Shown here piece after piece: positions 1 through 43,446 of a stretch of DNA of 43,446 bases. A program made the translations under genes and the position numbers. The DNA comes from Acidobacteriaceae bacterium. Lineage in GTDB: Bacteria > Acidobacteriota > Terriglobia > Terriglobales > Acidobacteriaceae. The stretch is from positions 1 to 43,446 of the forward strand of contig DAHXOQ010000003.1 of the NCBI GenBank assembly GCA_027364815.1, given 5' to 3'. The notes under the pieces are model-generated. The model was not told the origin of the DNA and made no database searches. It worked only from the letters and a program-made list of their open reading frames with translations. Positions within the stretch are counted from its first letter, which is position 1. Every line of letters starts with the position of its first letter.

Positions 1-165
1 ACCAATGATGGTGTGCTCGCGATTTGATTTATTCCAGACCGGGATAACTTCAACGCCATGGTTGAGCGCCTGCCGGCATGCCAGAAGCTGCGCGACGGCC
101 TGATGAGAAAAGCGATCTCCTACTCCGATTGAAAAGCGCGCGAGATTTTGTACTTTCTGATTCAT
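1..165 (-). CDS. uxaE: N-terminus (55 aa, truncated by window edge) of a UxaE-like tagaturonate epimerase family protein
   Basis: Reverse-strand translation from ATG at 165: MNQKVQNLARFSIGVGDRFSHQAVAQLLACRQALNHGVEVIPVWNKSNREHTIIG; GxGDRFxHQ and PVWNKSNREHxIIG recalled as typical of tagaturonate epimerase family; last gene of the uxaC operon. Confidence 0.6.
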   Translation of the reverse strand, partial: MNQKVQNLARFSIGVGDRFSHQAVAQLLACRQALNHGVEVIPVWNKSNREHTIIG

Positions 166-178
166 CTTCCCCCTCGTG

Positions 179-1444
179 TTATAACCTTCCGCGGTACGCC
201 CAGAGGCCGAGTCCGGGGTTGGAAATATAAAAAACTTCCTCGCCATTGATGAGGTTTTTGCCCTGGTTCATTTTCTCCGGGTTGTATTGCTTGAGCATCT
301 CGCCGAGTGGCCGGTAGGCAAATCCGACGCTTGTGATTTCATCGGAAGAGAGTTTGCCCGGAGACCATGTGATTTTGAAGCGACCTTCGGATGAGCCATG
401 GATTAAGTGAGCCGCCGCGCTCAGATTAAGAGCGAGTTCCTCGTCGCATTCAACGGCGCGCAAAGTTGCCTCGGTACCCTTGTAACCAAATTTGCGAATC
501 AAGCGGTCGATGACCGCGTCTTCACCAAACTCTCTGACGCCGGGCGCGAGAATGATGAGCTCGGCGTCATCGGCCAGCGCCATGCGGGTTCTATAGACAG
601 CCTTGTTGCCGATCCACGTTGAATGGTACTCGGAAGGATGGAGATAGACCACGGCCTTACGAATAGGTTCGTCGACAATTTCAAAATTGACCGCCAGGCT
701 CAATGCAGCGGCGCGCTCAAAACATTCGATATCGTCGCCGATAAACAATCCGCGCACGGCAAGGCCATTTTGCTTTTTTCCAACCACGGTGAGCACATAA
801 ACGATGGGTAAACCCTGTGCGAAGTGATCGCTGGCATAGTTGAGGATTCGTCGGACAGGCGTATCTGCGCGCCCCATCATGCGCTCCATGCCGTAGACCG
901 CACCCAGAAAATGCGTGCGGTGAATGCCCAGAACTCCGCCCGTGCCAACGAAAATGTTCTTGTTGAAGTTGGCCATGCCGATGACTTCATGCGGCACCAC
1001 CTGGCCGATGGAAAGAATCAGGTCAAAGCCGCCGTTCGCAATATGATGGTTGACCTGTGCGGGCCAGGGAAAGTTCAGCTTGCCCTCGGATTGCAGGTGA
1101 ATATATTCAGCCGGAACTTCGCCGAGAGTCACAATATCCTTGCGCCAGTTGTGTTCGAGGAAAAGTTCTTTTGGCGTTGCGCCGAACATGCCGGAGATTT
1201 GCTCCGCAGTCATTGGCGTGTGCGTGCCTAGCGCGGGCAAAACAGCTTTCACGCGCGACCCGAAATGTTGCCATGCGAATTCGGTCAGTTCGCCTGCCCG
1301 CGAGTGTTTGCGGCTCTGGTCGGGGGGAATCAGAAGCACACGCTGACGTGAACCCATGAGATTGAGAGCCTGAACCAGATGCTGATTCAAATCATCGAGT
1401 GTCAAATCAGTTTGAGGAGTTCCGATTGCGCAATACAAACTCAT
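179..1444 (-). CDS. LarA-family (DUF2088) nickel-pincer-nucleotide-dependent racemase/epimerase homologue
   Basis: 421 aa; GTHTPMT, VPHEVIG, NFNKN and GIHRTH motifs give H75/H152/K162/H178; K162 and H178 keep the 10- and 16-residue spacings of LarA H174-K184-H200; ATGA overlap with upstream MFS gene. Confidence 0.8.
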   Translation of the reverse strand: MSLYCAIGTPQTDLTLDDLNQHLVQALNLMGSRQRVLLIPPDQSRKHSRAGELTEFAWQHFGSRVKAVLPALGTHTPMTAEQISGMFGATPKELFLEHNWRKDIVTLGEVPAEYIHLQSEGKLNFPWPAQVNHHIANGGFDLILSIGQVVPHEVIGMANFNKNIFVGTGGVLGIHRTHFLGAVYGMERMMGRADTPVRRILNYASDHFAQGLPIVYVLTVVGKKQNGLAVRGLFIGDDIECFERAAALSLAVNFEIVDEPIRKAVVYLHPSEYHSTWIGNKAVYRTRMALADDAELIILAPGVREFGEDAVIDRLIRKFGYKGTEATLRAVECDEELALNLSAAAHLIHGSSEGRFKITWSPGKLSSDEITSVGFAYRPLGEMLKQYNPEKMNQGKNLINGEEVFYISNPGLGLWAYRGRL

Positions 1445-2712
1445 AGCGTCACCTCCACTCGTTTGAGGCCTGGAGCGAACAAGTTCAAAAGGAAAAAAGC
1501 AAGCATATAAGCGCAGCCGGCAATGATAAAGAGTGTTGTATAACTACCCGTAAGGTGAAGGATGTAGCCGGCATAATTCATCAGCAAGACTCCACCTAAA
1601 GCTCCGGCCATGCCTCCGATGCCAGTGATGGAACCAACAGCGCGCTGAGAAAACATGTCTGATGCGGTTGTGTACAAGTTGGCACTCCAGCCCTGATGAG
1701 CCGCTGCGGCAAGGCTCAGCAGCGCGATAGAAAACCATTCATTTTGAACCGAGTTCAAAGCGAGAATGGGCAGAACCAGAAAAGCGCAAACAAGCATGGC
1801 GAGCAGACGCGCACGCGATATGGACAACCCCAACTTGCAAAAAGGAGAAGGCAACCACCCGCCGCCAATACTGCCGATTGTGGATGCACTGTAGACAATA
1901 ATCAAAGGCAATCCGAGATGCGAGAGGTCCAGATGATACTTCTGGCTGAAGAAAGAAGGAAGGTAAAAGAGAAAGAACCACCAAATGGGGTCGGTTAAAA
2001 ACTTGGCAATCGAATAGCCCCATGTCTGGCGGAGAAAGAAAAGTTTTCTCCAACTGATGTTCCGGCGGGGAAGATCCTGAGGAGAAATTTCACTCAAGGT
2101 GTAATCAACAGAGGGTTTTCTGTAGTGGCGGAACCACCAGAAGATCCATAGCGCGCTGAAGCCGCCTGTAGCCAGGAATGCCGCGTGCCAGCCATAGTGC
2201 AAAGTAACCCAGGGCACAATCAGCGGGGCAAGTATGGCTCCGAGGTTGGCTCCAGAGTTGAAGAGCCCGGTGGCCAGGGCGCGCTCTTTCTGAGGAAACC
2301 ATTCGGAGACGGTTTTAATGGCTGCGGGGAAATTACCCGATTCGCCGAGTCCCAGAGAAAAGCGTGCAACGGCAAACTCTGTAACTGTATTGGCCAGCGC
2401 ATGACTCATGGCGGAGAGACTCCAGAGTCCCATGATGACCATATAACCTATGCGCGTGCCCACACGGTCAACGAAGCGCCCGGCCAAGAGCAAACCCAAT
2501 GCATACGCCGCCATAAATCCGCCCATGATGTGGCCGTAGCTCAACTCAGTGAGGCCGATGGTCTGCATCAAAGTGGGTTTCAAGATAGCAATAACCTGGC
2601 GATCCATATAGTTGATGGATGTGGCGGCGAAGAGCAGAAAGCATATCTTCCAGCGCATTGAACTGGATTGCTGCGCCGAGCCAGCGTCCGATTGATTGCT
2701 TTGCCAAACCAT
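1441..2712 (-). CDS. exuT: MFS transporter, hexuronate (ExuT-like, ACS family)
   Basis: 423 aa, ~12 hydrophobic segments; INYMDRQVIAILKPTLMQ...GESGNFPAAIKTVSEWFPQKERALATGLFNSGANLGAILAP typical of ACS/hexuronate transporters; sits between uxaC and larA-like. Confidence 0.8.
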   Translation of the reverse strand: MVWQSNQSDAGSAQQSSSMRWKICFLLFAATSINYMDRQVIAILKPTLMQTIGLTELSYGHIMGGFMAAYALGLLLAGRFVDRVGTRIGYMVIMGLWSLSAMSHALANTVTEFAVARFSLGLGESGNFPAAIKTVSEWFPQKERALATGLFNSGANLGAILAPLIVPWVTLHYGWHAAFLATGGFSALWIFWWFRHYRKPSVDYTLSEISPQDLPRRNISWRKLFFLRQTWGYSIAKFLTDPIWWFFLFYLPSFFSQKYHLDLSHLGLPLIIVYSASTIGSIGGGWLPSPFCKLGLSISRARLLAMLVCAFLVLPILALNSVQNEWFSIALLSLAAAAHQGWSANLYTTASDMFSQRAVGSITGIGGMAGALGGVLLMNYAGYILHLTGSYTTLFIIAGCAYMLAFFLLNLFAPGLKRVEVTL

Positions 2713-2725
2713 GTGCCAGTATCCT

Positions 2726-4123
2726 CTAGAGCCGGTACGCGTTTTTCACGAGCCTGGTGGTTAATTCCTGCGCCAGGTCAAAAGCTTCATCTTCATCGAG
2801 CCGATGCTCAACCACCAATTTGGCGAGAAATGCACAGTCAACGCGCCGGGCAACATCGTGCCGTGCGGGAATGGAGAGAAAAGCGCGCGTGTCGTCATTG
2901 AAGCCAACAGTATTGTAGAAGCCCGCAGTCTCGGTGGCGTGCTCGCGGAAGCGCATCATTCCCTCAGGACTATCGTGGAACCACCAGGACGGGCCCAGCC
3001 TCAGGGCTGGATAATGGCCGGCCAATGGAGCAAGTTCACGACTATAAGTTGATTCGTCGAGTGTGAAGAGGATGATGGTTAATGAAGGCTCATTGCCAAA
3101 TTGATTGAGCAGCGGACGCAGGGCGTCAACATAATTTGTGGCACGAGGTATATCAGCGCCGACATCGCGGCCATAACGCTGATAGATTTTTTTATTGTGA
3201 TTGCGAACGCTACCGGGATGAATCTGCATCACGAGTCCATCATCGAGGCTCATCCTCGCCATTTCAGTCAGCATCTGGGCGCGGAAATTTTCCTGCTCAT
3301 CGGAGGTGGCGTTCCCGGAGAGCACACGGGCGAATAATTGTGCGGCCTCGCTTTCGGGAAGATTGGCAGTTTGCGCAGTAGGATGACCGTGGTCGGTTGC
3401 CGTGCATCCCATCGACTTGAAACGCTGACGCGCAATGCGCAATGCCTGCAAATAGCCGCGCCACCCACTGGTGTCTTCTTGGGTCGCCTGGCCGAGTTGC
3501 GCAATTGATTCCGCGAATCCCGCGTATTCAGGGTCAACGACCGGATCAGGCCTGAAGGTTGGCAGAATCCGCGCATTCCACCCGGAGTCGCGTATCGCCT
3601 GATGATATTCAAGTGTGTCGAGTGGCGAATCTGTTGTGGCAAGCACTTCCAGGCGAAATCTCTCGTAGAGCGCGCGGGGCAGATATTCCGGCTGGTTGAG
3701 TTTTTCCGAGATGATGTCGTAATAGTCATCCGCGTTCCCGGCTGAGAGCCGCTCATTGAGGCCGAAGAGTTCTTGAAATGCATAATCGAGCCAGAGTCGC
3801 GTTGGTGTTCCTCGAAACAAATGATAATGGGTTGCAAAGATGCGCCAGACCTTGCGGGGATTTTTGAGCTCAACAGCGCCAATCTCGAGGTCATCGAGTG
3901 AAACGCCCTGACTGTAGAGCATGCGGTAAACATAATGATCGGGCGAAACAAAGAGTTGCGCGGGATTAGGAAACGGATGATTCAAAGCAAACCAGGCTGC
4001 CTGCGTATGACCATGAGGGCTGATGATAGGCAAATGCCGGACGCTCGAGTAGAGTGCGCGCGCGATTTTTCTGGTTTCCTGATCTGCGGGGAACAAACGG
4101 TCTTGGTGAAGCGGCATTGGCAT
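2726..4123 (-). CDS. uxaC: Glucuronate/galacturonate isomerase (uronate isomerase)
   Basis: ISPHGHTQAAWF, RVDCAFLAKLVVEHRLDEDEA and overall UxaC architecture; start re-assigned from 4189 to 4123 because GGAGG lies 5 nt before ATG (GGAGGTCGCAATG) and the promoter/operator lies in the longer ORF. Confidence 0.9.
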   Translation of the reverse strand: MPMPLHQDRLFPADQETRKIARALYSSVRHLPIISPHGHTQAAWFALNHPFPNPAQLFVSPDHYVYRMLYSQGVSLDDLEIGAVELKNPRKVWRIFATHYHLFRGTPTRLWLDYAFQELFGLNERLSAGNADDYYDIISEKLNQPEYLPRALYERFRLEVLATTDSPLDTLEYHQAIRDSGWNARILPTFRPDPVVDPEYAGFAESIAQLGQATQEDTSGWRGYLQALRIARQRFKSMGCTATDHGHPTAQTANLPESEAAQLFARVLSGNATSDEQENFRAQMLTEMARMSLDDGLVMQIHPGSVRNHNKKIYQRYGRDVGADIPRATNYVDALRPLLNQFGNEPSLTIILFTLDESTYSRELAPLAGHYPALRLGPSWWFHDSPEGMMRFREHATETAGFYNTVGFNDDTRAFLSIPARHDVARRVDCAFLAKLVVEHRLDEDEAFDLAQELTTRLVKNAYRL

Positions 4124-4147
4124 TGCGACCTCCGTCAGGGTTTCATA

Positions 4148-4160
4148 GTGGTCTGACCAC
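4148..4160. promoter_or_regulatory. Candidate GntR/FadR-type operator at uxaC promoter
   Basis: Perfect 13-bp palindrome GTGGTC-T-GACCAC immediately downstream of TATAAT (4166-4161, minus strand); identical copy at 6227-6239. Confidence 0.75.
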
Positions 4161-4189
4161 ATTATACATAGATTTCGGTGTTCTGCCAT
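4161..4189 (-). promoter_or_regulatory. Candidate sigma70-type promoter of uxaC operon
   Basis: Minus strand ATGGCA (4189-4184), 17-nt spacer, TATAAT (4166-4161). Confidence 0.6.
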
Positions 4190-4262
4190 ACTTAAATACT
4201 GCCGGCTATCAACATCGTCAGCGCGACTTTAAAACAGGCAAGCGGATTGCGCCGGTCAGTCA

Positions 4263-5060
4263 ATGAGAAGAGCCGATAATGATGTTATGCTCAAGACGAA
4301 CCAATTTAAAAGCATGAACCCATCAACCACCAAAAAGCCGGCAGAGAAGCGCACGCAGCAAGATCCTCAACTCTCCATGCAAGTGGTCAATCATATACGC
4401 AGGCTGGTTGAGAATGGAAAGCTCAAGCCCGGGGACAAGTTGCCGCCGGAGCGGGAACTTGCGCAGAAGCTGAAAATCAGTCGAGCCTCGTTGCGTAGTG
4501 GTATTGGTTATTTGGCGGCAACCGGAGTTTTGAAAGTGCGTCACGGCGTTGGCGCGTTCATTGCCGACGGCCCGCCGGCCTTTGCCATTACATCCTTCAA
4601 CCTGATTGGCGCCCTGCATGGATTCCAATCCTGGCAGATGTTTGAGACTCGATTGATTCTGGAATGTCAATTGGTTGCGCTGGCGGCTGAACGCAGCAAA
4701 CAGGAACATCAAATGGCGTTGGCGGAGGAAGTTGCGGAGTTGTTTGCCGCACTGGATCGACCCACGGACTTTCTTGTTCACGACATGAACTTTCACCGCA
4801 TCCTGGCCCAGGCTTCGGGAAATCCTGTGCTCGCCGCAATCATGGAAACACTCACGGTTGCATTTTATAAGGAGAGAAGTAAAACGATAGAGCATGCAAA
4901 AGATATGCGCGAGGCCGCCGCGATGCACCGTCTGATTTTCAAAGCCGTATGTGCCCGCGATGCCGAGAAGGCTCGCACCTTGATGGAGCGCCACTTAAGC
5001 GCATCAATGGAAGCGCAAAGCGCTGAGAAACAAAAGCGCCGCACATCATCCAGTCGATAA
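4263..5060 (+). CDS. GntR family transcriptional regulator, FadR/FCD subgroup
   Basis: GKLKPGDKLPPERELAQKLKISRASLRSGIGYLAATGVLKVRHGVGAFI wHTH plus FCD-type C-terminus (HDMNFHRILAQASGNPVLAAIME). Confidence 0.88.
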   Translation: MRRADNDVMLKTNQFKSMNPSTTKKPAEKRTQQDPQLSMQVVNHIRRLVENGKLKPGDKLPPERELAQKLKISRASLRSGIGYLAATGVLKVRHGVGAFIADGPPAFAITSFNLIGALHGFQSWQMFETRLILECQLVALAAERSKQEHQMALAEEVAELFAALDRPTDFLVHDMNFHRILAQASGNPVLAAIMETLTVAFYKERSKTIEHAKDMREAAAMHRLIFKAVCARDAEKARTLMERHLSASMEAQSAEKQKRRTSSSR

Positions 5061-5083
5061 TTCCAAATCTGACAGTGCGTGAA

Positions 5084-6166
5084 TCAGCGCTGGATGCGCG
5101 CCGAGCCACCTCGTGCAAAAGCCTGCACCTGCTCTAAAGTCGCCATTGTAGTATCACCCGGAAATGTAGTAAGCAACGCACCGTGCGCCCAGCCTAAACG
5201 GACCGCCTCTTCGGGTGATGTCTCGTTGAGAAGACCGTAGATCATCCCGGAAGCGAAGCCGTCACCGCCGCCAACGCGGTCATACACGTTGAGTTCCGCT
5301 GTAGGAGCGGTAATTGTTTTTCCGCCGACCCAGGCTACTGCGCTCCAGCTATGGCGGTTTGTTGAGTGCACCTCGCGCAGAGTTGTTGCCACAACTTTGA
5401 TGTGCGGATGCTTTTCAACAACTTGTTCAATCATTCCAAAGAATGCCGAGGAATCAAGCTTAGATTTGGCTTCGACCTGCGGCCCGGCAATGCCAAGCCC
5501 TTTCTGCAGATCCTCTTCATTCCCGACAAGGACATCGACGTTTTCAACAATGCCGGCAATTGTTTTGACCGTATTTTCATTGCCTCCTGCGATCTTCCAC
5601 AATTTCTCACGGAAGTTCAGATCGAAGGAAGTCACGGCACCGGCAGCTTTGGCCTCGCGCATCATCTCGGCAGTCAATTGGGCAGTGGTCGGAGAGAGAG
5701 AGGCAAAAATGCCCCCGCTGTGAACCCACTTCACGCCGCGCGAGAAAATCTTTTTCCAATCAAAATCTCCAGGGCGCAACAAAGCGGCCGCCTCGTTGGC
5801 GCGATTATAAAAGACCACAGGCGCGCGTACGCCGAAACCCTGATCACTGTAGACGGTAGCCATATTGGGACCATTGACGCCGTTATGCTCGAAATGCTTG
5901 TAGATGCCCAGCACACCCTGGCCGCGGACACGTTCCGCAATCAGTTCGCCTATGGGGTAACTGCTCATGGCGGAGGCAATAGCCGTGCGCATCCGGAAAC
6001 AATCCGCCAGATTGGCCGCAACGTTGTATTCACCGCCGCTGACGTGTATCTGGCAGGTGGTTGCTTTTCGGAATGGAATAATTCCAGGATCAAGCCGGTG
6101 CACAATCGCGCCGAGAGAAAGAAAATCGAGATCGGCATCATTGCGTAGATTGAACAGATTGCCCAT
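5084..6166 (-). CDS. kdgK: PfkB-family sugar kinase, 2-dehydro-3-deoxygluconokinase-like
   Basis: C-terminal DRVGGGDGFASGMIYGLL PfkB signature and N-terminal SGGEYNVAANLA; start placed at 6166 (MGNLFNL, upstream GGAGA), excluding promoter/operator. Confidence 0.75.
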   Translation of the reverse strand: MGNLFNLRNDADLDFLSLGAIVHRLDPGIIPFRKATTCQIHVSGGEYNVAANLADCFRMRTAIASAMSSYPIGELIAERVRGQGVLGIYKHFEHNGVNGPNMATVYSDQGFGVRAPVVFYNRANEAAALLRPGDFDWKKIFSRGVKWVHSGGIFASLSPTTAQLTAEMMREAKAAGAVTSFDLNFREKLWKIAGGNENTVKTIAGIVENVDVLVGNEEDLQKGLGIAGPQVEAKSKLDSSAFFGMIEQVVEKHPHIKVVATTLREVHSTNRHSWSAVAWVGGKTITAPTAELNVYDRVGGGDGFASGMIYGLLNETSPEEAVRLGWAHGALLTTFPGDTTMATLEQVQAFARGGSARIQR

Positions 6167-6226
6167 GTTGAGAGTTCTCCTTGTCTGCTGCAGCAATTTG
6201 GAAAGTAAGGTAAAAAAGTGCTGCAA

Positions 6227-6239
6227 GTGGTCTGACCAC
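6227..6239. promoter_or_regulatory. Candidate GntR/FadR-type operator in kdgK-like/gnd divergent region
   Basis: GTGGTCTGACCAC, identical to 4148-4160 and in the same position relative to the minus-strand -10. Confidence 0.75.
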
Positions 6240-6268
6240 ATGATATATTGTGTCATAGAAATTGCCAA
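6240..6268 (-). promoter_or_regulatory. Candidate sigma70-type promoter of kdgK-like gene
   Basis: Minus strand TTGGCA (6268-6263), 17-nt spacer, TATCAT (6245-6240), operator immediately downstream. Confidence 0.65.
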
Positions 6269-6303
6269 TAGGTAATTTGTATTTTCAGCATGGAGAAGAA
6301 AAA

Positions 6304-7212
6304 ATGCAGCTTGGATTGATTGGATTAGGCAAGATGGGCGGCAACATGGCCGAGCGTTTGCGTTTGAGCGGTCATCAGGTGGTTGGCTTTGATTTCAACG
6401 CCGATGCGGTGGCGAAGCTGACAGCGAGCGGCAATGTTGGCGTGAACTCGCTCGATGGGTTGGCGGAGAAGCTGACTGGCCGCAAGGCGATTTGGATCAT
6501 GGTGCCGCAGGGCGATCCGGTGGACCAGACGATTGCGAAGCTGCTGCCGCTGCTCAGCAAGGGCGATATTTTGATTGACGGCGGCAACTCTAATTACAAG
6601 GATTCGATGCGCCGGCATGCGGAACTCACGGCGAAGGGATTTTGCTTTGTGGACGTGGGCACATCGGGCGGCGTGTGGGGATTGAAGGAAGGCTACAGCA
6701 TGATGATTGGCGGCGATGAGGAACCGGTGCAATATTTGACGCCAATTTTTGAAGCGCTGGCGCCGGCGCAGGAGAGCGGCTGGGGGCGCGTGGGCCCGGC
6801 CGGCGCGGGGCACTTTGTGAAGATGGTGCACAACGGCATTGAATACGGCATGATGCAGGCATATGCCGAAGGCTTCACGATTATGGAGAAGAAGGAGCAG
6901 CTCAACCTGAATCTGCCACAGATAGCCGAGATATGGCGGCACGGGAGCGTGGTGCGGAGCTGGCTGCTGGATTTGACCGCCGAGGCGCTCAAGGAAAATC
7001 CGGCGCTTGATGGATTAGAGGCGTATGTTTCGGATTCAGGCGAGGGGCGATGGACGGTCTTCGAGGCGATTGATTTGAACGTGAGCGCGCCGGTGATTAC
7101 GGAGTCACTGCTGCGGCGCATCCGCTCGCGCGAGGAGAACAACTTCACGGATCGCATGCTGGCAATTATGCGGAATGCATTTGGCGGGCACGCGGTGGTG
7201 AAGGGCAAGTAG
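6304..7212 (+). CDS. gnd: 6-phosphogluconate dehydrogenase, decarboxylating, short (NAD-type) form
   Basis: GLIGLGKMGGNMAERL Rossmann motif, IDGGNSNYKDS, VDVGTSGGVWGL, GAGHFVKMVHNGIEYGMMQAYAEGF; acidic D in FDFNADAV suggests NAD preference. Confidence 0.88.
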   Translation: MQLGLIGLGKMGGNMAERLRLSGHQVVGFDFNADAVAKLTASGNVGVNSLDGLAEKLTGRKAIWIMVPQGDPVDQTIAKLLPLLSKGDILIDGGNSNYKDSMRRHAELTAKGFCFVDVGTSGGVWGLKEGYSMMIGGDEEPVQYLTPIFEALAPAQESGWGRVGPAGAGHFVKMVHNGIEYGMMQAYAEGFTIMEKKEQLNLNLPQIAEIWRHGSVVRSWLLDLTAEALKENPALDGLEAYVSDSGEGRWTVFEAIDLNVSAPVITESLLRRIRSREENNFTDRMLAIMRNAFGGHAVVKGK

Positions 7213-7220
7213 TTCATTCA

Positions 7221-7246
7221 TGTCCCTCTACACAAGTGGAGGGACA
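7221..7246 (+). terminator. Hairpin downstream of gnd
   Basis: TGTCCCTC/GAGGGACA 8-bp arms 9 nt after gnd stop, followed by ATTTAT (weak U-tract). Confidence 0.5.
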
Positions 7247-7332
7247 ATTTATCAGTCAGCAGTAAGCATTACATTGCGTTGCTTGAGCGACCGCAACAAC
7301 GCGTGACAAGCAATGCGAGACGCAGCAAGAAT

Positions 7333-8925
7333 TTAATACTTTCCTTCCAGTAATTCGTTCGTTCCATCAGGCAATTTGCTGCAATTCATAACTTGCGCGT
7401 GTTTGATACCGGCGGCGTCGAGTGCCGGCGCATTCATTGGCAAGCGCAGATTATTGATCCGCAACTGATCCACATCGCGCGCCCAGATGGCAGGACGCTT
7501 ATCAGGCGCAATGAGGCGAACCTCAATGTTGCGCAAAGCGAGGTTGCTGACGTGGCGCAGCAAGAATCCTGTTGCAGGTATTGCGCCGAACATCTCGGGC
7601 TCGGGATATTTAGCTTCCAACTCGGCGGGCAGGAGCGCGGCCATTGCACTATCCCCGCCTCCCACCTGCTCAAAGAAGCAGTCGCTGATCTGAATGTCTT
7701 CGATGGGGTGGTTTGGAATGCCAGCGAGGATGGATGGTATCTGACCTGCGCCGGAGCTAGTGATTTGACTGATAAGGATGCGTCGAATGGCTCCGATGGG
7801 GGTAGCGGCGGGGGCGCGCATGCGGCTTCCCAATCGCATGAAGATGGGCGCGCTGCGAACATCGCGCATGCTGATGTTGGTGATGGTAATGTCTTCACAG
7901 ACGGCGCCGTCAACGCTCTCGATGGCCACCCCGCGGCAACTTTCAAAGACACAATTATCAATGGTGATGCGCCTGAATCCGCCGTTCGATTCGGTTCCGA
8001 GCTTGATACGGCCGGTGGGGGGCCAATGGAGATCAGTGACTGGTTGCCATGTGGCATCAGCAACGGAACCAAGCGCGTAATTTCCGGTGACAAAACAATT
8101 GGAGATGGTTACGTCTTCAGTTGAGCGCAGAGAGCCGAGTGCATAGGAGCTTTTGAGGCAGATTCCATCATCCCAGGGAGTGTTGACCGTGCAGTTTGAG
8201 ATGCGCACATTTCGGCAGCAATCAATATCCATGCCGTCGCGGTTTGAATCGATGGTGAGATGGTCGACGATGATATTGTCAACGCCGGTGGCGAGAATAC
8301 CGAACCAGCCACCTGCTTTGATGGTGAAATCGCGCAGCAACACATTACGGCAATTCTTGAGAGCGAGCGCTTTACTGCCAATGCCAGGCCGCGCCGGGTC
8401 GGGTCCATTTTTTTCAAATTTAAAACTGCGCGTTAAACCTTGCCCCCAGATCATACCGGGGCCGGTAATGGAGATGTCGTTGAGACCATCACCCCAGAGC
8501 AGCGAATTGTGCCAGTGATTGTGCCCGAAGTCCTGATAGGCTTCGCCGGTTTCGTTGTGCGGTTCAGCAGGGTCGTAACCTGGGTCGTTGTCGGTAGCCG
8601 GATTTTCAGCGGCTAGAATCACGGCCCCGTGGTCAAGATACAACCCCACATGGCTTTTAAGGTGAATCGAATAGGAGCGGTAAACTCCGGCAGGAAAGAA
8701 GACCGTGCCACCGCCGGCATCAGCTGCGGCCGCAATGGATTTGTTGATGGCGGCTGTGTCAAGGGCGAGACCATCGCCTTTGGCGCCCATTGCGCGAACA
8801 TTCCAGATGGCGGCTTGGCCGCTTGCAGACGGCAGCAATTGGTTGAGGAAAGTTTGTGAGCGAACGGGGATGGCGCCGGCTACCGCAGAGGCTAATCCCC
8901 ATCGCAAAAATTCTCTTCTTCGCAT
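7333..8925 (-). CDS. GH28-like polygalacturonase / parallel beta-helix protein, exported
   Basis: MRRREFLRWGLASAVAGA twin-arginine-like signal; WNVRAMGAKGDGLALDTAAINKSIAAAADAGGGTVFFPAGVY; beta-helix repeats; start moved to 8925. Confidence 0.82.
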   Translation of the reverse strand: MRRREFLRWGLASAVAGAIPVRSQTFLNQLLPSASGQAAIWNVRAMGAKGDGLALDTAAINKSIAAAADAGGGTVFFPAGVYRSYSIHLKSHVGLYLDHGAVILAAENPATDNDPGYDPAEPHNETGEAYQDFGHNHWHNSLLWGDGLNDISITGPGMIWGQGLTRSFKFEKNGPDPARPGIGSKALALKNCRNVLLRDFTIKAGGWFGILATGVDNIIVDHLTIDSNRDGMDIDCCRNVRISNCTVNTPWDDGICLKSSYALGSLRSTEDVTISNCFVTGNYALGSVADATWQPVTDLHWPPTGRIKLGTESNGGFRRITIDNCVFESCRGVAIESVDGAVCEDITITNISMRDVRSAPIFMRLGSRMRAPAATPIGAIRRILISQITSSGAGQIPSILAGIPNHPIEDIQISDCFFEQVGGGDSAMAALLPAELEAKYPEPEMFGAIPATGFLLRHVSNLALRNIEVRLIAPDKRPAIWARDVDQLRINNLRLPMNAPALDAAGIKHAQVMNCSKLPDGTNELLEGKY

Positions 8926-9027
8926 CACACAATCCATCACTTGCTGCATGTTTTCACAATGCACGTTGAAGTCGGTTAAATGTGCCACAGCTCATCCTAT
9001 AGCACTTCATAGCCCATGAGACGGAGA

Positions 9028-10515
9028 TCAAGCTTCCCATGTCAGCAAGGCTGCGCTTGCGGCGGGGATGAGACAAGATGCCACGCCACTCTCCAGTTTA
9101 GAATGCTCAACCTTGTCAGCGCGCCACGATCCACTCATGCCCACGGGAGCGCCGGAGAAAGTGACATCGCTCAGGCTTTCCAGAGTTGGGGCAATTAACC
9201 GTTGAATCGCGATTCTGCCACTCGAAACATTCGCCTGCATGGTCAGATTGAAATTCATTGCCGGGTTCTTGTTAATGATCACGGCTTGAAGCTTTCCTGC
9301 CGGGCTTTTTAACGTGTGGCAAACGAGAGAATGAGATTCGTCTGTGGAAACTCCGGAAATATCCAGACGGTTCTGGATTAACTGTCCACCCAGAATCTGT
9401 GAAAAGAGCAGCAATGCGTAATACTCCGGACGCGCTACAAATCCGTTTTCAACGTTGCCAACGATTGGGGAGTACCATCCATAACCGCCGCTATGGAAGT
9501 TAATTCCGCTGCCGCCCAGCAGCGCCACTTGAAAGATCAAATCGAGCGCCCATAACGAGGAGGCAAACGAATTGCTGACTCCGGGTTTTCCGCCATGGAA
9601 ACAGGAATTGGTTTCGGTTAACCGATAAGGCAGATTCGATTCAGCCATTGCCTGACGAATGTTCGGAATCTCATCATCCCAACGTGGATTGGTGGCAGAA
9701 AAGAGGTTCTCGATTGTCGAGGCAGGACTTGTTGGCGGGCCCTCAGCATAGTAGTGGGTGGTCAGGAGCATCACCTTATCGGCAAACTGTTTTGCAAAAT
9801 CGCTGACCCAGGCCCCGGTGATAGCGCTATCGGGGCCGGCAACTTTGAGATGCGGCAAGCGCGCGCTTACGGCGTTATAAAAACTAGTCCACTCTTTTGT
9901 ATACGCCGCAAAATCATAATCAGCCGGGCGCAGACCTTTTTTGGCATAGTTGTCCACTTCATTTCCGAACTGGAAACAAATCAGCCTGTCGCCGAGAATT
10001 TCAGAAACAGCGGCGGCCTCTTCAGCGGCTTGTTCTGGTGTGCCGCTGACCAGGTTTAAGCCGAAGATGCAGCGCCATTGAGTCATATCCAGGAATTCGC
10101 GCAAATTGCGTATTGCCTGCGGAGTCTTATGCGATGTGACCAGGGGCAGCTTTCCCTCATCCGGACCGACAGAAGTGACTTCAGCTTTGTTAGTGCTTGT
10201 ACTAGATGCAGCCTCAGGTGACCAGAATGAAGATCCGCTGGTATTGCCTCCGATACGCAATACACCATTAGGGCCCAGTTGTTTGAAAAAGCCGGCGAAG
10301 TCAACGTTCATTGGCGAGAAAAAATCAGGGGTAGCTAACTGCGCGGACTCGTAGCTGAAACCAAGAAAGTCGGAAGCAATTGCATTTTGTACGTGGTTGG
10401 TTTGGACTGTCAGCCGCGCTTGTGCAAGCGGCTTGCCTGCAGCCAGTAATGTTCTGGAAAAAGCGGCCAACGTGAGTGAAACGCTGGCATCAATCAAAAA
10501 TTTTCTTCGGTTCAT
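9028..10515 (-). CDS. GH79-like glycoside hydrolase (beta-glucuronidase-type), exported
   Basis: MNRRKFLIDASVSLTLAAFSRTLLAA signal; FQFGNEVDNY (acid/base GNE) and LTETNSCFHGG (nucleophile TETNS); GINFHSGGYGWYSPI. Confidence 0.72.
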   Translation of the reverse strand: MNRRKFLIDASVSLTLAAFSRTLLAAGKPLAQARLTVQTNHVQNAIASDFLGFSYESAQLATPDFFSPMNVDFAGFFKQLGPNGVLRIGGNTSGSSFWSPEAASSTSTNKAEVTSVGPDEGKLPLVTSHKTPQAIRNLREFLDMTQWRCIFGLNLVSGTPEQAAEEAAAVSEILGDRLICFQFGNEVDNYAKKGLRPADYDFAAYTKEWTSFYNAVSARLPHLKVAGPDSAITGAWVSDFAKQFADKVMLLTTHYYAEGPPTSPASTIENLFSATNPRWDDEIPNIRQAMAESNLPYRLTETNSCFHGGKPGVSNSFASSLWALDLIFQVALLGGSGINFHSGGYGWYSPIVGNVENGFVARPEYYALLLFSQILGGQLIQNRLDISGVSTDESHSLVCHTLKSPAGKLQAVIINKNPAMNFNLTMQANVSSGRIAIQRLIAPTLESLSDVTFSGAPVGMSGSWRADKVEHSKLESGVASCLIPAASAALLTWEA

Positions 10516-10696
10516 AATGCCGATCCTCAAGGAGTAAAAAATCTGCGATGCAACAAACCTTGCCGGGAAGCCATCCGAGCGCCAGGCTGGTTCTGAACGC
10601 AGTCGTTGAATCCGCAAAGGCTTTATTAAGAGCCATTCGGTATAGGGGGTGTATCGTGCGAGCGACAAGAACGCCACCCGCACGATGGTATGCAAG

Positions 10697-13600
10697 TTAG
10701 AAGAAAATCTGGCCGAAGAGCTGCATAGCCCTGCCCCCAACGGTGACGCTGGAGATTTGGCCGATATGCCCCTTACCGATGCTGTTGTCAGGCAGATCAA
10801 AGCTCGGATGGTTGAACACGTTTGTAGCGTCAGCGCGGATTTCCATTTTGACGCCGGAGTAAATTGAAAACGTTTTTCCTAGTGAGAGATTGACGTTGAT
10901 CAGATCCGGCCCGTACAGCGGGTTTCTGGAAGAGTTGCCGAATGTCGCAGGTGTTGGTGCGGCATACGCGTTGACGTTGAACCACGACTGAATGGTGTGA
11001 TAAGTGCCGGATAAAGGATTACCGACGACATTCGGGAACTGCTGGCCAGCCTGGCGGTATGAAGTGTTCGTTTTCATGATCGGAGTGAATGGGTTACCGG
11101 TTTGGGCAAGCACCGTTGTGGCAATATGCCATCCGCCGACCACTTCGTCCAGAATCGTGTTGTTGTTGAGGAATTGCTTTCCTTTGCCGAATGGCAGTTC
11201 ATACGTGGCAATACCCTTGAACATATGCCGTATATCAAAGTTGGAGGGGCCGTAGTTTGCATCGGGGGCATAGGAGCGTTGAAAGTATGTGTTGCCCGAT
11301 TTTCCACCCCAGCCAGCCGAATCCTGGTCGTCAAGAAAATGTGACCAGGTGTAGTTAACGGAGAACTCCAAGCCATAGCTGAGCCGTTTCTGAAGCGAAG
11401 CCTGCAAGGAGTTGTAGTTGGAGATTGCATTGTTTGTGCTGCCGCTGATGCCTTGATATTGTGTGTAAGGCCTTGCGTTGGTTGACCCCTTGGCATCATT
11501 GGGCCCGAGTTCACTTTCCGGTACCTGGTTGATGTCAACCGGGAAGGCCAAGTTGAATCCATGGCTTCCGACATAAGCAAGCTCAGCCATGAAGTTCGGG
11601 CTAAGCTGACGCTGAACATCCAGGTTCCACTGATAAATTTTGGGCACCGGCGTGTGATATTGGTTGTAACTTACAGCTTGTCCATTAAATGCTGTCGGGT
11701 CTGTAGAAGCAGCGATATAGAGCGAGTTGACGCTTTTCCCACCCGCACCCTGATAGTTTGTATTTCCGTCCGATGACAGCAAAACGACAGGCAAGACGCC
11801 GTTAGTTGTATCCGAATAACTTCCTTTGGAGCCGAAAGCCGCGCCAAGGCCAGTACCGTACGTGTCCGTGCTCAAGATGTAGGCATACAAGCCGAAGCCG
11901 CCACGGATGGTTGTGCTGGGTGTTATGAGATAAGAAAAGCCCACTCTGGGGAGAAAAGTATTCCACATGGATGCCTGCAACGAAGTACGGCCATTTGCGG
12001 CTGTAGAGCCATACCACATGGCACCCGATGAGAGGGATGCCTGGTTATATACCAGAGGGTCAAAGACCATCTCATTGCCTTTGACTTCAGACCATCCGGT
12101 CATTCCCTGATAGCGAAGTCCAATATTCAAAGTGAATGACGGGCGCACTTTGTAACTGTCCTGAATGAAGAGCTGCGGGCTCTTTAAGCGTCCGCCAAAC
12201 TCGGGTGTGACCTGTGCCGACCAACTCTGAGCCTGTCCCAGAAGAAAATCAGCGACGCCCAAACCTGTGGTGCTACTGGTTCCCTTTGTTGAGGCTGTAT
12301 ATGCGCCGGAGAATTGCATGGTGCCGCCGTTGATGTTGCCGCTGCCACCGGTAGAATTGATTTGTTCAATCAGGAATTCGCCGCCTGCGTGCAAGACATG
12401 CTTACCGCGCGTGATAGTGAATACATCGGATGGATCGTAAACGAACTGCTTTTGAGCTTCATTGACAGCCGGTTGCAGTGTGTATTCACTGTTCACGCCA
12501 ATGGTAGGAAAGATGTCGGCCTTAGAGAACTGCCATCCGAGTGAGGTGGGGAATCCCCTGTTCAACGAGTAAGGTTCAACATAGTAGAACTCCTGGGTAA
12601 ATCCAAGTCTTGCCTCATTGACTTTGTTATTCCCAATCGTCCACACATCGGAGATTTGCGCGTTGTTGTGACTGCCATCTTGATGCTGGCAGTTAATTGG
12701 ACAGATGCCCTGATTGAGGTTGAGTTGAGGGGCGTCACCTTCGGTTTCAGAAATAGTAAGCCTGTGATTAGGTGTTACGTCGTAATCGAGGCGGCCAAAA
12801 AATGCCGTGACCGTGGAAGTGCTGGGCACATTGTAAAAGTAGTTGTTCGTCGGGATGCCGTTGACGACGGTCGGCGTATTGTTGGGAGTCGGGTAGAAGG
12901 CGGCAATCGCCTTAGCAACAGTGTCAATCATTGACTCAGGAATCTTGTTTCCATTGCCGTATTCGCTGGCAAAGGACAGACGGTGTACAACACCGCTGGA
13001 GTCGATAGTCTGAGTGGTAGGGTCATAGATTGTAGGCATGCCAGTGAAGTCACCGCCAAGCATGGCTGCCGTGGGTACAGTAATGAAACCGTTTGCAGCT
13101 CCTCCGTGATTGAGGGTTTTGTCAAAATCGAAGAAGAAGAACATTTTCTTCTTCAGGACTGGGCCACCAACATTGAAGCCAAAATTGTTGTAATGCAAAA
13201 TGGGAACACTGGCAGTGGCACCGAAGGAATAGGGAGCTGCATTGAGCGCGTTGTTCTGAAAATACTCGTATCCCTTGCCATGAAACTGGCTGCTTCCACT
13301 CTTGGTGATCTGGTTATAAATGACGCCGCCGATACCATATTGCGCGGAGAAGGAGGAGTCATTGACCTGCACTTCAGCGATAGTTTGAAAAATTGAGACA
13401 TCCGCATTTTCACTGCCCGGCAAAGTGGCTGTGGCGCCGTCATTGAGAATATTGCTGTAAGCCAGGTTTCCGTTGACCGCGGTGTGTTGACCAGAGTTAA
13501 CGGGACTGATGCTTTTCTTGGTGTAAGGAACTCCGGATGCGCCCGGCAGAAGGACGATAAAGTTGGTCCAATTTGCCCCGATTTGCGGCAGTTGCTCAAG

Positions 13601-14089
13601 GTTCCTGCCAGTCAGCGTGGTCGATTGATCGCCACTTTCACTTTGCAACAGTGGAATGTCCGCGTGGACAACAATCTCCTGCTCGGTTGAGCCGATCTTG
13701 AGTTGAACATTAACAGTCGATTCACCGACCATAATGGAGATGGGACCGCGCACATACGTGGCAAAGCCCTGCTTCTTAAATGTGAGCGTGTAGTGATCCG
13801 GCACGATCGATCCCGTTTCATAGAGACCGGAATCGTTGGTTACATAGGTGCGACTGACATTTTTGTCGACATCGTCGAGAGTGATAGTCACACCCGGCAC
13901 CAGTGCGCCATTGACGTCCGTGACTGTGCCGCGAATATCACCTGAATTAGTGTTTTGAGCATGCGAGCTAATGCTCGAAAAGATCATCAGTAGTGACAAC
14001 AGCAGCAGCATTTCAAGTTTGCGATAAGATGCGAACGTTGCCAACGTTCTGTATTGGTTGTTCCAATTTGATCTTGCTGAGTGATTCAT
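10697..14089 (-). CDS. TonB-dependent receptor with N-terminal carboxypeptidase-regulatory-like domain (Oar/acidobacterial type)
   Basis: Signal peptide, DIRGTVTDVNGALVPGVTITL domain, SVTVGGRAMQLFGQIFF C-terminal beta strand ending in F; start placed at 14089. Confidence 0.85.
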   Translation of the reverse strand: MNHSARSNWNNQYRTLATFASYRKLEMLLLLSLLMIFSSISSHAQNTNSGDIRGTVTDVNGALVPGVTITLDDVDKNVSRTYVTNDSGLYETGSIVPDHYTLTFKKQGFATYVRGPISIMVGESTVNVQLKIGSTEQEIVVHADIPLLQSESGDQSTTLTGRNLEQLPQIGANWTNFIVLLPGASGVPYTKKSISPVNSGQHTAVNGNLAYSNILNDGATATLPGSENADVSIFQTIAEVQVNDSSFSAQYGIGGVIYNQITKSGSSQFHGKGYEYFQNNALNAAPYSFGATASVPILHYNNFGFNVGGPVLKKKMFFFFDFDKTLNHGGAANGFITVPTAAMLGGDFTGMPTIYDPTTQTIDSSGVVHRLSFASEYGNGNKIPESMIDTVAKAIAAFYPTPNNTPTVVNGIPTNNYFYNVPSTSTVTAFFGRLDYDVTPNHRLTISETEGDAPQLNLNQGICPINCQHQDGSHNNAQISDVWTIGNNKVNEARLGFTQEFYYVEPYSLNRGFPTSLGWQFSKADIFPTIGVNSEYTLQPAVNEAQKQFVYDPSDVFTITRGKHVLHAGGEFLIEQINSTGGSGNINGGTMQFSGAYTASTKGTSSTTGLGVADFLLGQAQSWSAQVTPEFGGRLKSPQLFIQDSYKVRPSFTLNIGLRYQGMTGWSEVKGNEMVFDPLVYNQASLSSGAMWYGSTAANGRTSLQASMWNTFLPRVGFSYLITPSTTIRGGFGLYAYILSTDTYGTGLGAAFGSKGSYSDTTNGVLPVVLLSSDGNTNYQGAGGKSVNSLYIAASTDPTAFNGQAVSYNQYHTPVPKIYQWNLDVQRQLSPNFMAELAYVGSHGFNLAFPVDINQVPESELGPNDAKGSTNARPYTQYQGISGSTNNAISNYNSLQASLQKRLSYGLEFSVNYTWSHFLDDQDSAGWGGKSGNTYFQRSYAPDANYGPSNFDIRHMFKGIATYELPFGKGKQFLNNNTILDEVVGGWHIATTVLAQTGNPFTPIMKTNTSYRQAGQQFPNVVGNPLSGTYHTIQSWFNVNAYAAPTPATFGNSSRNPLYGPDLINVNLSLGKTFSIYSGVKMEIRADATNVFNHPSFDLPDNSIGKGHIGQISSVTVGGRAMQLFGQIFF

Positions 14090-14390
14090 GTCCCTGCCTC
14101 CATCAATTTTCTCTAATTGACCGTTGTCCGTGTTGACTCGTCTTAAACTGCCCGCTCTGCTCCCTGCAGTAACAAATGCGCGGAGTGCAGTTTTCAAGTC
14201 ACTAGATACACGCGGTTCGATTAGGCAACCATACTCAACACGGCAAGCAAACCTTTGGAAGTGACTGAATGTCACGGTAACGCTACCGTAATCACGGGGT
14301 GTGCGGGTTACGTGGGACCTTATGTTTAACAAGAAGATACGCGCCATAACCGGTAACAATTCTTGCTAATCTTCTACTGCATCGCAGATA

Positions 14391-15770
14391 ATGGCTGATT
14401 GTAGAGGAGAGTTGCTCTTGGCAGATTTTAACGGCAGTCGTATTTCTGCAGAGGAAAGCACACAAGCTCTTCTCAATGATCCTCGCTGGCAGGTTGCAGA
14501 AAGAGCATCACAGAGTCAGGAGCTATGCCGGGCAACGCAACTGCGCGCAATCCTACTATATATAGTTCGTCAGGCCATTCTTGCGCCGGAAGAACAAATA
14601 CACGAATTCGATATTGCACATCGAGTCCTGGGCCGGCAGGATGATTTCAACCCGCTGGACGACAACATTGTCAGGGTTCAGATGACGCGTTTGCGGAAGA
14701 GGCTGGATGCTTATTTTTCTACTGCTGGCAAGGATGAAGAATTCATCATTTCAGTACTTCCAGGAAGTTATAAAGCCGTCTTTAGCCCGCGCAAAGAGCT
14801 GCCGCAGGAGAGAATTCAAGAGAATGAAATCGGTAGTAGCGCAGATGTCATAGTCGATACGGAAGTGATGCCCGCTGTTTTTGAGAAACCTGCGAAGGCA
14901 AAGAGTTTTTATCTGCGTTATCTGCTGATAATTGCTGTTGCACTGGCACTCGGATATTTCGGCGGTGACCACGTTTGGTCTATAACGAACCGTAGCCAGG
15001 CTCCGGCTACCATTTCAAACCCGCTGATTAGACAAATTTTTACCCCACATGCAGTTGTCAACGTAGTGGTGGCCGATGCCGCACTAGTCCTGCTTCAGGA
15101 TGCTGTTCACAGTGATATACCATTGTCCGAATACCTGGATCACAGCTATCCCGACAGATTGCTGGATACGATCAATAATCCAGACCTGAAAACAACGCTC
15201 AAAGCAGTCACACACCATAGTTTGACAAGCCTGAATAATGTGGATGTAGCAGAACGATGTTCTCATTGGGGCACGATTTCCGGATCGAAGGTCTATATAC
15301 GATATGCGCGATATATGCATGTACGCGATTTTGAGCAGGGTAATTTTGTCATCGTCGGAAGCAGACGCTCTAATCTCTGGACAAGCCTCTTTGAAGGCAA
15401 TTTGAACTTTTACCTTGAAGAAGACCCGGCCACGCACACCTTCCATTTCAGAAATCGAAAGCCGAAGCCAGGTGAACCGCAGATTTATGAAGCGCAATAC
15501 GAAGGTTCAGGAGTTCATATTGGCTATGTGGATATTGCCATTCTGCCTAATCTGACTGGCACCGGTACGGTTCTGCTTTTTAATGGCTTGCGCATGGAAA
15601 ATAATGAAGCGGCCTCCAATTTGATATTTGACAGTGAAGTCCCCGATTCATTGAAACATACATTGTCCACAATTTCCGCCACATCTAAAACGGAAATATT
15701 GCTTCGAGTTCGTAGTATCGGTGGAGCGGAAAATGGATGGGAAGTTGTGTCTATCCACTCCTCGAATTAA
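14391..15770 (+). CDS. Winged-helix-type transcriptional regulator with one TM helix and a C-terminal sensor-like domain
   Basis: FDIAHRVLGRQDDFNPLDDNIVRVQMTRLRKRLDAYFSTAG...FIISVLPGSYKAVF resembles acidobacterial/CadC-like DNA-binding N-termini; TM segment YLRYLLIIAVALALGYFGG. Confidence 0.65.
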   Translation: MADCRGELLLADFNGSRISAEESTQALLNDPRWQVAERASQSQELCRATQLRAILLYIVRQAILAPEEQIHEFDIAHRVLGRQDDFNPLDDNIVRVQMTRLRKRLDAYFSTAGKDEEFIISVLPGSYKAVFSPRKELPQERIQENEIGSSADVIVDTEVMPAVFEKPAKAKSFYLRYLLIIAVALALGYFGGDHVWSITNRSQAPATISNPLIRQIFTPHAVVNVVVADAALVLLQDAVHSDIPLSEYLDHSYPDRLLDTINNPDLKTTLKAVTHHSLTSLNNVDVAERCSHWGTISGSKVYIRYARYMHVRDFEQGNFVIVGSRRSNLWTSLFEGNLNFYLEEDPATHTFHFRNRKPKPGEPQIYEAQYEGSGVHIGYVDIAILPNLTGTGTVLLFNGLRMENNEAASNLIFDSEVPDSLKHTLSTISATSKTEILLRVRSIGGAENGWEVVSIHSSN

Positions 15771-16208
15771 GCAGAGGCAGATTCGATCTGCATTGTGTAC
15801 ATCTGATAAATCACTAAATTTCACGAAGCGTTCTCGCTTTAGCCTTGTGCGAAGATCTGGATGGAATCATTCAGGTGTAAGTTGGCTCTTGTTGCGCAGC
15901 CATCACTGGAGAGAGGCTTACATAGCATAGAGGTGAAATCGTTCGCGGGCTACAGTGCCCCATTGTCTGAACTGTTTTGCTCATTATGAATTCAGCGGAT
16001 TGCGGAAGTAAGCGATGTAAACAAAGAAATCATTGACAAAACTTTAGGTTAAAGATAATTATCATAGGCAGCCTCAATCGATTCTTCAGCACACCAAACA
16101 TATGCAGGCATGGGCCAGCGGAAGACCACCGTTGCGCGCCGGACTCTGAATTCCGACCAAAATTTACGAAGTCCACTGCTAATGAAACCCACAATTTTAG
16201 GAGAAGCC

Positions 16209-18506
16209 ATGCAGCTTACTTGGATAGGACGGTACGTTTTCAGCGCATTGAACAGTGGAGCCAACGAATCTCAGAAACAGGCAGCGACTCGCCGTCACGT
16301 CGTGAATCGACTTTTTGTGATACTGCTGGCCGTAGTAGCCTCCTCAATACTTGCCGGGTGCGGGGGGAGCGCCTCAAAGACTGTCACACTGGAGGCCGCA
16401 CCGTCCACAATATCGATCACGCCCGGAGGAGCACCCCAGGCGATGACCGTGATCGCCGTACCGGCGAACGGGTTTTCGAGCCCCGTGCAGGTTACGCTGA
16501 GTACACTACCCACTGGAGTCACGGCAACGCCTTCTACGCTTACTTTAACGCCTGGGACGCTGGGGCAAATCATGCTGTCGGTCGCTTCCAACGCCACACC
16601 GGGAAGCACGAAAATCACACTGACAGGAACAGCGAGTACATTGACGCAGAATGCGACTTCCATTTTGGCAGTGGGTGCACTTCCGCCACCTATGACCTCG
16701 GCAACGTTGAGCAATACGTTTTTTGACTTCGGCGACAATCTGGTTAACAATCCGCTGACGCAGACTGTGGCCGTGGTGACCAATACAGGCCCAGACACAC
16801 TAACGATGAATCCGGTTTTGACGGGCGATGCAAGCTACGTGATCGTGGCCAACCAATCGTGCGGCGCGACACTGGCGCCTGCTGCTACCTGCAATATGGT
16901 TCTCAGCTACGATCCTTCCGTTGCGTCGGCGCCGAATGAGCAGAATGCGGTTCTGAATATGGGCTTTGGTGACGTTTCGGCAGCAACGCCACAAACGGTG
17001 TCAATCACCGGAACTTCGGCGATGATGCCCACTGGCACGGTGACAGCCACGGATAATCCCCAGGTAGCTCTTTACACCATGACACTTCCGTTCCCGGGCA
17101 GCATGACGGTGCAGTTTGGTCCGACAACGGGGTACGGGCTCAATACGTGGTCGCAATCGACGGATACGGCAGGCGGCACGGTGAGCATTTTTGTAGCGGG
17201 TATGAAGGCCAGCACTTCTTACCACATGGCAGCGACAGTTCAGTTTTCAAACGGCATTACTGCGACCGACACGGACCATACCTTTACGACGGCAGCGATA
17301 CCTTGGAGTTTCAATCTCAACCTGACGACCACAACCACCCAAGGCATGACGCCGCAATCGGGGCTTGAGTTGTTGAACCCGTTGAGTGGCGTAGTTGTGA
17401 CGGATCTCTCCGGCAACATTCTGTGGACATATCAAGATCCGAGTGACGGAAAAGTTGAATTCATGCAGGGCGTGAAGATGTTGCAGAATGGCGATATTCT
17501 CTTGAACATTGGTGTCTCGAATGCAATCCCGCTGCAGGGCTCGATCCCCCCAAATGCATTTGTTGAAATACGCGAGGTGAACCTGGCCGGGGACACGGTG
17601 CGGGAAATAACGATGAACGACCTGAATTCGGAACTGGCCACTGCCACGTGCGATGAATGCCATGTCACACTTCAGACCTTTCATCACGACGTGACTCCAT
17701 TACCGAATGGCCATTGGCTGCTGCTGGCCAATACTCTCAAGTATCTGTCGAGCACGACGACACCGCCTTTGACAAATGCACCTCCAGAGACCGTCCTGGG
17801 GGATGTGATTATAGATCTGGACCAGAATCTGCAACCCGTGTGGGTATGGAACGAATTCAATCATCTGGATCCCAACCGGCACCCCATGAGCTTCCCTGAC
17901 TGGACGCACACGAATGCCATCATTTACTCGCCGGATGATGGAAACATATTGGTTTCGATCCGGCACCAGAACTGGGTGATCAAAGTGGACTATGAGGACG
18001 GAACCGGCGACGGGAATGTCTTGTGGCACCTTGGCGAGGGCGGCGACTTCACGCTGGCCGGCGGAACGGATCCAACTGACTGGCAATACGCGCAGCATGG
18101 ACCTTCGTTCTTCAGTCCGAACCCGAGCGGCGTCTTCTCCCTGGGATTGATGGACAATGGAGACGACCGCCTGTTTCCTTCAGGCGTGACTTGTGGGGCC
18201 CAGGGAGCACCACCGTGTTTGTATTCGACGGTTCCGGTTTTCCAGATCAATGAGACCGGGAAAACTGCGACGTTGACCTTCCATCAGATCATTCCAGCCG
18301 CACAATACAACCTCTGGGGCGGAAACGCAGAGCAACTCGCGAATGGGAACGTGGAGTACGATCTCTGTGGCGTTGGTTCCAACTCGTATGTAAATGAGGT
18401 TACGCAGGAAGCTAATCCCCAGACGGTTTGGAACATGACTTCCACTGGTGTGAATCTGTATCGTGCATTTCGGATTCCGAGCTTCTACCCTGGTGTGCAA
18501 TGGTAG
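16209..18506 (+). CDS. Arylsulfotransferase (ASST)-like lipoprotein with N-terminal Ig-like/choice-of-anchor domains
   Basis: Lipobox ILAGCGG; TLSNTFFDFGDNLVNNPLTQTVAVVTNTG domain; ASST features WTHTNAIIYSPDDGNILVSIRHQNWVIKVD...GNVLWHLGEGG; SD AGGAG before ATG 16209. Confidence 0.75.
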   Translation: MQLTWIGRYVFSALNSGANESQKQAATRRHVVNRLFVILLAVVASSILAGCGGSASKTVTLEAAPSTISITPGGAPQAMTVIAVPANGFSSPVQVTLSTLPTGVTATPSTLTLTPGTLGQIMLSVASNATPGSTKITLTGTASTLTQNATSILAVGALPPPMTSATLSNTFFDFGDNLVNNPLTQTVAVVTNTGPDTLTMNPVLTGDASYVIVANQSCGATLAPAATCNMVLSYDPSVASAPNEQNAVLNMGFGDVSAATPQTVSITGTSAMMPTGTVTATDNPQVALYTMTLPFPGSMTVQFGPTTGYGLNTWSQSTDTAGGTVSIFVAGMKASTSYHMAATVQFSNGITATDTDHTFTTAAIPWSFNLNLTTTTTQGMTPQSGLELLNPLSGVVVTDLSGNILWTYQDPSDGKVEFMQGVKMLQNGDILLNIGVSNAIPLQGSIPPNAFVEIREVNLAGDTVREITMNDLNSELATATCDECHVTLQTFHHDVTPLPNGHWLLLANTLKYLSSTTTPPLTNAPPETVLGDVIIDLDQNLQPVWVWNEFNHLDPNRHPMSFPDWTHTNAIIYSPDDGNILVSIRHQNWVIKVDYEDGTGDGNVLWHLGEGGDFTLAGGTDPTDWQYAQHGPSFFSPNPSGVFSLGLMDNGDDRLFPSGVTCGAQGAPPCLYSTVPVFQINETGKTATLTFHQIIPAAQYNLWGGNAEQLANGNVEYDLCGVGSNSYVNEVTQEANPQTVWNMTSTGVNLYRAFRIPSFYPGVQW

Positions 18507-18526
18507 TTTGATTCGCCACGGCTGAG

Positions 18527-18550
18527 ACATGAAGCGATTTCGCTTCATGT
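18527..18550 (+). terminator. Hairpin 21 nt after ASST-like stop
   Basis: ACATGAAGCG-ATTT-CGCTTCATGT perfect 10-bp stem, no U-tract. Confidence 0.4.
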
Positions 18551-18995
18551 AGAGCAGTGCTTCAGTCTGCATGAAGTTTTGGTGATCGTGTCGGGTGGCT
18601 TTTTCTGCGAAAGAAGCCACCTGAGGCGAAGTGAATCATTTTCATCACAATGCGTGGTTCAGGCAAACCTGTGTGAAGATCGGCGGACAACGACGCAGCG
18701 GTACTGCATCTGATCAATTCGCACGGCTTTAGAAATTTGCAGATGACCAATACGCCTCCACCGCATCGTATGCAGATGGCCTAATACCCGGTAGGCCCGG
18801 CAAGGCGAGCAAGTTTACAGATTAAGCCAAGTGTCTCTTCAGTGAAGGGTTAACTGCTTTTAGTTTTAGCGCATCGCGTTGAATCTTGTTTTGGTATACG
18901 ATCGATTCTCTTCTCAACCTGATAGCTAAACCTGCCTCGGGTTGAATCTCGGGTTGAAGATTTTGGAAGTACGACTACTAAGCTATTGATAAATA

Positions 18996-19072
18996 TGGTA
19001 GGCACGACTGGACTCGAACCAGCGACCTCTTCCGTGTCAAGGAAGCGCTCTAACCAACTGAGCTACGCGCCT
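18996..19072 (-). tRNA. tRNA-Val (anticodon GAC)
   Basis: Reverse strand AGGCGCGTAGCTCAGTTGGTTAGAGCGCTTCCTTGACACGGAAGAGGTCGCTGGTTCGAGTCCAGTCGTGCCTACCA; 7-bp acceptor stem, T-loop TTCGAGT, encoded CCA. Confidence 0.95.
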
Positions 19073-19284
19073 GCGTTTGGATTCTTTATTCATCGCGCCC
19101 TGTAGTTGATTCCCAATAGGAGCAATTCATTTATTTTAGCAGGAATTCAGCCTCGAAGCGAAATCTTAAACGCCTGCGGGCAAACTAGCAGTGAGATTCT
19201 TCCTAGTCTGAGTTCAGCGATCTCGGTTATGATCATGCCCATAGAAATTTTCGCTCTTTGGGTTAGCTCCCTATTGGAGTTCTT

Positions 19285-19857
19285 TTGAAAGTCGCTGCCT
19301 TGAACGCGTTAAGCACTGCTCCGAATTTGTTGACAATTCTGAGAATTTGTCTGGCGCCGTTTCTGGTTGCGGCGATTCTGCAGCGTCGTTTTGAGGTAGG
19401 GCTGGCGCTCTTTATTGTGGCGGGATTGACGGATGCGTTAGATGGTTTGCTGGCGCGGTGGCTCAAGCAGAAGACAACCCTGGGCCAGTATCTGGACCCA
19501 GTTGCCGACAAACTTCTTCTGAGTACGCTTTTTGTGGTGCTCTCGCATTTGGACTTGATCCCGCTCACAGTGACAATCCTTGTGCTGGGGCGTGATGTAG
19601 GAATTCTGGTGGTGGCGGCAATTCTCTATGCAGCCGCCGGGATGCGCAATTTTGAACCCGGATTGTTTGGCAAGGCAAGCACAGTCGCGCAAATTGCTGC
19701 CGTGGCCTTTGTGCTCTTTGGGCAGGTTTATCAGGCAAATTGGGTGACCTGCTCGCGTACCATTGCACTGGACGCAACCGTTGTACTGGCCATTCTCTCA
19801 GGCTTGCAGTATGCATGGAGAGCGGGCCGCCGGCAGACGCCGGCAACGCACACTTAA
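19285..19857 (+). CDS. pgsA: CDP-alcohol phosphatidyltransferase (PgsA-like)
   Basis: DALDGLLARWLKQKTTLGQYLDPVADK matches DGxxAR(x)8GxxxDxxxD. Confidence 0.85.
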   Translation: MKVAALNALSTAPNLLTILRICLAPFLVAAILQRRFEVGLALFIVAGLTDALDGLLARWLKQKTTLGQYLDPVADKLLLSTLFVVLSHLDLIPLTVTILVLGRDVGILVVAAILYAAAGMRNFEPGLFGKASTVAQIAAVAFVLFGQVYQANWVTCSRTIALDATVVLAILSGLQYAWRAGRRQTPATHT

Positions 19858-19889
19858 TCAGAGTAATTTAGATAGAAGAGAGTACCCGC

Positions 19890-20060
19890 TCAGCCTTCGT
19901 CCAGATCATCAGCCTCAACAGTGGGAGTTTTCTCTTCAATCTCCATATCGTTAAATTCATCAGAATCAAAAACTTCGCCGCACTCTATGCACTCGACAAA
20001 CTCGCTGTCTTCGTGCCTTGAGACGATGCGTACCTTGGGGTGTTTGCAGGGAATCGACAT
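19890..20060 (-). CDS. Small (56 aa) acidic Zn-ribbon-like protein, unknown function
   Basis: MSIPCKHPKVRIVSRHEDSEFVECIECGEVFDSDEFNDMEIEEKTPTVEADDLDEG; CxH...CxxC; below the ORF-track length cutoff. Confidence 0.6.
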   Translation of the reverse strand: MSIPCKHPKVRIVSRHEDSEFVECIECGEVFDSDEFNDMEIEEKTPTVEADDLDEG

Positions 20061-20241
20061 GTGTCCTGTGTGCCTGTTGAAATCCTTCTATGGGGCAAAT
20101 TGTACCTATAAATGGCTTTAACTTAAAGCAGAAACTTGTCATTTCTAATGAATTTTTTGAAGTTTTCTTCTCTCTGCATGAACAATTTACCAAGATTAAC
20201 CCCGATGACTTGCATATCGAACAGAATCGGTCGTATACTTA

Positions 20242-20266
20242 ATTACGACCTAAGCGGTCGGATATT
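20242..20266 (+). promoter_or_regulatory. Candidate IscR/Rrf2 binding site overlapping iscR leader
   Basis: AATTACGACCTAAGCGGTCGGATAT: CGACC-N5-GGTCG inverted repeat resembling the type-1 IscR box (YYGACT-N5-AGTCRR); 3 nt before the ATG. Confidence 0.6.
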
Positions 20267-20269
20267 CAA

Positions 20270-20752
20270 ATGCTCAAGCTCACTAAAAAAGCGGACTACG
20301 GGTTGATCGCACTGAAGTACCTGGCCGAGCATCCTGAAAAGACGGCGGTCAGCGCGAAAGATGTGGCTGATGCATACGGAATTCCTGCGCAACTGCTAGC
20401 CAAGATTTTACAGCAACTGACCAAGTCAGGGCTGTTGAAGTCGCATGCAGGAATGAACGGTGGCTATGCATTGGCGCGTGACCCGGGGAAGATCTCGACC
20501 TTCGAAGTGATTCTGGCGATTGATGGCCCTTTCTTCATCACCAGTTGCACCAAGGGCGCTAAGGATTGCGAGCTGAGTCATAATTGCACCATCAAGGAGC
20601 CGCTGGCACGCGTCAATGACACAATCGCCGGCGTGCTCAAGAGCATCAGTATTAGTGACCTGACCGATCATGAGTCGGCTGAGGGTCATGCGGGCGATAT
20701 TGCCAAAATTGGTTTGGTTTCTTTATCAACACATGTGGTGGAGGCGAAATGA
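20270..20752 (+). CDS. iscR: Rrf2-family regulator, IscR-like
   Basis: [72 protein letters not shown] plus three clustered cysteines ([14 protein letters not shown]); first gene of isc operon. Confidence 0.88.
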
Positions 20753-22002
20753 GCAAGATTGAGAGTAATGTGGCAGTTCCGGCAGGAGTTCAGTTGCCGA
20801 TTTATATGGATAACCATGCAACCAGCCAACTGGACCCTCGGGTTCTAGAGGCGATGATGCCCTACTTCACAACGAAGTTTGGCAATGCCGCTAGCCGCAA
20901 TCATAGTTTTGGGTGGGAAGCTGAGCAGGGTGTTGAGACAGCGCGTGAGCAGATTGCAAGTTTGATCGGCGCGACGGCGAAAGAAATCATCTTCACTTCA
21001 GGTGCGACGGAATCAAACAACCTGGCGCTGAAGGGCGTTGCGGAGATGTACCGCGAGCGCGGCAACCACATCATCACCCAGGTCACTGAGCACAAGGCTG
21101 TTCTAGATACCTGCAAGCGTCTTGAGAAGCAGGGCTTCCGCGTCACCTATCTGCCCGTGAAAGCCGATGGTCTGATCGACATGGAAGACCTGAAGCGCGC
21201 CATGGATGACAAAACAATTCTGGTCAGCATCATGTGGGCGAACAATGAAATTGGCGTTCTTCAGCCGATCGCAGAAATCGGCAAGCTCTGTCATGAGCGC
21301 GGCGTCTTGTTCCACACAGACGCGGTGCAGGCTGTGGGCAAGGTTCCCGTGAATGTGATTGCAGACAATGTGGATCTGCTCTCGCTCTCCGGTCACAAAA
21401 TCTATGGTCCCAAGGGTGTTGGCGCGTTGTATGTGCGCCGCAGAAATCCGCGCGTGCAGGTTGCCGCGCAAATAGATGGTGGCGGACATGAGCGCGGCAT
21501 GCGTTCTGGCACGCTCAATGTTCCCGGCATTGTTGGTTTGGGAAAGGCTTGCGAGATTGCGCAGCAAGAAATGGCGGCAGAAGCAAAACAGTTGGCTCAC
21601 CTGCGCGATCGCCTGAAAGCGAAGCTCGAGTCAGAGCTCGACTACATTCACGTCAACGGTTCGATGGAGCATCATCTGCCCGGCAACTTGAACATGAGCT
21701 TTGTCTATGTTGAAGGTGAGTCGCTGCTGATGGGCATTCACGAGATTGCTGTTTCGAGTGGCTCGGCATGCACTTCGGCGACGCTCGAGCCATCGTATGT
21801 TCTGAAGGCGCTCGGACTCGGCGACGATGTTGCGCACAGCTCGATTCGTTTTGGAATCGGGCGCTACAACACCGAAGCGGAAATTGATTACACCGCCGCA
21901 AAGGTGATTGATGTGGTCAAGAAACTGCGCGAGCTTTCACCGCTCTACGAGATGGTGAAAGACGGCATTGACCTGAGCAAGATTGAGTGGGCCGCGCACT
22001 AA
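20749..22002 (+). CDS. iscS: Cysteine desulfurase IscS
   Basis: [39 protein letters not shown] (PLP Lys); [21 protein letters not shown] (catalytic Cys loop); ATGA overlap with iscR. Confidence 0.95.
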
Positions 22003-22030
22003 GTTTTGCGCGACAGAAACGAGAACTTCA

Positions 22031-22171
22031 ATGTTTGTAGAGATGCAGAACGAGTGGGCGGTTGAAGCCGAGAGGCGCAGACAATGGGCCGTTTACCAGT
22101 CGTTGATCGGCATTGGAATTGCAATCTCCGCGCTGTTGGTTTTGGTTTTGCAGAGATCGTCGAAGCAATAA
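22031..22171 (+). CDS. Small (46 aa) single-TM protein inside the isc operon
   Basis: MFVEMQNEWAVEAERRRQWAVYQSLIGIGIAISALLVLVLQRSSKQ; charged N-terminus, one hydrophobic helix; internal ATG at 22043 is an alternative start. Confidence 0.5.
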   Translation: MFVEMQNEWAVEAERRRQWAVYQSLIGIGIAISALLVLVLQRSSKQ

Positions 22172-22188
22172 AAGAATTTTTTAGGGAT

Positions 22189-22204
22189 TGCGGCTTCCCC
22201 CGCA
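22189..22204 (+). repeat. 16-nt hairpin repeat copy 1
   Basis: TGCGGCTTCCCCCGCA (TGCGG/CCGCA stem), identical to copy 2. Confidence 0.8.
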
Positions 22205-22231
22205 GTTTTGAAAATGAAACACGAATTTAAC

Positions 22232-22247
22232 TGCGGCTTCCCCCGCA
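22232..22247 (+). repeat. 16-nt hairpin repeat copy 2
   Basis: TGCGGCTTCCCCCGCA just before the iscU SD (AAAGGAG). Confidence 0.8.
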
Positions 22248-22262
22248 CAAAGGAGTACGACA

Positions 22263-22676
22263 ATGGCATACAGCGAGAAAGTGATTGAGCACTACAATAA
22301 TCCACGCAACGTGGGCCAGCTCGACAAGAGCTCAACCGAAGTTGGTACGGGACTTGTCGGCGCGCCGGAGTGCGGTGACGTCATGCGTTTGCAGATTCGC
22401 GTGAACCCTGAGACGCAGATCATTGAAGAAGCCAAGTTCAAAACCTTCGGCTGCGGCTCGGCGATTGCAAGTTCATCGCTTGCCACCGAGTGGGTGAAGG
22501 GCAAAACCGTCGAGCAGGCGCTCGAGATCAAGAACACCGAGATTGTGAAGGAACTGGCTTTGCCGCCAGTCAAGATTCACTGCTCGGTCCTCGCCGAGGA
22601 TGCGATTCGCGCAGCCATTGGCGACTGGAAAAAGAAGAACAACGTTGCGGAGACGGCTGAAGCGGTTGCGCACTAA
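22263..22676 (+). CDS. iscU: Fe-S cluster scaffold IscU
   Basis: MAYSEKVIEHYNNPRNVGQLD; GAPECGDVMRLQI; FKTFGCGSAIASSSLATEWVKGKT; LPPVKIHCSVLAEDAI. Confidence 0.96.
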   Translation: MAYSEKVIEHYNNPRNVGQLDKSSTEVGTGLVGAPECGDVMRLQIRVNPETQIIEEAKFKTFGCGSAIASSSLATEWVKGKTVEQALEIKNTEIVKELALPPVKIHCSVLAEDAIRAAIGDWKKKNNVAETAEAVAH

Positions 22677-22711
22677 GGCAATCGCTCTTCAGGCATGAGT
22701 GAGAAAAAATC

Positions 22712-23137
22712 ATGAGCAGCACATTAGTTAGTATCGGTAATCCGGGAAATGAGGCCACAGGCATTGCGGCTATACAAACGCCCGCTAGCCCTAAGCCTCC
22801 TGCCTCCGGCATTGAAGTGACGGAACGCGCCATCAAGCGCATTCGCACTGCAATGACCAAGGAAGGCATCTCGCCTGAAGCGGGTGGACTGCGCCTTGGC
22901 GTCCTCGGCGGCGGTTGCTCGGGCCTCTCGTACTCCATCAAGTTCGATACTCAGCCTCGTGAGCGTGATCGTATCTTCACATACGACGGCGTGCGCGTTT
23001 TTGTTGACCCCAAGTCTTTTCTTTATTTGAACGGCATGACCCTCGACTACGAAGAGACGCTGATGCGCCAGGGTTTCAACTTCATCAATCCGAACTCGTC
23101 GCGTTCCTGCGGATGTGGTTCCTCGTTTTCGTCTTAA
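22712..23137 (+). CDS. iscA: A-type Fe-S carrier IscA
   Basis: GLRLGVLGGGCSGLSYSIKF and C-terminal SRSCGCGSSFSS. Confidence 0.92.
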   Translation: MSSTLVSIGNPGNEATGIAAIQTPASPKPPASGIEVTERAIKRIRTAMTKEGISPEAGGLRLGVLGGGCSGLSYSIKFDTQPRERDRIFTYDGVRVFVDPKSFLYLNGMTLDYEETLMRQGFNFINPNSSRSCGCGSSFSS

Positions 23138-23193
23138 GTTGTCAGACTAGCTGTGGCAATTTGTACGCGCGTCTTTAAAGTTAGGTCGCAATC

Positions 23194-23856
23194 ATGAGTC
23201 CATTGAAAGTTTTGAATTCCGATTCAACGGCAGTGCCCGTTGTCTGTTGGTCGTGCGCGGTTGCGCACAACGAGTCGACGCTTTTTTGCACGGCGTGCAG
23301 CAAAGTTCAGCCGCCTCCGGGCGTTGATTATTTTCAGGTTTTCAATCTGCCGCGTCATTTGCAGATTGATCTCGCATCGCTCGAACAGGAGTTTCACAAA
23401 CTCAGTCGCAAGCTGCATCCCGATCGTTTTGCGCGCGCCACTGAAGCTGAACGCGAGTTCAGCCTCGCTGACACTGCGCTGATCAATGATGCCTATCGCA
23501 CTCTGCGTGATCCAGTTCGCCGGACTGAGTACCTGCTCAAGCTTGAAGGCGAAGAAATTGGCGAAGAGCATGCCGGCCACAATACAGGCAACGCTGAGCG
23601 CACATCACGCGTTCCGGCCGATCTGCTTGAAGAAGTTTTTGAATTGAACATGCAACTCGACGAGTTGCGTGAAGGCGATCAAAAAGATCCTGCCTTGTTG
23701 AGTGAAGTTGGTGCGGCTGGTGAAAAATTTTCCGGCATGTTGAATGAGCTCGACGGAAACTTGCAACATCAATGGGCGCTCTGGGATGACGGCGATGCGG
23801 CAACGCGCACTGCGGCTCAGAAGCAAATGGTTGCACTGCTCGATCGCCGCCGCTAG
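23194..23856 (+). CDS. hscB: Co-chaperone HscB with N-terminal tetracysteine (zinc-finger-like) extension
   Basis: J-domain [51 protein letters not shown]-terminal CWSC...FCTAC. Confidence 0.92.
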
Positions 23857-23909
23857 CTGGACAATCTGCTGCGCGACGTAAAAAAAGTTTTGGGAGCGTA
23901 AAGAGAATC

Positions 23910-25859
23910 ATGGCGGAAGGACGCGTAGTTGGAATCGATTTGGGGACCACGAACTCCCTCATAGCCTACATGCAGGGAGACTCGCCGGTTGTGATTCCCG
24001 GCGTCGACGGCTCAAACCTTGTGCCCTCGATCGTCGCGCTGGACCCCATGCCCGCCGATGGTTCGCGGCCTACGGTCACCGTAGGCAACACCGCGCGCAA
24101 GGCGCTCATTGAAACGCCTGAGCGTGTGATTTATTCAGTCAAGCGGCTCATGGGGCGCGGTGTCAGCGAAGTTCAGGCCGAGCTCAAGCTTTTTCCATTT
24201 CGATTAGCAGCAGATGTCGATGCCGCCAATCCAAATGAAGTTCCGCGCATTCAACTCGGCGAGATGACCTTCACTCCGCCAGAAGTTTCCGCTTACATTT
24301 TGCGACAGTTGAAGCGCAACGCGGAAAGATTTTTCGGCGCGCCGGTAACCCAGGCCGTCATCACTGTCCCCGCCTACTTCAACGATGCGCAACGCCAGGC
24401 CACCAAGGACGCTGGTCGCATGGCCGGCCTTGAAGTTTTGCGCCTGGTCAATGAGCCAACAGCGGCCGCCCTTGCCTACGGGCTCGATCGCGAGAAGGAG
24501 GGCGTGATTGCGGTCTACGATTTTGGCGGAGGCACATTCGACATCTCCATTCTCAAATTGAAGGACGGAATTTTTGAAGTTCTCGCTACCAATGGCGACA
24601 CACACCTTGGCGGCGATGATATTGACAATCTGCTTCTCGCAATCGCGCTCGACGAAATCAGGAACGACTACGGAATCGATTTGCGTCCACACGCGGACGC
24701 GGTTCAGGCCCTGCGCAAGGCCGTGATCGAAGCAAAGATTGAACTCTCATTCAAAGACACAACGCACTTTGATATTGAGCTGCCCAATGGAACACGCTAC
24801 CAGCGTGAAATTCCTCGCGCGGTCTTTGAAGATTTGATCAAGCCGATTCTCGAACGCACTGCAGTTCCCTGCAAGCAGGTGATTGCTGATGCCGGAATCA
24901 ACCCTGAAGAAATTGGCGAAGTCGTTCTCGTAGGCGGTTCGACAAGGATTCCAGCTGTGCGCAGACAAGTCGACGCGATCTTCCACTTGAGCACACGCGG
25001 AAAAAAGCCGCACACAGAGTTGAATCCCGATGAGGTGGTCGCTCTCGGAGCCGCGGTTCAAGCGGAGATTCTGGGTGGTTCGGCAAAATCGACAGAGGAC
25101 ATGCTGCTCCTTGACGTGACACCGCTCTCACTCGGCATTGAAGCGTTGGGTGGGGTTGTGGCACGCATCATTCCCCGCAACTCAACGATTCCTGCTTCAG
25201 CAACGGAGCACTTCACGACCGGTGTTGACGGCCAGACGAATGTTGCGATCCACGTCCTTCAAGGCGAGCGCGAACTGGCCACAGATTGCCGTTCACTGGC
25301 GCGCTTCGACCTCAAGGGAATTCCGCCGATGAGTGCGGGAATGCCGCGCATTGAAGTGAAGTTCCTGATTGCTGCAGATGGAATTCTGCATGTCTCCGCG
25401 CGCGAACAACGCAGCGGCAAAGAAGCGCAGATTGAAGTCAAACCAACGTATGGCCTGACCGACGAACAGGTCGAGAGCATGATTCTCGATTCCTTCGACA
25501 ACGCCGAAGCAGATTTCGCCAAGCGTTTGCTGATTGAAGCGCGGCTTGAGGCGGAGACGATACTCGCCGCAGTGGAACGCGCGCCGCAGCATCCAGCATG
25601 GCAAAAACTCACTGAAGACGAGAAGCTGACGATTGATGCGCTCAAGAGTGTTTTGCAAATTGTGTCAACAGGCGAGGATGCGAATGTGATTCGCTCTGCG
25701 ACGGTGAGCCTGGATCAGGCAACGCGCAGATTTGCAGAGCTCATGATGGAAGAGGCCGTGACCAGCGCGATTCGCGGCAAGACGATGGACAAGGCCGGCG
25801 AAGATCTGGGCGATGAGATTCAGGCACCGCACCCGATGGCCGCGGCAGAGTTCAAGTAA
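23910..25859 (+). CDS. hscA: Fe-S assembly Hsp70-family chaperone HscA
   Basis: [49 protein letters not shown]; operon context. Confidence 0.95.
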
Positions 25860-25907
25860 AACCGAATTCAAGTAGATTTTTTCAGCAGTAGCGCGAGGAG
25901 AGAAAAA

Positions 25908-26324
25908 ATGAGCAGCGCCAAGACCACAAATATTGCACCCGATAAGTTAGTGCGAGTCACCTTTGAACCAGAAGGCAAGACAGCGGAATTTGAATTCGGC
26001 ACCTTGCCTTATGAGCATCATGGCAAACCGATGTCCTTCCTCGATGTGGCGGAGAATTTTGATATTTTTCTCGACCACGCATGCGGAGGATCCTGCGCAT
26101 GCACCACCTGCCACCTGCATATGAAGCAGGGCGCGGAGGGAATCAGCGAGTCCGAGGACCTGGAACTGGACCGCCTGGAGACGGCGGCAGGCATCGAGCT
26201 CAACTCGCGCCTGGGTTGCCAGGCCGTGATTACCAGGCCGGGGAATTACGTCGTCGAGATTCCTGCCTGGAATCGCAACTATGTTTCCGAAGGCAAGCCG
26301 CTGACGCTCGCTGAAAATAAGTAA
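25908..26324 (+). CDS. fdx: 2Fe-2S ferredoxin (isc type)
   Basis: DHACGGSCACTTCHLHMKQG...LGCQAVI adrenodoxin-type cysteine pattern. Confidence 0.93.
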   Translation: MSSAKTTNIAPDKLVRVTFEPEGKTAEFEFGTLPYEHHGKPMSFLDVAENFDIFLDHACGGSCACTTCHLHMKQGAEGISESEDLELDRLETAAGIELNSRLGCQAVITRPGNYVVEIPAWNRNYVSEGKPLTLAENK

Positions 26325-26368
26325 TTCTACTGCTGCCGTTTTTCCGATAATAGCCGAGGAGATTCCCA

Positions 26369-26587
26369 ATGGCCCGCGAAATTCACTGGACCGATGCTGA
26401 AGAAATTGGAATTCAACTGCAGGAAAAATTTCCTGACGTCGACCCTTGGACGGTTCGCTTTACAGATCTGCACGCTCGCGTCGTCGAGCTAGAAGGCTTT
26501 GCCGATGATCCGCTGAAGTCAAATGAATCGCGGCTTGAGGCAATTCAAATGGCCTGGCATGAAGAGTGGGTAGATGCTCAGGGCTAA
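26369..26587 (+). CDS. iscX: IscX family protein
   Basis: IHWTDAEEIGIQLQEKFPDVDPWTVRFTDLHARVVELEGFADDPLKSNESRLEAIQMAWHEEW. Confidence 0.95.
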   Translation: MAREIHWTDAEEIGIQLQEKFPDVDPWTVRFTDLHARVVELEGFADDPLKSNESRLEAIQMAWHEEWVDAQG

Positions 26588-27051
26588 TGCCATCGGTCTT
26601 CATATTTATCGCGCTCACTCCAACTGAATGCTCCCTTGAAGTGTTGAAACTCCGCAGCACGACCAGAAATCAAGTAGACACACAAAATATCAAAGCGCAC
26701 TCTCGGCTTATTGTTCGCATTGAATTGCTTCAAGTAACTGCGCGCCATCTTCCGCAAAGTTTTGCGCTTGTATGCAGTGACGGTTCGTTCTGCGGGTGAA
26801 CTGTCATGCGCGGTTCGCGTCTTCACCTCAATGAAGCAGAGCGTATTGTCCTTTATCGCGATTAAATCCAGGTCGCCGCGAATCTGTTTTGCCTTCCAGC
26901 GACTGGCGAGAATGCTGTAACCTTCGTTGCGGATAAACACGGCTGCTGCTTCTTCACCTTTGATTCCCGTTTGCAAATGTTCCGGCCCTTCGTCGGCATC
27001 TCTGCCAACTCCGGCAATTCTTCTGAGCAAGTTGAGAATGAAATCCATCAT
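26584..27051 (-). CDS. yraN: UPF0102/YraN family (nuclease-like fold)
   Basis: GIKGEEAAAVFIRNEGYSILASRWKAKQIRGDLDLIAIKDNTLCFIEVKTR; start re-assigned to 27051. Confidence 0.88.
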   Translation of the reverse strand: MMDFILNLLRRIAGVGRDADEGPEHLQTGIKGEEAAAVFIRNEGYSILASRWKAKQIRGDLDLIAIKDNTLCFIEVKTRTAHDSSPAERTVTAYKRKTLRKMARSYLKQFNANNKPRVRFDILCVYLISGRAAEFQHFKGAFSWSERDKYEDRWH

Positions 27052-27090
27052 TGCGTAGTGAATCGAAGTTATCACAAAACAATGCTGCAC

Positions 27091-27124
27091 AAAAAAGCGG
27101 GAGCCTTCAATCTTGAAGACTCCC
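27091..27124 (-). terminator. Rho-independent terminator of the aminotransferase gene
   Basis: Minus strand GGGAGTCTTCAAGATTGAAGGCTCCC hairpin then GCTTTTTT, 25 nt after the stop at 27149. Confidence 0.8.
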
Positions 27125-27148
27125 ACTTTAAATTTACTGAAATACTTC

Positions 27149-28540
27149 CTACTTGGTTTTTGCCTTTGCGTGATCTGCTTCCACAAGCGTCAGCACCTCT
27201 TCAAGAATGTCGAGTGCGACAGTGGCTTCATCTTCACTGGTGATCAGCGGAGGACAGAGGCGGATGGTGGTTTCTCCGCAGCCGAGAACTAGAAGCCCGC
27301 GCTCGAATGCAAGAGTCTCAATGCGATTGCGCAGTGCCGTCACTGGCTCACGCGTGACTTTGTCGCCGACGAGCTCAATGCTGATCATCAGACCGCGTCC
27401 TCGCACATCGCCAACGAGCGGGTGCGTTGCCTTCCAGCCATTGAGGCGCTCGAGCATCTTTCCGCCGACTTTGGCTGCGTTGGCGATTGCCTCGCGCTCC
27501 AGAATATCCATTGTCGCAAGAGCCGAAGCGATTGCAACCGGATTGCCGCCGAAAGTTGATGCGTGCGAACCGGGAACCCAATTCATGACCTCTGCGCGCG
27601 CCATACAGATGCCGAGCGGCATTCCGCTGGCAATACCCTTGGCCGAGCAAACGATGTCGGGATGAACGCCCGTATGTTGAATTGCCCACCACTTGCCCGT
27701 GCGGCCTGCGCCGGATTGCACTTCATCCGCAATGAGCAGAATTCCATGACGATCGCAGATGCCGCGCAGCTCCTGCATGAAGCGCGTGTGAGCAACAACA
27801 TAGCCGCCCTCGCCCTGGATCGGCTCAACGATGATGGCCGCAACTTCTTCAGGAGGCAGAATGGTCTTGAAGAGCCGCTCTTCAATATAGCGCGCGCAGC
27901 CGAGCGCATACTCTTCCTCATCTTCGGGCTTACCTTTGAAGTGGCGATAAGCGTATGGATACGGCACATGCGTTACGCCCGGAATCAGCGGCGAGAAGCG
28001 GCGTTTCTGCTGAGGCTTCGATGCAGTCAGCGAGAGCGCGCCCATCGTGCGGCCGTGGAATGCGCCGAGGAAGGCGATGATGTTCTGACGGCCGGTGTGG
28101 TAACGCGCGAGCTTCATTGCGCACTCAACGGCCTCAGCGCCGGAGTTGCCATAGTAGAAGCGATGCGGTCCCGGCATCGGCGCGATCTTCGAGAGGCGCT
28201 CAGCCAACACGGCCATGCTCTCATAATAAAAATCAGTGCCGGACATGTGAATCAGCTCGGCTGCCTGCTTCTGAATCGCAGCAACCACCTCTGGATGACA
28301 ATGGCCGGTTGACGTGACAGCGATACCTGCGGCGAAATCAAGGAACTCGTTTCCATCAACGTCGGTAATGCGAATCCCCTTGCCGCTCTTGGCGACCAGC
28401 GGATAAGAGCGTGTGTAGCTTGGCGAGATCAGTCGGTCATCGGCTGCAACGGCGGCCTTGGCGCGCGGACCAGGCAGGGCACCGTGAATCTTTGGTCCAA
28501 CCTTCTCATGTAATTCATTGACTGCTAATGTCTGGCTCAT
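27149..28540 (-). CDS. gabT: Class-III pyridoxal-phosphate aminotransferase (4-aminobutyrate/acetylornithine type)
   Basis: HMSGTDFYYESM, NSGAEAVECAMKLAR, LIADEVQSGAGRTGKWWA, CSAKGIASGMPLG; precise substrate not resolved. Confidence 0.8.
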   Translation of the reverse strand: MSQTLAVNELHEKVGPKIHGALPGPRAKAAVAADDRLISPSYTRSYPLVAKSGKGIRITDVDGNEFLDFAAGIAVTSTGHCHPEVVAAIQKQAAELIHMSGTDFYYESMAVLAERLSKIAPMPGPHRFYYGNSGAEAVECAMKLARYHTGRQNIIAFLGAFHGRTMGALSLTASKPQQKRRFSPLIPGVTHVPYPYAYRHFKGKPEDEEEYALGCARYIEERLFKTILPPEEVAAIIVEPIQGEGGYVVAHTRFMQELRGICDRHGILLIADEVQSGAGRTGKWWAIQHTGVHPDIVCSAKGIASGMPLGICMARAEVMNWVPGSHASTFGGNPVAIASALATMDILEREAIANAAKVGGKMLERLNGWKATHPLVGDVRGRGLMISIELVGDKVTREPVTALRNRIETLAFERGLLVLGCGETTIRLCPPLITSEDEATVALDILEEVLTLVEADHAKAKTK

Positions 28541-28977
28541 AATATTGCCTCCTCTGGCATTGGGTGGAGAGCAGCCCTGAATGTGGGGGCTGCAGTCTCT
28601 GTAATGAGGGATACCTGGCTCGTATGGGCTTCTGCCAGCGGATTTGAAACTGATGAAAATCAGATTCCGGAGCGATGCCTGCGAATGGAGTGGGAATCTT
28701 CGGCTGCGTAAAGCCTTAATCGCCGCCGAAGAGGCTCGGTCGGGTGAGGGTCGGCAGCACGCGCAGGTGGCGGCGTGGCCCGATTACGCGCGCACGGCTA
28801 CGCGACCAGCGCTTGATGGCTGGAGGCAACGATCCGTGATGGAGCTGGAAGCTGCGCATAATTCCCCGCTGGCTCCAGAGTAGCACGCAGTTGGTCTTCC
28901 GGTAACCCCCCACAATGGTATGAATCCGCCCTGCATTGACTGCTGCGTGACAGCCACGCTCAATTTGGTAGCACTAA

Positions 28978-28990
28978 GGGTGAATCACCC
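28978..28990. repeat. 13-bp palindrome
   Basis: GGGTGA-A-TCACCC. Confidence 0.5.
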
Positions 28991-29024
28991 GCCGGTAACG
29001 CCCACTCCGGCATTTGAAGAACAG

Positions 29025-29067
29025 CCTTTCACCCCTATGCTTTATGAGCGCACGTTGGGGTGAAAGG
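29025..29067. repeat. 11-bp inverted repeat downstream of TonB receptor
   Basis: CCTTTCACCCC (29025-29035) / GGGGTGAAAGG (29057-29067), 21-nt loop. Confidence 0.6.
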
Positions 29068-29086
29068 ATGGGTACTCCGAATCAAT

Positions 29087-31930
29087 TTAGCGATCGCCGT
29101 CTAAATCCCAACGGAAACCGAAAGTATAAGTCGGCTGATAATATTCGCGTTGAATGAAGTATTGTTGGCTGCCGTTGTAAAAACCGAAGACCTCGTTGTT
29201 GAGGTTCAGTCCCTGGAAAAGAAATTTCAAGCCATTGCGCACCCGGAAGCTAGCCTCTGCATCTGTCTGAAAGTGTGCAAACAGATAGAGGTCGCCGGCA
29301 GGCCCGCTGATGCCTCCCGCTCCCGCTCCGTTGGCATCGGTATACGCATACTGATAGATGTTTGGTCCGTTATAGGAAATGCCCCCGCGCATGGAGAGCC
29401 GTCCGTGATCATAGGATGGACTGATGTTCCACGTGCTCGGAGCCTGGCGCAAAAGAGCAGGCTTGTCGGTACGGTTGCCTGGGTTCACATTGGTGGCCTG
29501 CGAGGTGGCCCAACTGTAGTTGGCGTCGATCCCGATGCCGCCCAGCAAGCCGGGCAAGTAACTGAGGTGCTGCTGGAAGCTGAATTCAAGCCCGGCGATG
29601 TATGCGCTTCCCGCATTCGTGGCTTGACTCACGTAGCAGGTAGTCAGATTTGCAGCTGTACAGACCGGATCAGGCCCTGGCCCCTTCAGTTGATTGACGA
29701 TTGGGTCAGAGAGGTTCTTGTAAAAAAATCCGCCGCGAATCAGCCCGATCGGATGCAGTGACCTTTCGTACAGCACATCAAAATCATTGGCGTGCTCGGG
29801 AATGAGTGCCGGGTTGCCAACGGTAACGGTGGGTGGGAAGGTGGATTGGTCGATGGATCGGGAGGCCGTCAGGAACTGGGGATCAGGTCGAGAAATGCCG
29901 CGCCCGTAGGCAAGCCGAAGATCCGAGTCCTGGTCCAGCTTCATCTGGATCGATGCGCTGGGCAGCGGGTCCACATACGAATTGTTGCCCTTCACCGACT
30001 CGGGAAACGGTGGACCTTTAACTGTCAGATCGACGCTGTACGTGTTGTCCAAGGTGCTCTCGAAACGGATGCCCGCGTACAGGCTGAATCGACCGAGGTC
30101 GAGAGTATTCATCAGGTAACCAGAGGTTATACGTTCGACGAGATCGAAGTTGTTGGTATTTCCCCCCGCGTTGGAACTCAGGGTGAAGGCACCCGGATTC
30201 GCTGCAAGATATGCTTTCGAGGCCTCCCAACTAATGCCAGGACCGTACTTGTATGCCCCATTGTAGTAGTTGCTGTTTTTGAAGTTGTCGACGAACAGAT
30301 TCATGAATGTAGATCCGGCGCTTCCATCGGCTATGTTGGTGAACCAGTCGTTTTCGTAGGAGTCGTCGAATTTGTGTGCATTGCTCATCCACGCGCCGAA
30401 CCGCAGGAGTCCGACGTGCGTGCCAAGTTTATAACTGCGACCCGACGACACTGATCCTTGCAGATTCAGTTGCGCGGTAATTCCATGGTTGGTGTCGGCG
30501 ATCTCCGTCATTACGAAGTTCGACGGGTTGTAAAGCTCCGTAAAGCAATCCGAATTGAACTGAGGCAGATTCGGATCGGTAGCGCCAACATACTGGCAAT
30601 TGCTGGAACTTGCCAGAGTTGGATTGTAGTTGAAACTGACAATGTTCTCACCGCCATTGATTGGGTTGCCGTTGCTCGCGCGCGCTACTGATGCTTCCCA
30701 GTTCAAACTCCACTTGCCGATCGAATGGTCACCGCCAAGAACTAGATCGGCGATCAGAAATTCTCCAAGGCGTCTTTCTGTATTGAATGTGTGCCCACCC
30801 GGCCCATTCACGGAGTTGAGTGTGGCCAGTGCGTAATCGTAGCGATGTCCATAATCAAGGAAATTCGAGAACAGGCTGCGAACCCAGAGCCTTGAATTGG
30901 GATTGACCTTGTATTCCAAGTCAAGGGCGAATCCAAAGCGCCGCCGATCATACTGATACTCGCGAATGTCCATATCGGTAAAGTTTGCAGGGCCGGCCTG
31001 GATTGCTGGCAATGGCTCAATGTCGTCAATGCCGCGCCAGTTATAATCGATCGCCCCGCTGAACATGACTCCGAGACGCTTGGCTGCGCCGAATCGCTTG
31101 CCTGCGGTCAAACTACCCTGCGTCACAGGAACCGTATTGATAATCGGAGTTAAACCTCCCAACCCGGTAATGGAGAGCGTTGGATGATCTCCGGCCATCT
31201 TCGTCTCGAGGTTCACCGAGCCGCCGATTGCGTCTCCAGGTTGATCTGCCTGCAGGGTCTTGTAAATCTGCACCGATTGCACAATATCCGCGGGAATGGT
31301 GTCCAGCTTGACCTGGCGCACACCACCCTCGGGCGATGGAACTATGATGCCATCGATTGTGAGATTGGCCAGGCGTGGCTCTGTTCCTCTGATCTGAACG
31401 TATTTGCCCTCACCCTCGTCACGTTCCAGAGTTACGCCCGGCAACCGGCCTACGGCATCCGCGATGTTAGCGTTGGGAAGGCTGGTGATGAGTTCGGCCG
31501 GCAGTACATCCAGAATATTTGGCGTGGTTAGCTCCAGGTTGATGGTTTCAGCTTCGCCGTGTGCCTGACCGGCAGTTACCAGTACTTGCTGCGACTCAGA
31601 AGCCACATGCATAACTACATCCATGCTTGTCACTTGTGAGTCTGTAACTGTCACACTCTTCTGATATGTGGAAAACCCGACATAGGATACTGTCAAGGTG
31701 TAGGTTCCAGGTGCAATTCCCCTTACGGTGTATTGTCCCTGACTTCCAGATACTGTGGATGCACCGAGGGGATTCAGTGAAATCCGGGCGCCCGGTAAGG
31801 CCCCCTGACTCGTATCGGTTACTGTACCGCTTAATGTGGCTGATTGAGCATTCGCTGTTGGATTCGTTAATACAAAGCAAATACACAAAAAGACAGCCAG
31901 AGTGGCTGACAGATATTCCCTGTTCATCAC
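29087..31930 (-). CDS. TonB-dependent receptor with carboxypeptidase-regulatory-like N-terminus
   Basis: Signal peptide ending ANAQ; ATLSGTVTDTSQGALPGARISL; plug domain TSLPNANIADAVGRLPGVTLERDEGEGKYVQIRGTEPRLANLTIDG. Confidence 0.9.
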   Translation of the reverse strand: MMNREYLSATLAVFLCICFVLTNPTANAQSATLSGTVTDTSQGALPGARISLNPLGASTVSGSQGQYTVRGIAPGTYTLTVSYVGFSTYQKSVTVTDSQVTSMDVVMHVASESQQVLVTAGQAHGEAETINLELTTPNILDVLPAELITSLPNANIADAVGRLPGVTLERDEGEGKYVQIRGTEPRLANLTIDGIIVPSPEGGVRQVKLDTIPADIVQSVQIYKTLQADQPGDAIGGSVNLETKMAGDHPTLSITGLGGLTPIINTVPVTQGSLTAGKRFGAAKRLGVMFSGAIDYNWRGIDDIEPLPAIQAGPANFTDMDIREYQYDRRRFGFALDLEYKVNPNSRLWVRSLFSNFLDYGHRYDYALATLNSVNGPGGHTFNTERRLGEFLIADLVLGGDHSIGKWSLNWEASVARASNGNPINGGENIVSFNYNPTLASSSNCQYVGATDPNLPQFNSDCFTELYNPSNFVMTEIADTNHGITAQLNLQGSVSSGRSYKLGTHVGLLRFGAWMSNAHKFDDSYENDWFTNIADGSAGSTFMNLFVDNFKNSNYYNGAYKYGPGISWEASKAYLAANPGAFTLSSNAGGNTNNFDLVERITSGYLMNTLDLGRFSLYAGIRFESTLDNTYSVDLTVKGPPFPESVKGNNSYVDPLPSASIQMKLDQDSDLRLAYGRGISRPDPQFLTASRSIDQSTFPPTVTVGNPALIPEHANDFDVLYERSLHPIGLIRGGFFYKNLSDPIVNQLKGPGPDPVCTAANLTTCYVSQATNAGSAYIAGLEFSFQQHLSYLPGLLGGIGIDANYSWATSQATNVNPGNRTDKPALLRQAPSTWNISPSYDHGRLSMRGGISYNGPNIYQYAYTDANGAGAGGISGPAGDLYLFAHFQTDAEASFRVRNGLKFLFQGLNLNNEVFGFYNGSQQYFIQREYYQPTYTFGFRWDLDGDR

Positions 31931-32137
31931 GACCTCACATGACTTTGATTTTTATGCTTTGATATAGCGGCTATTGTGTTCACCGCTCGCCGACCTGATT
32001 AACTAACTCTATTAACCTTAATCGCGAGTTTTGTGAACCAGTAATGAAAAGGTCGTGAATTGGAACTTAAGGACACTTTAACGTGCGAAGAATCTGTATT
32101 ACAAGAAAGTCATCTCTACATTCTTCTTACCGTCGTA

Positions 32138-32175
32138 CATCTATGTTATATGCATCTATGTTATATACATTTATG
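32138..32175. repeat. 15-bp AT-rich tandem repeat (about 2.5 copies)
   Basis: CATCTATGTTATATG-CATCTATGTTATATA-CATTTATGG. Confidence 0.7.
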
Positions 32176-32210
32176 GCGGTTCGGTGGACTGATGTACTTC
32201 CGAACAAGCA

Positions 32211-32226
32211 GCCTGATATATCAGGC
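32211..32226. promoter_or_regulatory. 16-bp perfect palindrome, possible operator
   Basis: GCCTGATATATCAGGC in the ~650-bp noncoding region upstream of the 29087..31930 receptor. Confidence 0.45.
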
Positions 32227-32583
32227 CAGCAAAAATTCAGTACAGGTGACGCGATAAGTTGGGTGTGTTAGTTAATCAAGCTTAGTTACTATCTCGGAGC
32301 GGTTGATGAGCGGTTATTAGTTAAGTCTTCAATTTTGGTTTCTGATGCTTGAGGAAGTCGGTTCATCTCTTGAGATAGGGGTCTAACTTCCGGGTTGCGC
32401 ATGTGCTTTTGCATAAGCCAAATGATGCGCACACGGCTCAACAGCAATCGTTTGTCGCTCGCGCAAAACTCGCTTTGTGAACTGGTCGTGCTCAAGTGGC
32501 TCTACAGGGACCCAAGTTGCTTGTAATACGAACACGCATAACCACAGCCGTTCAGGTCAGCAGGTTATGCCTTTGGATATAGC

Positions 32584-34728
32584 TCAATTCATCAGTTTCA
32601 TCATCAAATACGTGTAAGTCTCCGCATCTGTCTGCGCTTCCTGTTTCTTATCCGCGCCGGCTCCGTGTCCGCCTTCGGTGATCTCGTCGTAGTAGAAGGG
32701 CAGATGAAACTCCTCCATCTTCGCCGCAAACTTGCGCGCATGAACCGGCCCCACGCGGTCATCCTTGGTCGTCGTAAAAATCAGCGGCACAGGATAATGC
32801 ACATCGGGCTTGAGCTGGTTGTATGGCGAGATAGATGCGAGAAACGCGCGCTCCTCTGGAATCTTGGTAGAGCCGAACTCACCCACCCACGATGCCCCGG
32901 CCGAAAGATGCTCATAGCCGAGCATATCCAGTAGCGGCACCTGGATCACCACCGCATTCCACATCTCCGGATGCTGCGTAAACTCCACGCCCATCAGCAA
33001 CCCTCCGTTCGATCCGCCAATAATTCCAAGACGGCGCGGCGAGGTAATCTTGCGCGCGACCAGGTCAGCGCCCACCGCATAGAAATCGTCATAGATGCGC
33101 TGGCGGTGCGTCTTCAATCCAGCATCATGCCAGGCGGGCCCAAACTCACCACCACCGCGAATGTTTGCCAGTACATAGATTCCACCATGCTCCAGCCACA
33201 GTTTGCCACGAACGGCATTGTAGTAAGGCGTCATTGAAACTTGAAATCCGCCATACGCATTCAGCAATGTAGGATTGTTTCCGTCATAGACGATGCCCTT
33301 GCGATGCACGACAAAATACGGAATTTTAGTCCCGTCTTTCGAGGTTGCCTCCAGTTGTTCAACGACCATATTCGACGCATCAAAAAGCGGCCTCTGAGTC
33401 TTGATTTGGCGTAGCGACCCATCTCCCGCATCGCCGAGCCATATCGATGCGGGCGTCAGAAATCCATCCAGGTTGATTGTGAAGCGATCATTCATCTGAT
33501 CGGTAGTGCCTATGTTAATCGTCTGATTATCAGGCACTGGCAGCTTGGTGCGCGTCCACTGACCATCCTTGCCAAAGCTGTAGAGATACGCCCGTCCCTG
33601 CACATGCTCAAGCGTCGTGATCAACAAATGATTGAGCGTCGTCGAGACGCCTTGCTGAAACTCGTCGGCAGTAGGCGCAAAGATGATTGTCGGTTTCAGA
33701 TGTTCAGGATCTTTTTTCACGGCTTCAAGAGAAAGCGAAAGCACCGACCCCTGCGCATAACTTTTCGTCTGCCCTTCCGGCGTCCAATCTTCATTGATGG
33801 CGACGATCAACTGATTGTCGAGCACACCTGTGATCCCTGCCTTCAGCGGCAATGCAATCTTCTTCACTCTATCCTTCAAGAGCAGGTAAGTTTCATTCTC
33901 AAAAAATGTCAGCGCGCGTTGAATCACGATTGCCGTGTGACCTTTGCCATCATTCAATGCTGCCGGCGTAACTGACATGTCCTTTGTCTCGCCGCGATAA
34001 ACTTCCCTCGCCATTTTCAACGGCTCGCCACGCTTCCAGATACGCACTTCAATCGGATAACTGGATTCGCTCATCGTCCCCGGACCCCAGTCGCGCGCCA
34101 CGGCCAGTGTGTCCTTATCAATCCAGTCCACATTCTGCTTGCCCTTGGGCAAATCAAATCCACCTTCAATAAACTTGCCGCTCTTGATGTCGATCTCTCG
34201 CAGCGTCACCGCGTCTTCACCGCCCACGGAGAGCGCCACCAGGCAGCGTTCATTTTCCGGCTGCAGACAGATGAGTCCCTTGCCCACCCAGCTTTGTTTG
34301 TCGGATTTGGAGAGCGCATCTACGTCGAGCACCGTCTCCCACTTCGGCGAGTAACTCAAATATTCCTTGAGCGAAGTGCGGCGATAAATTCCGCGCAAAT
34401 GCCCGGCATCCTGCCAGTTGTTGTATACCTCGCCGTTGCGAAACTCCGGCTCCGCCAACCGCTCCGGCGACTCAAGAATCTTCAACGCATCAGCCTGGAG
34501 CGTCGCAAATCGGGCATCTTTCTCCAGCACCGCAGCCGTACGCGCATTCTCCGCCTTCACCCAGGCCAGTTGCTTTTCACCATAGATATCTTCAAGCCAT
34601 GTGTACTTATCCTCTGGCGTAGTTGCGGGCTGTTGCGCAATTGCAACCAACGCACCACAGCCAGAACTCATCATCACAATCAGCGCCGTTGCAATTCGCA
34701 AGCTTGTTTTGGTCAATGAGAAATTCAT
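32584..34728 (-). CDS. Prolyl oligopeptidase family S9 peptidase, exported
   Basis: Signal-like N-terminus MNFSLTKTSLRIATALIVMMSSGCG; KYTWLEDIYGEKQLAWVKAEN; GGSNGGLL serine motif; EGGHGAG His; SD AGGAG before start 34728. Confidence 0.88.
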   Translation of the reverse strand: MNFSLTKTSLRIATALIVMMSSGCGALVAIAQQPATTPEDKYTWLEDIYGEKQLAWVKAENARTAAVLEKDARFATLQADALKILESPERLAEPEFRNGEVYNNWQDAGHLRGIYRRTSLKEYLSYSPKWETVLDVDALSKSDKQSWVGKGLICLQPENERCLVALSVGGEDAVTLREIDIKSGKFIEGGFDLPKGKQNVDWIDKDTLAVARDWGPGTMSESSYPIEVRIWKRGEPLKMAREVYRGETKDMSVTPAALNDGKGHTAIVIQRALTFFENETYLLLKDRVKKIALPLKAGITGVLDNQLIVAINEDWTPEGQTKSYAQGSVLSLSLEAVKKDPEHLKPTIIFAPTADEFQQGVSTTLNHLLITTLEHVQGRAYLYSFGKDGQWTRTKLPVPDNQTINIGTTDQMNDRFTINLDGFLTPASIWLGDAGDGSLRQIKTQRPLFDASNMVVEQLEATSKDGTKIPYFVVHRKGIVYDGNNPTLLNAYGGFQVSMTPYYNAVRGKLWLEHGGIYVLANIRGGGEFGPAWHDAGLKTHRQRIYDDFYAVGADLVARKITSPRRLGIIGGSNGGLLMGVEFTQHPEMWNAVVIQVPLLDMLGYEHLSAGASWVGEFGSTKIPEERAFLASISPYNQLKPDVHYPVPLIFTTTKDDRVGPVHARKFAAKMEEFHLPFYYDEITEGGHGAGADKKQEAQTDAETYTYLMMKLMN

Positions 34729-34852
34729 TTCACACTCCTGGAGAATCCGTCGATTTTTCCTGCTTCTATTGACAACCACTTATACCACAAGGGTGAATCG
34801 CGCTTAAATGTACGATTGAAACAAGTGAGAATATAAAGCTGTGAGGTTTCAA

Positions 34853-35752
34853 ATGGCCGAATTCAATTATTACGTCGTTGATGTCTTCAGCGACCGCGCA
34901 TTGGCAGGCAATCCACTAGCCGTGGTCTTTCATTCCGGTGAACTCACCAGCAACCAAATGCAGCAAATCGCGCGCGAATTCAACCTCTCAGAAACAACCT
35001 TCGTCGAGCGCCGCGCTGAATCGATTGAAGCCGCAGAAGGCGTCCGCGTGCGCATCTTCACCACGCAGGAAGAGCTGAACTTCGCCGGTCATCCAACCCT
35101 CGGCACGGCAACCGTTCTGAAACTCCACGCGCCAGAGACCCTCCGCGCCGGCGTCATTACGCTTGCTGAAAACGTGGGTCCTATTCCCGTTCGTTTCGAC
35201 GACAGCTCAACTCTCTTCGGCGATATGACTCAACGCGATCCCGACTTTGGTGCCGAGTTTTCGACTCACTCTGAAAAGACAGAAATCGCGCGACTCACCG
35301 GAATCAATCTCGAAGATTTTCACCCCGGCCTCGCACCGCGAGTCGTCTCCACCGGCACTGCCTTTGCGATTGTTCCCTTGCGTTCTGCTGATGCCCTCTC
35401 ACGCGTCTATGTGCGTCATTCTGAGGCCTCACAGTGGCTCCAGAAGACCGGCACGGGCTGGTTTTATCTGCTCGGCCCAACAGGCGCCCAAGCACCCGAG
35501 TGGCGCGCGCGCATGCAGTTTTACGGTGGTGAAGATCCCGCTACAGGCTCTGCCGCAGGTTGTGCGATTAGCCATCTAGTCAATGGTGGACTCGTCGAAT
35601 CAGGCAAGCGAACTCATCTGCGCCAGGGTGTTGAAATCGGCCGTCCGAGCGAGATTTTTCTCTCCGCTGTTCATGTCAACGGCAAAGTCACAAATGTTAG
35701 CGTTGCCGGTAGCACCACTCCTGTTGCAAATGGCTGGCTTTTCCTGCCGTGA
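34853..35752 (+). CDS. PhzF family isomerase/epimerase-like protein
   Basis: DVFSDRALAGNPLAVV, LNFAGHPTLGTA, GGEDPATGSAAGC. Confidence 0.9.
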   Translation: MAEFNYYVVDVFSDRALAGNPLAVVFHSGELTSNQMQQIAREFNLSETTFVERRAESIEAAEGVRVRIFTTQEELNFAGHPTLGTATVLKLHAPETLRAGVITLAENVGPIPVRFDDSSTLFGDMTQRDPDFGAEFSTHSEKTEIARLTGINLEDFHPGLAPRVVSTGTAFAIVPLRSADALSRVYVRHSEASQWLQKTGTGWFYLLGPTGAQAPEWRARMQFYGGEDPATGSAAGCAISHLVNGGLVESGKRTHLRQGVEIGRPSEIFLSAVHVNGKVTNVSVAGSTTPVANGWLFLP

Positions 35753-36115
35753 TGCACAAGCTTTCAACAGTCTTTCATCAAAGTAACCTTATATTCATCT
35801 TGGATATGAGAGTTTTCAACCGTTTGTTCATAAATTTATGCGTCCATCTTCGCCTCGCTTTCTCTCTGGCGTTCTTTACAAAAGGGACGTACTCTTGGCA
35901 AGCAATCAAAGACAAAGCTAAACGCAACACAGTGGCCGATGGGCCGGATGGAGGTTTAGTGATCTTGATGATCGTTGTCTTGAAGCGCCATTAGAGCGCC
36001 CTGCTGGGTCTGGATGATTCAACCATCGAGTTCCAAATTTCATTGAGTTTTTGTTTTGCCAATCTTGCTGTTGTGCCTGTATTCGATCTTCCAAAAATCA
36101 AAAACGGAGGCATGC

Positions 36116-36132
36116 GCCGGAGCATCTCCGGC
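36116..36132. repeat. GC-rich hairpin in long intergenic region
   Basis: GCCGGAG-CAT-CTCCGGC. Confidence 0.4.
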
Positions 36133-36343
36133 CCGGGCAATCCTGTTTTTTGCACCTGATGGCTTTAGCCCCAGAGGCAATCAACAGCGGGCCTGAGAGC
36201 ATAGGTTAGAGCTTCATTTGCTTTCAAAAAATGCTGCCGATTGGCGGTCACAGGAAAGCTGTGCCAAATTTCGGTGATGAATCAGAACGCTGTTGCACCC
36301 TGATCGTGCTTCCCCAGATCAAAGAAGAGGAACGTAACTCTCT

Positions 36344-36769
36344 ATGCGCCCAAAGAAGATTATTCTCTGTGTCGACGACAATGAACAGGAACTATCAGTT
36401 CGCAAATTCATGCTTTCAACCAACGGCTACCGCGTTCTCTCCGCAACCAATGGCGAGGAGGCCATTGAGCGCTTCAACGAAGCACAGGTCGACCTGGTGC
36501 TGACAGATTTTGCCATGCCCCGCATGAATGGCATCGAGCTGATCGCCAAATTGAAGCAGATTGCCACTCATGTTCCCATGATTCTGCTCTCTGAAACGCA
36601 ACAAGTGGGCAACGATCCGCACCGCGCTGATGCTGTAATCGCAAAGAAAAGTTGTACTCCGCTCGAGCTGCTCGAGCGCATCAAAATCATGAGCGCAAGG
36701 AAGCGCGGACCCCGCAAGGGCACCCAGCGTGTACCCATGACTGCAAACGAACTTGCAGCTGCCTCTTGA
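36344..36769 (+). CDS. CheY-like response regulator (receiver domain)
   Basis: ILCVDDNEQE, LVLTDFAMPRMNG, ILLSE, VIAKKS. Confidence 0.85.
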   Translation: MRPKKIILCVDDNEQELSVRKFMLSTNGYRVLSATNGEEAIERFNEAQVDLVLTDFAMPRMNGIELIAKLKQIATHVPMILLSETQQVGNDPHRADAVIAKKSCTPLELLERIKIMSARKRGPRKGTQRVPMTANELAAAS

Positions 36770-36854
36770 CTTCACTGCATCCAACTGTTGATACTGTGCC
36801 GCATGATGTACAGTCAGGATTTTTTCTCCCCATCTGGCTGTGGAGCGGTATTTT

Positions 36855-37901
36855 ATGGACTTTTTCCTTCTGAGAATTCTTTTTGTTCTCTTTCTTGCTG
36901 GTGTCTGCTTCTTCCTTCGCCCCTTCGGATTGGAGAATTGGATATGTGCTCTCACCGGCGGTGGCGCAGCGCTTTGCGTCATCTTCTTTGAGCTGCGGGT
37001 TCGCGCGCTGAGTCTACGACGCCTCATCGGCGCAGTCGCCGGCAGTATCTTCGGTATTTTTGGCGCCGCGCTCTTCTGCTTTGTACTCCATGACGCGCTG
37101 CCCCCTGGCACAACATCCGCCGCCATACAGATCTTCGTCCTGTTGCTGATGACTTACGTCGGTCTTATTGTGGGCGCCAACAAGGGCGACTTGTTGAACA
37201 TGACCATGCTCAACCACATCTTCTCCTCTGATCGTGGCGCACGCAAAAGCTTCAAGGTTCTCGATACCAGCGTCATCATTGATGGCCGCATTGCCGATAT
37301 CGCCGATACCGGCTTCATCGACGGCATCTTCGTCGTTCCTGAGTTTGTGTTGCGTGAGTTGCAGACTGTCGCCGATTCTACGGATGGCTCCAAGCGTCAG
37401 CGTGGCCGCCGCGGTCTCGACATGCTCCAGCGCATGCAGGCTAATCCCGCCCTCCAGATCCAGATTGTTTCAGAAGATTTTCCCGCAATACGCGAAGTCG
37501 ACCTCAAGCTCCTCGAGCTGGCCAAAAAGTGGGAAGCCAAGGTCGTCACCAACGACTTCAATCTCAATAAGGTTGCCCACCTCCATCATGTTGAAGTCCT
37601 CAACATCAACGACCTCGCCAACACCCTCAAGCCGGTCGTACTTCCCGGCGAGCGCATGAATATTCTCATCCTCAAAGAAGGCAAGGAGCACACTCAGGGC
37701 GTCGGCTATCTCGATGACGGCACCATGGTCGTCGTCGATCACGCGCGCAAGATGATTGGCCGCTCCGTTGATATCTCCGTCACCAGCGTCCTTCAAACCG
37801 CCAGCGGCAAAATGATCTTCGGCAAAATGGACGACAATGGCTCGCGTGGCGAACTCCCATCCTTCTCAACTGGTGAGATGGAGTCTACGCCCCAGAACTA
37901 A
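36855..37901 (+). CDS. PIN/TRAM domain membrane protein (YacL-like)
   Basis: N-terminal TM helices; VLDTSVIIDGRIADIADTGF, VVTNDFNLNKVA (PIN); LKEGKEHTQGVGYLDDGTMVVVDHARKMIG (TRAM). Confidence 0.88.
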   Translation: MDFFLLRILFVLFLAGVCFFLRPFGLENWICALTGGGAALCVIFFELRVRALSLRRLIGAVAGSIFGIFGAALFCFVLHDALPPGTTSAAIQIFVLLLMTYVGLIVGANKGDLLNMTMLNHIFSSDRGARKSFKVLDTSVIIDGRIADIADTGFIDGIFVVPEFVLRELQTVADSTDGSKRQRGRRGLDMLQRMQANPALQIQIVSEDFPAIREVDLKLLELAKKWEAKVVTNDFNLNKVAHLHHVEVLNINDLANTLKPVVLPGERMNILILKEGKEHTQGVGYLDDGTMVVVDHARKMIGRSVDISVTSVLQTASGKMIFGKMDDNGSRGELPSFSTGEMESTPQN

Positions 37902-38013
37902 CTTTCTAGCCTGACTGCCGATTCAACAAATTGCAACATCCTGCGCTGATGCTCCAACCCTGAACGCGATAAAATAATTTTGTAAGCAATACAGACAGGA
38001 TCGATCCATTCAA

Positions 38014-38937
38014 ATGACAACTGTTAAATCATCGCTTGTTGAATCTCTTACCAAGGCCGCCAAAGTTGCTGGCCTCGTCGTGCTCTCAAACCGCGTCAGC
38101 ACTAATCCCCAAGGCTACACCACCATCATCTTTGAGCTCGCCCTTCCAACTGACTCAAATCGCAAGTTGCTCCTCCAGTTGAGCGAGCACTTCGATTTCG
38201 ACAAGCCGGAGCTGCTCCCGGAGTTGACCGGGCACTTGGCCTCGCAGGCCAAACGTCTGCGCAACCCGCGTCCAGAGTGCTCTGTCACCCTCGGCGGTTT
38301 GCCCGTAGCCTTCGATGAATTTGAGTGGCCCTTCCACACTTCGACCTCCGGCGCCGATACGCACATCGTCCACGGCAAAATACACCTCGCCGATGGCGGC
38401 GCGCACAATCTCCACGCAAAAATCTCAGCCTCCGTCACGTTGACCTTCGCCGATTTTGTTCCCGCCATGGAGCAGCCCTACGCCGAGAGCTTCATCTACA
38501 ACGCGATTCGCAAAACCGTCGACTACGGCCAGCTTGAATTTGTGAAGAGCGGCAACCGTCAGCCCGTTCCTGTAACCACGCGCTACTGGAGCCGCTGGCA
38601 GAATAAGTTTGTCTTCACTGAAACCACCGACGAGGAACGCCTTGCCTACCTCCTGAGCAAGGTCTACTGGCTCTCCGGCGTCCTCGGCGAAAGCAAACCC
38701 GTCTGGATCGCCGACCCGCGTGACGCGCAGTACCTGAACACGAGTATTGAAGATCTCCTCCGCATGGCCGGCAACGAAGCCGCCGAAGGTTTGATTGCCC
38801 TCGATGGCGAGTATGCCTCCGCCACCCCAAAATTAATGGCAAAGAAGGCTGAGTACGAGGCCCGTCTCGAAGCCGCGCTCAACTTCACCAAGCCCCAGTT
38901 CAACGAATCCATGCGTGCCGGCAACGCGAATATGTAA
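38014..38937 (+). CDS. Uncharacterised protein, 307 aa, no family recognised
   Basis: Continuous ORF between the PIN/TRAM gene and a terminator; no recognisable motif. Confidence 0.7.
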   Translation: MTTVKSSLVESLTKAAKVAGLVVLSNRVSTNPQGYTTIIFELALPTDSNRKLLLQLSEHFDFDKPELLPELTGHLASQAKRLRNPRPECSVTLGGLPVAFDEFEWPFHTSTSGADTHIVHGKIHLADGGAHNLHAKISASVTLTFADFVPAMEQPYAESFIYNAIRKTVDYGQLEFVKSGNRQPVPVTTRYWSRWQNKFVFTETTDEERLAYLLSKVYWLSGVLGESKPVWIADPRDAQYLNTSIEDLLRMAGNEAAEGLIALDGEYASATPKLMAKKAEYEARLEAALNFTKPQFNESMRAGNANM

Positions 38938-38953
38938 TGTGATAAAAGCAAAC

Positions 38954-38991
38954 AAAAAAGCCGAGTGGATTTAATTCCACCCGGCTTTTTT
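38954..38991. terminator. Bidirectional Rho-independent terminator
   Basis: AAAAAAGCCGAGTGGATTTAATTCCACCCGGCTTTTTT between convergent genes. Confidence 0.9.
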
Positions 38992-39007
38992 GTCTTTTAA
39001 AAAAATT

Positions 39008-41857
39008 TCAACCCGTATTTCTCAAACCCGCCGAAATTCCGCTGATCGTCGCGGCAATTGCGCGGTTCACCTCAGGCGTATCTTCGCCCCCGCGTTTCCT
39101 GCGCAGCATCTCCACCTGGATCAAATGCATCGGGTCAACATACGGGTTGCGGAGTTTGATCGACCGCGCCAGCACCTTATTCGATTCGAGCAGCACACTC
39201 TGTCCCGTTGCCACGAGCACCGCTTGGACACTGCGTTTGAACTCAGCTTCCAAAACAGAGTAAACGCGCTCACGCAAACCTTCAGGTTGAACCAGCGTTG
39301 AGTAAAGCCGCGCAGTTTCAAGATCGGCCTTGCCCAGCGCCATCTCCACGTTACGAATTAAATCAATGAATAACGGGAACTCCCTCGCCATCGTGCGCAA
39401 AATCTCCACCGCGCCCGGTTTCTTCAAAAATTCTTCGAACGCATACCCCACGCCAAACCACGCCGGAATCAGCAGCCGCGATTGCGTCCCCCCAAAGACC
39501 CACGGAATCGCGCGTAGATCTGCCAGATTATGCGAGTTTTTCCTTCGCGCCGGCCGCGACCCTATCTTCGCATTCTCCAACTCGCCAACTGGCGTCGATT
39601 GCTCAAAGTACTCCAGCACCTCGGGATCTTCAAGAATATGCTTGCGATAAAACGCATACGAAGTCGTGGAGAGCTCGTCGAGCACAGCCTCCCACTCCGG
39701 CTTCAGCACACCGGTGAAGTGGCCTTGAGGGTCGCGCGCATTTGGCCTTGCCAGCGCGTCGAGCGACGCTGCAATCATCAGCTCAAGATTGCGCTCCGCC
39801 AAAACCTCTTCAGCATATTTGAAGTTCAGCACCTCACCCTGCTCGGTGATGCGAATCTGCCCATCAAACGAATCCATCGGCTGAGCAAAGATCGCGCGAT
39901 GCGTCGGCCCACCACCGCGTCCCACCGTCCCGCCGCGCCCATGGAATAGCCGCAGCTTGATTCCGCACTCGCGCGCTACTGTATGCAATGCTCGGTGCGC
40001 GCGGAAAATCTCCCACGTGCTCGTCAACATTCCGCCATCTTTGTTCGAGTCAGAGTAGCCCAGCATCAGTTCCTGCCAATTCCCCCAGCTCTTGAGCAGT
40101 CGCTGATAATCTTTACGGCTCCAAAGCTCTCGGCAAATCGCCGGAGCATTGCGCAAATCTTCTATCGATTCGAAAAGCGGAACCGGCATCAGACCTGGGT
40201 CTGAACCATCGCCTTCCACTTTCACGCCGCTCAAACGTGCCAGCCGAATCACAGCCAGTACGTCATCCACTGAAGCAGCGCCGCTGATCACATACTGCCG
40301 AATCGACTCCGGAGTAATTCCCGCCTTCACCTCTGCAATCACGCCAAAAGTCGCCAGCACATTCGCCGTCTCCGCTGAAAACTCCGCCGGCAGCTCTGCA
40401 TTCATTGTGTCCGCGATTGTCTCTCTCAGCGCCGACTCATGCACGCGCGCATGCTGGCGAATATCGAGCGTCTGCAAATGCAAACCAAAACATCGCACAG
40501 CAAGCAGCATCGGATCAATGAGCACACGAGCAATGCGCACGCCATTGTGCGCCACCAGCGAACTGCGCAGCAAATCCAAATCAGCCAGCAATTCCGCCGC
40601 ACTCATATAAGGCGCAAGAGTTGAGCTCAAAATCTCATCGGCAGTTCGTTGCGCAGCCGTCAGCGCTATCACTCCAGGCTGCTCCGGCCCGCCCAGCATG
40701 CTCTTGAGTCTCGCCTTGATGCAAATCGCAAAACGGCGATAGTACTCAAACTCAAATTGCTCACCGAATATCTGGTTGTCAGATTGGTGCGACGCACTGA
40801 GGTACGCTTCAAGCCTGGTCTTCAGTTCCTCGCTGACGCCGGATTGCTGCGCACTCGTGCTCAGGTATTCGATGATTTGCTGAACTTCCCTTTGATAAAA
40901 CTGCAGCAAATGCGCGCGTGCCATCTGAATCGCCTCACGCGTCACCTCAGGCGTAACAAAAGGATTGCCATCGCGATCGCCGCCTATCCACGATCCAAAC
41001 GCCAGCACACTCGGCAGCTCATGCGTCTCCAATTCCAATCCATAAGCCGTGCGCAGAGCCTCGCCAATTTCGCGGTAGAGCGCAGGCAACGTCGCAAAGA
41101 TGGAGACGTCATAATAATCCAGTCCCATCTTGATTTCATCGTAAACCTTAGGCCGTCGCGAGCGAACCTCATCTGTCTGCCACAGAGAAGTAATCTCCGC
41201 GCGCACCGCCTCTTCAAGCCGCGCAATCTCCTGCTCCGGAATCGGAATGCGATCGAGCTCGGCAAGCAACTCGCCAATGCGCCTCCGCTTGAACATCACT
41301 GACCGTCGCGCAATCTCCGTCGGATGGGCAGTAAACACCGGCACAACCAAAACCTGTCGCAGCCAATCCAGAGCCTCATCCGCGCTGATCCCAACCCGCC
41401 GCATCTCGCGCAAAGTTCCAGCCAGCGACCCGCGTTGCTGGTCCGCCTCACCCGTCAACTGCAGCGCAACTCTGCGTCGCTTGCGATGATTCGTCTCCGC
41501 CAAATTGATAAGCTCAAAGAAAAATGCAAAGGCGCGCGTCAGCAGCAATGCACGCTCAACCGGTAGCGAATGCAGAACCCCAAGCGCTGACTCGGCAAGT
41601 CGTGCGGCCTCTTCATGCGTGCTCGCCTCGCGACGCCGAATTGTTCCCTGCCGTAGCGCCTCCACCAGGCGAAAAAACTCGTCGCCCACTTGCTCGCGCA
41701 GAACTTCGCCCAGCAACGTGCCGAGCGAACGCACATCGCGCCGAAGTGGCGCTTCCTTCAGCTCGCCGGAGCGCGCCTCAAGCTCAGCAAGTCTCTGCGT
41801 CCAATTCTCCGGGCTCCATAGTCGAATGGCCATCGTCTTTCCATTATCCATTGCCAC
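39008..41857 (-). CDS. ppc: Phosphoenolpyruvate carboxylase
   Basis: VFTAHPTEIARRS, GYSDSNKDGG, FHGRGGTVGRGGGP, C-terminal RNTG; alternative start MAIRL at 41833. Confidence 0.96.
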   Translation of the reverse strand: MAMDNGKTMAIRLWSPENWTQRLAELEARSGELKEAPLRRDVRSLGTLLGEVLREQVGDEFFRLVEALRQGTIRRREASTHEEAARLAESALGVLHSLPVERALLLTRAFAFFFELINLAETNHRKRRRVALQLTGEADQQRGSLAGTLREMRRVGISADEALDWLRQVLVVPVFTAHPTEIARRSVMFKRRRIGELLAELDRIPIPEQEIARLEEAVRAEITSLWQTDEVRSRRPKVYDEIKMGLDYYDVSIFATLPALYREIGEALRTAYGLELETHELPSVLAFGSWIGGDRDGNPFVTPEVTREAIQMARAHLLQFYQREVQQIIEYLSTSAQQSGVSEELKTRLEAYLSASHQSDNQIFGEQFEFEYYRRFAICIKARLKSMLGGPEQPGVIALTAAQRTADEILSSTLAPYMSAAELLADLDLLRSSLVAHNGVRIARVLIDPMLLAVRCFGLHLQTLDIRQHARVHESALRETIADTMNAELPAEFSAETANVLATFGVIAEVKAGITPESIRQYVISGAASVDDVLAVIRLARLSGVKVEGDGSDPGLMPVPLFESIEDLRNAPAICRELWSRKDYQRLLKSWGNWQELMLGYSDSNKDGGMLTSTWEIFRAHRALHTVARECGIKLRLFHGRGGTVGRGGGPTHRAIFAQPMDSFDGQIRITEQGEVLNFKYAEEVLAERNLELMIAASLDALARPNARDPQGHFTGVLKPEWEAVLDELSTTSYAFYRKHILEDPEVLEYFEQSTPVGELENAKIGSRPARRKNSHNLADLRAIPWVFGGTQSRLLIPAWFGVGYAFEEFLKKPGAVEILRTMAREFPLFIDLIRNVEMALGKADLETARLYSTLVQPEGLRERVYSVLEAEFKRSVQAVLVATGQSVLLESNKVLARSIKLRNPYVDPMHLIQVEMLRRKRGGEDTPEVNRAIAATISGISAGLRNTG

Positions 41858-41931
41858 AAGCCGGCAACTGAAATCGAAATCGCTGACTTTCCCGCATCTT
41901 GAGCTCTTTTGATCAAGTTATTGTCACTACA

Positions 41932-41974
41932 AAAACACAAAAAAATGCGGCTAGCCTGCTCAAGGGCCAGCCGC
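41932..41974 (-). terminator. Rho-independent terminator of the Pal-like gene
   Basis: Minus strand GCGGCTGGCC...GGCTAGCCGC followed by ATTTTTTTGTGTTTTTG. Confidence 0.8.
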
Positions 41975-42067
41975 AATCTGCAAGTCGTACAGAATCTTTG
42001 CTCTAATCCGATAGACGCACTCGAATTAATTCCGCTCACGCAACCGCGAAATATGAATACATTGTCA

Positions 42068-42832
42068 TCAATGCTGCTTGTTATCCAGCGCAAATCCTGC
42101 ACGCCGATTCTTCGCCCAGCATTCCTCACTCGATTCAGTGCAGAACGGCTTCTCTTTGCCGTAACTCACCACACGAATGCGGTTATCGCTCACGCCAGCG
42201 GCTACTAGCGCTCGCTTTGCGGCCTCTGAACGATTTTGCCCCAGCGCCAGATTGTATTCATTTGAACCGCGTTCATCGCAGTAGCCGCCAATCACGATGT
42301 GGTAGCGCGGATGCTTCACCAGGAACGCCGCATCTTTCGCCAGCACCGCTTGCGCCGCCTCATCCAGTTTGTAAGCGTCGTACCCAAAGAACGCATCTTC
42401 CATGCTCGTACGGAATAGCTGCTCTTCTGCCGCGCTCAATTCAGGGCCTTCACTCCCAACGCCGTTGTCGCTGTTGCTTTGTGGGCGATTCACTGTCACG
42501 CGAACCGAATCCTCGCCTGTACCGCCATCGCCCTTTGCTACCACGCGATAGGTTGTTGACTCCGTTGGTGAGACGGTGCGCTTGCCCGATGAGGGCACGT
42601 CGCCGATTCCGTCGATTTGCACACTGTTGGCATTACTTGTATTCCAGCTCAACTCCACTGAATCGCCTGCCAATATCGTCGTTGGATTCGCTGAAATATG
42701 TGCCGTTGGCGCAGCTACCTCAGGCGCCGTCGAATTGTTTGATGCTGGTGGAGTCTTTTTGCCGCAGCCGGCGATTGAAAGTAGGGTAATTATCAGGATT
42801 GCAGGAATCAAAATACGTACATGCGATTTCAA
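42068..42832 (-). CDS. pal: Pal-type OmpA-domain lipoprotein with an Ig-like domain insertion
   Basis: Lipobox SIAGCGKK; ISANPTTILAGDSVELSWNTSNANSVQIDGIGDV; IVIGGYCDERGSNEYNLALGQNRSEAAKRAL. Confidence 0.88.
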   Translation of the reverse strand: MKSHVRILIPAILIITLLSIAGCGKKTPPASNNSTAPEVAAPTAHISANPTTILAGDSVELSWNTSNANSVQIDGIGDVPSSGKRTVSPTESTTYRVVAKGDGGTGEDSVRVTVNRPQSNSDNGVGSEGPELSAAEEQLFRTSMEDAFFGYDAYKLDEAAQAVLAKDAAFLVKHPRYHIVIGGYCDERGSNEYNLALGQNRSEAAKRALVAAGVSDNRIRVVSYGKEKPFCTESSEECWAKNRRAGFALDNKQH

Positions 42833-43217
42833 GTGATTACTCCTTTGTCTGTTCTATTGACGTTGCTTTGCTCGGTTTGTGCGCTGCTCTTTCAAAACCC
42901 TGAAAAAGATGCTCATTTTTCTGTGACGCATTAGGAGTGAAAAAAGTTCATAGAACTGAAGGTAAGATTCCTGAAAATCCCATAATCTGACCCATTCTTG
43001 CCACTATCCAGCCACTCCGCAGAGTACATTTCCGTGGTCAGACCCTCTGCATCCATACACTCTATCACCGCTCCGTTAGCATGAAGCGTATCGTTTGGAA
43101 CGTGTATTCCCTTAGTTAAGTCCTCGCCTTCAGCAGCCGATTGAATCTCCCCGCTGCTACAATCATTTTGGCGCGATTAGCAGTCTGTTCCCCAGCTACA
43201 CCTCGCCACGGAACGCC

Positions 43218-43446
43218 ATGAGCCTGAACCTATACAACACTCTGAGTGGAAAAATTGAAGCCATCACCCCAACCCCGGGCCAACCGCTTGGCATATACGC
43301 CTGCGGGCCAACTGTCTACGACTACGGCCACATCGGCAACTTCCGCACCTTCCTCCACGTCGACCTCCTCCGCCGCACCGCCCGCCTCAACGGCCTCGCC
43401 CTCCACCACGTCATGAACATCACCGACGTCGACGACAAGATCATCC
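43218..43446 (+). CDS. cysS: Cysteinyl-tRNA synthetase, N-terminal part (truncated by window edge)
   Basis: MSLNLYNTLSGKIEAITPTPGQPLGIYACGPTVYDYGHIGNFRTFLHVDLLRR...MNITDVDDKII. Confidence 0.95.
   Translation, partial: MSLNLYNTLSGKIEAITPTPGQPLGIYACGPTVYDYGHIGNFRTFLHVDLLRRTARLNGLALHHVMNITDVDDKII

Follow-up and report, generated by a model that had tools for sequence, protein, structure and literature searches.

Two identical copies of a 13-base palindrome, GTGGTCTGACCAC, occupy the gntR-uxaC and kdgK-gnd spacers of the DNA analysed here (43,446 nucleotides in all, hereafter "the window"), and are most probably operators of the FadR-subfamily GntR regulator encoded between them, which would repress the uxaC-MFS-larAH operon and kdgK by covering their transcription start sites (probability about 0.88, from sequence comparisons). 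The pair adds a well-supported member to a familiar type of switch, in a genome whose gene families suggest that it belongs to the Acidobacteriota.

Gene context and promoter-operator geometry

Behind operator 1, the minus strand carries an operon of uxaC, an MFS transporter gene and a gene for a LarA-like hexonate epimerase (Table 1), the last of which (179-1444) closes the operon and is kept there in many relatives. The ATG of uxaC at 4123 follows GGAGG, AAGGAGA precedes the kdgK start at 6166 and GGAGAAG that of gnd at 6304, while for gntR a further in-frame ATG lies upstream at 4263 and homology begins near 4314. The PfkB-type kinase is, judging from its sequence, most likely a 2-keto-3-deoxygluconate (KDG) kinase (kdgK). 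Beyond gnd, no operator of its own was found for the GH28 gene of the window (7333-8988). An arylsulfotransferase (ASST) family protein of 798 amino acids is also encoded near the pectin genes (window positions 16110-18506).

Table 1. Genes, candidate operators and proposed promoter elements of the locus (window positions).
Feature	Position	Strand	Evidence and remarks
LarA-like nickel-dependent putative hexonate epimerase, group 18	179..1444	-	NF052594, 617.7 bits (cut-off 500)
MFS transporter	1441..2712	-	best match D-galactonate transporter family TIGR00893, 211 bits, below cut-off 395; PF07690
uxaC, glucuronate/galacturonate isomerase	2726..4123	-	NF002794, 579.8 bits
Candidate operator 1, GTGGTCTGACCAC	4148..4160	.	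gntR-uxaC spacer; centre 4154 is the predicted uxaC transcription start
-10 hexamer TATAAT, uxaC promoter	4161..4166	-	preceded by TG (TGTATAAT)
Proposed -35 ATGGCA, uxaC promoter	4184..4189	-	weak, not conserved
gntR, FadR-subfamily regulator (GntR wHTH + FCD)	4314..5060	+	PF00392, PF07729
PfkB-type sugar kinase (probable kdgK)	5084..6166	-	PF00294; KDG/KDGal kinase models match below cut-offs
Candidate operator 2, GTGGTCTGACCAC	6227..6239	.	kdgK-gnd spacer; centre 6233 is the predicted kdgK start
-10 hexamer TATCAT, kdgK promoter	6240..6245	-	-10/site adjacency inconsistent among kdgK orthologs
Proposed -35 TTGGCA, kdgK promoter	6263..6268	-	sequence reading
gnd, 6-phosphogluconate dehydrogenase	6304..7212	+	NF007161 and TIGR00872 above cut-off; divergent from kdgK
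GH28 rhamnogalacturonidase	7333..8988	-	NF049898, 626.6 bits (cut-off 500); pectin context

A sequence-only reading of this DNA had placed the 13-mer at 4148-4160 and 6227-6239 with a FadR-type GntR gene between the copies, and both the coordinates and the gene (4314-5060) were verified. A genome-wide scan of the draft assembly (3,055,755 bases, ~80% complete, so that further targets may be missing) retrieved two exact copies of GTGGTCTGACCAC, both in the window. With up to two mismatches the window yielded five strand matches, four of which come from reading the two sites on either strand (shuffles: mean 0.6, maximum 3); a weak site at 43034 was judged not convincing. Neither was the next-best genomic match (GTGGTTTGACCAC, one mismatch, at C254:56) retained as a further site; it lies inside an open reading frame.

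On the minus strand, each palindrome directly follows a -10 hexamer (ending at 4161 and 6240, respectively), and each hexamer is paired, as had been described, with a -35 across a 17-nt spacer (ATGGCA/TATAAT at 4189-4161; TTGGCA/TATCAT at 6268-6240). A transcription start predicted 7 nt past the -10 coincides in each case with the central base of the palindrome (4154 and 6233), which agrees with the earlier suggestion that the palindrome lies over the expected start. Operator 2, at nearly the middle of the kdgK-gnd spacer (6167-6303, 137 nt, centre 6235), also shows the single mid-spacer site in a divergon that is a feature of the FadR subfamily. One detail had to be corrected: the core shared by the two modules had been written with ...TCTGACC..., but the palindrome read on the minus strand is GTGGTCAGACCAC, with A as its central base, and the core is TAT[A/C]ATGTGGTCAGACCACT.

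The -10 abutting the operator is a conserved module before uxaC. When upstream sequences were aligned on the most upstream site before this gene (n = 32), a TATNNT hexamer, usually within TGTATACT or TGTATAAT, ended 0-4 nt before the 11-mer in 24, vs. 0.8 expected from shuffling the upstream 40 bases. The -35 boxes, which had been read as part of a shared promoter-operator module, are not conserved (TTG at the -35 distance in 2/32 of the uxaC upstream sequences) and were set aside, such that only the -10/operator part of that proposal stands. In several genomes, for example at L102, L079, L082, L066, L070 and L072 (genus g61), two sites in close tandem lie upstream of uxaC with the first abutting a -10, and these may possibly act as a cooperative pair.

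Mechanistically, a dimer of the regulator would bind TGGTCNGACCA through its two winged helices and, lying over the transcription start, would keep RNA polymerase from transcribing the uxaC-MFS-larAH operon and kdgK, a block expected because each operator covers the start just past a -10 hexamer. The divergent gntR and gnd might be blocked by the bound regulator as well, and gntR would then be autoregulated. A uronate or uronate-derived acid held in the FCD domain would release the regulator from its operator. Position alone is not proof of repression, as FadR-type regulators can activate some promoters (FadR itself among them), and in some kdgK orthologs (L153, L165) a -10-like sequence stands downstream of the site, as might be expected if the protein were an activator or a dual regulator. 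We regard this as improbable, however, given that before uxaC in most genera the site is downstream of the -10 and abuts it, where a dimer would block polymerase.

The site and its targets in relatives

An ortholog of gntR is present in 142 of the 399 genomes of the family. Leaving out the window's own genome, the exact 13-mer was found in 52 of the 141 genomes with an ortholog vs. 21 of the 257 without (p-value 5e-12; Fisher p-values here take genomes as independent and ignore kinship, the uxaC sites spanning 11 genera), while the reversed sequence, used as a control, had no such link (12/141 vs. 28/257, p-value 0.82). The motif is thus tied to the regulator gene, and not equally common at random loci, the latter being the outcome that had been named in advance as refuting the proposal. 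Many of the 89 ortholog-bearing genomes without an exact 13-mer carry forms with one mismatch.

An unbiased count gave the same motif: among all 5-base inverted repeats with spacers of 0-7 upstream of 52 non-redundant gntR orthologs, TGGTC-N1-GACCA ranked first, with 11 exact copies (at most 2 for any repeat in shuffles) and copies with up to one mismatch in 30 of the 52 (0-1 in shuffles). Separately, one genome (G413) holds 25 exact copies of GTGGTCTGACCAC, but these share ~50 flanking bases and represent a dispersed repeat rather than a large regulon. Ten of the 25 (L212-L221) were recorded as loci, and the copy examined adjoins unrelated genes of trehalose-synthesis type.

With up to one mismatch allowed, a site lies within 200 nt upstream of uxaC in 15 of the 19 neighbourhoods that hold a gntR ortholog, vs. 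0 of 30 for uxaC genes (~69-77% identity) from genomes without it (p-value 2.5e-9), and sites of the operator 1 type are kept before uxaC in 11 genera. Among kdgK orthologs (72-81% identity), most of which are on a different contig from gntR or distant from it, 13 of 20 have an upstream site (exact in eight) and seven have none, vs. 0 of 10 kdgK paralogs (p-value 0.001). Where uxaC is elsewhere, the site can precede an MFS gene adjoining gntR (L088, L104, L111), and in relatives it also stands before GH28 genes (L095, L098, L101, L102, L105, L120, L121, L122) and genes for TonB-dependent receptors (L094, L096, L097, L099, L101, L122). Because of these last two groups, the sites appear to delimit a pectin/uronate regulon, much like that of Thermotoga UxaR. 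The suggested comparison with uronate genes was thus borne out, and the "local" regulon of the sequence-only reading describes the window's genome, whereas in relatives the sites reach distant kdgK, GH28 and receptor genes.

The position of gnd is less clear. The gene is divergent from kdgK in the window's genome only, among those examined; its orthologs at 28 loci, two congeners included, have neither a site nor an adjacent kdgK, and in the two congeners gnd follows a different reading frame with no site upstream. As the arrangement is seen solely in the window's genome, gnd was not accepted as a proven target, and its control can only be inferred. Still, gnd would be a reasonable target of operator 2, since in Thermotoga its membership of the regulon is plausibly explained by mannonate being epimerised to gluconate, which enters the pentose phosphate pathway (PMC7583248). 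This epimerisation is carried out by LarA groups 19 and 20, while for group 18, which includes the window's enzyme, a hexonate substrate is predicted (PMC7583248).

Regulator protein and DNA-contact residues

Its domains (GntR wHTH PF00392, 60.1 bits, cut-off 27; FCD PF07729, 86.9 bits, cut-off 24.3) place the gntR product in the GntR family and, by this sequence evidence, in the FadR subfamily of FCD regulators. The consensus of this subfamily is TKGT/ACMA with GT and AC 3 nt apart (PMC4494728), to which the palindrome (TGGT-CTG-ACCA) conforms in both bases and spacing, and the earlier statement that GGTCnGACC-like palindromes are known for the subgroup is consistent with this. Helix-turn-helix residues Arg28, Ser40 and Gly59 have been linked to one base of the box being G/C (PMC4494728), and Arg, Ser and Gly are also found at the corresponding alignment positions of the window protein. 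Contact residues were taken from an alignment with E. coli FadR, with letters checked against 1hw1: Arg28, Arg38, Arg42 and Gly59 correspond to R35, R45, R49 and G66 of FadR, and are conserved among gntR orthologs.

Across relatives, the residues at these contacts vary with the presence of the site. The contact set R,S,R,A,S,R occurs in 50 locus records (39 genomes), and in every one of them a site lies no more than 2.5 kb from gntR, vs. a chance background of 3/21, 4/30 and 2/28 at control loci. When S-S replaces A-S, a site lies within that distance for seven of ten regulators (none at L108-L110), and for P-T, S-T or G-E regulators for none of four. Three regulators of 43-46% identity with altered recognition helices (P-T, G-E; L114, L115, L116) have no TGGTCNGACCA nearby, but two of them (L114, L115) still adjoin a KDG kinase gene, for which reason a different operator is expected there.

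These data also bear on whether the palindrome could serve another GntR/FCD regulator of the genome, with the neighbouring gntR controlling something else. The draft holds two other full-length FCD paralogs (on C251 and C191, 30% and 28% identity) and FadR-subfamily motifs resemble one another (PMC4494728), but neither paralog shares the aligned contact residues or has a site at its own locus, and the site follows the gntR ortholog, being absent before uxaC where the ortholog is absent (0/30) and present in every neighbourhood whose ortholog has the same residues (50/50). We consider this reading very improbable, a little more so than activation. As for two copies arising by chance with no regulatory role, promoter-like hexamers alone are indeed no commoner in the stretch than in shuffles (3 vs. 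2.2), but this negligible alternative is already refuted, at any reasonable threshold, by the comparative tests: the site is conserved before uxaC in 11 genera and before kdgK orthologs in other genomic regions, and the palindrome is top-ranked among inverted repeats.

Relation to known systems

The regulator that we favour as the ligand of both palindromes resembles E. coli FadR in its DNA-binding half, where Arg35, Arg45, Arg49, His65 and Gly66 (FadR numbering) are kept, Thr44, Thr46 and Thr47 are replaced by Ser, Ala and Ser, and the operator has the same TGGTC-N-GACCA-type architecture. It is unlike FadR in overall sequence (21% identity), in its FCD pocket and in its unrelated targets, and FadR models score 48.5 and 44.4 bits against it (cut-offs 189 and 249). 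The pocket has Asp157, His161, His205 and His227 present in the alignment, and an Asp with three His in an FCD domain is of the metal-binding type. Sequence similarity to Thermotoga UxaR is only distant: the FCD structures 3fms and 3sxy, presumably of Thermotoga proteins, match the window protein weakly (E ~1e-7; 1.2e-7 for 3fms). ExuR and UxuR of E. coli are likewise FCD regulators of hexuronate genes including uxaC, and ExuR sites share the 3-nt GT-AC spacing of the window palindrome (PMC4494728), but scores far under the cut-offs of the NCBIfam equivalogs (57.7/396 and 59/442 bits) rule out that the window protein is either of these.

By gene content, the closest likeness is to UxaR (TM0439) of Thermotoga maritima, a GntR-family pectin/galacturonate regulator with multiple operator copies whose regulon includes the exopolygalacturonase pelB, gnd, the LarA-type epimerase gene gntE and a kdgK operon (PMC3750489). 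In the window, gnd, kdgK, a LarA-like hexonate epimerase gene and a GH28 gene surround the regulator, but uxaC is inside the proposed regulon, whereas in Thermotoga it is KdgR that controls uxaC. Binding of UxaR to its operators was seen in vitro, and none of the hexuronates or intermediates tried released it (PMC3750489), for which reason the inducer of the window regulator should not be guessed.

It is tempting to speculate that this regulator governs pectin and uronate use throughout the family as a master switch, acting through operators ahead of the genes for uronate isomerase, KDG kinase, GH28 enzymes and TonB-dependent receptors, that its UxaR-like gene set was reached independently, and that changes at recognition-helix positions 46/47 (FadR numbering) accompany operator loss; we hold this tentatively, at slightly less than even odds. 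The main published survey of GntR motifs lists no Acidobacteria (PMC4494728). For the use of plant cell-wall acids, the present locus supplies an operator, a regulator and a regulon that can be tested, and its relatives offer a small natural series of regulator-operator co-variation, in which A-S, S-S, P-T and G-E helices occur with and without the site. Finally, the presence of a group-18 LarA epimerase inside a uronate operon narrows the likely substrates of this enzyme to the hexonates of that pathway.
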